Origin: Methanolobus psychrotolerans
Lineage (GTDB): Archaea > Halobacteriota > Methanosarcinia > Methanosarcinales > Methanosarcinaceae
Assembly: GCF_002243045.1 (NCBI RefSeq)
Contig: NZ_MBKP01000009.1
Coordinates: 1-64,000, forward strand
DNA length: 64,000 nucleotides
Direction of reading: 5' to 3'
Shown: in pieces, positions 1 to 64,000 of the stretch
Position numbering within the stretch: the first letter of the stretch is position 1
Layout: the number at the start of each line of letters is the position of its first letter
Made by a program: the position numbers and the translations under genes
The notes under the pieces: generated by a model
The model's input: only the letters and a program-made list of their open reading frames with translations
Databases searched by the model: none
What the model was told of the DNA's origin: nothing

Positions 1-413
1 TCAGAATGACGAAAGTACAACAGAAGATATCCGGTACCTTCCGTAGTGAACAAGGTGCGAGAAATTTCTGCCGGATAAGAGGATACGTTTCTACTGTTAG
101 CAAGAATTCCATGTCTGTTATAGACTCAATTAATGCAATATTCTATGAGGGTTCACTTATTCCAATATTGCAGAATTGATCGTAGAGAGAGAAATCAGCT
201 TGGTGGAAGGGAGCTAGGCTGAATAGTTACCGATTTTTTAATAGTTGTGCACACTAATCCATTAAATTGGATGCTAAGATACAATTATCTGCCTATGCTT
301 CTTGACTAATAGGTAATCATTCAAGAACAACAAATTTTGTCTTTTTCTTCATCTTTTATCCAAAACTATATCTCTCCTAAAGTCATCATTTCCTGCTGTA
401 AGGAGCCAACAAT
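1..413. other. Intergenic region upstream of hdrA
   Basis: No coding frame here looks real. A dyad with 9-bp arms (TGCAATATT at 134-142, AATATTGCA at 164-172, 21-nt loop) lies about 240 bp upstream of hdrA and could be a regulator site or hairpin. An A/T-rich stretch around 352-372 (for example ACTATAT) is a weak candidate TATA box. A clear AAGGAG ribosome site (400-405) precedes the hdrA ATG by 8 bases. Confidence 0.5.
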
Positions 414-2774
414 ATGCGAATTGGAATATATATCTGTCATTGCGGGCTGAACATAGCACATACTATAAACGTCAACTCACTGCGGGACAAGGTCAGTAAG
501 CTGGATGGTGTTGCAGTTGCAAAGGACATACAGTTCATGTGTTCTGATTCGGGACAGGATTCTATAGTCCAGGACATAAAGGAACATGACCTGAACCATA
601 TTCTTGTGGCAGCCTGTTCTCCCCATCTGCATGAGCAGACATTCAAGAGGGTGCTGGAGAAAGCAGGTCTTAATCCTTTTATGCTTGAGATGGTCAATAT
701 CCGTGAGCAGTGTTCATGGGTGCACATGGAAGATCCGCAGATGGCAACCCAGAAGGCATTCGATCTTATCAGGATGGGCATAGCCAGGCTCAAACTGCTG
801 GATCCGCTGCAGATTAAGAAAGTGTCTGTTACAAAGGATGTACTTGTTATCGGTGGGGGTGTTGCAGGAATAGAGGCGGCACTGACCCTTGCCAACTCCG
901 GTTATCACGTTTTTATGGTGGAAAAAGAGCCAACCATCGGCGGGAAGATGGCACTGCTCAATGAGGTATTCCCTACCAACGACTGCTCTATCTGTGTGCT
1001 TGCCCCAAAGATGACGGATGTGAACCAACATCCAAACATCGACCTCATCACCCTTGCAGAAGTTACCGAGGTCACAGGCCCTGTAGGCAATTTTCATGTT
1101 ACAGTGACTGCAAAGCCCAGATATGTCATAGAGGACAAATGCAAAGGCTGCGTAGATGAATGCGGACGTGTCTGCCCGGTGGAGATACCCAACAGGTTTG
1201 ACTTCGGGCTTGGGAAAACAAAAGCCATCAATATGCCTATCCCCCAGGCAGTTCCACAGGTCGTCTATATTGACAGTGAGTTCTGCGTAGGCTGCGGACT
1301 CTGTAAACAGGCATGTCCGGCAGATGCTGTTGACTATCACCAGAAAGAAGAAAAGCTTGAATTCACAGTCGGTGCTATTATCCTTGCAACCGGGTACAGC
1401 CATTTTGATGCATCACGAAAGCAGGAGTATGGTTATGGCATCTATCCTGATGTGATCACTAATATGGAACTAGAGCGCCTTCTCAACGCCTCCGGTCCTA
1501 CAAGAGGCAAGGTACTTTCCCCGTCAACAATGGAAATACCGAAAAAAGTCGCATTCATCCAGTGCGTCGGTTCAAGGGACGAGCAGGTAGGCAATCCTTA
1601 TTGTTCCAGGGTCTGCTGCATGTCCAGCATGAAGAATGCCCAGTTGCTCAAGGAACGTTATCCTGATATTGACATTACTATTCACTACATAGACATACGT
1701 GCGTCAGGGGAGATGTATGAGGAATATTACATACGCACCCAGGCAATGGGTGTCAATTTCATCCGTGGCAAAGTAGGCGAGATACTGCGGGATTGCCAGG
1801 GCAGGCCAAACCTGCGCTATGAGGATACTCTTACCGGTGAGATTTGCCAGGACCCTTATGACCTCGTTGTCCTTGCAACAGGCATGGAAGCCGTCAAAGA
1901 TGCTGACAGGATCTCCAGAGTACTGAACCTTACACGACGCACAGACCGTTTCTTCTCTATTGCACATCCCAAGATGCGCCCTGTTGATTCGCATGTAAAA
2001 GGTATATACATAGCAGGCTGTGCTTCTGGTCCTAAGGAGATCCAGGTATCCATAGCGCAGGGAAGTGCTGCTGCTGCCAAGGTCATGCAACTGCTGGCAA
2101 AAGGCGAGCTGGAAATGGACCCCCTAAGTGCCCATGTGAATCCTGATCGGTGCATAGGGTGTGGTATTTGTGTGGATGCATGTAAGTTCAATAAAATAAA
2201 CCTCATTGACCGCAAAGCTGTGGTTGACGAACTCTCCTGTATGGGATGCGGTGCATGCAGTGCATCCTGTCCCGCCGATGCCATATGGATGCGTAACAGC
2301 ACTGATGAGCAGATAATCGCCCAGATACATGCTGCCACCGAGGTCAAATCCGAATTCCCGCTTATTGTGGCTTTCCTCTGCAACTGGTGCAGTTATACAT
2401 GTGCAGACCTTGCAGGCACATCAAGAATACAATACCCTACAAATATCCGCATCATCCGTGTCATGTGTGCCGGGCGTGTAGACCCCTCCTTTGTACTTGA
2501 AGCCCTTGAAAGCGGTGCTGACGGTGTACTTGTTGCCGGATGCCGGCTGGGAGAATGTCATTACATCTTTGCGAATTATAACGCAAAACACCGGATGGAA
2601 GCACTGAAGGAAGTGCTTGAGGACGTGGGCATAGACCCTGGACGCCTCAATGTGGAATGGATATCGGCCTCCGAAGGTGAGAGGTTTGCCAGCTCCATTG
2701 TAGGCTTTGTTGACTATCTGGATAAGATCGGTCCAATAGGTTCTGAGATCAGGGACACGGAGGGGAAGCAGTGA
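414..2774 (+). CDS. hdrA: CoB-CoM heterodisulfide reductase subunit A with fused MvhD-type domain
   Basis: This is the FAD- and iron-sulfur-containing HdrA subunit, the electron-bifurcating hub of soluble heterodisulfide reductase in the last step of methanogenesis. An N-terminal domain is followed by an FAD-binding GGGVAG motif near residue 145 and the family Cys motif NDCSIC. Ferredoxin clusters lie near residue 242 (CKGCVDECGRVCP) and 289 (CVGCGLCKQACP), and a second pair near 579 and 608. Residues about 650-770 form an MvhD/FlpD-type [2Fe-2S] domain (CNWCSYTC, GCRLGECHY), a fusion known from Methanosarcinales HdrA. At 786 aa it is the expected length for the fused form. The ATG has a strong AAGGAG. 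It overlaps the polyferredoxin gene by 4 bp. No hdrB or hdrC is in the window, so its partners must be elsewhere. Confidence 0.93.
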   Translation: MRIGIYICHCGLNIAHTINVNSLRDKVSKLDGVAVAKDIQFMCSDSGQDSIVQDIKEHDLNHILVAACSPHLHEQTFKRVLEKAGLNPFMLEMVNIREQCSWVHMEDPQMATQKAFDLIRMGIARLKLLDPLQIKKVSVTKDVLVIGGGVAGIEAALTLANSGYHVFMVEKEPTIGGKMALLNEVFPTNDCSICVLAPKMTDVNQHPNIDLITLAEVTEVTGPVGNFHVTVTAKPRYVIEDKCKGCVDECGRVCPVEIPNRFDFGLGKTKAINMPIPQAVPQVVYIDSEFCVGCGLCKQACPADAVDYHQKEEKLEFTVGAIILATGYSHFDASRKQEYGYGIYPDVITNMELERLLNASGPTRGKVLSPSTMEIPKKVAFIQCVGSRDEQVGNPYCSRVCCMSSMKNAQLLKERYPDIDITIHYIDIRASGEMYEEYYIRTQAMGVNFIRGKVGEILRDCQGRPNLRYEDTLTGEICQDPYDLVVLATGMEAVKDADRISRVLNLTRRTDRFFSIAHPKMRPVDSHVKGIYIAGCASGPKEIQVSIAQGSAAAAKVMQLLAKGELEMDPLSAHVNPDRCIGCGICVDACKFNKINLIDRKAVVDELSCMGCGACSASCPADAIWMRNSTDEQIIAQIHAATEVKSEFPLIVAFLCNWCSYTCADLAGTSRIQYPTNIRIIRVMCAGRVDPSFVLEALESGADGVLVAGCRLGECHYIFANYNAKHRMEALKEVLEDVGIDPGRLNVEWISASEGERFASSIVGFVDYLDKIGPIGSEIRDTEGKQ

Positions 2775-4102
2775 CCGGAGAATGCAGGGAAAGCTCTCTA
2801 TGTGTTGATAAGGACATGGATATAGAGGGTTCTCATTTCATATACCGCCAGATAACTGATAAGTCTGTGAAGTTCCTCGATTATGATTATAAGAGGTGCG
2901 TGGGTTGTGGGATATGTGTGGGTCTTTGCCCTACAAAGGCTCTGGAACTTGGCCCTATGCAGGAGATATCCACAGGACTTGATGCCCCTCCTGTGATGAT
3001 GGATCTTGAGAAGTGCACTTTCTGTTCCATGTGCGCCAACTTCTGCCCGGTCAATGCCTTTAAAATGACTGCAGAAGGCGATTTTCCTGAAAAGGAAGAT
3101 TTCCCTGAATATGACTCCTATGTTATCATGAACGAAAAATGCCTGCCATGTGCACTTTGCAGGGCAGCATGTCCGGAGGAGGCCATAGACGTGCAGTTCA
3201 CTTTCCCGAAAAAAGAGGAGATAGCACCTTTTAAGGAAGATGCAGAAGGTGAGATAGAGATCGACACTGAGAAATGCAATTTCTGTGGCTTATGTGCGGA
3301 GTTCTGTGATGCTTTCCTTCTTGTGGAAAAGGAAGCAATTCCAACTGATCCAAAGCCATTTGACCTGCTTCTTGTTGATGAGGATAAATGTGATTACTGT
3401 GTGCTCTGCCAGGATCTGTGCCCCGAGGATGCCATAAAGGTCAAAGGCGAAAAAAGAGGCGAAGCTCCGCAGATCGAGGGAATTGTCACTGTGGATGATG
3501 AGAAATGCACCCGATGCACCTGGTGCCAGGTTGTCTGTCCTTATGATGCTGTGGATATCAAAAAACAGTTTGAGGGTCAGCTTACCCTGGTGGAAGTCAA
3601 CATCGATAAATGTGATCCTCAGGGTTGCCATGGGTGTTTCAATGTATGTCCCTCCCACCTGTGGTATGTACCCGAAAATGGAGCTAAGATCGCAATAAAA
3701 GAGGATTATTGTACCTATTGCGGTGCCTGTGTCAATGCATGTCCCAAGGATGTTATGAAAGTTGTCAGGACAAAGGTGCATCATACAGATATTCCGGATT
3801 CTCCCTGGGCCGGCCAGTGGAAGGATGCTGTGGATTCCATGGTAACTGAAAAGAGGAACTATCCGGATGTTTCCAGGGCTCTTGAAGTTGAGAAGGAAGT
3901 CCATAAAGAGCATGTTGAAGTGGAACTTCCCAGAGTTGATGTTTCACTCCTTAAATTGGCAAAGGAACGTATCGGAAAGGCAAAACCATTGCTTGACAAT
4001 GTGAAGCTTAGGAAAATGCTTGAGGACTGTCCTTCTGATGATGTGCGTGAAGAGTTCCGTAAAAAGATACAGAAGGAAATCAAACGGAACTTCGAACAAT
4101 AA
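2771..4102 (+). CDS. Polyferredoxin with eight 4Fe-4S motifs
   Basis: This 443-aa cytoplasmic electron carrier most likely passes electrons to or from the HdrA encoded just upstream. Eight four-cysteine motifs are visible near residues 42, 82, 124, 169, 207, 246, 280 and 314. Most are CxxCxxCxxxCP. The fourth ends CD rather than CP, and the seventh is widened to CDPQGCHGCFNVCP. The last 100 residues are Lys/Glu-rich and lack clusters. The GTG start overlaps the hdrA stop (GTGA) and has GGAGGGG seven bases upstream, so the two are translationally coupled; ATG at 2816 is a weaker alternative. In Methanosarcina acetivorans a similar polyferredoxin sits between hdrA1 and hdrC1B1; here the operon seems to end after this gene. 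Confidence 0.9.
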   Translation: MTGECRESSLCVDKDMDIEGSHFIYRQITDKSVKFLDYDYKRCVGCGICVGLCPTKALELGPMQEISTGLDAPPVMMDLEKCTFCSMCANFCPVNAFKMTAEGDFPEKEDFPEYDSYVIMNEKCLPCALCRAACPEEAIDVQFTFPKKEEIAPFKEDAEGEIEIDTEKCNFCGLCAEFCDAFLLVEKEAIPTDPKPFDLLLVDEDKCDYCVLCQDLCPEDAIKVKGEKRGEAPQIEGIVTVDDEKCTRCTWCQVVCPYDAVDIKKQFEGQLTLVEVNIDKCDPQGCHGCFNVCPSHLWYVPENGAKIAIKEDYCTYCGACVNACPKDVMKVVRTKVHHTDIPDSPWAGQWKDAVDSMVTEKRNYPDVSRALEVEKEVHKEHVEVELPRVDVSLLKLAKERIGKAKPLLDNVKLRKMLEDCPSDDVREEFRKKIQKEIKRNFEQ

Positions 4103-4191
4103 CTTTATACCTGCGTGCGCGTTTTGTTGTGTAGATATCTTAACTATAATTCAAAAGATCCTAATTATTCATTTATACGGTGAGATTTTCC

Positions 4192-6093
4192 ATGAATGAT
4201 AAATTCAACTATGCTGAACTGGGTTTGAAATGCGGTCTTGAGATTCACCAGCAACTGGACTCAAAAGAGAAACTTTTCTGCAGGTGCCCCACAAAGATAC
4301 GGAACATAGAAGAATCCAGCCACGAATTCTTCCGTTATCTTCGCCCTACAGCAAGTGAGATGGGAGAAACTGACAGGGCTGCCCTGGAACAGTCCAAGCT
4401 CAGGCGTAAGTACGTTTACAAAGCATATGATACCACCTGCCTTGTAGAGAACGATGATGAGCCTCCCACAGAAGTAAACAGGGAAGCCCTTGACATTGCG
4501 CTTAGTATTACAAAGCTGATGAATATGGTACCTGTGGACCAGGTGCACGTAATGCGCAAGATAGTGGTTGACGGATCCAATACATCTGGTTTCCAGAGAA
4601 CTGCTTTCCTAGCCAAGGATGGTTATCTTGATACTTCTGTTGGCCCGGTTGGTGTGGGTGTGCTCTGCCTTGAGGAAGAGGCATGCCAGAAGATAGAAGA
4701 TCAAGGCGATTCTATAATATACTCCCTGGACCGCCTTGGCATTCCACTGGTTGAGATCGGTACAGACCCGGATATCATCTCCCCGGCACACGCAAAGGAA
4801 ACTGCACAGCAGATCGGTATGCTGCTGCGTTCCACAGGAAAAGTGAAACGTGGTCTTGGAACTATTCGCCAGGACGTTAACATATCCATTGCAAAGGGTG
4901 CACGTGTGGAACTTAAAGGCGTGCAGGCTCTTGATATGATAGAGACCATGGTTGAGCGTGAAGTAGAGCGACAGGTCAATCTCCTTGCAATTAAAGGTGA
5001 ACTTCTGGAGCGTGGCGCATCCGTATGTGACACAATTTTCGATGTAACTGAACTATTCATGGAAACGCAGTCCAAGGTTGTCAAAAAGACCATCAGGAGT
5101 GGTAAGGTCTATGCTATACTTCTGCGCGGCTTTGACGGATTTGTGGGAAGGGAAGTACAACCGGGAAGGCGTCTTGGTACCGAATTCTCAGACCGTGCAA
5201 AGACATCAGGTGTGGGGGGCATATTCCATACTGATGAACTTCCAAATTATGGTATAACTGAAGAGGAAGTGCAGGCACTGCGCACAGAAGTTGGTGCCGG
5301 TGAGAATGATGCTGTTATTATGGTTGCAGACCGTGAGGAGCGTGCCAGGGGTGCCATGGAAAGTGTCATAGCCCGTGCTAAGGAGGCACTGCAAGGTGTA
5401 CCGGAGGAAACACGCAGGGCACTTCCGGATGGGAATAACTCTTATTTAAGACCGCTTCCAGGTGCTGCAAGGATGTATCCTGAGACCGATGTTCCACAGG
5501 TGAATATCTCGGCCGGATATTTCGCTTCAATTGAAAAACCCGAACTTCTCACCGAAAGGGCAAAACGATTCGAGTCGGAGTTAGGGCTTCACCGAGAGCT
5601 TGCCGAGAAAATGGCATATTCAACATACCTTCCACTGTTTGAAGAGATAATCCAACTCATAGGCGATAACCAATACGTCAATGCAACTCTGGTGGTTAGG
5701 ACACTTACAGGAACGCTGCCCGAACTGAAACGTGACGGTGTGGAAACAGACAAACTTGAGGACAGTCACTTCATAGAAGTGTTCAGCCTCCTTGCGGAAG
5801 GCGGGGTTGCAAAGGAAGCTATTGACGGTTTGCTTCGTACGATCGCCGTTGAACCGGGAATGTCTGCAAAGGATGCAGCCTCAAAGATGGGGTTTGGAAA
5901 TCTGGATGTGTCTGAAGTCGAGGAAATGGTGGAGTCTGTCATAATGCAGCGCCAGGATTTTGTGAGAGAGAAGGGTTTGGGGGCTGTGGGTCCTCTTATG
6001 GGTGTAGTGATGGCTGAGGTTCGCGGGAAGGTTGACGGTAAGATTTTGAACGAAATTCTGAAACAAAAGATTAATAAATATATGGCTACATAA
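4192..6093 (+). CDS. gatE: Archaeal glutamyl-tRNA(Gln) amidotransferase subunit E
   Basis: GatE, with GatD, converts Glu-tRNA(Gln) to Gln-tRNA(Gln), the only route to Gln-tRNA in most archaea. GatE binds the tRNA and carries the kinase/transamidase activity. The N-terminus has the GatB/GatE signature GLEIHQQLD, followed by the catalytic domain ([12 protein letters not shown]) and the AspRS-like insertion ([22 protein letters not shown]) that separates GatE from bacterial GatB. The helical and YqeY-like tail follows. The ORF track starts at GTG 4180, but GGTGAG at 4179-4184 is the ribosome site for ATG 4192, giving 633 aa, which matches the family. GatD is not in this window. A 90-bp AT-rich gap separates it from the polyferredoxin, suggesting its own promoter. 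Confidence 0.95.
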
Positions 6094-6103
6094 TATATTT
6101 TCG

Positions 6104-7177
6104 ATGTGTATTTCTTTTACGATCAGGTTCAGAGAATTATTGAGCAGGTTTTTTTTCCTGCTTGTTTTTTTGGTTTTGTTTGTATCATTTGGATCTGGAA
6201 CTCTTGTCATTGAAAGTGATGAAAAGCTTACCAGTACCACAGGTGCCGGTCATCCTTCATGGAGTCCGGATGGAAAGAAGATAGTCTATACTGCCAATCA
6301 GGCAATATGGATTATGAACAGTGACGGTTCCGGACAAAAGAAACTGTACGACGGGCTTGCCTGGGAAGGGGATCCACAGTTCAATGAGGATGGTACAAAG
6401 ATCTATTTTGCCACGGAAAGTAAAAAAGCCTATTCTGCACGCTATATTAGTATCCATGTGATGGATCGGGATGGTAATAACGGTCTCAAACTTACAGAAA
6501 CCACAGATTCCAGAGCACCTTCCGTAAGTCCGGATGGCACCAGACTGGCATATGCTTCACGTGCTTCTGGCAATTATGATATATGGGTCATGACAACTGA
6601 CGGAACCGATAAGGTCCGGCTTACTGATGCTGCAGTTGACGAGAGTTCTCCTTCCTGGAGCCCTGATGGGAGTACAATTGTCTATTCTTCCATGGGGGAT
6701 ATTTTGACAATTGGTATCGATGCTGTAAGGCCAGTTAAACTTACAAATGACTCGTATAACAACGTTGAACCCGCCTATAGCCCGGATGGGAAAATAATTG
6801 CCTATGCCTCTGATCTTGGAGGGGATTATGACCTGTGGATTATGGATTCCACTGGCAGCTCTGAAATGCAACTGACAAGTGATCTTTCTTCAGAAAGAGC
6901 TCCTTCATGGAGTCCGGATGGCCGGAAAATAGCCTATGTGTCTGACAGGACCGGGAAATACAATATATGGGTTATGACCATTGGAAATGAGGAGATAGAA
7001 TTTGAAAATTCTGAAGTGCCTGTAGAAGCGAAAGAAAGGGAAATCAACAATGCACATGTTGAAAATTTGCGTGAATATGCTGTAAACAAGCCCGGAGAAT
7101 TCATAGGTATAGTACTTTTGGTATCTTTTGGATTTGTTTTTTTGATTGTCGGATCTTTTATGCGCAAGATCTCATAA
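6104..7177 (+). CDS. Membrane-anchored TolB-like PD40 beta-propeller protein
   Basis: This 357-aa protein has an N-terminal hydrophobic segment (about residues 12-28), then six WD40-like PD40 repeats with the pattern SPDG-(K/T/R)-IxYxS followed by IWVMxxDG, and a C-terminal membrane helix (about 330-352) ending MRKIS. The propeller is probably outside the cell and tethered at one or both ends. Related TolB propellers bind proteins, but there is no Tol system here, so the role is unknown. No good ribosome site precedes the ATG, which lies 10 bp after gatE; translation could depend on read-through from gatE or a leaderless message. Confidence 0.75.
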   Translation: MCISFTIRFRELLSRFFFLLVFLVLFVSFGSGTLVIESDEKLTSTTGAGHPSWSPDGKKIVYTANQAIWIMNSDGSGQKKLYDGLAWEGDPQFNEDGTKIYFATESKKAYSARYISIHVMDRDGNNGLKLTETTDSRAPSVSPDGTRLAYASRASGNYDIWVMTTDGTDKVRLTDAAVDESSPSWSPDGSTIVYSSMGDILTIGIDAVRPVKLTNDSYNNVEPAYSPDGKIIAYASDLGGDYDLWIMDSTGSSEMQLTSDLSSERAPSWSPDGRKIAYVSDRTGKYNIWVMTIGNEEIEFENSEVPVEAKEREINNAHVENLREYAVNKPGEFIGIVLLVSFGFVFLIVGSFMRKIS

Positions 7178-7227
7178 CTTTACTTTTGTACTTTACTTCC
7201 TGTAAAAAGTAAAAAACTCATCGCAAC

Positions 7228-7236
7228 GCTTATAGC
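7228..7236 (+). promoter_or_regulatory. Candidate TATA box for carAB-argG
   Basis: GCTTATAGC lies about 35 bases upstream of the carA ATG after an A-rich stretch (AAAAAGTAAAAAAC). Start of transcription would fall near 7255. The match is modest. Confidence 0.35.
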
Positions 7237-7268
7237 CTATTCATCACATCTATTCGCAGGTTCTAAAG

Positions 7269-8366
7269 ATGAATGCAGTACTAGGATTAGAAGATGGGAC
7301 AATTGTTAAAGGCACTGGTTTCGGTGCTGAAGGTATCGTTTCCGGGGAACTTGTTTTCACAACTCAATACACTGGCTATGAGGAGGCTCTCACAGATCCT
7401 TCCTATAAAGGCCAGATCCTTATGTTCACCTATCCTCTCATCGGCAATTACGGTGTCAGTAACAACTGTTTTGAATCCGATGGTGTAAAAGCTGAAGGTC
7501 TTGTGGTCAGGGAGGCGTGTCCCGAGCCGTCCCACCACATGTCAAAAAAGACCATTTTCCAGCTTATGGAAGACGAAGGCAAGCCCGGCATCGCAGGCGT
7601 GGATACACGAATGCTAACTATAAAGACCCGTGAACACGGGACAATGCGCGCAGCTCTTATCAACGGCAGTGACGATGGCGAGGAGGCAGTCAGGATAGCA
7701 CGTGCCCAGAAGAGCATATCGGATATCGATTTCATATCACAGGTATCCTGCCCGCAGCCATTTCGGCTTGAAAGCCCGGTCAGGGACCCGAAAAACCCAC
7801 TCAATGTGGTCCTTGTGGACTGTGGCCGTAAGCTGAGCATTGAAAGGAGTCTGCTGGCAAGGGGAATGGATGTGACCGTTGTACCGGGCAATGCGCCGGT
7901 TTCAATGATCCAGTCCTATGAGCCTGACCTCCTGTTCTTCTCGAATGGACCAGGAGACCCGTTAAAGGCACAGGACGCGATATCAGCTGTAAAACACTTT
8001 GCAGGCGAGTTACCGATAGTCGGTATATGTCTGGGCCACCAGATAATTTCCCTCGCACTTGGAGCAGAGACATACAAGCTGAAATTCGGTCACAGGGGCG
8101 CAAACCAGCCTGTAAAGGACCTGGAAACCGGAATAGTGCACATCACTTCCCAGAACCACGGTTTTGCGGTTGATGGTGATTCCTTTGAAGAGGCAGAAGT
8201 AGCGATCACTCAGTTCAATACAAATGACAAGACCGTTGAAGGTATTGCCCATAAGTATCTGGACATATTCAGTGTACAGTACCACCCGGATGCGCACCCC
8301 GGACCGCTTGATTCAGAAAAGATATTCTTTGAAAAGGTACTCAAACTTGCAGGAGGGAAAAAATAA
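7269..8366 (+). CDS. carA: Carbamoyl-phosphate synthase small (glutaminase) subunit
   Basis: CarA hydrolyses glutamine and channels ammonia to CarB for carbamoyl phosphate, the precursor of pyrimidines and arginine. The N-terminal CPSase small-chain domain begins [13 protein letters not shown]. The class I glutamine amidotransferase domain carries SNGPGDP, the nucleophile Cys in GICLGHQ (near residue 252) and the catalytic His in YHPDAHPG. At 365 aa it is standard length. It overlaps carB by one base (TAATG), with AGGAGGG just upstream serving carB, so carA, carB and argG form one operon. Confidence 0.97.
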
Positions 8367-11300
8367 TGCCAAAGTGTGAAGACATTAAAAAAGTACTCCT
8401 GATAGGTTCAGGACCTATTATGATAGGGCAGGGCGCAGAGTTTGACTTCTCCGGCAGCCAGGCATGCAGGTCACTTAAGGAAGAAGGACTGCAGGTTGTG
8501 CTTGTCAACTCAAACCCCGCAACTATAATGACCGACCCCGAGATGGCAGATGCGGTCTACATCGAACCCATTGAAGTAAAAGCGGTGGAGAAGATCATCG
8601 CAAAGGAAAGACCTGACGGTATCATTGCAGGTATAGGAGGACAGACCGGCCTTAATATAACAAGTGAGCTTGCAGAGCATGGGATCCTTGAGAAGTACAA
8701 TGTCCGGCTCCTTGGAACTCCCCTTGACGCGATCAAGAATACCGAAGACCGTGAGCTGTTCAAGAGGACAATGGAGAGGATAGGGGAAAAAGTACCCCGC
8801 AGCAGGGCCATATCCACGCTCAAGGAAGCAGAAGAAATTATAGATGAACTCGGACTTCCTCTTATCATCCGTCCGGCATATACTCTTGGTGGCGCAGGCG
8901 GCGGTATCGCTCACTCAAAGGAAGAACTTCTTGAAATTACTGAAAGGGGTCTTCGCCGAAGCCGTATCAGCCAGGTGCTGATAGAGGAAAGTGTTCTGGG
9001 CTGGAAGGAATTCGAGTATGAGGTAATGCGTGATTCCAATGATACATGCATAGTTATCTGTAATATGGAAAACCTTGACCCAATGGGAGTACACACCGGT
9101 GAGTCTATTGTAGTTACCCCTTCCCAGACCCTCAGTGATGTGGAACACCAGATGTTAAGGACCGCTGCCATTAAGATCATAAGGGCATTAGGTATTGAGG
9201 GTGGCTGTAACATCCAGTTTGCTGTAAAGGATGGCGACTACCGTATAGTGGAAGTCAATCCACGTGTATCACGTTCATCAGCCCTTGCATCAAAGGCAAC
9301 AGGCTACCCTATAGCCAGGGTTACAGCAAAGATAGCTATCGGCATGACACTGGATGAGATCCTCAACGATGTGACCAAGAAGACACCTGCATCATTTGAG
9401 CCTACAATCGACTACATCGTTACGAAGATACCCAGGTGGCCATTTGATAAGTTCGTTAATGCGGACAAGACCCTTACCACTGCCATGAAGAGCACCGGAG
9501 AAGTAATGGCTATTGGACGCACCATCGAGGAGTCACTATTAAAAGCTGTGCGTTCCCTTGATATCAAAATGGACTTTGGTACCGATGAGTGGTCCAACAA
9601 TGAGGTAAAAACCCTGCTCCAGACGCCTACAAGTGAGCGCCTGTTCGTAATGTACCATGCTCTTTGCAATAGTTTCTCAGTGGAAGATGTATCCCAGTTA
9701 ACAGGTATTGATATATTCTTCATCAGGAAGCTTAAAAACATTATTGATATGGAAGACATGGTCAGAGAAGAAGGTTTCTCCGGAAACGTATCTGATGACA
9801 TGATGCGGGATGCTAAACGCATCGGGCTTACTGACACCCGTATTGCCGAACTTACCGGCAAGACACGTGAACAGATCAATGACCAGAGGCGCAAAGCAGG
9901 TATCACCAGCACATACAAGATGGTAGATACATGTGCAGCGGAATTTGCGGCAGAAACTCCTTATTATTATTCATGTTACGAACAGATGTGTGAAGCAGAC
10001 CCTTCCGACCGTAAGAAAATACTGATACTCGGTTCAGGACCTATACGCATAGGACAGGGAATAGAGTTCGATTACTGCACGGTTCATGCGGTTGCAGCTA
10101 TCCGTGAGGCAGGTATCGAAACCCATATCATCAACAACAACCCGGAAACAGTCTCTACTGACTATGACACATCTGACAAGCTTTTCTTTGAGCCCCTCAC
10201 ACTTGAAGACGTGATGAATGTTATCGATAAAGAAAATCCTGATGCTGTGCTTGTGCAGTTTGGAGGGCAGACATCCGTAAACCTTGCGCTTCCTCTTGAA
10301 AAGGAACTTAATAGGCGCACTGATCTTAAGACTGTTATTCTTGGTACATCTCCTGCAGATATAGATGTGGCAGAGGACCGTGAGAAGTTCAACCTGAGGA
10401 TGGGCAAGCTGGGGATCAACCAGCCGGATGCGGGTTACGCCACATCACAGAACCAGGCCATTGAGATAGCCACACGGATCGGATACCCGGTACTGGTACG
10501 CCCTTCCTATGTGCTTGGTGGCCGTGCAATGGAGATCGTCTATGACCAGAATGACCTGGAGCGCTACATGCGTGAGGCTGTGAAAGTCTCACCAGAACAC
10601 CCAATACTTATCGACGATTTCCTTGAGGGGGCCGTTGAGATAGATGTTGATGCAGTATGTGACGGCAAGGACGTACTTATTGGTGCCATCATGGAACACA
10701 TCGAGGAAGCAGGTGTTCACTCAGGTGACTCTGCATGTGTTATCCCGCCGCAGTCACTCTCAGAAGAGGTTCTTGAAATTGTACGCGATTATACCCGCAA
10801 GATCGCACTTGCACTGAATGTGAAGGGTCTTGTGAACATCCAGATGGCAAAGAAAGGGGACAAGGTCTTCGTCCTTGAAGCAAATCCCCGTTCAAGCAGG
10901 ACCATACCATTTGTGTCTAAGGCAGTTGGCCTGCCTCTTGCAAAGATAGCAGCTCGTGTTATCATGGGACAGAGCCTGGAGGAGCAGGGCTATTCAACAT
11001 GCAATGAGCCTAAAGTCAATCATGTTTCTGTGAAGGAAGTTCTCCTGCCCTTTGACAAGCTCCCCGGAGCAGACCCTGTGCTTGGTCCTGAAATGAAGAG
11101 TACCGGAGAGGTCATGGGTATAGATTACGATTATGGAAGGGCATTCTTCAAGGCACAGCTCAGCGCTGATAACCTGCTCCCGCTTACGGGAAAGGTATTC
11201 CTTTCAGTAAGGGATGAGGACCGGGAACAGCTTATTGATGTTGCACGCAAGCTCAGGGATACAGGTATCGAACTGCTGGGTACAAAAGGTACGGCAGATT

Positions 11301-11590
11301 CCCTTTCTGAATATGGTATCGAAATGGGCATTGTGAAGAAGGTCCATGACGGCAGCCCCAATGTTATTGATATGATGCGCAGGTATGAGGTTGCTCTTGT
11401 CATCAATACCCCAAATGACAAACTATCCCGTGAGGACAGTTCAAGGATACGCCGTGCAGCTGTTGATTTCAAGGTACCTTACATCACCACCATCCAGGCC
11501 GCTATTGCAGCATCCAACGCGATCGTCGCCATGAAACAGGGTGAGGGAGACGTTAAGTCAATTAATGAGTATCACCGGGAGATCGCATAG
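8366..11590 (+). CDS. carB: Carbamoyl-phosphate synthase large subunit
   Basis: CarB uses two ATP-grasp active sites to phosphorylate bicarbonate and then carbamate. The duplicated architecture is visible: [14 protein letters not shown] starts the first half and [14 protein letters not shown] the second near residue 554. Matching ATP-grasp domains follow ([12 protein letters not shown] and [12 protein letters not shown]), joined by an oligomerisation segment. The C-terminal MGS-like allosteric domain is about residues 930-1074. At 1074 aa it is full length with no disruption. The start overlaps carA by one base. Confidence 0.97.
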
Positions 11591-11616
11591 GTCTCCTGTA
11601 TTCAGGATCAGATATT

Positions 11617-12798
11617 ATGACAAAGAAAGTAGTACTTGCTTATTCAGGCGGACTTGACACTTCTGTGTGCATCCCGCTGCTCAAAGAGGAATACGGCTAC
11701 GATGAAGTTGTTACGGTAGCAGTAGATGTGGGACAGCCGGAAGAAGATGTTAAGCAGGCTGAAGAGAAAGCACAGAGGATAAGTGACAAGCATTTCACCC
11801 TTGATGTGCGTGAGGAGTTTGTCAGGGATTACATCTTCCCGCTCATCAGGGCTAACGGCGACTATGAAGGATATGTGATGGGCACATCCATTGCACGTCC
11901 CCTCATTGCCAGGAAGGTCGTTGAGATAGCAGAGAAGGAAAATGCTGTTGCACTTGCACACGGATGTACCGGCAAGGGTAATGACCAGCTTCGTTTTGAG
12001 GCAATCTTCCGCCTGACCGACATGGATGTCATCGCACCAATGAGGGACATGAACCTAACCCGTGAGTGGGAAATAGAGTATGCAAAGAAACACGGCATAC
12101 CTGTGACCGTCACAGCCGCAAAGCCATGGAGTGTGGATGAGAACATCTGGAGCCGCAGTATCGAAGGCGGTAAGCTGGAAGACCCCGGATACATACCACC
12201 TGAGGAGATCTACAAGTGGACCGTGTCCCCTGAATCAGCTCCTGCAGCACAGACCATGGTTATTGGTTTTGAGAACGGTGTCCCTGTTTCCCTTGACGGG
12301 AAAAAGATGGACGGTGTCGAGCTTATAATGAAGCTCAATGAGATAGCAGGTTCCCACGGTGTTGGCAGGACCGATATGATCGAGGACCGTGTCCTTGGAC
12401 TTAAGGCACGTGAGAACTATGAACACCCTGCAGCCACAGTGCTCCTTACAGCCCACAAGGATCTTGAGAAGCTTGTGCTCACCAGAGCAGAGCTGAAGTT
12501 CAAGAAAGGCGTGGATGAACAGTGGTCAGAGCTTGCCTACTATGGCCTTGTTGACGAGCCGCTCTACCATGACCTGAACGCTTTCATTAACAAGACACAG
12601 CAGCGTGTAGCTGGTACTGTGACCGTGAAACTGCACAAGGGCAGCGTCATGATACTTGCACGCACATCCCCGTATGCACTCTACTCAGAAGACCTCGTAT
12701 CCTTTGACAGTGCGACCATCAACCAGAAGGATGCGGAAGGGTTTGCAAAGTACCACGGTTTCCAGGCAAGGATGTATAAGAAGGTTGTTGAAAAGTAG
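11617..12798 (+). CDS. argG: Argininosuccinate synthase
   Basis: ArgG joins citrulline and aspartate with ATP, the penultimate step of arginine synthesis. The PP-loop AYSGGLDTS is at residues 8-16. The family motifs [15 protein letters not shown] and SPEAFYG-type C-terminal region (here [13 protein letters not shown]) are present. At 393 aa it is normal length. It lies 26 bp after carB, so carbamoyl phosphate supply and its use in arginine synthesis are co-transcribed. The ribosome site is weak (AGGATC). Confidence 0.96.
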
Positions 12799-12806
12799 GA
12801 TCGTGT

Positions 12807-12860
12807 GCCGGGAAACCGGCAATTCATCCATTTTCTGCTCATTTTTTATTTTTACATTTC
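12807..12860 (+). terminator. Hairpin plus T-rich tract after argG
   Basis: A perfect stem GCCGG-GAAA-CCGGC (12807-12820) with a GAAA tetraloop lies 9 bases past the argG stop. About 20 bases further on are T-rich runs (ATTTTTTATTTTTAC). Archaea can terminate on T-runs alone; the hairpin may protect the 3' end. The gene on the other strand converges here. Confidence 0.55.
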
Positions 12861-12893
12861 CTGTTGTTCCGGAAAAATCAGATAAATATAACT

Positions 12894-14396
12894 TCATTTC
12901 GGCATGTACTTTATCCTCTTACCACATGCCATGCAAAAATTGCCTTCTGATGGCATTGTACTGCCGCAATAAGGACAGGAGGTAATCCTGGAACCAATAT
13001 TGGAACGCTGGACAACAGAATCTTTTATATGTGTCTCTATCCTGTCTCCATAATGTATGTTCTGTATCACTGTCTGGCCATCGGCATGTGCTTTTGTCCC
13101 ATCATCTTTTGTTTTCATGTTTTTGGCGCTCCTGCTAAGGAACTTTATGAAAATGAGGATGATAAGGGCCACAATCATTATTCCTGGTAGCTGGGAACTG
13201 ATGCCGGAAGAAGCATTTGTCGAAGAACTCGAAGAACTATAAATGGATGAACTTGATGCAGAACCACCACTTACCGTTGCAGTAACTTTTTCTGAGAGGC
13301 TCAGGCGGTCCATTGATACTGAGACAGAGGCAGTGGCTCCATCCTTTACGGTAACCGTCCTGTCCAGATCCTTATAACCTTCTTTTATCAGCCGGATATT
13401 ATATGTTTCAGGAGGGATGTTTTCAATATACATGGGTGTTACTCCCTTGTAAGTACCGGCCAGATATACGCTTGCACCCGATGGTGCGGAATCGATATCG
13501 ATATTCCCATTTTTTTTAACTAATACCATAGAATAAGTTGTTGAAGTGCCTGCATTGATATAAAAGGAATCAGACACATCTCTGTAACCGTTCATACTCA
13601 AAGCAATAGTATGTGAACCAGGTATGAGTGCGTCCAGTGTTAGGGGACTAACTCCTGTATATCTGCCATCTATGCTGATAGAGGCACTCCTTGGATCAGT
13701 TGATATACTCACACTGCCAGTTTTCTGAGAAAGTTCCTTTGAAAGTGAACTTTGAGAGTCTGCCGTGACATCGACACTGGTACTCAGATCATTATAGCCA
13801 TCTTTTTTTAGGAGAACAGTATGTTTTCCTTTCATCACACTGGAGATGGTCATAGGTGATCTGCCTACATATTTTCCGTCAAGATAGATGTCAACATCAG
13901 GCGGCGTTGTACTGACAGCTATCTGTCCATATGGATTATTTATGGTAAAAAATTGTTGATCATGTATGTAATATGGTCCGAAGGTATTGATATTGAACAG
14001 GTCCATCTCATAGTACTTGACCGTGACAGCTATAGTTCGTGTCCCTGGTGTTGCAGTATCGCTCAATTCAATGGGGAAATAGAATGACTTACTCGAACTT
14101 GTTCCTATTCTGGATATGCCCTGTGAAACTGAACCTCCGGCAACCCCGCTGGAAGGTGATACCTGGACAGATACAGTGACATCCTTTACCCAGTCATTCC
14201 CACCAACCTCTGATACAAGAACACTCAAAGTTGCAGATCCACCTGGATAGAGGGCAGGGGTGAAACCTATCTGGGTAACAACCACAGGTGTTCCTGCATG
14301 TGCCGGGGATGACATGAACAAAAGGATTAACAATATCAATGCTGTTCTTCCTACGTTTAATGGAAGGGTCGTTTTTGAACACTGAATTACCAACAT
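12894..14396 (-). CDS. Surface PEGA-repeat protein with C-terminal zinc ribbon
   Basis: The protein has a Sec-type signal (hydrophobic stretch ending SSPAHAG), a beta-rich region, and three PEGA repeats at about residues 157-370. Each repeat contains IxLDGxYxGxSP- and KxGYxDL-like segments. A Ser-rich linker and a membrane helix near residue 400 follow, then a cytoplasmic zinc ribbon (CPYCGSTMP...CMACGKRI). The topology is therefore outside PEGA, inside zinc finger. PEGA proteins are common S-layer associated proteins in methanogens; the exact role is unknown. The ORF track start is TTG at 14432; ATG 14396 is preferred because GGGGAA lies six bases upstream and the shared TATA box is about 50 bp away. 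This gives 500 aa. Confidence 0.8.
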   Translation of the reverse strand: MLVIQCSKTTLPLNVGRTALILLILLFMSSPAHAGTPVVVTQIGFTPALYPGGSATLSVLVSEVGGNDWVKDVTVSVQVSPSSGVAGGSVSQGISRIGTSSSKSFYFPIELSDTATPGTRTIAVTVKYYEMDLFNINTFGPYYIHDQQFFTINNPYGQIAVSTTPPDVDIYLDGKYVGRSPMTISSVMKGKHTVLLKKDGYNDLSTSVDVTADSQSSLSKELSQKTGSVSISTDPRSASISIDGRYTGVSPLTLDALIPGSHTIALSMNGYRDVSDSFYINAGTSTTYSMVLVKKNGNIDIDSAPSGASVYLAGTYKGVTPMYIENIPPETYNIRLIKEGYKDLDRTVTVKDGATASVSVSMDRLSLSEKVTATVSGGSASSSSIYSSSSSSTNASSGISSQLPGIMIVALIILIFIKFLSRSAKNMKTKDDGTKAHADGQTVIQNIHYGDRIETHIKDSVVQRSNIGSRITSCPYCGSTMPSEGNFCMACGKRIKYMPK

Positions 14397-14435
14397 AAAA
14401 ATTCCCCGAATGATATATGCACTTTTAAACAATAA

Positions 14436-14450
14436 GTAAATATATAAAGA
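14436..14450. promoter_or_regulatory. Shared divergent TATA element
   Basis: GTAAATATATAAAGA reads as a TATA box on both strands. It is about 45 bp from the ATG of the PEGA gene on the minus strand and about 45 bp from the YqaA-type gene ATG on the plus strand. One AT-rich element, or two overlapping ones, probably serves both genes. Confidence 0.5.
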
Positions 14451-14487
14451 ATGTATTTATAACTTTGCAAAATAGGTGAGAGATACA

Positions 14488-14937
14488 ATGGTCGATATAA
14501 TGCCACTGCTAACTGATTATGGATACATAAGCCTCTTCATTACAAGTTTTCTTGCCTCAACGATATTGCCACTTGGCTCTGAAGGTCTTGTAGTATTAAT
14601 GGTCCTTGGTAATTTCAATATCTATGCTGTCGTTCTTGTTGCATCAATAGCAAATTTCCTGGGAGCATGTACTTCATACTACATCGGATCCACAGGACGG
14701 ACTCTATTAATAAGCAAATACATGCATATATCCGATAAGCAACTTAAGCGTGCAGAAGAAGGGTTCATGAAATATGGCGCTTTTTCGCTTCTTTTCACCT
14801 GGTTGCCAGGTATAGGTGATGCCATCACTGTTGCCGGAGGTCTTTTACGGTACAGATTCAGCTACTTTGCCATCCTTGTCTTCGCAGGAAAACTTTTCAG
14901 GTACACGGTTGTTGCCTACATTGCCAGCAGGTATTGA
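14488..14937 (+). CDS. YqaA-type DedA/SNARE-associated membrane protein
   Basis: A 149-aa integral membrane protein of the small YqaA branch of the DedA family. Hydrophobic segments and the family glycine/proline pattern (LPLGSEGLVVLMVL, ANFLGACTSYYIGS, TWLPGIGDAITVAGG) are visible. DedA proteins take part in lipid flipping and membrane homeostasis; the substrate here is unknown. The ORF track starts at GTG 14476, but AGGTGAG at 14474-14480 is the ribosome site for ATG 14488. It is divergent from the PEGA gene. Confidence 0.85.
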   Translation: MVDIMPLLTDYGYISLFITSFLASTILPLGSEGLVVLMVLGNFNIYAVVLVASIANFLGACTSYYIGSTGRTLLISKYMHISDKQLKRAEEGFMKYGAFSLLFTWLPGIGDAITVAGGLLRYRFSYFAILVFAGKLFRYTVVAYIASRY

Positions 14938-15159
14938 GCAGTATAAAGTTCTCTTTTGCTGATTGCCGGCTGATTCTAAATGAAACAGGTTGATGAGTTA
15001 CGTCCGCAAACAAAAAAAGTATCTATGTCGTGTAATCATTGAGGCAATGCTACTATCATTATTCTCGATCTTACAGTATGAACTACGGTAAACGCTTGTG
15101 AGGCCAAATCGTTGGGTTTGGCAATGACCTGGAAGCCACGCTTTTTAATGGTTGGTAGT

Positions 15160-15600
15160 TTACGGAATAACAAGTACTGGTCTTTTTGCATGCCGTACTA
15201 CATTCTCTGCGACACTTCCAAGCAGGATATGACCAAGCCCTGTAACTCCCAATGTTCCCATCACAATCAGGTCTATGTTGTTCTCTGTAGCAAAATCGAC
15301 AATACCGTCTGCAGGTGTTTTATCTTCAATGATCACAGGCTCTACTTTAACTCCTTCCTTTTTGCCGACATCCGCTACATATCCGGTAGCTTTCTCACCT
15401 ACTTCCTTCAGATGGTTTTCAAGTGCTTTTGACCACATCTCCCCACGCATGGCAAGAGTAACACCTGTATGAGGCACAACATAAAGAGCACTGACCTTAG
15501 CACCGTTCGCTTTTGCCAGTCCTATACCCCATTCCACTGCGTTCTTTACTTTATCCGATCCATCGGTAGCCACTGCTATTGTTCTTATTTCTGCACTCAT
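15160..15600 (-). CDS. Universal stress protein, UspA family
   Basis: A 146-aa cytoplasmic alpha/beta protein. It starts with the USP strand IAVATDGSDKVKNAVEW. It ends with the ATP-binding pattern G-x2-G-x9-G-S (GTLGVTGLGHILLGS, about residues 115-130), so it belongs to the nucleotide-binding class. The ribosome site AGGGG lies 7-8 bases upstream of ATG. It stands alone between unrelated genes; the 222-bp gap on its 3' side (14938-15159) shows no gene. Confidence 0.93.
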   Translation of the reverse strand: MSAEIRTIAVATDGSDKVKNAVEWGIGLAKANGAKVSALYVVPHTGVTLAMRGEMWSKALENHLKEVGEKATGYVADVGKKEGVKVEPVIIEDKTPADGIVDFATENNIDLIVMGTLGVTGLGHILLGSVAENVVRHAKRPVLVIP

Positions 15601-15816
15601 GCTTTTAACCCCTAATAATTATTCTATTTTCACGAAATATATACCTGTTGGGTCAAGCATCAAAGAATATACCTGAGGAAATCAAAAGCAGATATCGGGA
15701 TGATAAATTAACCAAAAAGTAGGATGCGGAGTAAACTGATCTGTAGATATTTCGGCGTTCAGTTCACCTGTATTTTTGTAATTATCCTTTGTACTGGATT
15801 GTGGGACCTATGGCAA

Positions 15817-17148
15817 TCAACCGATCGTATAATTCGCATCGAACCCGTTTATGTAAGTGTAACCTGGATCGAACTCGAGCCGGAAATCGATGCCATTTGA
15901 AGGTCTTATGTCGTACAGCCGGATCTCAGAACCATTCGGCGGGTACCAGCCAATGAGTACATTACTGCCCCCGTTTTCAGTGAAATAGGTCTGGGAGAGG
16001 TCTGCAGGCAGGTAATACGATAATGTGGATTCGAAGTTGTCGGCCTTACTTATGAAAATACTTGTTATATCCCCTGTATCTGTCAGGACACCGTTCATAT
16101 AGAACTTAACATTGAAGTCATATGTTGTGATCTTTCGGGACGAGCCAGAGATGCTTATATCTGATTCGCCTGATGTCTGGTGGCCGTTCATAACAAGCAT
16201 GACATTTCTGTTGTTTGGGATGCTGGTTGGGACACCATCGATAGTTATCGAACTGCCACCGCCTCCGGTCTTGAACTGGATGTAGTTCCCATCTGCAATA
16301 TATCCTCCTTTGTAGGATTTCTGCAGACGCATGTTCACTCCCGGGACAGGTGCAGATGTATCCGATACTACAGTCCATGTCCATGTCAGTGAATCGGTAA
16401 GAAGGGGATTTGTGTTGTTCTTAGCTATCAGTGTTACCGTATATGTGCCCTCAGATGCACTTGTATTTGTATAGGATGGACTGGTTCCGTTGGACCATGC
16501 AAAGTGCTGGCCATTCAGGAGGAATTCATTTATGGAGGACTGGCTGCTGATTGCATTGAAGGTTACAGATTGTGAGGTATTGCTCTGGTATGGGGTTAAA
16601 GGATTCTGGCCGGACAGGACCGGAGCTGTCGGTGACGGTGTTGGTGCTGAAGTATTTCCCGACGGAATAACATTCATGCTGTCTCCAAGCAGGGTCCCGC
16701 TTTTGATCACAAGATTTGAATTCGTAGTGATAAGGGCAATAGCAACGTAATCATCCTGGCCGATATTATATGACCACAGTTGTGAAGCATTGATCCTTAT
16801 AATTTCACCAAGATCCCAGGTGGCACTTTGTTTAATCTGTTCCAGCTCAGAGGATGAAAGCTCCCTTCGGGTGTTGTTGATGTCCAGTAACAGGCGGACT
16901 TCAGGTATGTCTACTCTCTCTCCGCCTGCATGACGCAGATAAATAGTGTCAGAATCCACATCGACCCAGCCCTGGATGTCAGCATGTACTTTTTCCAGGG
17001 GAGTGGCATATGAGAATATGAACACAGTGATCACTGAGAATGCAAGTACAGCAATAGCTGTCATCAGTACCTCTCCAATGATTTCGGAGACAGCATCTGT
17101 ATTTTTAAGAAATGTACTGTTGTGACGGTTCATGCGGACCTGTATCAT
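15817..17148 (-). CDS. Archaeal type IV pilin-like surface protein
   Basis: The N-terminus carries the archaeal Pilin_N (DUF1628) pattern: a short basic leader, DAVSEIIGEVLM and then a 20-residue hydrophobic helix. This predicts a class III signal processed by a PibD/EppA-type peptidase and assembly into, or anchoring on, a pilus-like filament. At 443 aa it is much longer than minor pilins. The middle has a Pro/Thr linker (TPSPTAP) and a PKD/Ig-like domain (about 190-270) followed by a beta-rich domain. Two close starts exist, ATG 17148 and ATG 17133 (with AGGTC four bases upstream). No pilus assembly genes are nearby. Confidence 0.75.
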   Translation of the reverse strand: MIQVRMNRHNSTFLKNTDAVSEIIGEVLMTAIAVLAFSVITVFIFSYATPLEKVHADIQGWVDVDSDTIYLRHAGGERVDIPEVRLLLDINNTRRELSSSELEQIKQSATWDLGEIIRINASQLWSYNIGQDDYVAIALITTNSNLVIKSGTLLGDSMNVIPSGNTSAPTPSPTAPVLSGQNPLTPYQSNTSQSVTFNAISSQSSINEFLLNGQHFAWSNGTSPSYTNTSASEGTYTVTLIAKNNTNPLLTDSLTWTWTVVSDTSAPVPGVNMRLQKSYKGGYIADGNYIQFKTGGGGSSITIDGVPTSIPNNRNVMLVMNGHQTSGESDISISGSSRKITTYDFNVKFYMNGVLTDTGDITSIFISKADNFESTLSYYLPADLSQTYFTENGGSNVLIGWYPPNGSEIRLYDIRPSNGIDFRLEFDPGYTYINGFDANYTIG

Positions 17149-17321
17149 TAAATGGTCTGTGTAATGGATATTAAGGTATGCGTATTCTTAAGAAAAGCTG
17201 GGCACGGTAATTGTACTGTAATTGTACTGTAATATCTCTTTTACTTTTGGCCACTATCAGCTTGTATATAGTTATTATCATGTATAATATATAAAAACAT
17301 GGCATATTATATCTGCTCTAT

Positions 17322-17519
17322 TTACCAAGCTACTTTTCTCCCGATATAATAGCCTGTTTCAGGATCATGGAACAACGCTTTATTGATCTCATATCTTGCG
17401 TTTTGACATTTAACAGATTTACAGGCAGCCTGATCAATAAATGAAGATTGCTTCGCCGAATTGCACAGGATAATGGTGATGTTAATATAGAAGTCCTCAT
17501 AAATTATATCACGCTTCAT
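17322..17519 (-). CDS. Small hypothetical protein, three-cysteine motif
   Basis: A 65-aa ORF with protein-like composition (aromatic and charged residues, no low complexity) and three cysteines, two as CKSVKC. It lies divergently upstream of the DUF1638 gene. I do not recognise the family. A ribosome site is not obvious. It is the only plausible content of the 17149-17605 gap apart from AT-rich promoter-like sequence near 17280-17300. Confidence 0.4.
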   Translation of the reverse strand: MKRDIIYEDFYINITIILCNSAKQSSFIDQAACKSVKCQNARYEINKALFHDPETGYYIGRKVAW

Positions 17520-17605
17520 CAGGTCAGCTTTTTACCTGTGGAAAAACTGCACTTGTGGGTTGTAGGAGTTCCGTGTTCCAAAAAATAAAAGGGAAGGTTC
17601 GAAAA

Positions 17606-18406
17606 ATGCCATTGTTGTATCTGATATCCTGTCGTATGTTTGAAGATGAACTTGTCCATATATTCGAAGAGAAAGATAAGAGTGCCTGCTTGATACTAAT
17701 TGATAACGAGAACGTTGAAGGAATTGAAAAGAAGCTAAATGAAGTATCTGTAAAATATCAAAAAACATCCGTTGAGGATCTGCCTTCAAAACTTTGTTCC
17801 ACAAATGACTTTGTAGTAGTCCTGAATTTATTGGAGTTTGCACTGGATGCTAACCCTCCGCTTTTAAAAGAAAAAGTTTATAGGGCTATCGAAGAGAAGG
17901 GAGAATTATTTGACGGTATACTTGTCTTTTATGGTCTCTGTGGAAATGTGCTTGGTTCACTTGAAAAGGATTTTGCTTATCTGGGTATTCCTGTGAGGAT
18001 ACTTAAAGATGCTCATGGGAACATTGTAGATGATTGTATATGTGCTGCCTTTGAGAACAGGAGTACTTATGTTGAGGCTGTTATAGGTGACAAAAGAGGA
18101 GAAGGAACATACTTCCTTACACCAATGCAGGCGGCTAACTGGAGGGAAATGCTTGTTCTTGCGAAATTAGCACCCAATCCGGAAGATACCGAAATGATGA
18201 AAATGGTTTTTGATTATTCCGGTTATAAAAATGTCGGTAAGGTTGATACAGGATTATGTTACGAAAAAGAGTTTGGGAACATCGTAGATGAATTTGCCTC
18301 CCTCTTTGGCTTTGAACAAATATTGTATAATGGTTCCACGAAAATAGCTGAAGAATGCTATCATTCCATTAAAAAAGATATCACAATGTTAAACGATTTA
18401 GAGTGA
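17606..18406 (+). CDS. DUF1638 family protein
   Basis: A cytoplasmic alpha/beta protein matching DUF1638: an N-terminal strand with Cys (LYLISCRMFEDEL), VFYGLCGNVLG in the middle and GTYFLTPMQAANW after it. In Methanosarcinales, DUF1638 genes often accompany methylamine methyltransferases and corrinoid proteins; the function is unknown. No such genes are in this window, so it is isolated here. ATG 17606 with AAGGTTC upstream is preferred over the GTG at 17555, giving 266 aa. It converges on, and overlaps by 9 bp, the EamA gene. Confidence 0.75.
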   Translation: MPLLYLISCRMFEDELVHIFEEKDKSACLILIDNENVEGIEKKLNEVSVKYQKTSVEDLPSKLCSTNDFVVVLNLLEFALDANPPLLKEKVYRAIEEKGELFDGILVFYGLCGNVLGSLEKDFAYLGIPVRILKDAHGNIVDDCICAAFENRSTYVEAVIGDKRGEGTYFLTPMQAANWREMLVLAKLAPNPEDTEMMKMVFDYSGYKNVGKVDTGLCYEKEFGNIVDEFASLFGFEQILYNGSTKIAEECYHSIKKDITMLNDLE

Positions 18407-19243
18407 TATCAGAATAATTGCCGCCAGAACACAGATCACACCAACCCACTGCCTGGGTGCCAGTTTCTCTTTAAGGATCAACCAGGCAAGCAGCACCGTG
18501 CCAGCAGGATAAAGTGAAGAAGTGATCGATGCGATATCAAGCCTGCCTGCCTGGGAGGCAAGTGCATAGAATGTGTTCCCACCGGTGTCAAAAACACCTG
18601 CAATCAGAACAACAGGCAGAACACTGCGGGAAGGCATTTCCACCTGGCCGGAAAGGATGATGAATGCCAGCAGTACTCCCACAGCAGCGATCCTGGCAGC
18701 AGTAAGTGGCCAGAGAACGGCGTTTTCGCTCACGTGGTCTATGGTTACAAAGAAAAGGCCAAATCCCGTTCCTGCAGCAAAGGGTAAGTATAGGTCTTTT
18801 TTCTGTATCCTGATACCTTCACTGTTACCTGCGATAAGCCATACTGCTATAAGGGCAATTACAAAACCTATGATCTGCTGGATCGCAGGCAGTCCTTCAT
18901 AGAAGGCACCATATACAACCGGTACACTTGCAGCTACAACAGCAGATACCGGAGCTACAAAGCCCATTTTGCCTAGTGACAGTCCTTTATACAGGGCTAA
19001 CAAGGCAATGCTTATGAAAATTCCCGCAAGGCCCCCCCAGATCATGCCACTTAAAGAAGGCATCTGTTCATCCAGTACGTAGGCAGATCCTGCTAAAAGA
19101 AAAACTCCAACTGCTTGTGTGATCAAAACAACAGAATAAACATTTGCCTTCTTCGAGGCAAAACCCCCGCTAAAATCTCCAGCTCCCCATGAAGCTGCAG
19201 AGATAAGTCCAAAGAACACAACAAGAAATTCGGCAGGTATCAA
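18398..19243 (-). CDS. EamA/DMT-superfamily transporter
   Basis: A 281-aa membrane protein with about ten hydrophobic helices in two repeated EamA halves (ISAASWGAGDFSGGFASK in the first, VFDTGGNTFYALASQAG in the second). Members export amino acids, metabolites or drugs; the substrate cannot be told. The start is TTG at 19243, with GGAG seven bases upstream (GGAGTAAGCAC). Its 3' end overlaps DUF1638 convergently. Confidence 0.88.
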   Translation of the reverse strand: MIPAEFLVVFFGLISAASWGAGDFSGGFASKKANVYSVVLITQAVGVFLLAGSAYVLDEQMPSLSGMIWGGLAGIFISIALLALYKGLSLGKMGFVAPVSAVVAASVPVVYGAFYEGLPAIQQIIGFVIALIAVWLIAGNSEGIRIQKKDLYLPFAAGTGFGLFFVTIDHVSENAVLWPLTAARIAAVGVLLAFIILSGQVEMPSRSVLPVVLIAGVFDTGGNTFYALASQAGRLDIASITSSLYPAGTVLLAWLILKEKLAPRQWVGVICVLAAIILISL

Positions 19244-19294
19244 GTGCTTACTCCATGATAGATCACAACTGCGGGAAAGTTCCCTCGAGCACGA

Positions 19295-19696
19295 TCACTG
19301 TCTGTTCTTAAGAATGAACCGGAGCAAGTCAGGACTCATATTCAGTTCTCTGTCCATCTTTGCTTCGATCTCCTTGTCTGAAAATCCTTCTTTCCTGTAC
19401 TGGTCAATGTGGTCATAGACGCTCTGTGAGATCTCAGAGTACTCGTTGATATCCTTGCGATGACCCCATACATCACCCTCGATAAGTGCAATACCCTTCA
19501 TTTCAAGGAACATCCCGGTGGATCTGGAAATGGTATTCTTATAGGATGGAGGAACATGAAGCGCTTTTACACTTGGGCATTTTGTCACCAGGGATAAGAT
19601 ATCGGTGTTTGAAGGTCTGAATGTAAGATGCACGATCTCTTCGTTAGGTCCAAGAGTGTTTATCTCTTCTTTTGAACTTACAACTCTGATTTTCAT
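19295..19696 (-). CDS. DUF1699 family protein
   Basis: A 133-aa cytoplasmic protein. The N-terminus (MKIRVVSSKEEI) and the Thr/Asn-rich core are characteristic of DUF1699, a family that appears limited to Methanosarcinales. The C-terminal third is helical and charged (EGFSDKEIEAKMDRELNM) and may bind a partner or nucleic acid. The function is unknown. It lies 51 bp upstream of the EamA gene on the same strand. The gap 19697-19921 shows only AT-rich sequence. Confidence 0.75.
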   Translation of the reverse strand: MKIRVVSSKEEINTLGPNEEIVHLTFRPSNTDILSLVTKCPSVKALHVPPSYKNTISRSTGMFLEMKGIALIEGDVWGHRKDINEYSEISQSVYDHIDQYRKEGFSDKEIEAKMDRELNMSPDLLRFILKNRQ

Positions 19697-19921
19697 TTTT
19701 ATCTATTGTCTCCAATATACTTACACAATCTTAAAAATCGATTTTCACTCGAGTCGCACCCATAATATTTAATAACTTCCATAACTTCCATAAATAGCAG
19801 GACGATCCACCAAAAAAACTTCCTCTTTTGTACAGTCAATGCTATCTATCTCATTACCCTTTCAAATTACTTACAATAATCCGACATAAAGTCCATGATC
19901 CATTCTTCATCCATTCATCTC

Positions 19922-21640
19922 TTAGTAGCAGCAATATGCATTGAGCACATATTCCTGCATCATCCTATGGGTATTGAAGAAAGAACCATTGATGGCAATT
20001 GAATTACGCATCACATCGATGAAACTGTTGCGGTCATGGTAGTACATAGGAAGGATGATGCTTTCCAGTTTGTCATACATTGATGCCGCGTCCTGTAAGT
20101 GCTTGTTCTCTTCAGTGGCTGTGGAAGCACCATTACCTATTGCCCAGCCGGTCACTCCTTCTATATTCCCTTCTATCCACCACCCATCCAGCACGCTCAG
20201 ATTGGGGACCCCGTTTAAGGCGGCTTTCATCCCGCTTGTACCGGAGGCTTCTTTGGGTGGTTCTGGAGTGTTAAGCCAGATATCAACCCCAGAGGTTATC
20301 AGTGCTCCAAGATCCATGTTGTAATTCTCAAGATAAACTATCTTTATATCGTTGGCAAGGGCATGTTTTGCTTGGAATATCCTTTTTATGAGCTGCTTCC
20401 CGCCATGGTCTGCAGGATGTGCTTTGCCTGAAAAGATCACCTGGATCTTCCCGGCATTGTCTGAGATATTCCTTAAGTGTTCAATATCATGGAACAGCAG
20501 GTCAGCCCTCTTGTAGTTAGCAGCCCTTCTTGCAAAACCAATTGTCAGTACATTATCATCCATGTATGATCCGGTTTTATTGCTGACATGGTCCATTAGT
20601 TTCCTTTTGGCTTGCATATGAGCTCCCCATATCTCTTCCTTTGGGATACTCAATGCATAGCGAAGACTGAAATTGTCTTTTTGCCACATGGGAATATAAT
20701 GATCGAACAATTTACGGAATGGATCTGAGACCCATGTGTCTGCATGAACGCCGTTGGTGATGGAATTTATTGAATAGCCAGTAAAAAGTTCCCCCGAAAT
20801 TTTCCCATGACTTTTGGCCACGCCGTTTATATAGCGACTCATATAAAGGGCCAGGTATGTCATATTTAGAGTATTTCCATTATACAGTACCCCCGGCAAT
20901 CCAAAGAAATCATCTCTTTTTCCAAGGATCATCTCTGCCATTTCTCTGGTGAATTTGTCATGGGCTGCAGGAACGATGGTATGGGTGGTGAATACGCATT
21001 TTTTATTAACTATTTTACAGTCCTCTTCCAGCACATGATCCCTGCCAGCCTTTTTAGCTTCCTCATCAAGCAGTTCCAGGGTAAGCAGTGCAGAATGTCC
21101 TTCGTTCATATGGAAACTGCGGATATTCTTATGGCCAAGCTCATTGAGCATCCGGGCTCCGCCTACACCAAGTATCAGTTCCTGGCATAATCTATAGTAG
21201 TTATCTCCTCCATAGAGGTGGTGGGTGAGTGTCCGATCCCATTCAGAGTTCCCGGGCAGGTCTGCGTCAAGGAAGTAGATAGGAACTACAAAACCGCCTA
21301 TACCCTTAATCTCATATTTCCAGGCCCTCAAATGAACTGTTCTTCCATGGACAACTACATAGATCCTTGCGGGCATCTCCTGCATGAGCTCTTCCACAGG
21401 CCAGGGATCCGGCTCCTCATGCTGCCATCCATCTTTCCCCAGTTTTTGATGAAAGTGTCCCATCCTGTAGAGGAGAGTAATTGCGACCATAGGCACCTTA
21501 AGATCAGCAGCTGAGCGTATAGTGTCACCTGCAAGTATACCAAGTCCTCCACTATAGGTGTGTATCTTTTCGTCAATACCTATCTCCATTGAAAAGTATG
21601 CCACACTACTTCTGTCATTGAGCATATCCTGCATTTTCAT
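19922..21640 (-). CDS. glgP: Alpha-glucan (glycogen) phosphorylase, short form
   Basis: A GT35 enzyme releasing glucose 1-phosphate from alpha-1,4-glucan. Visible motifs are [20 protein letters not shown] at the N-terminus, [11 protein letters not shown], and the PLP-lysine signature [14 protein letters not shown] near residue 463 followed by LDGWW. At 572 aa it matches the short alpha-glucan phosphorylase subfamily rather than the 800-aa form. It lies 15 bp downstream of the sugar kinase gene, so the pair probably handles glycogen use. It is flanked by 225 bp without a gene. Confidence 0.93.
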
Positions 21641-21655
21641 TCTCCATATCCTTAT

Positions 21656-22603
21656 TTACATTAGTTTCTTAGGTGCTGATATCATTTTTGCATAGAGGCG
21701 TTCAGTATCTTCTTTTCGGCATAGTTTTGTCCCAGGTGTCATCACAGCAGCAGAACCTGCAGCTATCCCGTATAGAACAGCTTCACGCAGTTTGTCTCCC
21801 CTGGACAGGCCCAGGACAATACCTGCCACCATACTGTCACCTGCTCCTACTTTGCTGCTGATGGGCACGGTTGGTGGAACAATGTGCTCCACGTTATCCC
21901 TGGTAACAAGCAGAGCGCCGGCTGCACCCAGGGATATGACCATCGTTTCGCACTTTCCGTCCCTGATCATTCTCTGAGCTGCTTCTGATATCTGTAACTC
22001 TTCTTTTATATCGTTGCCTGCAAGCTCCCTGAACTCGCGAACATTGGGTTTGATAAGATACACACCTTCATGAAGCGCATGTTCAAGGGCATCACCTGAT
22101 GCGTCAATGATAACCTTTGCTCCTATCTCATTCCCTACACGTGCGACACGTGCATAGAAATCTGATGGCACACCCAAAGGAAGGCTTCCACTGGCTACCA
22201 GATAATCCGGAGCAGGGCTGAGCGAGGAGATTTCTTGAAGGCATTGTTCCCATTCCTCCCGCTTAAGCTCAGGACCAGGCATTCCAAAGCGGAACTGTTG
22301 TCCTGTGGATTCCTCAAGGACGATAAGGTTCTCCCGTGTGATCCCTTTTATGGGCAAGGACAACTGATCCACTTCTTCCTGTTCCAGAAGTTCATTTAGC
22401 ATCTTACCAGACATGCCACCAGCCGGATAGATAAGCAGTGACTCTCCTCCAAGTTTTTTTATGGCCCTGGAGACATTAACACCGCCACCACCTGGTTCAT
22501 AGCTGGCAGGGCCGCAATGCAGTTTGTGTTCAGCTATCACATGTTCGGTAGTAGTGCTTTTGTCAATGGCAGGATTCATATTCAGGGTAACGATCTTCTT
22601 CAT
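21656..22603 (-). CDS. PfkB-family hexose/hexose-phosphate kinase (1-phosphofructokinase-like)
   Basis: A 315-aa ribokinase-fold kinase. The start MKKIVTLNMNPAIDKS and the GGGGVNVSRAIKKLGG motif (about 37-52) are typical of the FruK/LacC/PfkB-minor group that phosphorylates phosphosugars. The catalytic GAGDSMVAG is near residue 251. Paired with glycogen phosphorylase it probably provides 6-phosphofructokinase activity for glycogen breakdown, but the phosphate donor and substrate are inferred. Confidence 0.88.
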   Translation of the reverse strand: MKKIVTLNMNPAIDKSTTTEHVIAEHKLHCGPASYEPGGGGVNVSRAIKKLGGESLLIYPAGGMSGKMLNELLEQEEVDQLSLPIKGITRENLIVLEESTGQQFRFGMPGPELKREEWEQCLQEISSLSPAPDYLVASGSLPLGVPSDFYARVARVGNEIGAKVIIDASGDALEHALHEGVYLIKPNVREFRELAGNDIKEELQISEAAQRMIRDGKCETMVISLGAAGALLVTRDNVEHIVPPTVPISSKVGAGDSMVAGIVLGLSRGDKLREAVLYGIAAGSAAVMTPGTKLCRKEDTERLYAKMISAPKKLM

Positions 22604-22728
22604 GGGTAATTCTCCATTGATAATATTTGCACGGTATGGATATCTCTATCTGATCCTCACAATGGTCAATATCAATTAATCCATGAATATCTGCATGATA
22701 TTTTATAAGTCTCCCGGTTTTCTGGAAA

Positions 22729-22762
22729 TTGAAAAAGAAGAAGGAAAAAGGAAAAAAGCAGA
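22729..22762 (-). terminator. T-rich termination region after UPF0182
   Basis: On the minus strand, just past the UPF0182 stop, the sequence runs CTTTTTTCCTTTTTCC and CTTCTTCTTTTTC, preceded by the palindrome GTACATGTAC (22765-22774). Repeated T-tracts of this kind are the usual archaeal terminator. Confidence 0.5.
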
Positions 22763-22781
22763 GGTACATGTACTACTTTTA

Positions 22782-25493
22782 TTATTGCTCTATCTCTGTC
22801 ATTGTCTGAGATATCTGTTCAAGCAGATCGTATACACTATCCATTTCCTGCCCGTATCCTGCCCAGTCACCGTTTTGCAAATGTTCCTGTGCTCTGTTGT
22901 AATGCTCAAGTGCTCTTGAGGCCAATTCCCTTGCATCCTCTGACACATAAACAGGTGATCCCTCATCATCGATGAGCTCCTCTCCAAGCAATACCTGCAA
23001 TGATGTTTCCAGGTCAAGACCCATGTAGACTATTTCCCCTGAAGACACGATAATTCTTCTAAGCTCTGGTATCTCACCCTGGTCTGCACTGATGAACACC
23101 GGCTCAATGTATAGTATTGAACTGTCAAGTGGAACTACAAGCAGGTTCCCTCTTATCACACTTGATCCCTGTTGTCCCCAGAGTGTGAACAATTCGGATA
23201 TGAGCGGATCCTGATCTATCCTGGCTTCTATCTGATTTGGACCGTATACCAATCTATCCTTTGGGAATTCATAATGTACAAGTTGTCCGTAATTTTCTCC
23301 GTCAGATCTTGCAGCTACCCATGCGATCATATTCTGCCGGTTCCTTGGTGTGAATGGCTGCATGAGTATATACTCGATATTTTCTTCCTCAGAGAGTCTT
23401 GTCATTATGTAATAGGGTTCCATAGTAACTGTTGTTCCACGGTAGAACTCATTTGGGATCTGCCAGGCATCCTCTTTATTGTAGAATGTTTCAACATTTG
23501 TCATATGGTAGTTCCGGTATATTTGCATCTGAACACTGAAGAACTCTTTAGGATATCTGATGTGCTGTTTGAGATTTTCCGGCATTTCATCATATGTTTT
23601 GAACAGGTCCGGGAAGATCATGGCATATGTGTTGATAAGAGGCTCATCCTCCATTATGTAATAGTCCACAGTACCTTCATAGGCATCAATGACAACCTTA
23701 ACAGAATTGCGTATGTAATTCATGTTACCTGCACTGGTACCATATTTTTCAGAATATGGGTACTTATCAGAAACAGTGTATGCATCTATTATCCAGAACA
23801 CCTTCCCGTCATGTATCACAGGAATGGGATTACTTTCATAGACAAGAAACGGAGCTATCGTTGAAGCTCTTTGATTTACCTGATGGTCATAGATCACACG
23901 GCTTTCATCGGTTAGATACTGACTCAGTATGAAATTCACATCTCCAAAACGCACCATATAAGCCAGGCGCTTGAATATGGAATCCAGTTGTACACCACCA
24001 CTTCCCTTATAACTGGCATAGACATTCCCGTCGGCACTGGGATAGTCAAGTTCTTCGATGTCGGTGTTGACTATTTTATAATCTGTGGTAAGTTCCCCGT
24101 AATATATTCGGGGATTTGCGAGGTCGAAATCTCCCATGGGTGGTATGTCCTGAAGTGAGAAAACGGGTCTTCCATCATCTGTTTTTTCGTTCACATTGTT
24201 CATTACCGCACCAAATCCATGGGTGAAAACAAGCCGTTCATTTACCCATGTCCTGGCTGAGGGATCAAGATTAGATATATCCATTTCCCTGACACCTATC
24301 ATAAACTGCCTGTACTGCCCGTCAATATTGTACCTGTCTGTGTCAATATCGTTGAAGTCATAATATGTTCTGATCTGCTGGGTCTGTTTGTATGTACTCT
24401 GAAGAGCCCTCTCATCCCATATTCGGATATTATCTATGATATCTCTGTTGTTTTCAATGGTAGCATGAGTAAGTTCCGGATCATAATCAAATGGTCTTAT
24501 ATCAATGTCTGAAAGTCCAAAGCCGGCTCTTGTATATTCAATATTGTACAGCAGATAAGGCTCCTCAAGCTGCAGTTCAGTAGGCTCTACTTTGATCTGC
24601 TGGTACGCCGTTGGAGCAAAGGAAGTAAGAAGGATCATGAGCACAATTGCGCTTATCCCCAGGACCGGGATTTTTCTGTTCTTCAATTTTACGTTGGCTA
24701 TCAATCCGGTCGCTACTAAGGTACAGACCAGTGATGTGATGGTGAGCAAAGGTAATCTTACATGGATATCTGTGTATCCCGCGCCAGTTACTATTCCTTG
24801 CTGTGAGAACAATATCTCGAATCGGCTCAGATAGATACTGTAAGCGATAATTAAAGTAATGAGTCCCAGGAGCACTGAAATGTGCACAAGTACCCTGTCC
24901 GGGGTTCTATCAACAATACCTGATATGTCCGTTCCAGCGGGCATGTACTCGTCAGAATCGATCGTGTACTTTGGTTCCAGTATGCTCTCCAGTTTGTAGA
25001 GATAGAAGACGCCGGTTATTATGAGTGCAAGAACTGTAAGTGAAAGTGCAACCGTTCTGATAAGTTCAAGCAAGGGAAGCTGGAACATGTAAAAAGAAAT
25101 ATCCCTTAAAAAGATGGGGTCTTCTATACCTGCCGGCACCATATTGAAATAGAGTATTATTGTTTCCCATCGGTTGCTCAGATATGAGCCGAATATCAGT
25201 GATATGATTACTGTGGCTGGCATCACCAGTCCTTCGATATCTGTATATTTTTCCTTATTGCCTAATATTCTATTTACAGATGATCTTGCAATTTTGATGT
25301 TGAAATAGAGAAAAGCAAATGCAAGTAATACACTTGTCAGGAATATCAATATTTTCCAGCTTAGGATGCTCAAAAAGACAGACGCATATCCGGTTGCATC
25401 AAACCATAGATATTCAGTGAAATAAGTAACTGCAGGCCTAAGGCCGAAGAATATAGCAATCAGTATTAAGAGAACTATCGGTTTTAAATTCAT
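22782..25493 (-). CDS. UPF0182 family membrane protein
   Basis: A 903-aa protein of COG1615/UPF0182. The first 300 residues hold about seven membrane helices, including the motif TEYLWFDATGYASVF typical of the family. A large, mostly extracytoplasmic domain follows (GGVQLDSIFKRLAYMVRFGD, FTPRNRQNMIAW). The C-terminus is a helical acidic segment. The function is unknown, although the family is widespread in bacteria and methanogens. The ORF track starts at GTG 25508; ATG 25493 is chosen, 5 codons inside, giving the usual MNLKP-type basic-hydrophobic start. The ribosome site is weak either way. Confidence 0.88.
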   Translation of the reverse strand: MNLKPIVLLILIAIFFGLRPAVTYFTEYLWFDATGYASVFLSILSWKILIFLTSVLLAFAFLYFNIKIARSSVNRILGNKEKYTDIEGLVMPATVIISLIFGSYLSNRWETIILYFNMVPAGIEDPIFLRDISFYMFQLPLLELIRTVALSLTVLALIITGVFYLYKLESILEPKYTIDSDEYMPAGTDISGIVDRTPDRVLVHISVLLGLITLIIAYSIYLSRFEILFSQQGIVTGAGYTDIHVRLPLLTITSLVCTLVATGLIANVKLKNRKIPVLGISAIVLMILLTSFAPTAYQQIKVEPTELQLEEPYLLYNIEYTRAGFGLSDIDIRPFDYDPELTHATIENNRDIIDNIRIWDERALQSTYKQTQQIRTYYDFNDIDTDRYNIDGQYRQFMIGVREMDISNLDPSARTWVNERLVFTHGFGAVMNNVNEKTDDGRPVFSLQDIPPMGDFDLANPRIYYGELTTDYKIVNTDIEELDYPSADGNVYASYKGSGGVQLDSIFKRLAYMVRFGDVNFILSQYLTDESRVIYDHQVNQRASTIAPFLVYESNPIPVIHDGKVFWIIDAYTVSDKYPYSEKYGTSAGNMNYIRNSVKVVIDAYEGTVDYYIMEDEPLINTYAMIFPDLFKTYDEMPENLKQHIRYPKEFFSVQMQIYRNYHMTNVETFYNKEDAWQIPNEFYRGTTVTMEPYYIMTRLSEEENIEYILMQPFTPRNRQNMIAWVAARSDGENYGQLVHYEFPKDRLVYGPNQIEARIDQDPLISELFTLWGQQGSSVIRGNLLVVPLDSSILYIEPVFISADQGEIPELRRIIVSSGEIVYMGLDLETSLQVLLGEELIDDEGSPVYVSEDARELASRALEHYNRAQEHLQNGDWAGYGQEMDSVYDLLEQISQTMTEIEQ

Positions 25494-25508
25494 GAGTTTA
25501 CCACACAC

Positions 25509-25866
25509 AAGTGATCGTTAATCATTTATTGAGATAACTGGCTTCTTTGCTTCTTTATATATTCAGGTCAACGTTCACACTAATATCTTTCCCCACGGCA
25601 AATGGATGTCAATACAGTTTCTTGAATTGCCCCGATCCCAAAGATATCGTATATATCTCAGTGGCCTTAAAACTTAAATACGAATAACGTTTCTTTACTG
25701 AATGCTGGTGTTGGAATGCGCTGCTGCCGTGGAATTGTTGCTTATCGCACCGCTCTTATCCCTGAAACTATGTTGCAGTTCCTGTCAGATATGTCCTGAA
25801 CAAGGACACTTTAATCATTTTTGAGCGCTAAAGTGTATTATACATCAGAACAGGATGGGACTATCA
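25509..25866. other. Divergent intergenic region, UPF0182 / TspO-like
   Basis: No gene is seen. For the minus strand there is a good TATA box (annotated separately). For the plus strand, AAAACTTAAATAC (near 25669) is TATA-like but far from the next start. An inverted repeat TGTCC-(7)-GGACA (25792-25808) lies 60 bp upstream of the TspO-like start and could be an operator. Confidence 0.45.
25553..25564 (-). promoter_or_regulatory. TATA box for UPF0182 gene
   Basis: On the minus strand this reads GAATATATAAAG, close to the archaeal consensus. It lies about 60 bp upstream of ATG 25493, giving a leader of roughly 35 nt. Confidence 0.55.
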
Positions 25867-26712
25867 ATGCAAAGCAAGCAAACAGGCACACTTATCAGGA
25901 TCATCACGCTGGTAACTTTTCTGGCAATGATCATTGTCAATGCGCTGGCCAATATCCTCCCTATCAACGGGGTCAGCACAGGCCAGGTCTCGGACTCTTA
26001 TCCCAACCTTTTTGCCCCGGCAGGGATAACCTTTGCAATATGGGGACTCATTTATCTGTTGCTGGCAGGGTTCACACTTTACCAGCTTGGCATCTTTCAA
26101 GGCAATACAAATACTAACAGGTCCGTCAACAGGTCCGTCAACAGGTCCGGGCTGTTGCACAAGACCGCAATACTGTTCTCAGTTTCTTCCCTTGCCAATG
26201 CCGCCTGGATCTTTGCCTGGCACTATGGGCTCATCCCCCTTTCCATGTTACTGATGCTTGTGATCCTTGTCTGCCTGATCCTGATAACATCAACGATAAA
26301 CAAAGAACGTCTCACAACAAGAGAATATCTTTTCATCAGACTCCCCTTCAGCGTCTACTTCGGCTGGATAACCATTGCAACCATCGCCAATGTTACCATA
26401 TTGCTTGTAAGCATAGGCTGGAAAGGTTTTGGTTTAGCCGAAACGATCTGGACCGTCCTGGTGATCATCGCCGGCCTTATTATCGCAGCCACAACAATGC
26501 TAAAAAACAAAGATATTGCCTATGGACTCGTTATAATCTGGGCCTATGCAGGAATTCTCCTTAAGCACATTTCGCCTGAAGGTTTTGGATCACAATACCC
26601 TTCGATAATCACCACAACGATAGTTTGCATCCTCCTATTAGTTCTTGCAGAGGCATATCTGGTTTATATGGTCTCAAAAAGGAAAAGTCCTGTCACGACC
26701 TCACAAGAATGA
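25867..26712 (+). CDS. TspO/MBR-like (tryptophan-rich sensory protein-related) membrane protein
   Basis: A 281-aa membrane protein with about seven to eight helices. The segment YPNLFAPAGITFAIWGLIYL resembles the TspO/tryptophan-rich sensory protein family, which binds porphyrin-type ligands; here the ligand and role are unknown. A cytoplasmic or external loop near residues 83-93 contains NRSVNRSVNRSG, encoded by a 12-bp unit repeated almost three times (ACAGGTCCGTCA), a likely slippage site. ATG 25867 is preferred because AGGATGGG sits upstream of it and would overlap the earlier ATG at 25855. Confidence 0.65.
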   Translation: MQSKQTGTLIRIITLVTFLAMIIVNALANILPINGVSTGQVSDSYPNLFAPAGITFAIWGLIYLLLAGFTLYQLGIFQGNTNTNRSVNRSVNRSGLLHKTAILFSVSSLANAAWIFAWHYGLIPLSMLLMLVILVCLILITSTINKERLTTREYLFIRLPFSVYFGWITIATIANVTILLVSIGWKGFGLAETIWTVLVIIAGLIIAATTMLKNKDIAYGLVIIWAYAGILLKHISPEGFGSQYPSIITTTIVCILLLVLAEAYLVYMVSKRKSPVTTSQE

Positions 26713-26810
26713 GCCCCATCATCCGTGAATGCGGAAACCTGACAAAAAAGAGTTCATGCCATCAAATTTGCGCGTTGATCGGGTGAGATGGGATCATGAT
26801 CCTGTACCAT

Positions 26811-26979
26811 CCGGCAGTATCCGTTTATCACCGGATGCAGATATATTACAGTGGATTCAAAACCCGGATCTACAGGATTTTACATCAGATATGGATTTAA
26901 GATCGTTAAAAGATCTATTAAGAAAGACTACACGTCCCTGTAGCTGAACATGCATCCGATAATAGAGGGCCTTGAATAG
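26811..26979 (+). pseudogene. Deleted copy of the antitoxin-GNAT toxin pair
   Basis: This is a decayed duplicate of the pair at 30428-31100. The tail of the antitoxin gene (CCGGCAGTATCCGTTT) is joined directly to the last 50 codons of the GNAT gene (from ITGCRYITVDSKP), removing about 370 bp. The reading frame then meets TAG at 26941 where the intact copy has TAT (Tyr). The remaining sequence is about 93 percent identical by eye. It cannot make a toxin. Confidence 0.85.
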
Positions 26980-26984
26980 ATCTT

Positions 26985-27190
26985 CCCATACAACAAAGCC
27001 CAATTATCGTACATGTACAGCAGTGAGCATTAGTGGGAGGTCCGCTTTTGCGGGGAGAATGGATGGCATCCTTTGTATCCGTGCAGGAACGATCAATGCC
27101 AGGACCAGCCTTTCCAGGACGGCATCTTTGCGTTAGATCCGGAAGTGAGAATTTTGTTCTTTTTATGGGAGTGGAATGTGCTGCCCGCTG
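26985..27190 (+). repeat. Direct repeat downstream of GNAT copies
   Basis: This segment (from ACAACAAAGCCCAATTATCG to GAGTGGAATGTGCTGCC) recurs downstream of the intact GNAT gene at 31120-31340. The later copy has one extra block of about 30 bp (AGATATCGCTTAAATGC...). It shows the duplication included the 3' flank. No function is seen. The start of a similar tail is also found at 35265. Confidence 0.8.
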
Positions 27191-27300
27191 CTGTATGGTT
27201 GTTTTGTTCTTAGACCTGAACGCTTTTTACTTTTGATAAGCCAACTTTCGGGATTCCCTTCAAGAAACTTAATAAGAATTGTCACCAATAGATATGTGAG

Positions 27301-27606
27301 ATGAAATGTGATAGTATGGCTGAGAAGCAGATCGATGAGTACAGAGGACGAATTGTTCCAATACTGCTGAAAAACGGTGTGGATAAAGCTGGCATCTTTG
27401 GCTCGTTTGCAAGGAACGAGGCAGGTGTGGAAAGTGACATCGATGTTCTTGTTCGCTTTAAGGGCAGGAAAAGTCTCTTTGATCTTGCAAGGCTTGATCT
27501 TGAGCTAGAGAAGGAAGCCTGAAGAAAGGTTGAGGTCATAACTTATGATTCCATTAGTCCTCTTATCAGGGAGCGGGTCCTCAAAGAAAAGATGAGGATA
27601 CTATGA
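27301..27606 (+). pseudogene. MNT-type (MntA-like) antitoxin with premature TGA
   Basis: A minimal nucleotidyltransferase with the motif GSFARNEAGVESDIDVLV (GSx10DxD), the antitoxin half of HepT/MntA pairs. MntA enzymes AMPylate the HEPN partner. The frame is broken by TGA at 27520-27522 after EKEA. Reading on in the same frame gives RKVEVITYDSISPLIRERVL, the expected C-terminus, with Gly expected at the TGA (GGA to TGA needs one change). The full frame ends at 27606 and overlaps the HEPN start. The 73-aa product that could still be made lacks the last third. Confidence 0.8.
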
Positions 27607-27659
27607 AGGATCCTGGAGTCTTTATCAGGGACCATTATCTGGTCATAGGTGTTAAATAC
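27603..27659 (+). pseudogene. HEPN toxin remnant (first ~11 codons)
   Basis: It starts with ATG overlapping the MNT stop (ATGA), as in the intact cassettes, and reads MKDPGVFIRDH before diverging and stopping at TAA 27651-27659 region. The rest of the HEPN gene is lost. What follows (GTTAAATACTAAAGGAGTAAGCTCAAT) matches the upstream region of the MNT gene at 29383, so a recombination joined two cassettes. Confidence 0.6.
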
Positions 27660-27679
27660 TAAAGGAGTAAGCTCAATAA

Positions 27680-27775
27680 ATGGAGAAGTTATCGATGGCC
27701 GGAAAAGAGAAAAACCTTACTGGGATTGACAACATAAGATTCCTGATCAAGGAGCACAGGGATGAGATCAGATAG
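27680..27775 (+). pseudogene. N-terminal fragment of a second MNT gene
   Basis: Thirty-one codons ending IDNIRFLIKEHRDEIR then TAG. The segment is nearly identical to the start of the MNT gene at 29383 (MDNIRLLIKEHRDEISQLF). It ends at the point where it is fused to the following, different MNT gene, whose ATG at 27762 lies inside this fragment in another frame. Confidence 0.7.
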
Positions 27776-28121
27776 TTGTTATGAGAAGTTCAATGAAATT
27801 CGCGATACATTCGATCTGGTAGAGGCCCTTGGCCTTTCCAGGGACATAGGAGAGGAGCTTCTGGATATTTGCAGACAGAATGATATCGCTTCTCTTGGGC
27901 TGTTTGGCTCTTATTCGAGAGGTCAGCAAAGCCAGGATAGTGACCTTGATCTTTTGGTCACGTTCTCAAAAGGAAAGAGTCTTATTGATCATATAAGGAC
28001 CGAGAAAGCCTTTGAAAACCTGCTTGGGATAAAAGTGGACCTTGTAACTGAAAGATCATTGAGCCACCATCTTGCCCCGGCTATTAAAAAGGATATAAAG
28101 AGGCTGTATCATGAAAGATGA
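27762..28121 (+). CDS. MNT-type nucleotidyltransferase antitoxin
   Basis: A 119-aa minimal nucleotidyltransferase with GLFGSYSRGQQSQDSDLDLL (GSx10DxD catalytic motif). It is the MntA-like antitoxin for the HEPN gene that starts inside its last codons (overlap 28111-28121). The first ten codons (MRSDSCYEKF) are partly derived from the fused remnant upstream; the native start may have been lost, and the ribosome site for ATG 27762 is poor. The core is intact. Confidence 0.85.
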   Translation: MRSDSCYEKFNEIRDTFDLVEALGLSRDIGEELLDICRQNDIASLGLFGSYSRGQQSQDSDLDLLVTFSKGKSLIDHIRTEKAFENLLGIKVDLVTERSLSHHLAPAIKKDIKRLYHER

Positions 28122-28440
28122 TGTTTTTTTCCTGGAGCATATACTTGATGCAGTGAATCAGATAGGAGAATACACCAATATATCGTATGATGAATTCCTT
28201 GAAACACGACTTATACAGGATGCGGTTGTCAGACAGCTTGAAATAATCGGTGAGGCTACAAAGAACCTTTCCGGGATCACGACAGAACGCTGTCCGCATG
28301 TTCCCTGGAAAGAAATTGCAGGAATGAGGGATAAGCTGATACATGCTTATTTTGGTGTTGATCTTGATGAAGTCTGGAACACTGCAAAAAAAGACATCCC
28401 ATATCTAAAGGAAGCTGTCGAGGGGCTTCTGACAAAATAA
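28111..28440 (+). CDS. HEPN-domain (HepT-like) toxin
   Basis: A 109-aa helical HEPN protein carrying RDKLIHAYFG, the Rx4HxY RNase motif of HepT toxins. In known systems the Tyr is AMPylated by the MNT partner to neutralise it. It overlaps the MNT gene by 11 bp, which implies translational coupling. No truncation is seen. It is followed after 13 bp by a YgiT-type gene. Confidence 0.88.
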   Translation: MKDDVFFLEHILDAVNQIGEYTNISYDEFLETRLIQDAVVRQLEIIGEATKNLSGITTERCPHVPWKEIAGMRDKLIHAYFGVDLDEVWNTAKKDIPYLKEAVEGLLTK

Positions 28441-28453
28441 GGATTGATAAATA

Positions 28454-28717
28454 ATGATCCCGGATAGATGTGGTTTTTGCAAAGGTAAACTTGTTGACGG
28501 AAAGCATGAGTTCGTTGTGAAGGTAGGTGAAACCATGCTTGCCATCAAAGATGTTGATGCCTTTGTCTGCCAGGAATGCGCAGAAGCATATTACACACCG
28601 CAAACATCCAGACGCATGGACAAGGTTATGCAAAAGTTTTACAGATCATCTTTGCGTGTCCATCCGCTTGCTGCAGGGGAAATCAGCCTTAGCGAGATAG
28701 AGGCTGAAAACTGCTGA
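28454..28717 (+). CDS. YgiT-type zinc finger protein (MqsA-like antitoxin domain)
   Basis: An 87-aa protein with a CGFCKGKL...CQECAEAYY double CxxC zinc site, followed by YTPQTSRRMDKVMQKFY, typical of the YgiT-type family often paired with a DUF4258 toxin. No DUF4258 gene is adjacent; upstream is a complete HEPN pair. It may therefore be an orphan antitoxin. A truncated copy lies at 33172. Confidence 0.8.
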   Translation: MIPDRCGFCKGKLVDGKHEFVVKVGETMLAIKDVDAFVCQECAEAYYTPQTSRRMDKVMQKFYRSSLRVHPLAAGEISLSEIEAENC

Positions 28718-28738
28718 TCTTATTCTGAAATGAACCGC

Positions 28739-28940
28739 AGATACACTCACCTCTTACAGAGTTGAGTGCCTGCTAAACATCCGTTTAGCAGGTAACGCAG
28801 ATGCACGCAGATATTATTTATTCTCATCTGTGTCTATCGTTGGTCAGGTGAACATTCGCATCTCTACAAAAGCAACATATTTTGATGATGGAACACACCA
28901 CCTGCCAGCGAACCTTTGTCCTCCCCCCTATTCCCCTCCC
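28739..28940 (+). repeat. Hairpin repeat unit with nested 50-nt element and tail
   Basis: The unit begins CCGCAGATA and is interrupted by the 50-nt element (28744-28793), then continues ACGCAGATGCACGCAGAT and an incomplete right arm. A tail with TGGTCAGGTGAACATTCGCA and CACCACCTGCC follows, shared with copies at 31528, 33955 and 35630. The rest, to 29143, is C-rich or AT-rich sequence with no gene seen. Confidence 0.75.
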
Positions 28941-29143
28941 ATCCATCACCTGCCCATCACAAGTTCCCTGACCTCACAGGAAGGTCCCCTTCTTAACAGC
29001 TAAGCCTACAATACCCCTGCATCAGAACTCCCGTTCCCTTTAGTGGGTAGTTCACAACTTAAATGATATTGAACTCAAGAAGGTCTGATTTCCTTTTAAA
29101 ACGGGAAAATCTTTAATGTATAGAATTACTATATAAGCTAAAT

Positions 29144-29287
29144 ATAGCGACAATAACTCTGTCTGTCCAGGATGATCTGATCAAAGAGATGAGCAGATAT
29201 AAGGACATAAACTGGTCTGAGGTTGCAAGAGAAGCTATCAGAATAGATCCTACAAGATATAAAACGCTACGTAACGACTTTGCATGA
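29144..29287 (+). pseudogene. RHH (VapB-like) antitoxin fragment lacking a normal start
   Basis: Forty-seven codons reading ATITLSVQDDLIKEMSRYKD and then INWSEVAREAIR, a ribbon-helix-helix antitoxin N-terminus. The expected start codon is ATA instead of ATG, and no in-frame ATG, GTG or TTG precedes it before a stop. The C-terminal half is replaced by unrelated sequence. No VapC/PIN gene follows. Treated as a relic; use of an AUA start cannot be excluded. Confidence 0.65.
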
Positions 29288-29382
29288 TACTACAGAGCAC
29301 ACATCATGTTATCTTTTCTTTCCGCGGGAGTTAAATACTAAAGAAGTTAGCTCAATTAAAAGAGATATTAATAGGTGAAAAT

Positions 29383-29685
29383 ATGACTAAATATGTTAAA
29401 ATGGACAACATCAGGCTCCTGATCAAAGAGCACAGGGATGAGATCAGTCAGTTGTTCAATGCAGAGATAGTTGGTATTTTCGGTTCTTATGCCAGGGGTG
29501 AAGAGAAGATCAACAGTGATGTTGACTTACTTGTAAATTTTAATGAGGATGCTACACTTTTTGACCTTGTTGGACTTGGTGACTATCTGGAAGAGCGGAT
29601 TGGGCTTCCAGTGGACGTTGTTTCAATGAGAGCTTTGCATCCAATGATGAAGAATGAAGTTCTAAAAGAGATGGTAACTATATGA
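29383..29685 (+). CDS. MNT-type nucleotidyltransferase antitoxin
   Basis: A 100-aa MntA-like protein with GIFGSYARGEEKINSDVDLL (GSx10DxD) and the usual C-terminal LPVDVVSMRALHPMM. AGGTG at 29373-29377 is its ribosome site. It overlaps the HEPN gene by 4 bp (ATGA). A fragment of a near-identical gene lies at 27680. Confidence 0.9.
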   Translation: MTKYVKMDNIRLLIKEHRDEISQLFNAEIVGIFGSYARGEEKINSDVDLLVNFNEDATLFDLVGLGDYLEERIGLPVDVVSMRALHPMMKNEVLKEMVTI

Positions 29686-30053
29686 GATTACCGTCGCTGT
29701 ACATTTCAGAGATAATTAGTGCCATTGACTCCATAGATAATTTTACTTCAGGTATGAACAAAGATGGTTTTCTGGATGATGAGAAAACAAAAAGTGCTGT
29801 TGTACGACAGTTTGAGATAATGGGAGAAGCCAGTAAAGCTTTACCAAAGAGCATTAAAGAACTTGCACCGGACATTCCCTGGAGCAATATTGCAGGAATG
29901 AGGGACCGACTTATACACGCTTATTTTGTTGTAGATTATAATCTTGTGTGGAAGACATTGGAAGAAGAATTGCCTGGACTTAAAGAAAGACTTGAAAGAC
30001 TTGAAAGACTTGAAATGCTTCAGATCGATGCTATAAAAGATGAGAAACTCTGA
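29682..30053 (+). CDS. HEPN-domain (HepT-like) toxin
   Basis: A 123-aa helical toxin with RDRLIHAYFVVD (Rx4HxY). It overlaps the MNT stop. The C-terminus carries ERLERLERLE, encoded by a 9-bp unit (GAAAGACTT) repeated about three to four times, so its tail can lengthen or shorten by slippage. Otherwise it is intact. Confidence 0.88.
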   Translation: MRLPSLYISEIISAIDSIDNFTSGMNKDGFLDDEKTKSAVVRQFEIMGEASKALPKSIKELAPDIPWSNIAGMRDRLIHAYFVVDYNLVWKTLEEELPGLKERLERLERLEMLQIDAIKDEKL

Positions 30054-30427
30054 AGGACAAACATTATCCCTTGACTAAAGTTTTGTTGCTAGAACTTGAT
30101 CCATGAGCAGATCGTAGAATACATAATCTTGAGGTTTGTTTCTATTTCTTACCACTACTCAGCAGCATGGCAATGTACCGCCTGCGCCGGTGTGGTTTGG
30201 TTGCGTTGTTATCAGACCTATAAAAGAGTATGCACCAGATCTCATCAGACCGACCAGCGGACCCTTAGATAAGCGATACAAGGGTCCTGGATGTGTGAAT
30301 GGGGACTGTCATACATACATCGTGAATAGTTCTCATGGTAAATTATATACCCACGTAAGAACAATATCTCACGTATGTCAATATTATTGACAACACAATT
30401 GAAGTCATATTAAAGGTGAAAAAGATA
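30054..30427 (+). promoter_or_regulatory. Regulatory region of the antitoxin-GNAT pair
   Basis: Part of this gap (30170-30290) is a copy of the dispersed tail repeat (GACCGACCAGCGGACCC). Closer to the gene, AATTATATAC (30341-30350) is a good TATA box. A perfect 15-bp palindrome GTCAATATTATTGAC (30377-30391) lies at the expected start of transcription, 37 bp before the antitoxin ATG. That position is typical of autoregulated toxin-antitoxin operators. Confidence 0.6.
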
Positions 30428-30571
30428 ATGGCAAAACCTATTGAACTGGGACTTGTGCTGGAAGGTGAAGATGCAAAAGAGTTCTGGGATAATGAGAAAA
30501 AGCCAGCTACCAGGCAACAGGTAGAAATGTTCAAAAAAGCCAGGAAAATATCCGATAGTATCCGTTTTTAG
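30428..30571 (+). CDS. 47-aa antitoxin of the GNAT toxin
   Basis: This is too short for the ORF track. It reads MAKPIELGLVLEGEDAKEFW and ends ARKISDSIRF, with GGTG nine bases upstream of ATG. It sits 13 bp before the GNAT gene, the layout of GNAT toxin operons (antitoxin first). It lacks an obvious RHH or HTH but is small and charged. Its C-terminal tail survives in the deleted copy at 26811, showing that both genes were duplicated together. Confidence 0.7.
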   Translation: MAKPIELGLVLEGEDAKEFWDNEKKPATRQQVEMFKKARKISDSIRF

Positions 30572-30584
30572 TCCCGGCATCGAT

Positions 30585-31100
30585 ATGTCTGAATCTGATC
30601 TTTCTATTTCTGCGCTTTCTAAGAGAGACGATGTTTTGCTTTTTTGCTGCAATAACGATGATTTGAATGATTTTTTAAAAAATGATGCTCTGAGCAATCA
30701 GGAACAACTCATAAGTAAAACCTATGTTTGTTATTATCGGGGACACTTTGCAGGATACTTTACCCTGACCACAGATACTATAAAAGTTAGATCCGTTGAT
30801 GATTCTGACTGTGTTGATGATTTCCCATATTCCCGTTATCCGGCTGTAAAACTCGCAAGGCTTGCCACTGACAAAAGATTTGAAAGAAAAGGTATTGGCT
30901 CGCATATGTTGTTTGCAGCAATAGGTCTTGCCCAAAGGGTAGCTGACATCACCGGATGCAGATATATTACAGTGGATTCAAAGCCCGAATCTACAGGATT
31001 TTACATAATATACGGATTTAAGATCGTTAAAAGATCTATTAAGAAAGACTACACGTCCCTGTATCTGAACATGCAACCGATAATAGAGGACCTTGAATAG
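30585..31100 (+). CDS. GNAT-family acetyltransferase toxin
   Basis: A 171-aa GCN5-type acetyltransferase. The acetyl-CoA loop RKGIGSHML follows ARLATDKRFE, and the end YITVDSKPESTGFYIIYGF is typical of TacT/AtaT-like toxins that acetylate aminoacyl-tRNA. Its target here is not known. It is preceded by a short antitoxin gene and a palindromic operator. A deleted duplicate lies 4 kb upstream. Confidence 0.82.
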   Translation: MSESDLSISALSKRDDVLLFCCNNDDLNDFLKNDALSNQEQLISKTYVCYYRGHFAGYFTLTTDTIKVRSVDDSDCVDDFPYSRYPAVKLARLATDKRFERKGIGSHMLFAAIGLAQRVADITGCRYITVDSKPESTGFYIIYGFKIVKRSIKKDYTSLYLNMQPIIEDLE

Positions 31101-31690
31101 ATCCCCCGCCCATACAACAAAGCCCAATTATCGTACATGCACAGCGGTGAGCGTTAGTGGGGTTCGCTTTTGCGGGGAGAATGGATGGCATCCTTTGTAT
31201 CCGTGCAGGAACGATCAATGCCAGGACCAGCCTTTCCAGGACGGCATCTTTGCGTTATATCCGGAAGATATCGCTTAAATGCTGGAAAGTTTCCGGAAGT
31301 GAGAATTTTGTTCTTTTTATGGGAGTGGAATGTGCTGCCTGCTTCCTAAACGGATACTTTTGTACAAAGAACTACGAGTATGCCTGTGTTATCTGCTAAA
31401 CGACTGTTTAGCAGGCACTCAACTCCGTAGGAGGTGAGTGTATCCGTGTTCATCTGTGGTTTCTTTCAAAATATGAACCGCAGATAAACGCAGATACACG
31501 CAGATATTGCTTCTTGTCGTCCGTGTCTGTCGATGGTCAGGTGACCATTCGCATCTCTGCAAGATGAACATATATTCATGATGAACCGCACCGCCTGCGG
31601 CGGGGTGGTTGCATTGTTATAAGATCCACCAAAGAGCATGCAACAAATCTCAGCAGACCGACCAGCGGACCCCGTCTTATAGTGATCCAC
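31101..31690 (+). repeat. Repeat block: GNAT 3' flank, 50-nt element, hairpin unit, tail
   Basis: No gene is seen. In order it holds the direct repeat also found at 26985, a segment shared with 35265-35330 (ACTTTTGTACAAAGAACTACG), the 50-nt element in reverse orientation (31391-31440), part of a hairpin unit, and the tail repeat with GGTCAGGTGACC, a GCCGCCTGCGGCGG palindrome-like core and GACCGACCAGCGGACCC. ORFs listed here are artefacts of the repeats. Confidence 0.75.
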
Positions 31691-31691
31691 A

Positions 31692-31858
31692 GCTTAAAAC
31701 AGACAGATCAGCATCATTATCCCCTCAATATATATAACACCGCAAATTATTCTTGCGAGATTTTCACAAAACTTAAATATGTTCCCTGAGTTTAGTTTAC
31801 CCAACGAAGTATAATTATACAGGCATACGATCTGCCTGCTGTGTTGGGTGAATGAAAA
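31692..31858 (+). promoter_or_regulatory. Promoter and structured leader, copy 1
   Basis: This segment matches 36107-36275 at about 80 percent. TATA-like boxes occur at ATATATATAAC (about 31729) and AAAACTTAAATATG (about 31769). The leader that would follow folds: outer stem ACCCAAC (31799-31805) with GTTGGGT (31843-31849), inner hairpin GTATA-AT-TATAC (31809-31820), and hairpin CAGGCA (31820-31825) with TGCCTG (31833-31838). Compared with copy 2, stems P1 and P2 keep pairing through changes on both sides. It ends at the start codon of the truncated epimerase. Confidence 0.65.
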
Positions 31859-32035
31859 ATGGTGGTAGTGAGCAGTCTTTCTGATCTTAGGATTCTGGTT
31901 ACAGGTGGCGCCGGCTTCATCGGCAGTCACGTAGTTGACAGGCTTGTAAAGTCAGGTAACAAAGTTACCGTTTTTGACAACCTCAGCTTCGGCAGGATGG
32001 ATTTCATAGCCCATCATCATAATAATTCTTATTAA
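31859..32035 (+). pseudogene. Truncated NAD-dependent nucleotide-sugar epimerase
   Basis: Fifty-eight codons give the Rossmann start of a GalE-like epimerase/dehydratase: [20 protein letters not shown], then [14 protein letters not shown]. The frame breaks after IAHHHNN and stops at TAA 32033. The remaining 250 or so residues, including the YxxxK catalytic site, are gone. What follows is a UPF0175-like gene. It is driven by the duplicated leader and may mark the end of a deleted sugar-nucleotide gene block. Confidence 0.85.
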
Positions 32036-32040
32036 TATCT

Positions 32041-32262
32041 ATGGATGTAACTGAGCACTATCTGATCGAGGAGTACTCAAATGGCAGAATAAGTAAGGGA
32101 AAAGCTGCCAAGATGCTGGATATCAGTATTTATGAGATCAACGACCTGTTCGAAAAACATCGTGTTAAAGATAGTATTAGCTATGAGAACTTTATCAAAG
32201 GCATGGAAATTGCTGAGAAATACAGCAAGTATGGTCCTGATAAAGAGAAAAAGAAAGAATGA
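32041..32262 (+). CDS. UPF0175-like HTH antitoxin candidate
   Basis: A 73-aa protein with the pattern YLIEEYSNGRISKGKAAKML and DISIYEINDLFEKHRV, the helix-turn-helix of UPF0175, a family found as antitoxin of PIN toxins. It ends in a Lys-rich tail (KEKKKE). It is at the edge of a decayed epimerase, and no PIN toxin gene follows. The start at ATG 32041 may be truncated relative to family members. Confidence 0.65.
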   Translation: MDVTEHYLIEEYSNGRISKGKAAKMLDISIYEINDLFEKHRVKDSISYENFIKGMEIAEKYSKYGPDKEKKKE

Positions 32263-32324
32263 TCATGTTAGTTTTAAGCGTGATGCATGACTCTTTTATA
32301 AGTCAATGCAGGCAGAGGGAGATG

Positions 32325-32685
32325 TCAGATCTGATTCTCCAGTTCGTCCAATAGATCCCGTATCATAGGCTTTGCTTCCGGGATGCCTTCCTTTACGCTG
32401 AGCCAGACAACTTCAAGGTTTACACCAAAATATCCATGGATCAGCTTGTTCCGAATGCCTGCCAGATCTTTCCAGGGAATTGAAGGGTAATTTTGCCTTA
32501 TATCCTCAGGGACTTTCTTTGCTGCTTCACCAATTATCTCCAGGGCCCGTATCACGGCGTATTGAGTCTTGATATCTTTTAGGAAATCCTCAAAAGTACA
32601 GCCATAGACAAAGTTCTCTGCTGCATCCATGGCATTGCAGATGTCCTGTACATAGTCCCTTATATCCCGAATGCTAATCCCTCAT
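32325..32685 (-). pseudogene. HEPN toxin gene with a one-base frameshift near its start
   Basis: The body is a standard HEPN toxin with IRNKLIHGYFGVN (Rx4HxY). In other cassettes the HEPN ATG overlaps the MNT stop (ATGA). Here that ATG (32685) is followed by AGG GAT TAG and stops. Removing one G from the GGG run (32679-32681) restores MRISIRDIRDYVQ and runs into the rest of the gene. So an extra base silences the normal start. Translation from ATG 32630 (101 aa) or from the in-frame ATT remains possible but would lack the first helix or need a rare start. Confidence 0.7.
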
Positions 32686-32984
32686 ATGGCTTCAACTTCC
32701 TTAAGTATGTATTTTCCGATATTTGGTTTCAGTGCATCTTTCATGACAAGATCCACTTTGATCCCCAGATAATCGGAAAGGTAGTTCTCCAGATGAACGA
32801 ATCTGAAAATAGTAGGAGTTTTGCTAAACTCCACCAGCACATCAAGATCACTTTCCGTAGTGTGATCTCCCCTTATATAGGACCCAAATAATCCTATGTA
32901 ACTTACATTATATTGCTCTTTCAACTCCGGCAGCATTTCGCGGAGTTTGGTTCTGTATAGTTCAACATCTCTATTATCTGGCAT
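32682..32984 (-). CDS. MNT-type nucleotidyltransferase antitoxin
   Basis: A 100-aa MntA-like protein with GLFGSYIRGDHTTESDLDVL (GSx10DxD) and C-terminal KPNIGKYILKEVEAI. It is the antitoxin partner of the frameshifted HEPN gene directly downstream. It is intact; its ribosome site is weak. The pair faces the opposite way from the others in this region. Confidence 0.88.
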   Translation of the reverse strand: MPDNRDVELYRTKLREMLPELKEQYNVSYIGLFGSYIRGDHTTESDLDVLVEFSKTPTIFRFVHLENYLSDYLGIKVDLVMKDALKPNIGKYILKEVEAI

Positions 32985-33115
32985 ATTGATCTTAGAAGGG
33001 ACTTTCTAAGTTAATGTTAGTTTTATTGATATAAGTTGTTTGTCCTTTGCTGGAAAAGGCACAGATATTCAATAGACGGCCAAAGGGCTTAGGAGAGATG
33101 ATAGTGTATTAAGCT

Positions 33116-33155
33116 CATCACTTCAGTGATGGGATTTTCGAAGTTTTTTTTAAAT
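33116..33155 (+). terminator. Hairpin with T-tract
   Basis: CATCAC-TTCA-GTGATG (33116-33131) forms a perfect 6-bp stem, followed by GGATTTTCGAAG and a run of eight T. It looks like a terminator on the plus strand, but no plus-strand gene ends nearby, so it may have been carried in with the relic of a lost gene. Confidence 0.4.
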
Positions 33156-33171
33156 CTAGCTCGTTGATAAG

Positions 33172-33306
33172 GAATGCGCAGAAGCATACTATACCCCGCA
33201 GACTTCCGGACGCATAGACAAGGTTATGCAAAAGTTTTACAGATCATCTTTGCCTGTCCATCCGCTTGCTGCAGGGGAAGTCAGCCTTAGCGAGACAGAG
33301 GCTTAA
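33172..33306 (+). pseudogene. C-terminal fragment of YgiT-type gene
   Basis: Forty-four codons (ECAEAYYTPQTSGRIDKVMQ onward) match the end of the gene at 28454-28717 with several substitutions and a different stop. Its N-terminus with the first CxxC is missing. The similarity continues past the stop into the hairpin repeat and 50-nt element, so a block of at least 200 bp was duplicated. Confidence 0.8.
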
Positions 33307-33333
33307 GAAATGCTGGTCTTATTCTGAAATGAA

Positions 33334-34035
33334 CCGCAGATACACTCACCTCTTACAGAGTTGAGTGCCTGCTAAACATCCGTTTAGCAGGTCACGCAGA
33401 TGCACGCAGATTTTTGTTTATTCTCATCCGTGTTTATCCGTGTTCATCTGTGGTTTTATTTCACATTGGACCGCAGATAAACGCAGATGCACACAGATAT
33501 TGTTTATTCTCATCTGTGTTTATCTGTGTTCATCTGTGGTTTTAATTAATAGCGAACCGCAGATAAACGCAGATGCACGCATATATTGATTCTTGTCGTC
33601 CGTGTTTATCTGTGTTCATCTGTGGTTTTAATTAATAGCGAACCGCAGATAAACGCAGATGCACACAGATATTATTTATTCTCATCTGCGTTAATCTGTG
33701 TTCATCTGTGGTTTTAGTCAATAGCGAACCGCAGATACACGCAGATGCACGCAGATATTGGTTAGTCTCATCTGCGTTAATCTGTGTTCATCTGTGGTTT
33801 TATTTCACATTGGACCGCAGATAAACGCAGATGCACGCAGATTTTTGTTTATTCTCATCCGTGTTTATCCGTGTTCATCTGTGGTTTCTTTCAAAATATG
33901 AACCGCAGATAAACGCAGATGCACGCATATATTGATTCTTGTCGTCCGTGTCTATCGATGGTCAGGTGACCATTCGGTTCTCTATAAAATTAACATATAT
34001 TCATGATGGACCGCGCCGCCTGCGGTGAAGTGAGT
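33334..34035 (+). repeat. Array of palindromic 86-bp repeats (plus orientation)
   Basis: At least six units begin with CCGCAGATA(A/C)ACGCAG at 33471, 33557, 33643, 33729, 33815 and 33903, spaced 86 bp (last 88). A first unit at 33335 carries the 50-nt element (33343-33392). Each unit is a hairpin: a left arm of three GCAGAT boxes 10 bp apart, a loop of about 13 nt (ATTGTTTATTCTC), a right arm of three ATCTG boxes, then TTTTAATTAATAGCGAA. The array ends in the tail repeat (GGTCAGGTGACC). It is not a CRISPR array. The stretch to 34253 contains nothing recognisable. Confidence 0.9.
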
Positions 34036-34253
34036 GGACTGTTCCAGGCCTAAATACTTTTTATTTGTTTCCTTTTGTGCGACCACACAAAAGAATTAAC
34101 TCAGCTGGCGACAACTGAAATGCATCACTGGGGATAGAACTTAAAACAGTTAGTTAGTTCTTTGTTACTTGATATAATTATTTTAAAACCAGGTTTATGC
34201 TCATCTTCTTAGGAATTACTTCAAGGGAGTAATGATGGCGATATAACGTGTTT

Positions 34254-34865
34254 CTAATTGAACAGGTTCCAGAAATAGTTTGCTGCATATCCTGCCAGGA
34301 AGGAGAGGAGAATAGTTAAGGCGTTTTCTTTGAGCCAATAACCTGTTCTGAATTTCTGTATATTGCAGGCTTTGTTAGTGTCAATATATCCGAGAAGCCT
34401 TTTTCCTATACGAATGGTTTCTTTGTAGGCTTCAACTGCATCAAAAGGAGAATTACCTACTGATCTCATTTCGATGTTCCTGGCATCCTGAGCCTTTGTT
34501 TTGAAGTCTTCGAATTCCTTGATGAATACATGTTCAGGAACATTTATAAAAAACTCAAGGTCCCTGTCATCAGAAACAAGGTCCAATTCCTTTTTCATTT
34601 CTACCCATAAGAGCTTATATGAATCCAGGGTTGCCCTTGTCAGATGGTTCTTTGCCTTTTGAAGGTTCTCAAGACGCTTTTCATCCGGGTAATCCGGATT
34701 ATATATGTGAGAGACATGGGCAAGAGTATTGTCCAATTCATTTGTTATCTGAACAGGTTTGTTCCCTATGTATCCTACAAGGTCAGCATAAGCGGGTACA
34801 AAGACATCTCTGTATATCTCGAATATCTCTTCAACTGAACTGTTATCCACTACCACAATGATCAC
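34254..34865 (-). CDS. Hypothetical helical protein with C-terminal membrane anchor
   Basis: A 203-aa protein that is mostly helical and charged, with one hydrophobic segment at the very end (LTILLSFLAGYAANYFW), so it is probably tail-anchored with its body in the cytoplasm. Start is GTG 34865, overlapping the stop of the gene upstream (GTGA), so the two are translationally coupled. I do not recognise either. The pairing of a small protein with a tail-anchored partner inside a toxin-antitoxin island suggests a toxin-antitoxin or phage-defence pair, which is inference only. Confidence 0.6.
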   Translation of the reverse strand: MIIVVVDNSSVEEIFEIYRDVFVPAYADLVGYIGNKPVQITNELDNTLAHVSHIYNPDYPDEKRLENLQKAKNHLTRATLDSYKLLWVEMKKELDLVSDDRDLEFFINVPEHVFIKEFEDFKTKAQDARNIEMRSVGNSPFDAVEAYKETIRIGKRLLGYIDTNKACNIQKFRTGYWLKENALTILLSFLAGYAANYFWNLFN

Positions 34866-35086
34866 TTTTTAAGAGCTTTTTCAAAAACAGTGTCGATGTC
34901 TATATCCGTTCTCGGAAAGACACAACCCTGTATAGTGACTATATTCTGCTCAAGTGATACGATCTTCAACTCGTCCTTTCCCAGCCTTTTCGCTACAAAA
35001 CTGTCGACATCTTCTGTGGTGGAGAAATCACTGATCTTGACATTGAACTTATCTTCAAAAAGGACAGTATCGGCTTTTAAGGACAT
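34862..35086 (-). CDS. Small hypothetical protein, first gene of an unknown two-gene cassette
   Basis: Seventy-four residues, MSLKADTVLFEDKFNVKISD to the end, with alternating hydrophobic/charged residues and one Cys. ATG 35086 has GGAG eight bases upstream, better than the track start at 35131. It overlaps the tail-anchored gene by 4 bp. No family recognised; it could be the antidote or sensor of the pair. Confidence 0.6.
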   Translation of the reverse strand: MSLKADTVLFEDKFNVKISDFSTTEDVDSFVAKRLGKDELKIVSLEQNIVTIQGCVFPRTDIDIDTVFEKALKK

Positions 35087-35264
35087 GTTTTTTCTCCACT
35101 CTATAATACAGGAATATAAAGGAATGAACAATATATAACTTTTTCCAGATGACGACTTTTAAAACAAAAGAGTGGATTTTAGTTGAGATCATGCTTCGTG
35201 ATGGTATTGTCATGCAATTACAATTAAATTTACAATAGATTTTTATTATTTTATCAGAAGTTAT

Positions 35265-35800
35265 GGAATGCGCCGCCTGCCTCCGGAACGGATGCTTTTG
35301 TACAAAGAACTACGGGTATGCCTGTGTTATCTTCTAAGTTGAGCAGGCACTCAACTCCGTAGGAAGTGAGTGTATCCGTGTTCATCTGTGGTTTTAATTA
35401 ATAACGAACCGCAGATAAACGCAGATGCACACAGATATTGTTTATTCTAATCTGCGTTAATCTGTGTTCATCTGTGGTTTTAGTTTATAGCGAACCGCAG
35501 ATAAACGCAGATGCACACAGATATTGTTTATTCTAATCTGTGTTTATCCGTGTTCATCTGTGGTTTTAGTTAATAACGAACCGCAGATACACGCAGATGC
35601 ACACAGATATTGTTTATTCTCATCTATGTCTATCGATGGTCAGGTGACCATTCGGATCTCTACAAAATTAACATATATTGATGATGGAACGCACCACCTG
35701 CCACCGATATGTTTACGCCATTATCAAACCCACCAAAGAGCATGCACCAGATCTCACCAGACCGACCAGCGGACCCCTGGACAAGCGACACAAAAGCCCG
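35265..35800 (+). repeat. Repeat block with 50-nt element, three hairpin units and tail
   Basis: It opens with a copy of the 31325-31390 segment (CTTTTGTACAAAGAACTACG). A damaged 50-nt element follows (35329-35371), then hairpin units starting near 35408, 35494 and 35580 (86-bp spacing), and the tail repeat with GGTCAGGTGACC and GACCGACCAGCGGACCCC. The sequence to 36106 is C- and A-rich with no gene seen. ORFs here translate the repeat and are not real. Confidence 0.8.
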
Positions 35801-36106
35801 GGTATAGATAGAGCTGCTTCTCAGAACAACCCGTTATTCTTCCAGAAGAACTTTTTTTCGCAACCCCTTTCAAACTCCTCCAAAACACCGGGATAAAGCG
35901 CCGGACACCTGGCTTCTTCCAGTGTTATACAAAATATCATCACCCATGAGATAAATACACCCCAACGCCCTCAACAGTCTCAATAAACACACAACCTCCC
36001 CCATCAGACAGTACTGTCGATCCTGCTGACAGATCCTGCTAATATCCAGGGATATATCCTTTTTCTCCTCTCCGCCCGGACCGACCCCCAGCTTTTAGCA
36101 ATCCAG

Positions 36107-36333
36107 GCTTAAAACAGACAAATTACCACCATTATCCCCACCATTTATATATAACGCCGCAAATTATTCTTGCACTATTTTCACAAAACTTAAATATGTT
36201 CAATGAATCTAATGTACCCATTGAAGTACAAATGTACAGGCATACGATGTGCCTGCTGTGATGGGTGATTGAAAAATGGTGGTATCAGACAGATCATATT
36301 TTACTCATGTTTTCTTTCTGAGCTGGTAATATC
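36107..36333 (+). promoter_or_regulatory. Promoter and structured leader, copy 2, before wzx
   Basis: Duplicate of 31692-31867, matching up to 36284. TATA-like boxes: TTTATATATAAC (36144) and AAAACTTAAATATG (36186). The leader folds the same way: ACCCATT (36216-36222) with GATGGGT (36260-36266), GTACA-AA-TGTAC (36226-36237), and CAGGCA (36237-36242) with TGCCTG (36250-36255). It continues through AAAATGGTGGTA, which is a start codon in copy 1, then about 50 bp of unique sequence to the flippase ATG. Confidence 0.65.
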
Positions 36334-37614
36334 ATGTTCAACTTCAAGCTCACCAAAACGATGCGTGATGTCCAGTGGTCATTCATCAGCCTTGCCACTG
36401 CATCTTTATCCCACCTGCTGCTAAGGATAGTTCTGGGAAGGGAGCTTGGACCTGAGGGTTTGGGAGTTTACACGCTGGTTTTTACCATTTATCTTTTTGG
36501 AATGCAATTTGCAGGTTTTGGTATTGGATCAGCTTTAACTAAATATGTTGCTGAGTTCAGTGACGAATCCAGCAAAGTCAAAGAATATGTTTCAGCAGGA
36601 TTTTCAAGTTCAATAATCACTGGCGTTATGATGGCCATTGTACTTTATTTAGTATCTGATTTTATAGCTATGTCAGTGTTCCACATTCCTGAAATGGGTG
36701 ACTTTCTTAAATTTGTATCTTTCTGTTTGCCATTCATAGCTATTCAAAAAATGGTATTAGGAGCCTTGGTTGGCCTTCGTAAAATGAAATTGTATGCATT
36801 GATAAATATTATCCAGAACACGTTCATCTTTTTATTATCTATTTACCTGGTTTTGGTCTTAAATGCTGATGTAAGAGGAGCAGTATTTGGTTTTGTTATC
36901 CCTACTATAATAATAAGCATTATATCTGCCTTTTTCATTAAAGACTTGTACAAAATTACATATTTGTCCTTTACAGACAAATTTAAGGACGTAGCATGGT
37001 TTGGATTTTATTTTGTTCTGGCAAATTCAATTGGAATGATTAATACTCAAATTGATAGCTTGATGGTTGGACATTTAATGGATGCTACAAGTGTAGGAAT
37101 ATATGCTGTTGCAATAATAATAATACATGGAATCACGTTGATACCCAATTCTGTTCATACTGCAATAGCACCGCCTATAGCGTATCACTATGGAAAAGGT
37201 GAATATGAAAAGACGATTAATTTGATTAGACAAACGATGCTTAAAGTATTTATTGTCATATTCGTTATTGCTTTAGTATTGGCTTTTTTTGGAGAAACTT
37301 TAATCGTTTTACTATTCACTAATGATTTTATATTTGCATATTCTCCCTTGCTAGTTTTACTAATTGGTTATTCTATTTATTCACCTGTACATTCTGTTGA
37401 CTGTACACTTTTAAGCATAGGGAAAGTTAATGTAATATACAAAATAGCTTTAATATGTGCTATTTGCAATATTATATTCAATATTTTACTAATTCCTAAA
37501 TATGGGATATTAGGTGCCTCATTGGCCACCAGCATGTCAATTATTTTGTTGTCAATATTGAAATTATATTTTATTAAAAAATACGTATTGGATTTGAGAA
37601 ATACTTTAAAATAA
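36334..37614 (+). CDS. Wzx-like polysaccharide flippase (MOP superfamily)
   Basis: A 426-aa membrane protein with 12-14 helices and the polysaccharide biosynthesis pattern near the start (LGPEGLGVYTLVFTIYLF). It should flip lipid-linked oligosaccharides across the membrane for surface glycan or S-layer glycosylation. Codon use is strongly AT-rich compared with the 0-26 kb genes, suggesting transfer. It begins the polysaccharide locus and is preceded by a duplicated leader. GGTAATATC precedes ATG; ribosome site is weak. Confidence 0.88.
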   Translation: MFNFKLTKTMRDVQWSFISLATASLSHLLLRIVLGRELGPEGLGVYTLVFTIYLFGMQFAGFGIGSALTKYVAEFSDESSKVKEYVSAGFSSSIITGVMMAIVLYLVSDFIAMSVFHIPEMGDFLKFVSFCLPFIAIQKMVLGALVGLRKMKLYALINIIQNTFIFLLSIYLVLVLNADVRGAVFGFVIPTIIISIISAFFIKDLYKITYLSFTDKFKDVAWFGFYFVLANSIGMINTQIDSLMVGHLMDATSVGIYAVAIIIIHGITLIPNSVHTAIAPPIAYHYGKGEYEKTINLIRQTMLKVFIVIFVIALVLAFFGETLIVLLFTNDFIFAYSPLLVLLIGYSIYSPVHSVDCTLLSIGKVNVIYKIALICAICNIIFNILLIPKYGILGASLATSMSIILLSILKLYFIKKYVLDLRNTLK

Positions 37615-37634
37615 AGAGAGTTTGTATTAGACTG

Positions 37635-39551
37635 ATGGAAATTTACTGTGGGACGGGTATGGAAAAAGATAACAATAGATTCAAAATAACTGCTAAGTTA
37701 ATTCTATACGCATTACCCATAATGGGCATACTTGGCCTGCTAATCCCAACGATAATTGGCCAATTCAATCTAACACTTTTAGGTAGTTATCTTGCAATCC
37801 CTATGATTGTAGCACCCCTTATTTATCATAAATATAAAGACAACACTTCGGATTCAATAGAATTAAACAACAGAATCTTTATTCTGCTTCTAAGTGTTTA
37901 TTTTATTTGTATTTTTTTAGCTACTATTATTGTGTATATTAGTGAAGTCAGACCAATTTTATTTTACTTAATTGTCACAATAATGAGCTTAATTATATTG
38001 TTTGAAATTTTGCTGTTCAATGATTCAAATATGAAAACAAAGGTCATTCTTTTTCAGTCAATGATATTGATGCTTTGTATCTTGTGGAGTGTAAACCTTA
38101 ACTATTTTTATTATATTTCTCGTACAGATCCGATATTTCATGTTGCAGCAATTGAATCCCTTATAAATAATGCTTATATTGAAGCAGAAATTTTCGAAAT
38201 ATATAAACCGTTTCCCTTGTGGCATGTTTTATGCACTATGGTTTATTACATATCTGCTTTAGATTTACCTATACAAAAAATAATGTTTTTCACAAATGGA
38301 ATTATTTATTCCTTCACTCCTGTAATCACATATCTCATTTCCAGAAAAATATTTAGCAATAACAAGGTTTCATTGTTAAGTGCTTTATTCATAGTTTTAA
38401 ATCCTGATGTGATTGGTTATGGAATGGCATCCATTTCCAGAAGCGTTGTATCTTTTTTATTTTTACTGTTAATATTATCACTTCTCTATAAGTCAAACTT
38501 GAAAATGGTTTTTCTTTCAATAATGTTAATATTCCCAATTGTAATGTACCATACAGCTTCAACTCCTTTTATATTTACAATTCTTTTATTACTATTGATA
38601 GGACAACATATCTACGATAAAAATAAAAACATATTTACATATAACTTTCTAGTAATTTTTATTATATTCAATCTGTTGTATTGGATGTTTTATGCTGAAT
38701 TATTATTTGAAACAATAATAAGTACCATCATAAGAGAAGCACCATCTGGCATAATTACAAGTTCTATCATTTATACGCCCTTAAACGAACTTTTTAATTA
38801 CCTTCAATACACACCTATGCTTTTTTTTGTTATAATTGGTACGCTGGGAACTTTATACTCCAATAGGCTTCCATCAATTGCCAAAATTTTTGTCTTGTTA
38901 GGGCTATTATCAGTTGTGGTAGCTTTTCCTGGTCCAGCACTTCTTATTAATAAATTTGCAGGAAATTTTAATGTAGGAAGATTTGGACAATATTTATTCC
39001 CATTTATTACTTTTGCCATTGCTATTGGTTTTTATACAATGTACAAAACAACACAAAAATATTCAAAAAGTTTTTTGTTATTATTGTTCATATCTCTAGC
39101 TTTTTTATCTGTTTCAAATGATTTTATAGCATCAGACAACCCCATAATCGAAAGACCATTTTATACATATTATCTAACAGAACAAGAAATTAATTCCTTT
39201 AACACTATAGGTATATTTACTTCAGGATCTATTATGTCGGATTATGTAACAACCAGATATACATCTCTTTCAAATACACCCCATAGTGATAAAAGACATA
39301 TTTTGGTGGTTGATTCCACGAACATGAAAGTTTTAAGAGAAAAAGATAATGATGTTTTTTTGATAAGACAGAGTGAATTGTCAAAAAGACCTTTGAAATT
39401 GTATTCTAACACGGATGGATATTTCAAGCCAAATCCATCATGGGAAGGGGGGAGCAAAATCGATTACTACTATAAAGATTTAAGCTTGTGGAATGATTTT
39501 GAATCCTACAATAAAGTTTATGATACAAAGAGTATTCTAGCTTTTACTTGA
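37635..39551 (+). CDS. Multi-spanning GT-C-like membrane protein of polysaccharide locus
   Basis: A 638-aa protein with about 13 membrane helices and a 150-residue C-terminal extracytoplasmic part. The loop SRTDPIFHVAAIESLINNAY after the fifth or sixth helix has an acidic residue then DPIxH, resembling the catalytic loop of archaeal GT-C glycosyltransferases. It could transfer or polymerise glycan units. AT-rich codon use like its neighbour wzx, 20 bp upstream. ATG 37635 is used, although ATG 37659 with GGGACGGG upstream is possible. The exact activity is unknown. Confidence 0.65.
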   Translation: MEIYCGTGMEKDNNRFKITAKLILYALPIMGILGLLIPTIIGQFNLTLLGSYLAIPMIVAPLIYHKYKDNTSDSIELNNRIFILLLSVYFICIFLATIIVYISEVRPILFYLIVTIMSLIILFEILLFNDSNMKTKVILFQSMILMLCILWSVNLNYFYYISRTDPIFHVAAIESLINNAYIEAEIFEIYKPFPLWHVLCTMVYYISALDLPIQKIMFFTNGIIYSFTPVITYLISRKIFSNNKVSLLSALFIVLNPDVIGYGMASISRSVVSFLFLLLILSLLYKSNLKMVFLSIMLIFPIVMYHTASTPFIFTILLLLLIGQHIYDKNKNIFTYNFLVIFIIFNLLYWMFYAELLFETIISTIIREAPSGIITSSIIYTPLNELFNYLQYTPMLFFVIIGTLGTLYSNRLPSIAKIFVLLGLLSVVVAFPGPALLINKFAGNFNVGRFGQYLFPFITFAIAIGFYTMYKTTQKYSKSFLLLLFISLAFLSVSNDFIASDNPIIERPFYTYYLTEQEINSFNTIGIFTSGSIMSDYVTTRYTSLSNTPHSDKRHILVVDSTNMKVLREKDNDVFLIRQSELSKRPLKLYSNTDGYFKPNPSWEGGSKIDYYYKDLSLWNDFESYNKVYDTKSILAFT

Positions 39552-39566
39552 TATTTTACTGTTTGG

Positions 39567-40901
39567 TTATATCTCACTAACAATAAACTTATACTTTCCC
39601 GCTTTCGTCCGCTCTATATGATCCACAAGTTTGAACTCAACATCCCATTTTTGAGATTTGCTTTTCACAATCGAAAGCATAGATTCAAGTTGCTTTTCAT
39701 CAAAGTCCTCGCTTAGTACAAGCTTAATAACAATTTTTTCTAATGATTTTTGTATAACTTGAAACTCTATAACTCCATTGATATTCCCAAATAGATAACT
39801 ATTGAAAAATGCACCGTGAACATATTTACCTTCGGGGGTTTGGAGCATGTCCTGCTGTCTTCCTACAACTTCCTTCAATAACTTAGATTCCCGCCCACAC
39901 CCACAACTATCCTCAATAATATGCCCCATATCTCCGGTCTGATATCTTATAAATAGCATTGCATAATTATTCAGACTTGTCGCGAGAATATCTCCTGTGC
40001 CTTCATCGATCTGAGATTCATTATCATCAACAATTTCCATGATGCTTCTTTCAATATCTATATGTAGGCCATTGTGTTCTGGACACTCGTAAGCACCCAG
40101 ACCACCATCGTTTAGACCATAGGCATCGAAAACATCGCACTCAAAAGCATTGCCAATTGTTTCCCGCATATGAGGAAGAAGTTTTTCAGCTGTTGTGAAT
40201 ACATAATCAGGATTATGGATTTTTATATCATTCTCCTGCAACCATTTCGCATAGAAGTAGATGGAAGATACATATCCTCTGATCGACTTAGGCTGAAATG
40301 AGTTTAAAATATCATTATATTGCTTCATGTCATTCTCGCCCATATCAAATGAAGAGAGCTTTCTGATATTTCGAGTGACCTCGTGGATTTTCTTATCGAG
40401 AACCGATTTAGTCCCAACGCCAAGGGAAGAACCTGCAAGAAAAGCCATTTTATCTCCAAGTTCATAGCCTGCGTATCCCCACCCACGATAAAGTAGAGCA
40501 GCACTCAAAAACCTATCAGATTTCAGCAATCTGTATTTGAAAGGAGTACCTGTGGAACCACCGGTTGCCTGCTCATAATATTTCATGGAAGACAGAGTTG
40601 CAGGTTTAAAATCTTCCCAGTTTGATTTAATTATATCTTTAGTGAGTATAGGCAGTTTTTCTAAGTCTTCAATAGTTCGAATATCTTCAGGAGATAAGTT
40701 TAGCTCTTTGAAAAGCCTGTGATAATAGGGAACGTTCTCATAAGCAAAGCTGATCATATGCCTAAGCTGCTTTTCCTGCTGTACCTTCTGCTCATCGTAT
40801 GGTTTCCATTGGTTTTTTACCACATTCTTATATGTTGAATGAAATTTAGGATATTGTGTCTGGTGAGCGAGTACGAATAGTGGTTTGTGCAGCATTTTCA
40901 T
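39567..40901 (-). CDS. CapK/PaaK-like adenylate-forming ligase
   Basis: A 444-aa member of COG1541. The AMP-binding loop is ATGGSTGTPF, with downstream DAYGLNDGG and RYQTGDMG motifs. CapK-like members in polysaccharide loci probably activate an acid for attachment to the glycan; the substrate is unknown. It overlaps the DUF354 gene by 4 bp on its 5' side, so the two are co-translated. It is convergent with the GT-C gene, 15 bp away. Confidence 0.85.
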   Translation of the reverse strand: MKMLHKPLFVLAHQTQYPKFHSTYKNVVKNQWKPYDEQKVQQEKQLRHMISFAYENVPYYHRLFKELNLSPEDIRTIEDLEKLPILTKDIIKSNWEDFKPATLSSMKYYEQATGGSTGTPFKYRLLKSDRFLSAALLYRGWGYAGYELGDKMAFLAGSSLGVGTKSVLDKKIHEVTRNIRKLSSFDMGENDMKQYNDILNSFQPKSIRGYVSSIYFYAKWLQENDIKIHNPDYVFTTAEKLLPHMRETIGNAFECDVFDAYGLNDGGLGAYECPEHNGLHIDIERSIMEIVDDNESQIDEGTGDILATSLNNYAMLFIRYQTGDMGHIIEDSCGCGRESKLLKEVVGRQQDMLQTPEGKYVHGAFFNSYLFGNINGVIEFQVIQKSLEKIVIKLVLSEDFDEKQLESMLSIVKSKSQKWDVEFKLVDHIERTKAGKYKFIVSEI

Positions 40902-41938
40902 CCCATTTTATTTTCATTGTAATAATTCTCAACGAACTTTACCATGAACTCTGTTACATCAATTTTTTCTTCAAGAAGTATATTTCTTTTAGCTTTCCAT
41001 TCTTCTTTGAGGTATGGTTTTTGGAGAAATTCTATTGCCTTTGATAATGCAGCCTCTTCTTCTTTGAATGAAAATATCATACCATATTTGTCTTCAAGTT
41101 CTGTGAAATTACCCATTGTGCCAGAAAGAGAAGAGATAAATATTGCAGGTGTTCCCAGAACAGCAGCTTCAGAAGCTGTAGTGCCCCCTTCTCCGATATA
41201 GATGGTTGCATAATAAAGCAGATCAAGGAGTTTTTCTGAAGATACTTTTATCTTGTATTTTTCAAAGTCAGGACCAAGGTCTGCTTCAGAAGTTATGAGA
41301 ACATGAGCATATTTTTCAAGCTCTTTTAAGACTTCCAATTTGTTCTTTATGCCATGATGTCCAACATCATGACTGGCACCCCATGAAACAAATCTTACAA
41401 TGATGAATCTGTCGTTCTCTGTTAATCCTATATCCTGCAAAACATCTGGGTTTGGAGTAAAGTAATTGGGGTGCAAATATGCAAGCTCGTGATAACCTTC
41501 ATAAGTGACTTGTTTTTTTCCAATGGATTTATTGAAGCACGAGGGAGTACAAATAACATCTGAAAACGGATATGTGATCTTCTGGGCAAAAATTGCATGC
41601 TCAGTATCATTAAAAATAATTGATTTTTTTCTCAACAGCCATGATACATGAGCAACAGGAGGATTTAAAATACCGGTCAGAACATCGGGTTTGAATTTTC
41701 GGGAGATCTGCAGGAGTTTGTAATCCCTGATTATCCATTCCTTGATCAGGTTTCCTTTTCCCTGCTTCATTGATGAAAGAACTGTGTGCTCGATGCCATA
41801 GGCTTTCAGGAGTTTTACAGTTACCTCTTTATCCCTGGCAGTGACAAGAACTTCATGGCCTCGGTTTTCAAGCTCTTTGATCGTGTTCTTGTAGAAATGG
41901 ACGTGTGCAGGGTGACCGATATCAATCAAAACTTTCAT
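40898..41938 (-). CDS. DUF354 family GT-B-like protein
   Basis: A 346-aa protein with DIGHPAHVHFYKNTIKEL at the N-terminus and GEGGTTASEAAVLGTPAIFI near the C-terminus. Both are typical of DUF354 and of the GT-B fold shared with UDP-GlcNAc 2-epimerase and MurG. A sugar-nucleotide epimerase or glycosyltransferase is likely. The track starts at GTG 41947, which lies inside the ribosome site GGTGA; ATG 41938 is the true start. It overlaps the CapK-like gene by 4 bp (ATGA). Confidence 0.85.
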   Translation of the reverse strand: MKVLIDIGHPAHVHFYKNTIKELENRGHEVLVTARDKEVTVKLLKAYGIEHTVLSSMKQGKGNLIKEWIIRDYKLLQISRKFKPDVLTGILNPPVAHVSWLLRKKSIIFNDTEHAIFAQKITYPFSDVICTPSCFNKSIGKKQVTYEGYHELAYLHPNYFTPNPDVLQDIGLTENDRFIIVRFVSWGASHDVGHHGIKNKLEVLKELEKYAHVLITSEADLGPDFEKYKIKVSSEKLLDLLYYATIYIGEGGTTASEAAVLGTPAIFISSLSGTMGNFTELEDKYGMIFSFKEEEAALSKAIEFLQKPYLKEEWKAKRNILLEEKIDVTEFMVKFVENYYNENKMG

Positions 41939-41985
41939 TATGTTCACCTTACATATTTAAAGAAAGGGTCCGTATTTACTGCATC

Positions 41986-42531
41986 ATGCTCCCTTTCGCA
42001 CACATCGGCATAACCCTTGCACTCTTCTACATAGCCGCAAAGGCCTTTCCAAAAATTCGACCCCATATAAGCTACTGGTATGTGGTCATAGGGTCTATGC
42101 TGCCGGATATTATTGATAAGCTCATAGGGAGGGTGCTCTTTGAGGATATCTTTGCAAGCGGGAGGATCTTTGCGCATACTTTGCTCTTTGTTGTGGTGCT
42201 GAGCATGGCAGGCTACTATCTTTTGCGCAGGAGGAACGATGCAAAAGTGCTCATGCTGGCAGGCGGGAGTTTTGTGCATATTGTGCTGGACAGTATGTGG
42301 AAAAGCCCGCAGACTTTGTTCTGGCCTTTGATGGGGCTGGGCTTTGGCAGGGGGACTGAGTATGGGTCCTTCTGGACCTATCTTGCCGTGGTTTACAGGA
42401 ACCTTGGGAGGATAGGGGACCCGGAGGTGCTTTCCATGTTCATGGGGGAGATAGTGGGGCTTGCTGTGATAATTGTTTTTGGGCTGGGTTATCTCAGGAG
42501 CAGGGTGATGGAGGGGAAGAGCAGGCGTTGA
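41986..42531 (+). CDS. Metal-dependent hydrolase-like membrane protein (YdjM-type)
   Basis: A 181-aa membrane protein with four to five helices. It starts MLPFAHIGITLALFY with IGSMLPDIIDKL, IFAHTLLF and FVHIVLDSMW, the His/Asp pattern of the YdjM inner-membrane hydrolase family. ATG 41986 (not 41905 in the track) fits. ATATTTAAAG at 41953 places the transcript start close to ATG, and no SD is present, so the message is probably leaderless. A frameshifted fragment of a paralogue lies at 47774. Confidence 0.8.
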   Translation: MLPFAHIGITLALFYIAAKAFPKIRPHISYWYVVIGSMLPDIIDKLIGRVLFEDIFASGRIFAHTLLFVVVLSMAGYYLLRRRNDAKVLMLAGGSFVHIVLDSMWKSPQTLFWPLMGLGFGRGTEYGSFWTYLAVVYRNLGRIGDPEVLSMFMGEIVGLAVIIVFGLGYLRSRVMEGKSRR

Positions 42532-42609
42532 ACTGCTGTGGGATCCTGCCAGTGCAATGTAGTTAGAAAAGGTCATTGTTCTATTACCATCCCTTTTTTG
42601 ATTGAATAT

Positions 42610-44169
42610 TCAGATACTATGAGGGTTACTCATCGCACAATTGCATTCCTGCATATCAAAGAGCATGGCAAACAGGGTGAACTGTATGCCTGTGATCAGG
42701 AAGACTGCATCAAGCAGGGGGAGGTTGGTGGAGACGGTCCAGCCAAGCAGCAGTTTTGCCGCAAGGATGTAGCCGCCAAGCAGCACACCCAATGGCACCA
42801 GTATCATGCCGAATATGTAGAACAGCACCAGAGGGTGGAAGCTCAGGACCATGTACTTTGTTTTGAGTCTCCAGAGGAACTTGCGGAAGAGCATTATTGA
42901 AACTCTGCCCATGTATTTGCTGTATTTTATGGAGGAGCGTTCCTGGCCGTAGCGGGCTGGCATGGTTATGTCAAGGGTGCGGAAGCCGAAGGTGTTGAGT
43001 TTGACAAGCATGTCGTTGCAGTAGCCGTAGTAAGTGTAAAGGTTGTGAAGGTCCATGTTAGAGAGGGCCTTTTTGGAGATGGCTGTGTAGCCGTTCTGGG
43101 GGTCCATGATGTGCCAGTAGCCGCTGGAGATCTTGGTGATCATAGTGAGCAGGCCGTTGCCGAATGCTCTCCATTTGCTCATGCCTACACGGAACTCCTC
43201 ACTGAGCAGGCGGTTGCCTTTTGTGTAGTCAGCTTTGCCTTCGATGATAGGCATCAGGAGATTGGGGAGCTGCATGGGGTTCATCTGGTTGTCACCGCCC
43301 ATGACGGCGATCAGGTCCATGTTCTCCTTCAGTGCATTCTGGTAACCGTGGAGGATAGCTGCACCGACTCCCTGGTTCACTGCGTGGGTGATAATGTGCA
43401 GACGGGGGTCATCTATGGACTCCAGCACCTCGGCTGTACTGTCTGTACTGCAGTCATTGATGACATATATGCGGTCCACGTATTCGGGGATGCCGTTCAC
43501 GGTGACCTTGATGAGTTTCTCCTCGTTGTAGGCAGGAACAACGACTCCTATGCGATATTTCTGTAAAACATCAAGATCGTGATTCCATAAACGTGATGCA
43601 GGAAGCGTTTTTATATCATGGCCTGCAGTTTTTGCATCCATGATCAGGGAAAGTTCAACTGCAGTGCCATTCTCATAGAATTGAAGCGAATCAAAAGTAC
43701 TTGATGAAAATGCAGTGAATCCCATGCCCAGATCTACAAGACCCTGGCTCACGCCAGTATCGCAAAGCAAGGAACCTTCAAGATTATCGTCCATGCCTAA
43801 AAGAGATAGAACCTCCTTATCTTTAAAAGAGGTATTTCCCGAAACAACATCCGCCTGAAGCCAGTATATAGGCTCAACAAGCTTTGGTATGTCTTCAGGA
43901 TTATGATAGCCATTTGCGTAAAGAGTGACTATTATCCTCGGTTTAAGTTCCCTTGCAACCCTGAATCCTGATCTCAGGGCTTCAGCCCTTCCCATGTTAG
44001 TCTCATGCCTTACAAGCCTGACACCAAGGCTCTGAGCAATAAAAGCAGTTGCATCTTTGCTGCAATCATCAACTACAACGATCTCATCCACATAGTGTTT
44101 TGCTTTTTTTATCACATCGTGTATGTGAACTTCCTCATTGAATGCAGGAATTACAGCTACAATTGTCAT
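42610..44169 (-). CDS. Tandem GT2 glycosyltransferase with membrane tail
   Basis: A 519-aa fusion of two GT2 domains. The first (1-205) has VIPAFNEE and VVVDDCSKDAT but reads LYANGYHNPEDIP where LDADGQHNPEDIP is expected, so the metal-binding DxD is missing and it is probably inactive. The second (207-400) has VVVPAYNEEKLI, VINDCSTDST and AVMGGDNQMNP. Two helices (about 440-510) anchor the protein. A dolichol-phosphate sugar synthase-like role for the second domain is plausible. ATG 44169 with GGGTGG seven bases upstream is preferred over 44184. Confidence 0.85.
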   Translation of the reverse strand: MTIVAVIPAFNEEVHIHDVIKKAKHYVDEIVVVDDCSKDATAFIAQSLGVRLVRHETNMGRAEALRSGFRVARELKPRIIVTLYANGYHNPEDIPKLVEPIYWLQADVVSGNTSFKDKEVLSLLGMDDNLEGSLLCDTGVSQGLVDLGMGFTAFSSSTFDSLQFYENGTAVELSLIMDAKTAGHDIKTLPASRLWNHDLDVLQKYRIGVVVPAYNEEKLIKVTVNGIPEYVDRIYVINDCSTDSTAEVLESIDDPRLHIITHAVNQGVGAAILHGYQNALKENMDLIAVMGGDNQMNPMQLPNLLMPIIEGKADYTKGNRLLSEEFRVGMSKWRAFGNGLLTMITKISSGYWHIMDPQNGYTAISKKALSNMDLHNLYTYYGYCNDMLVKLNTFGFRTLDITMPARYGQERSSIKYSKYMGRVSIMLFRKFLWRLKTKYMVLSFHPLVLFYIFGMILVPLGVLLGGYILAAKLLLGWTVSTNLPLLDAVFLITGIQFTLFAMLFDMQECNCAMSNPHSI

Positions 44170-44235
44170 ACTGGTACCACCCATTTTTTTTTGTTGCGCG
44201 CATCGTCACAGACCGTAAATCAGATTCAGGCGCAG

Positions 44236-44254
44236 GCATATATTGTATATATGC
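44236..44254. promoter_or_regulatory. AT-rich dyad upstream of the GT2 gene
   Basis: GCATATATTGTATATATGC has 7-bp inverted arms and TATA-like content 67 bp from ATG 44169. It may be the promoter, or an operator over it. The rest of the 44170-44530 gap shows no gene. Confidence 0.4.
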
Positions 44255-44530
44255 GTTACATCTATCCTGTGCACAGTATGAAGATTACTTATCACATATA
44301 AAAGTTTCCTTATTAGTACGCAATTTGTTTTATAATTAAAGTTAAATATAACAATGTACAGATATTTTAGTTTGTTCGCTGGATTGCGAATAAATTTGCA
44401 CGCAGGATCGCAAGTATATTACTATGGATAAAGAAATTGATCATGAACCAAAAAACAGGGGACACTACATCCATATACAAAAGAAAGAGGTGGTTCGGTT
44501 ATTTTCTGTAATTCTCTCTATTATTTGTTA

Positions 44531-44716
44531 CTATCCGGGGACCTCTCCCGTGTGGTTACACGGGTGAGATAGGGAAACAATGGGGGTGGGAGTAACTGGA
44601 GGAGACCCTGCAGAGAAGATACGGTATTTGCCACAATACGTGCCACCGCCGCTGCTGGTGCAGGTAAGGGCTGAAGAGCTGGCATGTTCACACTTGTCAT
44701 AGTATTTACACTTCAT
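44531..44716 (-). CDS. Small cysteine-rich protein, copy 1
   Basis: Sixty-one residues with CKYYDKC, then two further Cys in TCTSSGGGTYCGKYR, a spacing C-x5-C-x9-C-x8-C that could bind zinc or an iron-sulfur cluster. The first 36 residues are almost identical to the second copy at 48030; the tails differ completely, so the conserved part is the domain. Ribosome site GAGGG lies 6 bases upstream of ATG and a TATA box ACTATATATTTG is about 50 bp away, both conserved in copy 2. Its 3' part includes the hairpin CCCGTGT-GGTT-ACACGGG (44549-44566). Confidence 0.7.
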   Translation of the reverse strand: MKCKYYDKCEHASSSALTCTSSGGGTYCGKYRIFSAGSPPVTPTPIVSLSHPCNHTGEVPG

Positions 44717-44811
44717 GATATTCCCTCTATATATTTACATTATTATTACTCAAATATATAGTTTTGGAATTATAATTGTGCAACGTGTAGCAGATCGGCG
44801 TTGGTGGTATA

Positions 44812-45475
44812 GAATGAACATCTGCGTTCATCTGCGTTTATCAGCGGCTCACTATTAAAACTAAAACCACAGATGAACACAGATAAACACAGATGAGAAT
44901 AAACGATATCTGCGTTCATCTGCGTTTATCTGCGGTCCACTATTAACTAAAACCACAGATGAACACGGATAAACACAGATGATAATAACCAATATCTGCG
45001 TTTATCTGCGGTTCACTATTAACTAAAACCACAGATGAACACGGATAAACACAGATGATAAAAGCCAATATCTGCGTTTATCTGCGTTTATCAGCGGCTC
45101 GCTATCAAAACTAAAACCACAGATGAACACGGATAAACACAGATGATAATAACCAATATCTGCGTTCATCTGCGTTTATCTGCGGCTCACTATTAACTAA
45201 AACCGCAGATGAACACGGATAAACACAGATGATAATAACCAATATCTGCGTTCATCTGCGTTTATCTGCGGTCCACTATTAACTAAAACCACAGATGAAC
45301 ACAGATAAACACAGATGAGAATAAACGATATCTGCGTTCATCTGCGTTTATCTGCGGTTCACTATTAACTAAAACCGCAGATGAACACGGATAAACACAG
45401 ATGATAATAACCAATATCTGCGTGCATCTGTGTTTATCAGCGGTTCGCTATTGACAAAAACCACAGATGAACACG
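44812..45475 (-). repeat. Array of palindromic 86-bp repeats (minus orientation)
   Basis: Eight units of the family seen at 33334, in reverse orientation. ACC(A/G)CAGATGAACAC begins near 44867, 44953, 45029, 45117, 45203, 45289, 45375 and 45461. Spacing is 86 bp, except one 76 (lost one 10-bp box) and one 88. Loops read GATAATAACCAA or GAGAATAAACGA. No gene is inside. Confidence 0.9.
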
Positions 45476-45761
45476 AATACAAAACAACCACCCGCCGCAG
45501 GCGGCACCTTCCATCATCACTGAATAAAGTCAAACTTTATTGTCATAACAATAATTGTATACACAATAATACTTAACACTTACCAGAACAGATCCACAAC
45601 ATCCACCATAGTAACTCAGACCCACAACCAACCCACAGCAGGATGCACCTTCCATCGTCAACAAACAACATACTCCGCGACAAAAACAACGATCAGCGCA
45701 AATACAAAGATCAGCGCGGATACAAAAACAAGAGCCACAACCACCCGATCCCGGACAACCA
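45476..45761. repeat. Dispersed repeat flank of the AlbA_2 gene
   Basis: It holds CCGCCGCAGGCGGC (hairpin core), an ATTGT-ATAC-ACAAT dyad near 45553, and GATCAGCGCGGATACAA sequence. The same order recurs at 48380-48715, partly at 47510-47640 and 50100-50290. It extends into the last codons of the AlbA_2 gene, so these copies derive from its 3' end. Confidence 0.7.
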
Positions 45762-47294
45762 TCACTTGATCTCAATTTCCATTTGCTTTAAAAGATCAAA
45801 GCCCTTACCCGTAGTCCTGTACTTCTGGAGTCTGCTCCTTGGTTTTTCGGGTATCGTATAATCCAGCAGATCATATCTTATCAGCTCTGCTATGGCCTTC
45901 TTAACACTTCCCGAAACTTCTGAATGCCCCAGCATCTGCGCAATCTCTCTTTTCGACTTTGGATCAGTGGTGCATTCGGATAATATCTTCACTTGTGTAT
46001 CTGTTATTTTGACTTGGGCCTCGACTTGGGCCTCGACTTGGGCCTCGACTTGGGCCTCGGAGTGGCTTCTTAAAACAGTAAGAAAGTAACTTCTCTCGTC
46101 ATCCGTCTTAAATACAGGTCCAGGCGATCCGTTGTTCAGCAGTGCCTTCCTTATCTTCCGAAAACCAGTGTTCCTGCCTTCTGTCAGATGCAATTCCTTG
46201 AGGAAATCACCTATTATCCGGTTCCTGTATCTTCTTGAAGAGATATTTTCATCCATCAGATTATCCTTATTCAGAGGAGGCAATGGCCCCGGATAGCTCA
46301 GTATCTCGATCCTGGCAGGATAGATCCTCACTTCCACAGGCTCATATATCTCATAGCTTTTGTGATAGACTGCATTGACAAGAGCTTCTTCGAAAGCCTC
46401 ATAGGGATAATTAAAAAAGCGTATAGCTTCTGCCTGGTCAGGAACTTTCCGTACAGTCTCTGCTATGATATTGTTCTTTATATATGCAAGAACAGAAACT
46501 ATCTGCTGTCTCAAAGGACCTGTGAATATTCTTTCTGTGAAACTGTCCCCTACCTCATCCTGAAACTCAACGACATCTATCTGTGCCCCCTTAAAGAATC
46601 TGTGAGGCTCATCATTAAAGAACAAAAGACCTGCATTCTTTGGTCTGATATACTCATCAGGTCCTCCAACGATATTCATCCTTCTGCAAAGATCAGCAAA
46701 CGGTATTGAATCAGCCACGGACAAAAGATCACTTCCCACCACCTTAAGATGGGCTTTGGTGAGGGTGAAGTTCAGGTCGTTAATACTTGCATTGTGATTT
46801 ATCCTGTCATCAAAGGGTATCGACGCAGTCATAGACAGCAGTTCCCTTTCATCATCCCCCTGAGCCTTTACGGTCTTTGAAAATCTCCGGATATAATATG
46901 CATACTCCTTTCTCTTACCAAGGGAAACAGGAGCTTTATATGGGCGGTTCTGTCCTCCTGGCACCCAGATGATCAAAATTTGTTCATTATGCAAATATAT
47001 AGGTTCAACAACCGGAAAATAGGCTGGATATAGCAGATTGCACAGCTCATGCAATTCCTTCTGTATCCGGTCTACTTGTTCACTTTTAAGTCCGAAAGGA
47101 GGCAACAGGGGTCGTCCATTCTTTTCCTCGATCCCCAGAATGATGTAACCGCCGCCCCAATTGTTAAAATCATTGGCAAAAGCACAGATACTGTGTAAAA
47201 CAGATTCCGGATTCCATCCCTTTTTAAATTCAATGCGCTCCCATTCAACAGTACGGCCATTAATAAGTTCTTTGATATTTACAGGAAGTGGCAT
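45762..47294 (-). CDS. AlbA_2 / HATPase_c_4 transcriptional regulator-like protein
   Basis: A 510-aa cytoplasmic protein. AlbA_2 (Schlafen-like) DNA-binding domain at residues 12-130 (ERIEFKKGW...GGGYIILGIEEKNG), HATPase_c_4 at about 260-370 (EEALVNAVYHKSYE), four EAQV repeats near residue 412-428, then a winged helix (KREIAQMLGHSEVSGSVKKA). The EAQV repeat is encoded by 12-bp GAGGCCCAAGTC units (46011-46058) and can change length by slippage. Start 47294 (GGAG ten bases upstream) preferred over 47342. A decayed paralogue lies at 52290. Confidence 0.8.
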   Translation of the reverse strand: MPLPVNIKELINGRTVEWERIEFKKGWNPESVLHSICAFANDFNNWGGGYIILGIEEKNGRPLLPPFGLKSEQVDRIQKELHELCNLLYPAYFPVVEPIYLHNEQILIIWVPGGQNRPYKAPVSLGKRKEYAYYIRRFSKTVKAQGDDERELLSMTASIPFDDRINHNASINDLNFTLTKAHLKVVGSDLLSVADSIPFADLCRRMNIVGGPDEYIRPKNAGLLFFNDEPHRFFKGAQIDVVEFQDEVGDSFTERIFTGPLRQQIVSVLAYIKNNIIAETVRKVPDQAEAIRFFNYPYEAFEEALVNAVYHKSYEIYEPVEVRIYPARIEILSYPGPLPPLNKDNLMDENISSRRYRNRIIGDFLKELHLTEGRNTGFRKIRKALLNNGSPGPVFKTDDERSYFLTVLRSHSEAQVEAQVEAQVEAQVKITDTQVKILSECTTDPKSKREIAQMLGHSEVSGSVKKAIAELIRYDLLDYTIPEKPRSRLQKYRTTGKGFDLLKQMEIEIK

Positions 47295-47342
47295 TACATG
47301 CGTTCTCCTTTTGTCTCTCTTTCTTCCCTTCAGATCCATCAT

Positions 47343-47773
47343 AGCTAGATATTTTTTCAGGAAAGACGTCTTTCAGTATTGACAACGTTAATCTTCCTTT
47401 ACTAGTAAGCCATTCTTACATTTGTCCTTATCGTCTAACAGAGATACAAAAAAGTATCATTCAGAATAAAAGTTATTATCTTCAGTTTAAGGACAAACAG
47501 GACAGGAATGCACGGATACAACACACAAACAACCACATGCCACAGGCGGCACCTTCCGCCACCGCACAAAACACCCCGCGACCAACCCAAAGATCAGCGC
47601 AAATACAAGAACAACAGCCATAAGCACTCAATTCCCGTATTTTTCACAAATACTTACCGCATCTTCAATTCGTGGGTCTTGATCAGAATTCTGCGCATGG
47701 AGACCACCCAATTCATAGATAGAGGAAATATGAAGAATTCTGATGAAAATATATATCTGTTAGTAGCTTCCTG
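47343..47773. other. Repeat-containing gap
   Basis: No gene is seen. It contains GCCACAGGCGGCACC and the 'GACCAACCCAAAGATCAGCGC' -type dispersed repeat (about 47573-47640) shared with 48603 and 50139. Promoter-like AT-rich sequence lies around 47480 and 47745. Confidence 0.5.
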
Positions 47774-48002
47774 TGGCCGCTGCTGGGGGTGAGAGTTTGA
47801 GAGGAAGGCATCATACGGGTCCTTCTGGCAGTTTTTGGCCGGGGTCTACGGCAGGCTCGGGGACATTGGTGATCCAGCCATACTATCGCTGGTCATGACC
47901 GAGATCTTCGGGCTGGTCGTAATGGCGGTGTTCGGGCTGGCCTGGCTTAGAGGCAGGATAAAAAGGATCAAAGGGATGGAAGGGATGAAAAGCAGGCAGT
48001 GA
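47774..48002 (+). pseudogene. Frameshifted fragment of YdjM-type hydrolase
   Basis: The last 67 codons read KASYGSFWQFLAGVYGRLGD and IGDPAILSLVMTEIFGLVV, clearly paralogous to the C-terminus of the gene at 41986. Upstream, WPLLG is in a different frame, so a frameshift lies between. The N-terminal half, with the His/Asp motifs, is gone. GC content is higher than around it. Confidence 0.75.
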
Positions 48003-48029
48003 AACTGCACAGCTTAGCCGTCTGCCTGG

Positions 48030-48209
48030 TCAGGCGAGGATCTCTTCTGCACGGGCGCCGGGCTGGGGGCGAAAGGAAACATGACCACATTCACAGGCTC
48101 CTGCAGAAAAGACACGATACTTGCCGCAATAGGTACCTCCGCCGCTGCTGGTGCAGGTAAGGGCTGAAGAGCTGGCATGTTCACACTTGTCATAGTATTT
48201 ACACTTCAT
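48030..48209 (-). CDS. Small cysteine-rich protein, copy 2
   Basis: Fifty-nine residues, too short for the ORF track. It starts with the same CKYYDKCEHASSSALTCTSS and YCGKYR block as copy 1 and has a different tail (ACECGHVSF, adding CxC). Promoter, ribosome site (GGGGGAATATC) and upstream 100 bp are nearly identical to copy 1. Conservation of the coding block and its promoter, against a free tail, supports that this is a real gene family of unknown function. Confidence 0.65.
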   Translation of the reverse strand: MKCKYYDKCEHASSSALTCTSSGGGTYCGKYRVFSAGACECGHVSFRPQPGARAEEILA

Positions 48210-48715
48210 GATATTCCCCCTATATATTTACATTATTAGTACTCAAATATATATTTTTGGAATTATAATTGTGCAACGTGTAGCAGATCGGCGTTGGTGG
48301 TATAGAATGAACATCTGCGTGCATCTGCGTTTATCAGCGGTTCGCTATTGACAAAAACCACAGATGAACACGGATACAAAACAACCACCCGCCGCAGGAT
48401 GCACCTTCCATCATCACTGAATAAATTCATACTTTATTGCCATAACAATAATTGTGTACACAATAATGTTTAAAAATACCGGAACAGATCCACAACCTGC
48501 ACCGTGCCATCATCAAGATCTTTAACACAACCCAGAAATAATCACAGAACTAAAACAACCACCCGCCGCAGGATGCACCTTCCATTGTCAACAAGCAACA
48601 TACACCCGCGACCAACCCAAAGATCAGCGCGGATACAAGACCAACAGCCACAAACACCTGATCCCCGACAACCATCACTTGATCTCAATTTCCATTTGCT
48701 TTAAAAGATCAAAGA
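48085..48715. repeat. Segmental duplicate of 44590-45790
   Basis: The segment runs Cys-rich gene 5' part, promoter, a single hairpin unit (48310-48375), the CCGCCGCAGG flank, and the last codons of the AlbA_2 gene up to AAAAGATCAAAG, where it ends abruptly. In the parent segment the hairpin array has eight units and the AlbA_2 gene is complete. No gene is seen from 48210 to 48812. Confidence 0.8.
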
Positions 48716-48812
48716 AATTCACAGGCAAATCACCAATTATAAGAACTCATAATGTATTAATGATATTACATAATAACTTATAACTCAGTATATACCATAA
48801 AAAAAGGAAGAA

Positions 48813-49016
48813 ATGAAAATGACAACAAAAGAAGCGACAACAATACCAACCACAAAGGTGGTGCGGGACAGACTGAAAAGCTATGGCCTAAAAGGAGATA
48901 CCTATAGTGATATTCTTGAGCGCTTGATGGACACGGTGGACAAGGAGGAATTCATGGACCGCATGTACAGACGCCTGGAAGAAAAAGATCAGTTTGTCTC
49001 ACTGGATGAGATCTGA
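48813..49016 (+). CDS. RelB-like antitoxin
   Basis: A 67-aa protein with a DNA-binding-like N-terminus (TTKVVRDRLKSYGLKGDTYS) and acidic C-terminus (RLEEKDQFVSLDEI), as in small antitoxins of RelE toxins in methanogens. AAGGA precedes the ATG. It lies 11 bp before the RelE gene. A TATA-like GTATATAC lies near 48790. Confidence 0.8.
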   Translation: MKMTTKEATTIPTTKVVRDRLKSYGLKGDTYSDILERLMDTVDKEEFMDRMYRRLEEKDQFVSLDEI

Positions 49017-49027
49017 AAGAGACTTAA

Positions 49028-49294
49028 ATGAGCTACAAAGTAAGTATGCATCCACATGTCAGGAAGTTTTTGAATTCGCTTGATCCTGAAACAAAAACAC
49101 GGCTTGTAGAAGGCCTTCGAAAAATGGAGAACAACCCATTAGATAACGATGTCAAAAAACTGAAAGGTACAAAAGGCCGGCAAGACCTTTACAGGCTACG
49201 CATCGGAGATCACAGAGCTATTTTTGCGATCGAGACCGATAATGTATACGTACTCGAGATAATTAAGCGTGAACGTGGCTACAAATGGCTGTGA
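49028..49294 (+). CDS. RelE/ParE-family toxin
   Basis: An 88-aa toxin. MSYKVSMHPHVRKFLNSLD, KLKGTKGRQDLYRLRIGDHR and VYVLEIIKRERGYKW match the RelE/ParE family; the basic Arg/Lys residues and the terminal Lys-Arg are present, so it should be an active ribosome-dependent RNase. The cassette is intact. A tnpB remnant begins one base beyond the stop on the opposite strand. Confidence 0.88.
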   Translation: MSYKVSMHPHVRKFLNSLDPETKTRLVEGLRKMENNPLDNDVKKLKGTKGRQDLYRLRIGDHRAIFAIETDNVYVLEIIKRERGYKWL

Positions 49295-49295
49295 A

Positions 49296-49588
49296 CTACC
49301 AACCTATGAATAGGGTGGCTTCCTGCTTCATTATCGAGTCCAACGACTCAATTCCACAGGCTTGAACTGTAGTTCCTACAGCACGATTGAGAATATTAAT
49401 AGCGGCATTATGGTCACGGTCAAGAACTAATCCACAGTGAGGACAGTTGTGTGTTCTTACCGCTAATGATTTTTCTACCTTTTGACCACAGTTGCTACAT
49501 AGTTGAGATGTGTTATATGGATTTACTAATTCTACAAACTTACCAGCTTCTTCCGCTTTGTATTTTGTGATTTGAATTAGATTACCAT
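49296..49588 (-). pseudogene. IS605-type TnpB C-terminal remnant
   Basis: The final ~97 codons of a TnpB nuclease: zinc ribbon CSNCGQKVE...CPHCG and the RuvC-III motif LDRDHNAAINIL, then a tail stopping at 49296. The catalytic first two RuvC parts are missing. It ends at 49588 against the CCGCCGCAGGCGGC repeat. The 3' end lies 1 bp from the relE stop, so the original element probably inserted right after relE. No TnpA is seen. Confidence 0.8.
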
Positions 49589-49672
49589 CCCGCCGCAGGC
49601 GGCAAGGTCCACCGGCGCTGCAAAAAAAAGGAACAGATGTGACCCTGTAGTGAGCCTCCCGGAAATGAAGTA

Positions 49673-49782
49673 TTATTTCAAATGATCCAGGAAATCTTCC
49701 AGTGAGACGTTTGCCTGTTTAAGAATACTATTCAGTGTGCCTCTTTTGAGTGCTGCTCGGAAGTAACTGGTAGTTCAGGCAC
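49673..49782 (-). pseudogene. HicA toxin relic with internal deletion
   Basis: The GTG start overlaps the hicB stop and reads PELPVTS, the HicA N-terminus. It then continues, in another frame, GTLNSILKQANVSLEDFLDHLK, the HicA C-terminus. The central dsRBD region, including the catalytic His, is deleted (about 40 codons). The toxin is therefore dead, and HicB is orphaned. The 49589-49672 stretch contains a CCGCCGCAGGCGGC repeat and nothing else. Confidence 0.75.
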
Positions 49783-49981
49783 TTACAACATCAACCTTTG
49801 CAATCTCACCAAGAATTCGAGCCTGCTCTGCTGTAACTTCAAGCACAAGCCCAATGGCCTCTTTGATGTTCTCCAAAGTTTCCTCTTTAGTATCGCCTTC
49901 ACTTATCGCTGCCGGAAGCTCCAGACAGCGTGCAGTGTATCCACCTTCCTCTGCAACCTCAAGAACTATTGTGTACTGCAT
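49775..49981 (-). CDS. HicB-like antitoxin
   Basis: A 68-aa HicB partial-RNase-H fold protein (YTIVLEVAEEGGYTARCLEL, SEGDTKEETLENIKEAIGL). It is complete without a separate DNA-binding domain. The partner hicA, directly downstream, is broken. The gap to 50081 upstream has no gene. Confidence 0.85.
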   Translation of the reverse strand: MQYTIVLEVAEEGGYTARCLELPAAISEGDTKEETLENIKEAIGLVLEVTAEQARILGEIAKVDVVSA

Positions 49982-50081
49982 AATTACTCATCAGTACTTC
50001 TGGTATATTAAATTGTTACCAATTTCATTAAAAAGTTTGTCATTTTTCACTCATCCATGCTAATTAGTCTATAATAAGTGT

Positions 50082-50300
50082 ATGTTCAACAAACATGCAG
50101 ATACAAAACAACCATACGCCGCAGGCGGCACAGTCCCTCACGACCAACCCAAAGATCAGCGCGGATACAAAAACAACAGCCACAAGCACCCGATTCCCGA
50201 CAACCATCACTTGATCTCAATTTCCCTTTGCTTTAAAAGACCAAATCCCTTACCCGTAGTCCTGTACTTCCAAAAGCTGCTCCCCGACATGACCCTCATG
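50082..50300. repeat. Dispersed repeat copy with 3' end of AlbA_2 gene
   Basis: The block CGCCGCAGGCGGCACAGTCC, GATCAGCGCGGATACAA and CAACCATCACTTGATCTCAA ends in about 25 codons of AlbA_2 3' coding sequence (to CTGTACTTCCAAAAGC), after which it joins a RelE relic. It is one of four copies. Confidence 0.7.
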
Positions 50301-50402
50301 GAGGATACGTGAAACGATCAGGGTCTGCATCGAGCCATATGAAGGAATGGATACTTTCATATCCTTTTTAAAAGCATTAGTAAAGACACCTTCGTATCTC
50401 AT
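50300..50402 (-). pseudogene. RelE toxin relic
   Basis: The ATG overlaps the stop of the antitoxin gene (ATGA) and reads MRYEGVFTNAFKKDMK, a RelE N-terminus. After about 16 codons similarity is lost and it runs into the AlbA_2-derived repeat. The toxin is not functional. Confidence 0.6.
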
Positions 50403-50596
50403 TCAAATCCAAGTTCGGCCTTAAGTTCTTCAAGAGTACAAACATTGCCCTCTTTAATGTCCTTTTTTGCCTCCTCGATGCGTTGGATAGTCTTTTTATC
50501 CAATGGCACAAGGTCAACTCCAACGGCTTTAGAACAAGACCTTTTTGTTTTTAAACAGTTATGAGTATTCAGGGTCATCAATTTCATTATTCCCAT
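50399..50596 (-). CDS. Orphan RelB-like antitoxin
   Basis: A 65-aa protein. Its C-terminal half (KKTIQRIEEAKKDIKEGNVC then TLEELKAELGFE) is a common RelE-antitoxin tail; the N-terminus (about 30 residues with four unusual Cys/Lys) does not look like the family and may be a wrong start (ATG 50587 and 50578 are alternatives). Its toxin gene has been lost except for the first codons. Confidence 0.6.
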   Translation of the reverse strand: MGIMKLMTLNTHNCLKTKRSCSKAVGVDLVPLDKKTIQRIEEAKKDIKEGNVCTLEELKAELGFE

Positions 50597-50736
50597 ATTT
50601 ACTTAAATAGTTGATGCAAAGTATTTCAGTATTATTTCACTATCAAAGAGGATAATACAAAACAACCATCCCGCCGCATGCGGCACAGTCCGTCACCAAA
50701 GATATAAAAAGAAAATCCGCAGAATAGTCTTTACCT

Positions 50737-51996
50737 TCACTCAAGCAACCATTTCCATACAGGCCTCACGCTTATTTTCCTGCCATCCATTTCAAGCGCG
50801 TCCTGTGTATCTTCTGTTAGTATGAGGCCTTCTTTCAGCCCGTACTTTTCCATAGCTTCCAGAAGTCCTGATATCTCTCTTTTTTCATTTGATCTTTCCA
50901 TTCTCTGAGTTACCTGTATTGCTTTTATGATATGCCCCTTCTCCATCAGTATGAAATCACACTCATTCTTATCCACATGGTAATAGATATCATGCCCCCT
51001 GTTTTTCAGTTCAAGGAATACAATATTCTCAAGTATCTTGCCTGTATCCTTTGAGAATTTGAAGGCAAGAACGTTCATCAGTCCTGTATCTATAATATAG
51101 ACCTTCTTCTTTGAATATATCTGCTTTTTAAGAGAGTAATCAAAAGCATTGATCGTGAAGATCAGATAAGAGTTCTCCAGGTGATCTATATAGTTTTTCA
51201 CAGTGGTCTGGCTGCCGATGCCCAGGACGTTCTTTAACCTGTTGTAACTTACCTCAGTTCCGGGGTTAGTTATCAGATAGTATGCAAGAGATCTTATCGC
51301 AGTCTCGTCCTTAACCCCATATCTTACGATTATATCCCTGTACAGGATATTATCATAGAGGTTCCTGATTATGTCTTTATTTCCGTATTTATAGTACTCC
51401 GGAATACCACCATTTTCAAGATACTGACTGAATTCTTTTTTTATCCTTGCCCTTTCCTCTGTAAGGTAAAACTCCTTTTCGGTTTCAATGCCCTTTGAGC
51501 CTATCAGTTCTTTAAAAGAGAAGGGATAGAGTTCGAGTTTGACATGTCTTCCGGTAAGCTTTGATCCCAGCTCCCTGCTCATCAAAGAAGAATTTGAGCC
51601 GGTGATGTAGAATTTGAAACCCCGGTCATACATCCGCCTTACGAATGCTTCCCAGTCGGGTATGTTCTGTATCTCATCAAAGAAAAAGACCTTGCTCTGT
51701 TTTGATGTTTCCAGGAATGATTCATACAGGGCATTGAAATCACCTACTTTGAAGTCAAGCAACCTTTCATCTTCAAAATTCATGTAATAGATGTTCTCTT
51801 CCGGATAGTATCTTTTTTTTATCTGTTTTAAAAGGGTGCTTTTACCCGCACGCCTGAGACCTGTAATAACAACTATATGAGGAATTTGGGAGTAACTGTC
51901 TATTTCTTCAAGCTTCTGGCGTCTTATTGTCGGCACCTCCATTTCAAACTCCTGCTTTTGCTCTTCTATGAGCTCCTTTATCTGGTTCGTGTCCAT
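50737..51996 (-). CDS. AAA+ ATPase with DUF4143 (archaeal ATPase family)
   Basis: A 419-aa ATPase. Walker A GLRRAGKST is near residue 45, Walker B VFFFDEIQ near 98, and sensor TGSNSSL follows. The C-terminus has the DUF4143 winged-helix and nuclease-like region (IDTGLMNVLAFKF, ENIVFLELKNRGHDIYYH, KNECDFIL) in which E..DE-x-x-C-DF-x-x may be a PD-(D/E)xK type site. Members are common in archaeal accessory regions; their role is unclear. The 5' region has a cluster of palindromes. Confidence 0.85.
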   Translation of the reverse strand: MDTNQIKELIEEQKQEFEMEVPTIRRQKLEEIDSYSQIPHIVVITGLRRAGKSTLLKQIKKRYYPEENIYYMNFEDERLLDFKVGDFNALYESFLETSKQSKVFFFDEIQNIPDWEAFVRRMYDRGFKFYITGSNSSLMSRELGSKLTGRHVKLELYPFSFKELIGSKGIETEKEFYLTEERARIKKEFSQYLENGGIPEYYKYGNKDIIRNLYDNILYRDIIVRYGVKDETAIRSLAYYLITNPGTEVSYNRLKNVLGIGSQTTVKNYIDHLENSYLIFTINAFDYSLKKQIYSKKKVYIIDTGLMNVLAFKFSKDTGKILENIVFLELKNRGHDIYYHVDKNECDFILMEKGHIIKAIQVTQRMERSNEKREISGLLEAMEKYGLKEGLILTEDTQDALEMDGRKISVRPVWKWLLE

Positions 51997-52030
51997 GAAT
52001 TACATTCTGCAATGAATGCTTATATACATT

Positions 52031-52114
52031 TCCATTTAAAATGGAGATTATTACTAATAAATTGCCATTAGTAATAGATATTATAGCAATAATATCTCCA
52101 TTTAAAATAGAGAT
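52031..52114. promoter_or_regulatory. Cluster of four dyads upstream of AAA ATPase
   Basis: TCCATTTAAAATGGA (52031-52045), ATTACTAAT-(8)-ATTAGTAAT (52050-52075), GATATTAT-AGCA-ATAATATC (52077-52096) and ATCTC-(11)-GAGAT (52094-52114) follow one another. CCATTTAAAAT recurs in the first and last. A cluster of operators or an auto-regulated promoter is likely. An ORF on the minus strand across it is a product of this repetition. Confidence 0.6.
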
Positions 52115-52289
52115 ATTATACTCCAAAGCACATTATACGAAAAGCATATACGCATATCGACCAAAACCATCCCGAAGCATGCGGCACAGTCCACCGGCAC
52201 TGCAACAAAACAAATCAACAGACACACCAAAGAAACAGAGTTATCAACATAATGCAAAAACATGATTAACCTGTTCTTATATCATGGAT

Positions 52290-52680
52290 TAAGCTTCATT
52301 CATCCCTTCTCTTTAAAACCTCAATTCCCTCCCCGGTTGTCCTGTACTTCCGGAGCCTGCTCCTTGGTTTTACAGGTTCCTGCCTTTTGTCAGATACACT
52401 TCCCTGAGGAGATCCCCTATTATCCGGTTCCTGTATCTTCTTGAATCTGCGTGCATCTGCGTGCATCTGCGTGACCTGCTAAACGGATGTTTAGCAGGCA
52501 CTCAACTCTGTAAGAGGTGAGTGTATCTGCGGTTCGCTATTGACTAAAACCAGGTATCTTCGTGATGATATACCCACATCTATCAGATTATCCTTATTAA
52601 GAGGAGGAAGTGCCCCTGGACAGCTCAGCATCTCGGTCCTGGCAGGACATACCCTGGCCATGGGAGGTTCACACCACAGG
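52290..52680 (-). pseudogene. Decayed AlbA_2/HATPase paralogue, interrupted by a hairpin repeat
   Basis: Coding remnants of the 45762 gene family are in order: the 3' end (CTGTACTTCCGGAGCCTGCT at 52340) then sequences matching the GNTGFRK region with deletions, GNRIIGDLLREV (52400-52444), then after the insertion RYIL-like and PGALPPLNKDNLI (52566-52640). Deletions and stops make it non-functional. At 52445-52553 a hairpin repeat unit is inserted. Confidence 0.75.
52445..52553 (-). mobile_element. Hairpin repeat insertion with 50-nt element, flanked by a 12-bp duplication
   Basis: The insert splits the decayed gene above. GTATCTTCTTGA (52433-52444) is on the left and GTATCTTCGTGA (52554-52565) on the right, one mismatch. 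The intact homologous gene has this sequence only once (46228 region). The insert holds three ATCTGCGTG boxes, the 50-nt element (52474-52523) and the end of the unit (TATCTGCGGTTCGC...). This is what an insertion with target-site duplication looks like. Confidence 0.6.
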
Positions 52681-52681
52681 T

Positions 52682-55003
52682 TCAATAGTCAACGTATTCA
52701 TCATCCTGAAAAAACTTTTCATATTCACTGCGCAGCTCTTTGACCCTTGAATCATATCGTGCAGCTTCTTCGGTCTTTCCTTCTCTGGAGAGAACATCTG
52801 CATATCCGCTAAAAGCTTTTATCTGCATGTCAAGGAACAAGTAACGCTGCTGCGGGTATTTTGCGATGATCTCTTCCAGCGTATCGATCGACTTTTCAAA
52901 AGCCGGTCTTGACAACTCAGACCTGTCAACAGCGCAGTAGGCCGCCCCAAGCCATGCATACACCGTTGCGGTATTGCTCAGAAGAACCATATCATCAGCA
53001 TTATCCCTTGCTGCAATCTCCAGGAGTACTAAGGAGCTCTGGTAATTACTGATTGCCTCTTCCGGGTAGCCGGTACTGTAATTAATGAACCCTATCTGCC
53101 GCAGGGTCCTGGCAAGACATTCCACCATTTCCAAGTCGCTCATATCCATTTTGCAGATATTTTCGTAATAAGTGCGGCAAAGTTCCAGATAGGACCTTGA
53201 GACCTCATAATTTTCATCACGCATATAAAGGCTGCCTTCCAGCAGAATATCCCTGGCCAGCTTGTCCCGGGTATACAGGATACAGGGCTCATCAAAAAGA
53301 GCATGCGAGTACGTATCCAGCGCTTTTGAATGGAACTTTGAGGACATAGCTGCATCCCCTGCCAGATCATAGATGACAGCCAGAGCACTGTACTGGTTTC
53401 CGAGTTCCTTAAAAAACACCCCCATATCCGGCGAGTTTTTAACCATTTCCTCCAGAATGACAATTGCCTGGTGCAGGGGGGAAATCGCAGCCTCGTATTG
53501 CTCCCGGCCGCTATAGAAATTTGCCAGGTCTTTCAGGGTTCTTGCATAGGCCAGCGATGCCCATTCTTTTCCGGAAACCTCAGCTTCTATCCGCTTAAAT
53601 ATATCCAGGGCTTTCCCATAATACCCCTCTGCAAGCTCCCCGCCACTATCTGAATAAAGGTTTCCCAAAGAATCGAGGATACGTGCAATATCTATCTCGT
53701 AGCCGATCTCCCGGGGGTACTCCAAGAGCAGTCCCTCATAAACAGCCAGCTCCTTTTCATAGTATTCTTTTGCTTTTTCCGTGTCTTCTTCAAATCCATA
53801 GAGCTTTGCTATCTGGCCAAAGGTCTCTGCAATACACAATTCATTATCTGTTACATCGATACCTGCTTTTATCATGCAATTATAGACCCTGACTTCATCC
53901 AGATAGCATCTGACCGCTTCTTCAAATGGTTCGTTTTCCTCAAAGAATACGGCAATACCCTCAAGCAGTTCAATATAATCATCAAATAAAAATTCATACT
54001 CCTGCGGCAGCTCAAGAAGATCTTCAAAAGTTTCCAGTGCCTTCTCATAATAGGATCTTGCGCTATCATAATCTCCTGATCCTGAATAAAGCAGTCCCAT
54101 CTTCCCGAAAATTCTGCTGCGGGAAAGCATGTAGAAAATATCTTGATCTTCCCTCCCAAGACGGTTTTCAAGCACGGAAAGCGATTTCAGGTAATACTGA
54201 TACGCTTTTTCCGTATCACTTATCTTAACGTAGAAAGAAGCCATAAGATCATATGTATTCGCCAACAAACCAAGCAAACTGACATCATCCGGCCTGCTTT
54301 TAAGAAGGTCTTCGGAAATACCCTGCAGTTTCTCATATACCTGTTGTGCCTCTCCCATACAATCGCAATCCATGCAGTAGTCTGCAAACTGCTCTGTCAT
54401 CTCATATAGACTGTCAGGAATATCCGGATTATCAGGGTCCAGTTTCATTATCTTCCCATAGGTATTCATGATATCCAGTACCAGCGGCAACTGGCTTTCA
54501 CCCCGCAGAGCCGCCATGTGGCAGAATACGATACCTGAACTTATCCTTAGATAATTGTTTAAATATTCAATATCATCCGGTTTATAGCTAAGGAGTCCTG
54601 CATATTCCTCGCATATCTTTGCAAATGTTGCTTTCTCATTATCACAGATGCCCTCTGCAAGTGCATTCTCATTGATATGTCCCAGAATGCGGGCCACAGA
54701 GAGCATAGAATCCGAAAGAGCTTCATGTAAGTGATATTTAGCACTGTCTTTAAAGAATAGCTCTGATGAAAGTTCAAAAGCACCTTCGTAAATATCCAGC
54801 GCTTCATTCAGCCTGCCGGTTTCCTCACACACCTTTCCTTTCAGCAGCAGGCATATATGGGAAAGTTGAGGTGCATCTTCGCTTTCCAGTTGCTTTTCGG
54901 CCTTTTCCAGGATATCAAGGGCTTTTTGGTAGTTTCCCTTTCCGATATGGGCAGAAACAGACCTCATCGAGCGATAGATAGAATCTATGACCTGTTTTGA
55001 CAT
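52682..55003 (-). CDS. TPR-repeat protein
   Basis: A 773-aa cytoplasmic protein made almost wholly of tetratricopeptide repeats of about 40 residues (for example GNYQKALDILEKAEKQL, GRLNEALDIYEGAFEL, GDYDSARSYYEKALETFEDL). It has no added domain. Such TPR-only proteins are common in Methanosarcinales and serve as protein-protein scaffolds; the partner is unknown. No SD precedes ATG; an AT-rich element (ATATAAAAATATATAAC on the minus strand, near 55030) suggests a leaderless or very short leader. Confidence 0.85.
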   Translation of the reverse strand: MSKQVIDSIYRSMRSVSAHIGKGNYQKALDILEKAEKQLESEDAPQLSHICLLLKGKVCEETGRLNEALDIYEGAFELSSELFFKDSAKYHLHEALSDSMLSVARILGHINENALAEGICDNEKATFAKICEEYAGLLSYKPDDIEYLNNYLRISSGIVFCHMAALRGESQLPLVLDIMNTYGKIMKLDPDNPDIPDSLYEMTEQFADYCMDCDCMGEAQQVYEKLQGISEDLLKSRPDDVSLLGLLANTYDLMASFYVKISDTEKAYQYYLKSLSVLENRLGREDQDIFYMLSRSRIFGKMGLLYSGSGDYDSARSYYEKALETFEDLLELPQEYEFLFDDYIELLEGIAVFFEENEPFEEAVRCYLDEVRVYNCMIKAGIDVTDNELCIAETFGQIAKLYGFEEDTEKAKEYYEKELAVYEGLLLEYPREIGYEIDIARILDSLGNLYSDSGGELAEGYYGKALDIFKRIEAEVSGKEWASLAYARTLKDLANFYSGREQYEAAISPLHQAIVILEEMVKNSPDMGVFFKELGNQYSALAVIYDLAGDAAMSSKFHSKALDTYSHALFDEPCILYTRDKLARDILLEGSLYMRDENYEVSRSYLELCRTYYENICKMDMSDLEMVECLARTLRQIGFINYSTGYPEEAISNYQSSLVLLEIAARDNADDMVLLSNTATVYAWLGAAYCAVDRSELSRPAFEKSIDTLEEIIAKYPQQRYLFLDMQIKAFSGYADVLSREGKTEEAARYDSRVKELRSEYEKFFQDDEYVDY

Positions 55004-55504
55004 GGAAATAGATAGGGTTAAAGATAGTTATATATTTTTATATTTCGGCATCCTGTGTGTCAATGTTGATCTCATTTCCATGTGTTGATCGGATATTGTA
55101 TGAGTATTTGTATACAGTTTCAACATCTTTGAAAGACAGATCTACATGAAAATCAGAAAAAAACGTTTAAATAATAATACTGCTACAGCTTCACCGCTTC
55201 TACGGTATATTATAGTTTAGATAAGATAATACAAATATCTTCTAAAAACTAGCAGATTAGCAGTGAAAACTTTTAAATTTAAGCTGAAAATATTCATGTG
55301 ATCTTAGGAGAGATCATGCCAAAACAATTTAGTTCCCAATAGGATCGCACAGAACCACATCTCTCAAAATTTAATAGACATTCTTTTTTATATTATCACG
55401 GTAATTGTATACATTACAGCACATACGTGTGCCATGTATAATGTGCAGCCACAGTAAATCTCACATTTTAGAATACCCAGGTCCTTTTTGATGAAAGGTG
55501 TCGT
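55004..55504 (+). other. Long intergenic region before the histidine kinase
   Basis: AT-rich, without a convincing gene. A tiny ORF at 55317 with a good ribosome site (GGAGAGATC) gives MPKQFSSQ then stops. TATA-like TTTTTATATTATC lies near 55390 and ATGTATAATG near 55434. GGTG is 5 bases from the kinase ATG. Confidence 0.4.
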
Positions 55505-57622
55505 ATGAATACTGAAATGTTAATACCCCTTGTAAACAATGCGGCTTTACTTCTAGCTATCGGTGTCCTTTACGATGTTTTTTTCTTTAATATTGATATC
55601 AGCACACGCTTGAAAAGTATAGCTTCAGGGATGATCATTGGGCTGATAGGCATTGCTTTGATGCTAAATCCATGGGAACTTTCCCCTGGATTATTCTATG
55701 ACACGCGTTCGATTCTACTTAGCATCGTTGCTCTATTCTTTGGATCTATTCCTGCAGTCATTGGAGCACTTATGGTCGTTTCTCATCGCCTCTATCAGGG
55801 TGGCGTTGGAGCTGTGGTCGGTATATCTGTAACAATATGTTCTGTGGTATTGGGACTACTATGGAGACGATTTCATGAAAGACTTCAAAAACTCTTTGGC
55901 ATATTTGATCTATACATTTTTGGTATTCTTGTCCATATTTTCATGCTTATTTGCATGTTGCTGCTTCCGTGGCCATATGCTTTTGAAGTTCTAAGATCTA
56001 TAAGTGTTCCAGTAATGTTGATATATCCCATTGGGACGGTGTTACTGGGAAGCCTTCTGAAAAATCAGTTGTCCCGCAAAAAAATCCAGGATGCTTTGAA
56101 AGAGAATGAAGAAAAGCTTCAAAATTTCATTGATAATGTCCCTGTAGGGATGTTCCGTATAAGTTCCGAAAGGAAAGTGATCCAAACCAATCCGGAAATG
56201 GCCCTTATTTTGGGTCTGAATACTCCTGATCAAGTCAGCAGTTACATCGAGAATATAGGGGAACAGTTCTATATTGATCCCAGGCGCAGTGAAGAACTGA
56301 TTAACCAAATCAAAAAGAAGGGATATGTTCATCATTTTGAATTTGAGGCTTTGCGTTCAGATGGCAAGCACAGATGGCTATTAATGAACTTGAGAAAAAA
56401 CAGTGGATTGAATGGTGGATCATTTACTGTTGATGGTTTTGTCCATGATATCACCGAGCAAAAAATTGCAGAAGAAAAGCTGAAACAAACTGAAAGGAAG
56501 TACAGGCAGGCATACAATCTTTTGCAGGGAGTACTTGAAAGCCCAAAAGATATAGGTATATTCGCTCTTGACAGGGAAAACCGATATCTTGCCTTCAACA
56601 AAAATCATCAGGCAACTATAGAGCATATATGGGGGGTCAGGATCGAACTTGGCGTTAGCATGCTCGGTTACATCAAAGATCCTGTATATAGGGAGAAAGC
56701 AAAAGTTAATTTTGACAGGGTACTCGCTGGTGAAGCATTCACCAGTATTGAAGAATATGGCGATCTATCACTCAACAGGTGCTGGTATTCCAATACTTAT
56801 AGCCCTCTTAAAGACGACGAGGGATATGTAACAGGTCTTACTCTTATCTCAATGGACATCACCGAGCGCAAACAGGCAGAGAAGGATCTGTTGATGGCTA
56901 AACTGGAAGCTGAATATGCTAACAAAGCAAAGTCGCAATTCCTTGCAAACATGAGCCACGAATTAAGAACTCCACTTAATGCAATAATTGGTTTTTCAGA
57001 GATGTTGAGTAATGCTATGTTTGGTGAACTGACAGAGAAGCAGCTTAGATATGCTAATAATATCAGCAAAAGTGGTAAGCATCTTCTGGAGCTTATAAAC
57101 AATATTCTTGACCTGTCAAAGATAGAAGCCAGAAAAATGGATCTTAAATGCGAGGAATTTTCTGTTACTGAAGTATTTGACGAGATCTTTACACAGATGG
57201 CTCAAATAGCATCAAGGAAAAACATCAGTATTAACATTGAAAATAAAATCCCGACAGATGAAATATTCGCAGACAGACAGAAATTCATTCAGATCATGTA
57301 CAATCTTCTCAGTAATGCCATAAAATTCACATCCGATAATGGTAAAGTCTTTGTTGTCGCAAAAAAGACGGACAACGGGATTTGTGTATCTGTCTCAGAT
57401 ACTGGGATTGGAATCCCTGAACATAGGCTGAAAGATATATTCACTCCCTTCACACAGATCGATGGATCGAACAAAAGGAAGCATGGTGGAACTGGATTGG
57501 GACTTTCTCTTGTCAAGCAGTTTGTTGAAATGCACAAAGGGAATATCCGGGTTAAGAGCGAAGAAGGAAAGGGAAGTACTTTTACGTTCACAATTGCAGA
57601 TCGGGTCAATGCTAGCAGATGA
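55505..57622 (+). CDS. Membrane PAS-sensor histidine kinase with 5TM-LYT input
   Basis: A 705-aa kinase. Residues 1-190 are a 5TM-5TMR_LYT sensor domain (IPLVNNAALLLAIGVLYDVF, VVSHRLYQGGVGA); two PAS domains follow at about 205-320 and 330-455 (VPVGMFRISSERKVIQTNPE and the second NRYLAFNKNH); HisKA NMSHELRTPLNAIIGFSEML has its His at about 484; HATPase_c (LSNAIKFTSDNG, DTGIGIPE, GGTGLGLSLVKQFV) is complete at about 590-700. It senses a signal at the membrane and autophosphorylates. No response regulator is adjacent. Methanogens of this group have many such kinases. Confidence 0.92.
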   Translation: MNTEMLIPLVNNAALLLAIGVLYDVFFFNIDISTRLKSIASGMIIGLIGIALMLNPWELSPGLFYDTRSILLSIVALFFGSIPAVIGALMVVSHRLYQGGVGAVVGISVTICSVVLGLLWRRFHERLQKLFGIFDLYIFGILVHIFMLICMLLLPWPYAFEVLRSISVPVMLIYPIGTVLLGSLLKNQLSRKKIQDALKENEEKLQNFIDNVPVGMFRISSERKVIQTNPEMALILGLNTPDQVSSYIENIGEQFYIDPRRSEELINQIKKKGYVHHFEFEALRSDGKHRWLLMNLRKNSGLNGGSFTVDGFVHDITEQKIAEEKLKQTERKYRQAYNLLQGVLESPKDIGIFALDRENRYLAFNKNHQATIEHIWGVRIELGVSMLGYIKDPVYREKAKVNFDRVLAGEAFTSIEEYGDLSLNRCWYSNTYSPLKDDEGYVTGLTLISMDITERKQAEKDLLMAKLEAEYANKAKSQFLANMSHELRTPLNAIIGFSEMLSNAMFGELTEKQLRYANNISKSGKHLLELINNILDLSKIEARKMDLKCEEFSVTEVFDEIFTQMAQIASRKNISINIENKIPTDEIFADRQKFIQIMYNLLSNAIKFTSDNGKVFVVAKKTDNGICVSVSDTGIGIPEHRLKDIFTPFTQIDGSNKRKHGGTGLGLSLVKQFVEMHKGNIRVKSEEGKGSTFTFTIADRVNASR

Positions 57623-57799
57623 GAAGCTTGCAGAGAAGGTTTTGGGAATCTTGAAAAGGTATCTCAGAAATCCGTACATTTCAGTTCTTCCTGGCCAAGG
57701 ATATTGAGAAGAGAATTATGTTAAAAGGTTGCATTTGATCATTCAGTGATATTAACGACTTTACTGATATGTGCATGTAATTTAATCAGAGGTGATTTG

Positions 57800-60628
57800 A
57801 TGGAAAAAATATACAAATATTATCCGGAAGATTTTGGAGAATTAACTGTAAAAGTATTACACATGGACCTTCTTTTCGATATGTTTGCTGATCATACAAA
57901 GGTAACATCCCATCTGAAAGTGCAAACTCTTGATAATCCCATCAATGAAATTGAGCTGAATTGCAAGAACCTTGAGGTCCTATCAGTTAGTTGCAGAGAA
58001 TATCATATTGATCATGAATACAGGAAAAAAGATGATGTCCTGTTGATCAAATTCGGCCAGACAGTACCTGAGAACACCGGGATCTTGATAAACACCCAGA
58101 CCATCTGCAGACCTACTAAAAATATACTGGAAGGTCTCTATTATGATGAAACTCCGGCAGGCGCTCCGCCACAACAGATTACCCAATGTCAGCAATGGGG
58201 ATTCCAGAGGATCGTACCTTGTATAGATGATATGGTAGCCAAATGCACTTACACTACAACCATCATCGCCGATGAGAGATATACCAATCTCATAACCAAT
58301 GGCGACATTATAGAGGCAAGGCATTCGGTTGGGAACGGAAGGGACATGATCATCTATGACAACTCAATTACCCCTATGGCAACTTATCTCTTTTTCCTGG
58401 GTGTAGGCACCTATGACACATTCAAGAGAGAATTCGAATATCCGGATGGGCACACCTTTTACCTGGAATTGCTGGTGCCTCCTGGCTCTGTTCCTCTTAT
58501 AGCCCGGAGAGCTCTTGATGTCCTCTACGATTCTATTATGTGGATCCATCTTTTCACAGGTCCTGAGCAATACGATCAGCTTGAAAAACGCAGAGAGATC
58601 ATGAATATGATCAAAGAAAGGGACCTTCTTAAAAAAGATGATGAAGGTGCTGGTGAGAAAATCGAAAAGATCAGGGAAGAACTAAAGAAGAAAGTAGGAT
58701 CGATCCAGACAGGATACAAGTATACTGGTACTGTTTACAGAGAGGTCGGTATGCAGAATTCCAATTTTGGTGGTATGGAAAATGTAGGGAATACAACCAT
58801 CAGCACCAATCGCATAATGCCATTCTCCCACATGACAGACAGTGCTTTTGAGTATATGATGAGGGTAAAGGTCCATGAATTCTACCACAACCTGAACGGT
58901 TCAGAGGTAACAGGGAAAAGTCCTTTTGAAATATGGCTTAACGAGGCAGTTACCGTTCATATAGAGAGAATGTATCACGCATACCATTTTGGCGAAACAT
59001 ATAGTCGTCTTCAGGAAGTCCTTGATTTTCTGGCTCCTGGCTTTGGAACCTTTGCCATTGACATGGGAGCAGCTTCCATGCCTATCATTCCGGAAGGATT
59101 CAACGATCCGGATGATCTTATCAGTGCAGTTACATATGTAAAATCTCCGGAATTTGTACGTATGATAGAAACCCTGATGGGAAAAGAAACATTTGTCAAG
59201 GCGCTGAATGTCTATCATTCCAGATATAAACACTCAAACGCCTCCAGCTGGGACTGGATCGAAGTAATGGAAGAAGTTTCGGGACAGGAATTTAAAGACA
59301 TGGCAAGGACCTGGCTGAAACAGACACAGTTCCCGCTAGTCCATGTAAAAGCATCCTATAATGAAAAAGAAAGAATTTTCACATTATTCTTAGAACAGAA
59401 AGTTCCAGATGGTAAAACATTCCGGGAATTCCCTGTATGTGCAGCTCTTGTAGACAAGGAAGGGAATGATCTTGCCGATGTTATGGAGCGTATGAAGGGT
59501 AAGGAGAAAAAGATAGTTATCACTGATGTGGACAAACCTGCTTTTTTATCCCTTAACCGGGGGTATACTTTTTTTGGGAAAGTAGTTTACGACGTGGGCA
59601 TTGATGAGCTGATCTTGCAGGCCAAAAAGGACCGGGATCCGATAAACAGGTTCATTGCATTCTACAAGATAGTGGATATGGAAAAAATGAAACTGATCGA
59701 GGACTCCAATCATGTCCCCTCAAAATATTTCACAGACCTCTATCATGAGCTCATCCTGGATAATGACCTGATGAAGGAAGCAGGGGCTCAGTTCCTGACG
59801 ATCTTTGAATCCGTGGAGGATGAGGAACTTGCACAGAGGTATCAGTTGTTATATGAGGTCAGGCAAAGACTTCTTAAAGCGATAGCAAGCAGACATGGTG
59901 ATTCCCTAATATCGCTCTACCAGATATACAATGGAACGGATAATAAAAGTACTGATCATCTGACCGAACAGGTAAATGCGATCAAGGATCGCCAGGTAAA
60001 GAATACATGTCTTTCTATCCTTTCAATCCTTGATACTCCCATAGTACATGATATGATAAGGCAACAGTTTGAGATGGCCCAAAACGCAACGGATAAATTA
60101 AGCGCTTTCAGTTATTATCTAAATAGTTCCGCACCTGACAGGATTGCACTTCTGGAAGCTTTCCAGAAAGAAGCAGAAAAACACCCAGTAAGCTGGGAAG
60201 CTTTCCTGAGGGTCATAGGAAGCAATAGTAGTGATGATGTGTTTGACCTGGTAAGGCAGGTTGAACAATGCAATGCTTTTAGGCTAGAGCAGGCAAATGA
60301 CCAGAGAGCTCTTTATGGAAGTTTTGCATTGAACCGAAAGAAATCTCTGCAAACCGAAAAGGGACGAAAATTGCTTGAGGATATAGTTTTCAGGCTGGCA
60401 GAGGTCAATGAGTACAATACCGTGAACATACTCAACGTCCTTGCCAACATTGATAAAATGGAAGATGAATATCACATACCTCTGGTGGGAATGATGGTTG
60501 TTTTCCTGATCAGACTTGATCCGGATCATACACCAAGCGTGTACAACAGGATCAGGAAGATACTGCTTAATTCTCCAAAAGCCGTGAAAAGATATGAATC
60601 GGTCAATGGGAATGTTAATCTGGGTTAA
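57800..60628 (+). CDS. M1 family aminopeptidase
   Basis: A 942-aa zinc metallopeptidase. The substrate motif GGMEN (canonical GAMEN) is near residue 323, and HEFYH at about 358 is followed 18 residues later by Glu in LNEAV, completing the zinc site. An N-terminal beta domain and a C-terminal HEAT-like helical domain are present. A 40-residue charged insertion (EIMNMIKERDLLKKDDEGAG) sits before the catalytic domain and makes it longer than usual. ATG 57800 with GAGGTG six bases upstream is the true start rather than 57746. It trims N-terminal residues from peptides in the cytoplasm. Confidence 0.92.
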   Translation: MEKIYKYYPEDFGELTVKVLHMDLLFDMFADHTKVTSHLKVQTLDNPINEIELNCKNLEVLSVSCREYHIDHEYRKKDDVLLIKFGQTVPENTGILINTQTICRPTKNILEGLYYDETPAGAPPQQITQCQQWGFQRIVPCIDDMVAKCTYTTTIIADERYTNLITNGDIIEARHSVGNGRDMIIYDNSITPMATYLFFLGVGTYDTFKREFEYPDGHTFYLELLVPPGSVPLIARRALDVLYDSIMWIHLFTGPEQYDQLEKRREIMNMIKERDLLKKDDEGAGEKIEKIREELKKKVGSIQTGYKYTGTVYREVGMQNSNFGGMENVGNTTISTNRIMPFSHMTDSAFEYMMRVKVHEFYHNLNGSEVTGKSPFEIWLNEAVTVHIERMYHAYHFGETYSRLQEVLDFLAPGFGTFAIDMGAASMPIIPEGFNDPDDLISAVTYVKSPEFVRMIETLMGKETFVKALNVYHSRYKHSNASSWDWIEVMEEVSGQEFKDMARTWLKQTQFPLVHVKASYNEKERIFTLFLEQKVPDGKTFREFPVCAALVDKEGNDLADVMERMKGKEKKIVITDVDKPAFLSLNRGYTFFGKVVYDVGIDELILQAKKDRDPINRFIAFYKIVDMEKMKLIEDSNHVPSKYFTDLYHELILDNDLMKEAGAQFLTIFESVEDEELAQRYQLLYEVRQRLLKAIASRHGDSLISLYQIYNGTDNKSTDHLTEQVNAIKDRQVKNTCLSILSILDTPIVHDMIRQQFEMAQNATDKLSAFSYYLNSSAPDRIALLEAFQKEAEKHPVSWEAFLRVIGSNSSDDVFDLVRQVEQCNAFRLEQANDQRALYGSFALNRKKSLQTEKGRKLLEDIVFRLAEVNEYNTVNILNVLANIDKMEDEYHIPLVGMMVVFLIRLDPDHTPSVYNRIRKILLNSPKAVKRYESVNGNVNLG

Positions 60629-60655
60629 AACCTGAAAACCACTTCAGGTTTTTTT
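60629..60655 (+). terminator. Hairpin terminator after the M1 aminopeptidase
   Basis: AACCTGAA (60629-60636), loop AACCAC, TTCAGGTT (60643-60650), then TTTTT. This is a well-formed stem followed by a T-run, immediately after the stop codon, and near the converging gene's end. Confidence 0.75.
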
Positions 60656-60672
60656 ATGCAAGTATATAAAAC

Positions 60673-61404
60673 TTAATCTGCTTTCATGGGCGGTGCTTCG
60701 ATCTCTATCTTAGCATTGTAATTATAAACATCAACACGGTTGTTTATAGTTACCGGTGACATCAGACCTTGTATATTCATCATGAATTCGATATGGCTTT
60801 CTATTGATATGATACGGTAACCTTTTTTTTCAATAAGGTATCTTATGTAATATTCGTTCAGGCGTTCATCTCCTTTAAGCTGAAGGCCGGCCTTTTCAGC
60901 CTCTGCTATCAACGCATTATTGTCCGGAAAAGCGGTGAGGATGAAATATGCATCAGTTTTTTCCATGCTCAGGTTTGTGGAATTTGCCAGAAGAAGGTTA
61001 GTGGTTGTTAATTGGTCATAACTACTCCACATCTTCTGGTTCAGTTTCTTTGTTTCCCATGAAGTATCACCGTTTTTTAAATAAGCAGTTCCATTAACAA
61101 CTATAAAATCAATTGAATCTGCCATGGATCTTAATCTGACGGCCATATTTTCATTAGAATAATCTACAGAACCATTTCCTCTGATAAGAGAGAAAGACTC
61201 TTCCATCATTGAGATGTTACTTTGGATATCGAACTGGTAGGAACTGACATCCCCGGAAGCTTCCAGTGTCCTGCCAGCAAGCGTGTAAGCACTTTTCACT
61301 TCTCTGTGCTCAGCATAATAGACTGCAAAAAAAATCAAAATGCAGGCAATGCCAAGAGAAACAAGTATTTTTGTATCTATTCTTTTTCTTTCCGGTAATG
61401 ACAC
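60673..61404 (-). CDS. Membrane-anchored extracytoplasmic protein (DUF6612/LolA-like)
   Basis: A 243-aa protein. A basic N-terminus (RKRIDTK) and one hydrophobic helix anchor it outside the membrane; the rest alternates beta strands and short helices, with Asn-Gly-Thr and NST sequons. The fold pattern (SYQFDIQSNISMM and then FIVVNGTAYLK) resembles the LolA/LppX-like, DUF6612-type families of methanogens. Binding function is unknown. GTG 61404 with GGAG eight bases upstream is chosen over GTG 61413, for which the GGGA would touch the start codon. Confidence 0.6.
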   Translation of the reverse strand: MSLPERKRIDTKILVSLGIACILIFFAVYYAEHREVKSAYTLAGRTLEASGDVSSYQFDIQSNISMMEESFSLIRGNGSVDYSNENMAVRLRSMADSIDFIVVNGTAYLKNGDTSWETKKLNQKMWSSYDQLTTTNLLLANSTNLSMEKTDAYFILTAFPDNNALIAEAEKAGLQLKGDERLNEYYIRYLIEKKGYRIISIESHIEFMMNIQGLMSPVTINNRVDVYNYNAKIEIEAPPMKAD

Positions 61405-61451
61405 CCGGATCACTCCCTGCTTTATTCATTTTTCATGCAATTTTTGCAGGA

Positions 61452-64000
61452 TCATCCTCTTCTCCTGGAAAGTACCAGGTAGGATAATACAACTATAATA
61501 CCTGCAAGTATCAGCCATATCATAGCAGGCAATGATGTTTTCTTATCCGAAGCAGTTTCCTGCGGGGCAGGGTGCACTATCTCATGATCACCTGAAGGTT
61601 CTTCAGGAGTATCAAAAGCTTTTATCTCATCTTCCTGAACTGCCCCGAAAGGCACAAGGGGATCAGGATCAAGTGAATCGATCATGCCGTCTCCATCCGT
61701 GTCAGGGTTGAAGGGGTCAGTTCCTATCCTGTACTCCATAACATTGGGTAGTCCGTCCAGGTCGGAGTCAAGAGGGCCACCAGTATCTGGCATAACATAC
61801 TTTCCTGCAAGAGAGAAAGAGGATAGATGTGATACTCTTGCCCATACATAGCCTGCGTAAGACTCACCGTACATCTCAACATCTCCAGTATGAATCCCTG
61901 TATAGGGGAGCTTTATCCATCTGCGTGTGTCCTCATTGAAATAATAGATGCACAGTGTGTTCTCATCGATGTCGTAAGGATCGGAGACATCACCATCACC
62001 GTTGCGGTCCAGTTCGCTGAAACGGTAGTAGATGGTCACCAGGGTACTGTTCATTATACTGCCGTTGGCATTCTCTATATTCTCACTTACCGTTATGTCC
62101 AGATACTTTCCAATTGCATACTCTTCTGATGCGAGTCCGGTGCCCGAGGACAGCGGGATTGATGAAGAGTCAGATATCCTTAGTTCTATCCACGGTGTTA
62201 TGTTGGCATCAAGAACCATGCCTGCTGACGAATCTGTCCTTTTTATTGAGTCCGCAGACTCCACAACAAAAATATTCCCCGGTGCCATATATTCCACATG
62301 CATTGAATTGGCGGAGGCCGTGACCTGTTTGCTCCTGAAAGCATCCAGTATCCTGCAATAGTCATACATATAGGGTTTAGAGAGCATAACAACAGTCTGT
62401 GTTGCATTCCATACTCCATGCCTGACAGTCATTCTGTCATGATCGGACGTGAGCATATTTGGCAGGACATTCCCATTGTTGCTGAGCACATTGTAGGTAA
62501 TGTTACCTGCAGTACCATTCACTGCTACAGGTCTGCCAAGCAGCAGGATGTATGGCTCATCTGTATGATCAAGCATAAGCTCATCTGCTGAATAGACCGT
62601 TATGTTGGTATATGTACTCAAGGTCTCCAGCAGATTCTCATTTTCCTCACTCATATCATATACCACAGCGATGTTCCTTACATTCTGTATAAAAGAATCC
62701 ATGTCAAGTGAATCATTGAGATTATCGCCGTCCGTATCCTCATTCAACGGATTTGTGCCGAGGTTTATTTCCTGTAGATCGGTCAATCCGTCATTGTCCG
62801 TGTCTGCTGAAAGTGGGTTTGTAAGCAGCTCCAGTTCCACCGGGTCCTTAAGGCCATCAAGGTCTGTGTCCTCTGACAGAGGATCTGTTCCCGTGCCATG
62901 CACCTCATGCCCGTCATCCAGTCCATCGCCATCAGTATCAGGGTCAAGCGGGTCTGTACCGTAGACCCATTCAAGGTAGTCGAACAGGCCGTCATCATCG
63001 GAATCGGGTTTGAGCAGATCGGATCCGAATCCATATTCTTCAAGATCGGTCAGACCGTCGTTGTCTGTGTCCGCCTTCAGGGGGTTTGAGGATAGAAGGT
63101 ACTCATCCAGATCATCCAGTCCATCACCATCTGTATCCATTATCAACGGGCTGCTTCCCCAGAATATCTCCGTGCCATCGTCCAGCCCATCGCCATCGGT
63201 ATCATAACTTCTGGGGTCGGTGCCAAGAATGTACTCCACATAATCACTCAGGCCATCGGTATCTGAATCATGATTACGGGGATCAGACAATGCGATGTAA
63301 CACTCTGTATGGTCATCCAGCCCGTCAAAATCACTGTCCTTGAATCGCGGATCGCTGGTCACATGGATAGTGTACGTACCTGTTGAATTGGTAATTTGTA
63401 CAGGCCAGCCTATCTGTTCATTCACATCTATGAGACTGTCCCTGTCCCTGTCCTCTCCGGAATTCACCCAGCCCTGTTCCTTTGCAGGATAATCGTGGGT
63501 ATCGATTATCCCTATGACATCCCTATCTTCTTCAGGAGGTGCAGGCAGGGATAGGTTCCAGGTCTGATAGAAGCGCAACTTAAAGACATCTGTGCTGTTT
63601 GAGGCATTGAACCACAAAGTGGCAGACCCGGATGTCTCAGTGCCAATGGAAGGTGTGCCATTGTATATTTCCTCATGCACCGTGGAATTGTCCAGGCTCA
63701 CAAGCAGCCAGCATCTTGCAGGCTCACTGGTGTTATTTGAAGCAGGATCTGCTTTTCCTGTCAGAGTGTAATCAATAACTGCCGTGATATTCGTTCCCTT
63801 ATCCGCCTTTATGCTGCTACCCATGCCGTTCAGGTCAACATTGCTTATGTATGCTTTTGATATGAAGTTAGGATCATCAGGGTCCGGGATGCCGTTGCCG
63901 TTCGTATCCTTTGAATGGGGGTTCAGTCCTTTGAGGAATTCACTGAAGTCACTCAGGCCGTCATCGTCAGTATCCTGCTTCAGGGGGCTTGACCATACAT
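61452..64000 (-). CDS. Large surface protein with thrombospondin type-3 calcium-binding repeats (5' end cut by window)
   Basis: At least 849 codons; the frame is open past the track's ATG (63824) to the window edge, where further DxDxDG repeats appear (TDDDGLSDFSEFL). Over ten calcium-binding repeats of the form DTDGDGLDDxxE follow one another at about 62690-63330, with two more near the C-terminus, and a non-repeat domain lies between. The C-terminus has a membrane helix (IWLILAGIIVVLSYLVL) ending RRRG, so it is anchored with its repeats outside. It is probably an S-layer or adhesion protein. It lies 47 bp upstream of the gene before it on the same strand. Confidence 0.85.
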   Translation of the reverse strand, partial: VWSSPLKQDTDDDGLSDFSEFLKGLNPHSKDTNGNGIPDPDDPNFISKAYISNVDLNGMGSSIKADKGTNITAVIDYTLTGKADPASNNTSEPARCWLLVSLDNSTVHEEIYNGTPSIGTETSGSATLWFNASNSTDVFKLRFYQTWNLSLPAPPEEDRDVIGIIDTHDYPAKEQGWVNSGEDRDRDSLIDVNEQIGWPVQITNSTGTYTIHVTSDPRFKDSDFDGLDDHTECYIALSDPRNHDSDTDGLSDYVEYILGTDPRSYDTDGDGLDDGTEIFWGSSPLIMDTDGDGLDDLDEYLLSSNPLKADTDNDGLTDLEEYGFGSDLLKPDSDDDGLFDYLEWVYGTDPLDPDTDGDGLDDGHEVHGTGTDPLSEDTDLDGLKDPVELELLTNPLSADTDNDGLTDLQEINLGTNPLNEDTDGDNLNDSLDMDSFIQNVRNIAVVYDMSEENENLLETLSTYTNITVYSADELMLDHTDEPYILLLGRPVAVNGTAGNITYNVLSNNGNVLPNMLTSDHDRMTVRHGVWNATQTVVMLSKPYMYDYCRILDAFRSKQVTASANSMHVEYMAPGNIFVVESADSIKRTDSSAGMVLDANITPWIELRISDSSSIPLSSGTGLASEEYAIGKYLDITVSENIENANGSIMNSTLVTIYYRFSELDRNGDGDVSDPYDIDENTLCIYYFNEDTRRWIKLPYTGIHTGDVEMYGESYAGYVWARVSHLSSFSLAGKYVMPDTGGPLDSDLDGLPNVMEYRIGTDPFNPDTDGDGMIDSLDPDPLVPFGAVQEDEIKAFDTPEEPSGDHEIVHPAPQETASDKKTSLPAMIWLILAGIIVVLSYLVLSRRRG

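Follow-up and report, generated by a model that had tools for sequence, protein, structure and literature searches.

We think it likely, if by no means certain, that two segments of Methanolobus psychrotolerans DNA, at 31692-31867 and 36107-36284, are two examples of a conserved module that starts the expression of surface-glycan operons in Methanolobus. Positions are those of the window, the whole stretch of 64,000 nucleotides that was analyzed. The module would run from an archaeal BRE/TATA promoter through a leader of ~60 nt and a Shine-Dalgarno sequence (SD) to a start codon with the opening codons of an NAD-dependent epimerase. In the leader, whose 5' end is probably the first base of stem P1, a second stem, P3, would be the constant hairpin and P1 a variable closing stem. 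We suggest that the module persists as the genes behind it are replaced; what is left of the epimerase is often a short ORF ending at the start of the next gene. Ribosomes loaded at the leader would then be handed to the new first gene through translational coupling. The recurrence of the module, the conservation of its promoter, P3 and the closeness of stumps to the next gene are observations, whereas the transcription start, the coupling and any role of the fold are inferred.

The two copies in the window

The segments form a homologous pair with 85% identity (E = 8.8e-53, nucleotide alignment), and they are the only two copies of the leader module in the 3.16-Mb draft genome. A preliminary description had placed a near-identical promoter and leader at these positions, the first ahead of a truncated epimerase and the second ahead of wzx, and the Pfam assignments below (the N-terminus of PF01370, and PF01943) bear this out. 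The features are as follows.

31729..31737, + strand: possible upstream second TATA of copy 1, TATATATAA (sequence inspection)
31763..31782, + strand: core promoter of copy 1, TTCACAAAACTTAAATATGT, BRE-like with TATA box CTTAAATA at 31772-31779 (motif search in relatives)
31799..31858, + strand: copy 1 leader, from the predicted transcription start A31799 to the start codon (covariance model; start from published TATA spacing)
Elements of the copy 1 leader, + strand: P1 31799-31806/31842-31849; P2 31809-31812/31817-31820; P3 31821-31825/31833-31837; SD GGTGA 31847-31851
31859..32035, + strand: truncated NAD-dependent epimerase, stump ORF of 58 codons (PF01370 positions 1-34 only)
32041..32262, + strand: 73-aa UPF0175-like ORF, starting 5 nt past the stump stop (PF03683, E = 1.3e-5, 25.2 bits, below the curated cut-off of 27.9)
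36180..36199, + strand: core promoter of copy 2, TTCACAAAACTTAAATATGT, TATA box 36189-36196 (motif search in relatives)
36216..36275, + strand: copy 2 leader (covariance model)
Elements of the copy 2 leader, + strand: P1 36216-36223/36259-36266; P2 36226-36229/36234-36237; P3 36238-36242/36250-36254; SD GGTGAT 36264-36269
36276..36329, + strand: 17-codon stump ORF MVVSDRSYFTHVFFLSW, stop 4 nt before the wzx start (ORF inspection)
36334..37614, + strand: wzx-type flippase (Polysacc_synt; PF01943, E = 1.4e-25)

Both copies have the same layout, with the promoter, a spacer of 16 nt, a leader beginning ACCC (31799 and 36216) and a start codon at 31859 and 36276 respectively. The covariance model matches copy 1 at 31798-31850 with 41.6 bits and copy 2 at 36215-36267 with 39.5 bits, both copies being in the seed of the model.

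In M. psychrophilus the TATA box lies ~19-22 nt from the transcription start, and 51% of mRNAs have a 5' UTR longer than 50 nt (PMC5378194). The TATA box of copy 1 ends at 31779, and A31799, a purine and the first base of P1, lies 20 nt further on. With the published spacing this makes A31799 the best candidate for the start, and the RNA is thus predicted to begin with the stem, as had been proposed. The upstream TATA-like stretch at 31729-31737 could give a longer RNA; its counterpart in copy 2 is TTTATATATAA at 36144-36154, and several relatives have one likewise. Just 5' of the core promoter of copy 1 is an inverted repeat, CGCAA-N7-TTGCG, at 31741-31757. It is kept in several relatives, reads CCGCAA/TTGCGG in the copy from Methanomethylovorans, and is possibly an operator or a hairpin of a longer transcript.

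Many recent duplications of 92-98% identity lie in the region of the two leaders. Among them are 26827-27145 with 30948-31267 and 28572-28815 with 33170-33414, spaced by ~4.1 and 4.6 kb, and judged by identity these pairs are apparently younger than the duplication that gave the two leaders (85%). An 86-nt repeat rich in ATCTGCGTT(C/T)ATCTGCG units forms arrays of several copies between and beyond the leaders, at 33343-33962, 35281-35728 and 44817-45521. Three pairs of adjacent ORFs nearby (27762-28440, 29383-30053 and 32325-32984) resemble, in their translations only, MNT nucleotidyltransferase/HEPN toxin-antitoxin modules.

Recurrence of the module ahead of changing genes

We searched 60 relatives by blastn and also used a covariance model, for which 11 leaders had been aligned by hand. 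Leaders like those in the window (type I) number 13 in 11 genomes, comprising 10 of the 27 Methanolobus genomes and one metagenome-assembled genome (MAG) of Methanomethylovorans. The carriers are the window genome and G026 with two copies each, and G021, G014, G016, G025, G001, G007, G009, G019 and G095. The copies in G009 (46.8 bits) and G095 (34.8 bits) were recovered by the model though they lie outside its seed; the latter is on a short contig of the Methanomethylovorans MAG and could reflect transfer or mis-binning. The leader therefore does have further copies in related genomes, the lack of which was to have counted against it, and nearly all of those of type I head surface-glycan genes. 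The scan of the genome collection gave no new type-I species, its matches in Bacteroidota being due to chance, and no copy was found in phage records. Pattern matches in viral contigs were one family of near-identical stretches, of which none matched the covariance model.

The core promoter is present with 0-2 mismatches in 17 of the 27 Methanolobus genomes, in some elsewhere than ahead of the leader, and the reversed control pattern gave no match. A second type of leader (type II) has the same promoter and a CAGG/CCTG hairpin, and lies 5' of wecB-like remnants in G006, G010, G015 and G026. Searching for type II across the family added the copy in G010 as well as a third, degenerate one in G026, the matches in other genera being short. 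The type-II leaders (L056, L061, L063, L078 and L161) are followed by a short ORF, which has 17 codons in G006, G015 and G026; in the last two of these it overlaps the GTG/TTG start codon of the wecB-like remnant. Divergent leaders are found 5' of full epimerases in G003, G008, G012, G001 and G014. In one of these (L057, from G012) the 5' end TAGCCA pairs with TGGCTG in the start-codon region around a strong hairpin (-23.5 kcal/mol), a fold-back onto the initiation site that differs from the P1-type fold.

Compared over eight lineages, identity upstream of -75 is at background (0.25-0.33). The most conserved 15-nt window of the module is that of the TATA box (0.96); the first 30 nt of the leader have an identity of 0.74-0.79 and the start codon (ATG) 0.87, and beyond this it falls to ~0.5. 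From this profile, at background before -75 and high from TATA to ATG, the module is a bounded unit in unrelated surroundings.

Only three of the 13 type-I copies (G026a, G021 and G007) are followed by a full-length epimerase, which is 324 aa in G021; in the other ten it is a stump of 9-72 codons. The gene that comes next after the module and stump varies, and includes wzx, wecB, a DegT-like aminotransferase, a nucleotide-sugar dehydrogenase-like gene, another flippase and others, named by sequence inspection except where Pfam was run. Proteins similar to wzx lie 3' of the module in G001, G007, G009, G016 and G019, from their N-termini by inspection. That most copies stand on gene stumps suggests that the whole start region is reused, and not the RNA element alone.

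In nine of ten stump copies the stump ends -4 to +9 nt from the start of the next ORF, a count to be read with the choice of next start favoring small gaps and with the starts in G025, G001 and our copy 1 being provisional. The first stop of the two other frames fell in that interval in none of 20 cases. Because of the bias in start choice the safe cases are the six copies where the start of the next gene is recognizable (copy 2 of the window, G026b, G095, G014, G009 and G019), of which G026b and G095 may descend from one common deletion. A coupled hand-over of ribosomes would be the simplest reading of stops placed at the next start, although the stumps could instead be recent decay without function.

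The fold of the leader

The leader had been drawn as an outer stem (P1) enclosing two hairpins (P2 and P3), with stems that covary as in a selected RNA. P1 is ACCCAACG/TGTTGGGT in copy 1 and ACCCATTG/TGATGGGT in copy 2, P2 is GTAT/ATAC and GTAC/GTAC, and P3 is AGGCA/TGCCT in both; the base changes originally quoted for P1 and P2 are correct. The 53-nt leader core differs at seven positions between the copies, and all 17 proposed pairs can form in each; two pairs have changed on both sides and one has gone from C-G to U-G. When seven substitutions were placed at random all pairs were kept in 1.3% of trials, and kept with at least two double changes in 0.04%, values biased in favor of the structure, since it was drawn with both copies in view.

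Over the 13 copies 87.6% of cells are paired, against 26-44% with the partner slid, and 0-1 of 500 shuffles reached the observed pairing percentage or covariation score when relatedness is ignored. A tree-aware null let substitutions arise along the leader tree at fitted rates, independently at each site (13-21 sequences). Five pairs have double changes where 2.4 are expected (p = 0.021), with p = 0.065 for double-change cells and a joint p of 0.003 for double-change pairs with pairing kept; but the cells kept paired gave p = 0.11-0.14. The covariation is thus suggestive. Collecting relatives' leaders with a covariance model, the check originally proposed, gave copies 5' of glycan genes but not strong covariation of the three stems across many copies.

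The stems fare differently. RNAalifold retains P3 alone, with both ordinary and model-fitted alignments. For P3, each arm fits its own partner better than a swapped one in the pooled set of types I, II and divergent leaders (p = 0.0004-0.001), and with one sequence per lineage (p = 0.006-0.008); within type I alone the own partner of P3 was not better than a swapped one, and the swap test within type I gave p = 0.06. P1 is complete in both window copies and in G001, and nearly so in G025, G007, G014 and G019. It is weak or broken in G026a, G026b, G021 and G095, a clade of four copies, in G009 (in part) and in G016. Divergent epimerase leaders lack it, among them those of G008 and the second copies in G001 and G014, each with a full-length epimerase downstream. 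P2 is weak in all copies, and is absent from the minimum-energy folds of both window copies, which consist mainly of P1 and P3. From the RNAalifold consensus, the swap test and the survey of P1 we conclude that the P3 hairpin is well supported, that P1 is plausible as a closing stem that is not constant, and that P2 is doubtful. Of the fold as drawn, P3 was recovered and P1 is intact in the window, but P2 is missing from the minimum-energy folds, and neither P1 nor P2 is family-wide. Homologues whose pairs fail to covary had been named as evidence against the structure; P1 loses pairs in the six copies listed and P3 holds.

What the module might do

The copies might be an ordinary epimerase promoter and 5' UTR that segmental duplication and recombination have spread within an unstable region, and whose fold is incidental. 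The recent duplications around the window copies, the retention of P3 alone by RNAalifold and the tree-aware result for pairing retention are all in keeping with this. Yet the module outlives the epimerase in ten copies and has a sharp upstream boundary, the stump stops are located at the next start, and the arms of P3 match their own partners across types. We regard this neutral account as improbable, though it deserves to be taken seriously.

P1 covers GGGT of the SD, so masking of the SD is an obvious candidate function: the 5'-terminal P1 would pair with the SD and switch translation of the glycan genes by temperature, ligand or protein. Stem-loops predicted to mask the RBS in M. psychrophilus 5' UTRs (PMC5378194), and the excess of double-change pairs, are consistent with such regulation. 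The predicted cost of opening the SD is 4.7 and 7.1 kcal/mol in the window copies, against shuffled means of 2.9 and 3.2, and 15% and 5% of shuffles respectively have costs as high. In the other copies it is 0.3-4.6 kcal/mol, not clearly above shuffles, so a conserved helix around the SD is not a feature of most copies, let alone of all. The four-copy clade has a broken P1, the swap test within type I is marginal, and in ten of 13 copies the SD directly serves a mere stump. A regulatory leader of this kind is unlikely. As a general mechanism we reject the SD-masking switch, given the ordinary opening costs elsewhere and the stumps that the SD governs; one confined to the window genome is possible. 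The data argue only weakly for the RNA fold itself regulating anything. Within the start module that we favor, the leader fold would most likely act on mRNA 5'-end stability or on translation initiation.

A JUMPstart/ops- or LoaP-like leader for processive antitermination, by which RNA polymerase would read through long glycan operons, would suit a position at the head of surface-glycan operons irrespective of the first gene, but is very improbable: a search of the 27 Methanolobus genomes gave a single Spt5 (NGN) match in each and none to bacterial NusG, which argues against RfaH/LoaP-type control through a specialized paralogue, and there is no ops/JUMPstart match in Rfam. No intrinsic terminator was found in the leaders on the + strand.

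The control and diversification of surface glycans in archaea are poorly understood. A constant module would form a steady boundary to a variable glycan locus and offer a handle for locating and testing such loci in methanogens, and the gene stumps are possible natural coupling devices. The suggestion that the leader is undescribed holds within our searches: Rfam 15 gave no match at gathering score in the window and none up to E = 5 for either leader, and we found no description of such a leader in the open-access literature. What is new is an operon-head leader of surface-polysaccharide genes that is archaeal, and is joined to gene stumps that may couple translation.

The long 5' UTRs of M. 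psychrophilus (PMC5378194) come from the same genus and share a leader of more than 50 nt with predicted RBS-masking stem-loops, but that study covers alternative transcription starts chosen by temperature, and epimerase or glycosyl genes do not appear in its main text. The LoaP-responsive leader hairpins of Bacillus (for example PMC12691694) and the EAR element are likewise hairpin leader RNAs of biosynthetic or polysaccharide operons, but here no LoaP-like factor was found and there is no sequence or family match. The enterobacterial JUMPstart/ops element with RfaH is also short and conserved, and heads variable polysaccharide operons largely independently of the first gene; our module too is a conserved element at the head of surface-polysaccharide operons. 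In contrast to JUMPstart/ops it includes an archaeal promoter, has no NusG/Spt5 paralogue that we could find in the genus and no Rfam match, and appears tied to translation initiation. Tentatively, we entertain a selected, portable start cassette in which a genus-specific structured leader, its promoter and a coupled stump ORF stay in place as Methanolobus surface-glycan gene sets are exchanged behind them, an archaeal analogue of JUMPstart in function that would act at translation or mRNA stability and not by antitermination. In translationally coupled leader ORFs a short ORF has a stop that overlaps or adjoins the following start; here, by contrast, that ORF is the stump of a gene and recurs before different next genes.

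Follow-up and report, generated by a model that had tools for sequence, protein, structure and literature searches.

Type II toxin-antitoxin (TA) modules such as VapBC, HicAB and HEPN-MNT consist of two small, co-oriented, adjacent genes with the small gene first, and they are sporadic and mobile. Classic type II toxins are soluble. Membrane toxins are known from types I and V (Hok, TisB and GhoT), where they are short peptides made up largely of a membrane helix. The all-helical HEPN ribonuclease superfamily has the catalytic signature Rx4-6H, with N, D or H following the R (Anantharaman et al. 2013, PMC3710099). A 2009 survey of TA systems left out pairs with a membrane partner because none were known (PMC2701414). 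Since surveys set aside membrane-protein pairs, they could systematically have overlooked a conserved pair such as this one. Archaeal defence is also under-described (PMC12988326).

The pair of genes described here resembles the type II modules in all of the above features of organization and distribution and is found in the same islands. It differs from them in that it has no detectable homology to a known toxin or antitoxin and in that the putative toxin is a membrane tail-anchored protein. A membrane-located effector, as is proposed here, is shared with Hok, TisB and GhoT; unlike these, it would be a tail-anchored bundle of about 200 aa that is paired with another protein. The pair is located in a 64,000 nt stretch of DNA from Methanolobus psychrotolerans (contig NZ_MBKP01000009.1, positions 1–64,000), which is the whole stretch analysed and is termed the window. 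A sequence-only reading of the window had placed two genes, for proteins of 74 and 203 aa, at positions 34254–35086. Both are real and both are on the minus strand, which that reading had not stated. The features of the locus are as follows.

35086 (ATG) to 34862 (TGA), minus strand: small partner gene (putative antitoxin), 74 aa; an open reading frame with an upstream Shine-Dalgarno and TATA-like element, and with homologues.
34254–34865, minus strand: large partner gene (putative tail-anchored effector); all-helical protein with a C-terminal hydrophobic tail.
34860–34865, minus strand: GTGATC, a Shine-Dalgarno-like site that overlaps the stop codon of the small gene.
34257–34322, minus strand: coding region of the C-terminal hydrophobic helix (about residues 176–197 of the model), from the model and hydropathy.
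35094–35097, minus strand: GGAG, Shine-Dalgarno of the small gene, seven bases 5' of the ATG, read from the sequence.
35130–35138, minus strand: archaeal-type TATA-box-like element TTATATATT, approximately 45 bases upstream of the small gene, also read from the sequence.
33170–34043, no strand assigned: left spacer, with an array of repeats of 86-nt period and a boundary sequence; in part a paralogue of the spacer at 28572–28911.
35264–36284, no strand assigned: right spacer, with a repeat array and boundary sequence; in part a paralogue of the spacer at 31326–31867.

The large protein is 203 aa if translation starts at GTG 34865, the start chosen in the sequence-only reading, and 198 aa if it starts at the in-frame GTG 34850. 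The latter appears the likelier start, because the GTGATC at 34865–34860 complements the anti-Shine-Dalgarno sequence at the 3' end of archaeal 16S rRNA, and because homologues start there. The GTGA junction through which the two genes were said to overlap is present in the sequence (GTG 34865 with the TGA of the small gene), but it is probably not where the large gene begins. Rfam shows no RNA element at the 34254–35086 locus.

In a comparison with 100 relatives, five genomes other than that of the window encode the large protein, and all five have the small protein adjacent to it. In other genera the large protein has homologues that are 38–47% identical, and every one of these adjoins a small gene. 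Three further matches to the small protein among the 100 relatives, with E values of 0.03–0.1, were set aside as noise. Profile searches detect the large protein in 14 of 186 genomes of the order and in 26 of 394 genomes of the phylum; within the window's genus it is present in one genome of 27. The small protein, when searched alone, is found in 14 of the 394 genomes of the phylum. Its loci adjoin a large gene or a remnant of one except in genomes G418, where the contig ends, and G491, which has a true orphan.

The large proteins represent two clades. Clade A, the window's branch, is marked by the sequence PAYSDLVGYIGDKPxQ..ELENTLAH and is partnered by a small protein termed small A. Clade B proteins are about 215–250 aa, carry NE[ILFV][KR][NDH]A[FY][DN]H and are homologous to the clade A large proteins (hhalign probability 97%, E 7e-11). 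Their small partner (small B) differs from small A and shows the pattern RYRxGSVRLAxGxVYTxEE...KPLP. Homology of small A and small B was rejected for now at an hhalign probability of 9%; all that the two have in common is a short G-[SNC]-V patch, perhaps by chance. Local matches of only 26 residues, in three apparent relatives from Erythrobacter, were likewise rejected.

The partner is directly upstream of the large gene at 24 clade A loci (the window and 23 others) and at 14 clade B loci, a total of 38, with junctions that are mostly -4 to 24 nt. Thus the order seen in the window, small partner first and tail-anchored partner second, is the same at 38 loci, and the genes are adjacent, co-directional and inherited as a pair, as in type II TA modules. 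The exceptions to pairing are few and explained: loci L028 and L030 are at contig ends, L050 is a C-terminal remnant, L057 is a marginal match to a 332-aa protein, and L049 is divergent. The sequence-only reading was to be given up if homologues of either gene occurred mostly without the other; the two co-occur as neighbours in other genomes, which does not refute it. Because of the 38–47% identity of the paired homologues and the 38 paired loci, the genes are real far above chance, and the pair is a conserved two-gene unit across many archaea. That the two frames are spurious or decaying, in a repeat-rich region whose surrounding spacers are repeats with many meaningless open reading frames, has a negligible probability. 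This explanation is refuted since the protein sequence and gene order are conserved in dozens of genomes, and a confident structural model was obtained from 28 homologues.

At L049/L082 (genome G217), the frame upstream of the divergent large protein has 71 codons (MLITRDGNVIKGPRFEKMIQTLIH); it looks unrelated to the other small proteins and may represent a third partner family.

Genus g4 has two lineages of the module that are 40–41% identical to each other, and one of these is 73–76% identical to proteins of other families; therefore the module moves horizontally. One genome has two copies with 34% identity. Divergence of the small protein tracks that of the large one (Spearman 0.73, n = 16, none of 5000 permutations as high); this is compatible with binding between the two, and shared descent by itself is a sufficient cause. 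As judged from alignment coverage, a broken large gene accompanies an intact small gene at nine clade A loci, and one locus shows the reverse; this excess is not significant given lengths of approximately 203 and 74 codons (binomial about 0.2), and it was retained as weak support. Assembly errors may contribute to the counts. The distribution is sporadic, in regions that, taken descriptively, are mobile or TA-rich. A descriptive listing of the neighbours in other genomes includes PIN/VapB, HicAB, ParE-like, DUF433 and nucleotidyltransferase genes, and at L108 a type I restriction S subunit adjoins the pair. Some loci are situated by eye among housekeeping-like genes (cobalamin, ribosomal-protein and others).

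These contexts bear on an alternative in which the two proteins are the subunits of a membrane complex, the small one obligatory, whose role is accessory and non-toxic. Stress sensing, membrane or envelope maintenance and regulation of a neighbouring system are examples of such a role. Obligate complexes of any kind are compatible with strict pairing and co-divergence, some of the loci are in housekeeping contexts, and matches to toxin families are absent. However, the pair is sporadic, mobile, often decayed and often near TA or restriction genes, which is unusual for a maintenance function, and the alternative is considered somewhat unlikely.

The orphan small A gene of G491 (L096/L100) has no large gene beside it; the TA island in which it lies contains genes that by eye are MNT-HEPN and HicA/HicB-like.

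The window locus is also in a TA island and between repeats, as had been noted from the sequence. The region at 27.3–33 kb encodes three HepT-like proteins, three nucleotidyltransferase-domain proteins that Pfam confirms, a GNAT acetyltransferase and a protein with a weak resemblance to UPF0175. The spacers that flank the module are partial copies of spacers between other TA cassettes. A 41-base boundary sequence has two copies in the whole 3.16-Mb genome, one on either side of the module, and the core of the repeat of 86-nt period, ACCGCAGATAAACGCAGATGCA, has 14 of its 15 genomic copies inside the window. Therefore the module is one cassette of a repeat-bounded TA array, which looks to have been built by recombination or duplication.

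Across the island (26827–36284) there are paralogous spacer blocks between cassettes, e.g., 26827–27145 and 30948–31267; further pairs are 28572–28838 with 33170–33438 and 31326–31867 with 35264–36284. The modules of the island are arranged as if gained or shuffled by recombination between spacers. The repeat of 86-nt period is present as arrays and single copies at 33343–33962, 35281–35728, 44817–45486 and 48100–48383. At 28454–28717 is a gene for an 87-aa protein with paired CxxC motifs, which adjoins an MNT-HEPN pair; by eye it resembles an MqsA/YgiT antitoxin, and it has no Pfam match.

An AlphaFold2 model of the large protein, made with 28 homologues, is all-helical, with a pLDDT of 94.8 and a pTM of 0.82. 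Foldseek comparison of this model gives no match below E 0.1 in the PDB (best E 0.35) or in BFVD (best E 0.15), and a search of the PDB by sequence finds nothing beyond de novo helical proteins and noise. The window protein has a C-terminal segment of only weak hydrophobicity (Kyte-Doolittle 19-mer maximum 1.16). Intact homologues, with few exceptions, end or nearly end in a hydrophobic helix, for which the 19-mer values are 1.7–2.7. A helical protein with one C-terminal membrane segment had been proposed from the sequence; the model gives a helical fold and the tail is clear in homologues, but the tail of the window protein itself is weak. Y20, H44, H68, R71 and Y141 are nearly invariant, and Q33, E37 and N40 are conserved in addition in the window's subgroup. 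The spacing of positions 33, 37, 40 and 44 in helix 2 and of 61, 64, 68, 71 and 75 in helix 3 would put each set on one face of its helix.

Searches of Pfam, NCBIfam and PADLOC with both proteins and their homologues show nothing above noise. In PADLOC-DB 2.0.0 there is at most weak noise, with a best E of about 0.005. This family is described in none of the libraries and literature searched, and the fold of the model is matched in neither the PDB nor BFVD; the statement that neither protein is recognised holds.

A resemblance to the HEPN superfamily is found in clade B. Its proteins are all-helical, and close to a helix end they carry the HEPN-like signature [RK][NDH]x3H, in which the R or K precedes H44 by five residues and has N, D or H directly after it. 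Unlike HEPN proteins, all clade A sequences, including that of the window, have D or E in place of the R or K, with the H retained, and the HEPN motif is not found in them. The Foldseek matches listed for the model of the window protein include no HEPN protein, and an hhalign comparison of clade B with the HepT proteins of the window is negative (probability 0.2%). Neither the fold of the window-protein model nor profile searches point to HEPN. Membership of the window protein in HEPN was therefore rejected, given the acidic residue at the R position and the absence of a profile match. On the basis of its sequence the window protein is not a canonical HEPN ribonuclease, because D or E replaces R or K in its branch. 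The signature in clade B may serve as a lead, and is not taken as membership because there is no fold or profile link to HEPN.

The small protein modelled alone is poorly ordered (pLDDT 63.7). Such a value would be expected of a partner that folds on binding, and equally of a shallow alignment. In 19 small A and 7 small B proteins there is no Pfam domain, and the model is poor; a DNA-binding domain, which is common but not universal among type II antitoxins, is not recognised in the small protein.

The gene order, strict pairing, mobility, decay of the large gene and neighbourhood support by association a TA or abortive-infection function. Points against it are the lack of a recognised DNA-binding domain in the small protein, the weak tail of the window protein, the solubility of classic type II toxins, the non-significance of the excess of broken large genes and the housekeeping contexts of some loci. 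On balance the chances appear even that the pair represents a previously undescribed family of type II-like TA (or abortive-infection) modules, with the small protein as candidate antitoxin and the large protein as candidate tail-anchored effector. Both genes would be co-transcribed from the promoter before the small gene. The large protein would insert its C-terminal helix, an anchor predicted from hydropathy, in the cell membrane. Its cytosolic part would be the helical bundle of the AlphaFold2 model, in which conserved polar residues (E37, H44, H68 and R71) form a stripe between helices 2 and 3. The small protein, probably partly disordered alone, would fold on the bundle and hold it inactive. 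Loss of the small protein, whether by degradation, shut-off of expression or infection, may free the effector, and growth would be stopped at the membrane. The least certain step is how this would occur: the Gly-rich tail may mediate oligomerization, and in the distant branch a HEPN-like activity may act as well or instead.

A broader proposal, which is held tentatively, is that the pairs represent a new TA or abortive-infection superfamily. It would have a tail-anchored helical-bundle effector, at least two unrelated small antitoxins, members in many archaeal families and in phages, and an HEPN-like R/K that has become acidic in the window's branch. Predictions that can be tested directly follow from the change of motif, from the strictness of the pairing and from the existence of two small partners that differ. 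Plasmids and phages searched by tblastn gave no match. At L115 (4497–5756), a phage-like contig ends in a clade B pair that follows a tail-like gene; therefore the family probably extends beyond archaea. The small protein of this pair has RGSVRLATGRFYT..KPLP and the large protein has ELRNALEH.

The small protein may instead sense infection, or be itself a viral target, and activate rather than restrain the effector. This antiviral sensor-effector pair is rather improbable. The phage-like contig of the L115 copy, the type I restriction gene beside L108 and a truncated small gene at L062 are consistent with it, but the defence libraries hold no match to the pair. The truncated small A gene (L062, 4998–5147) has no large partner and is on a virus-like contig, which also has helicase and thymidylate synthase-like genes.
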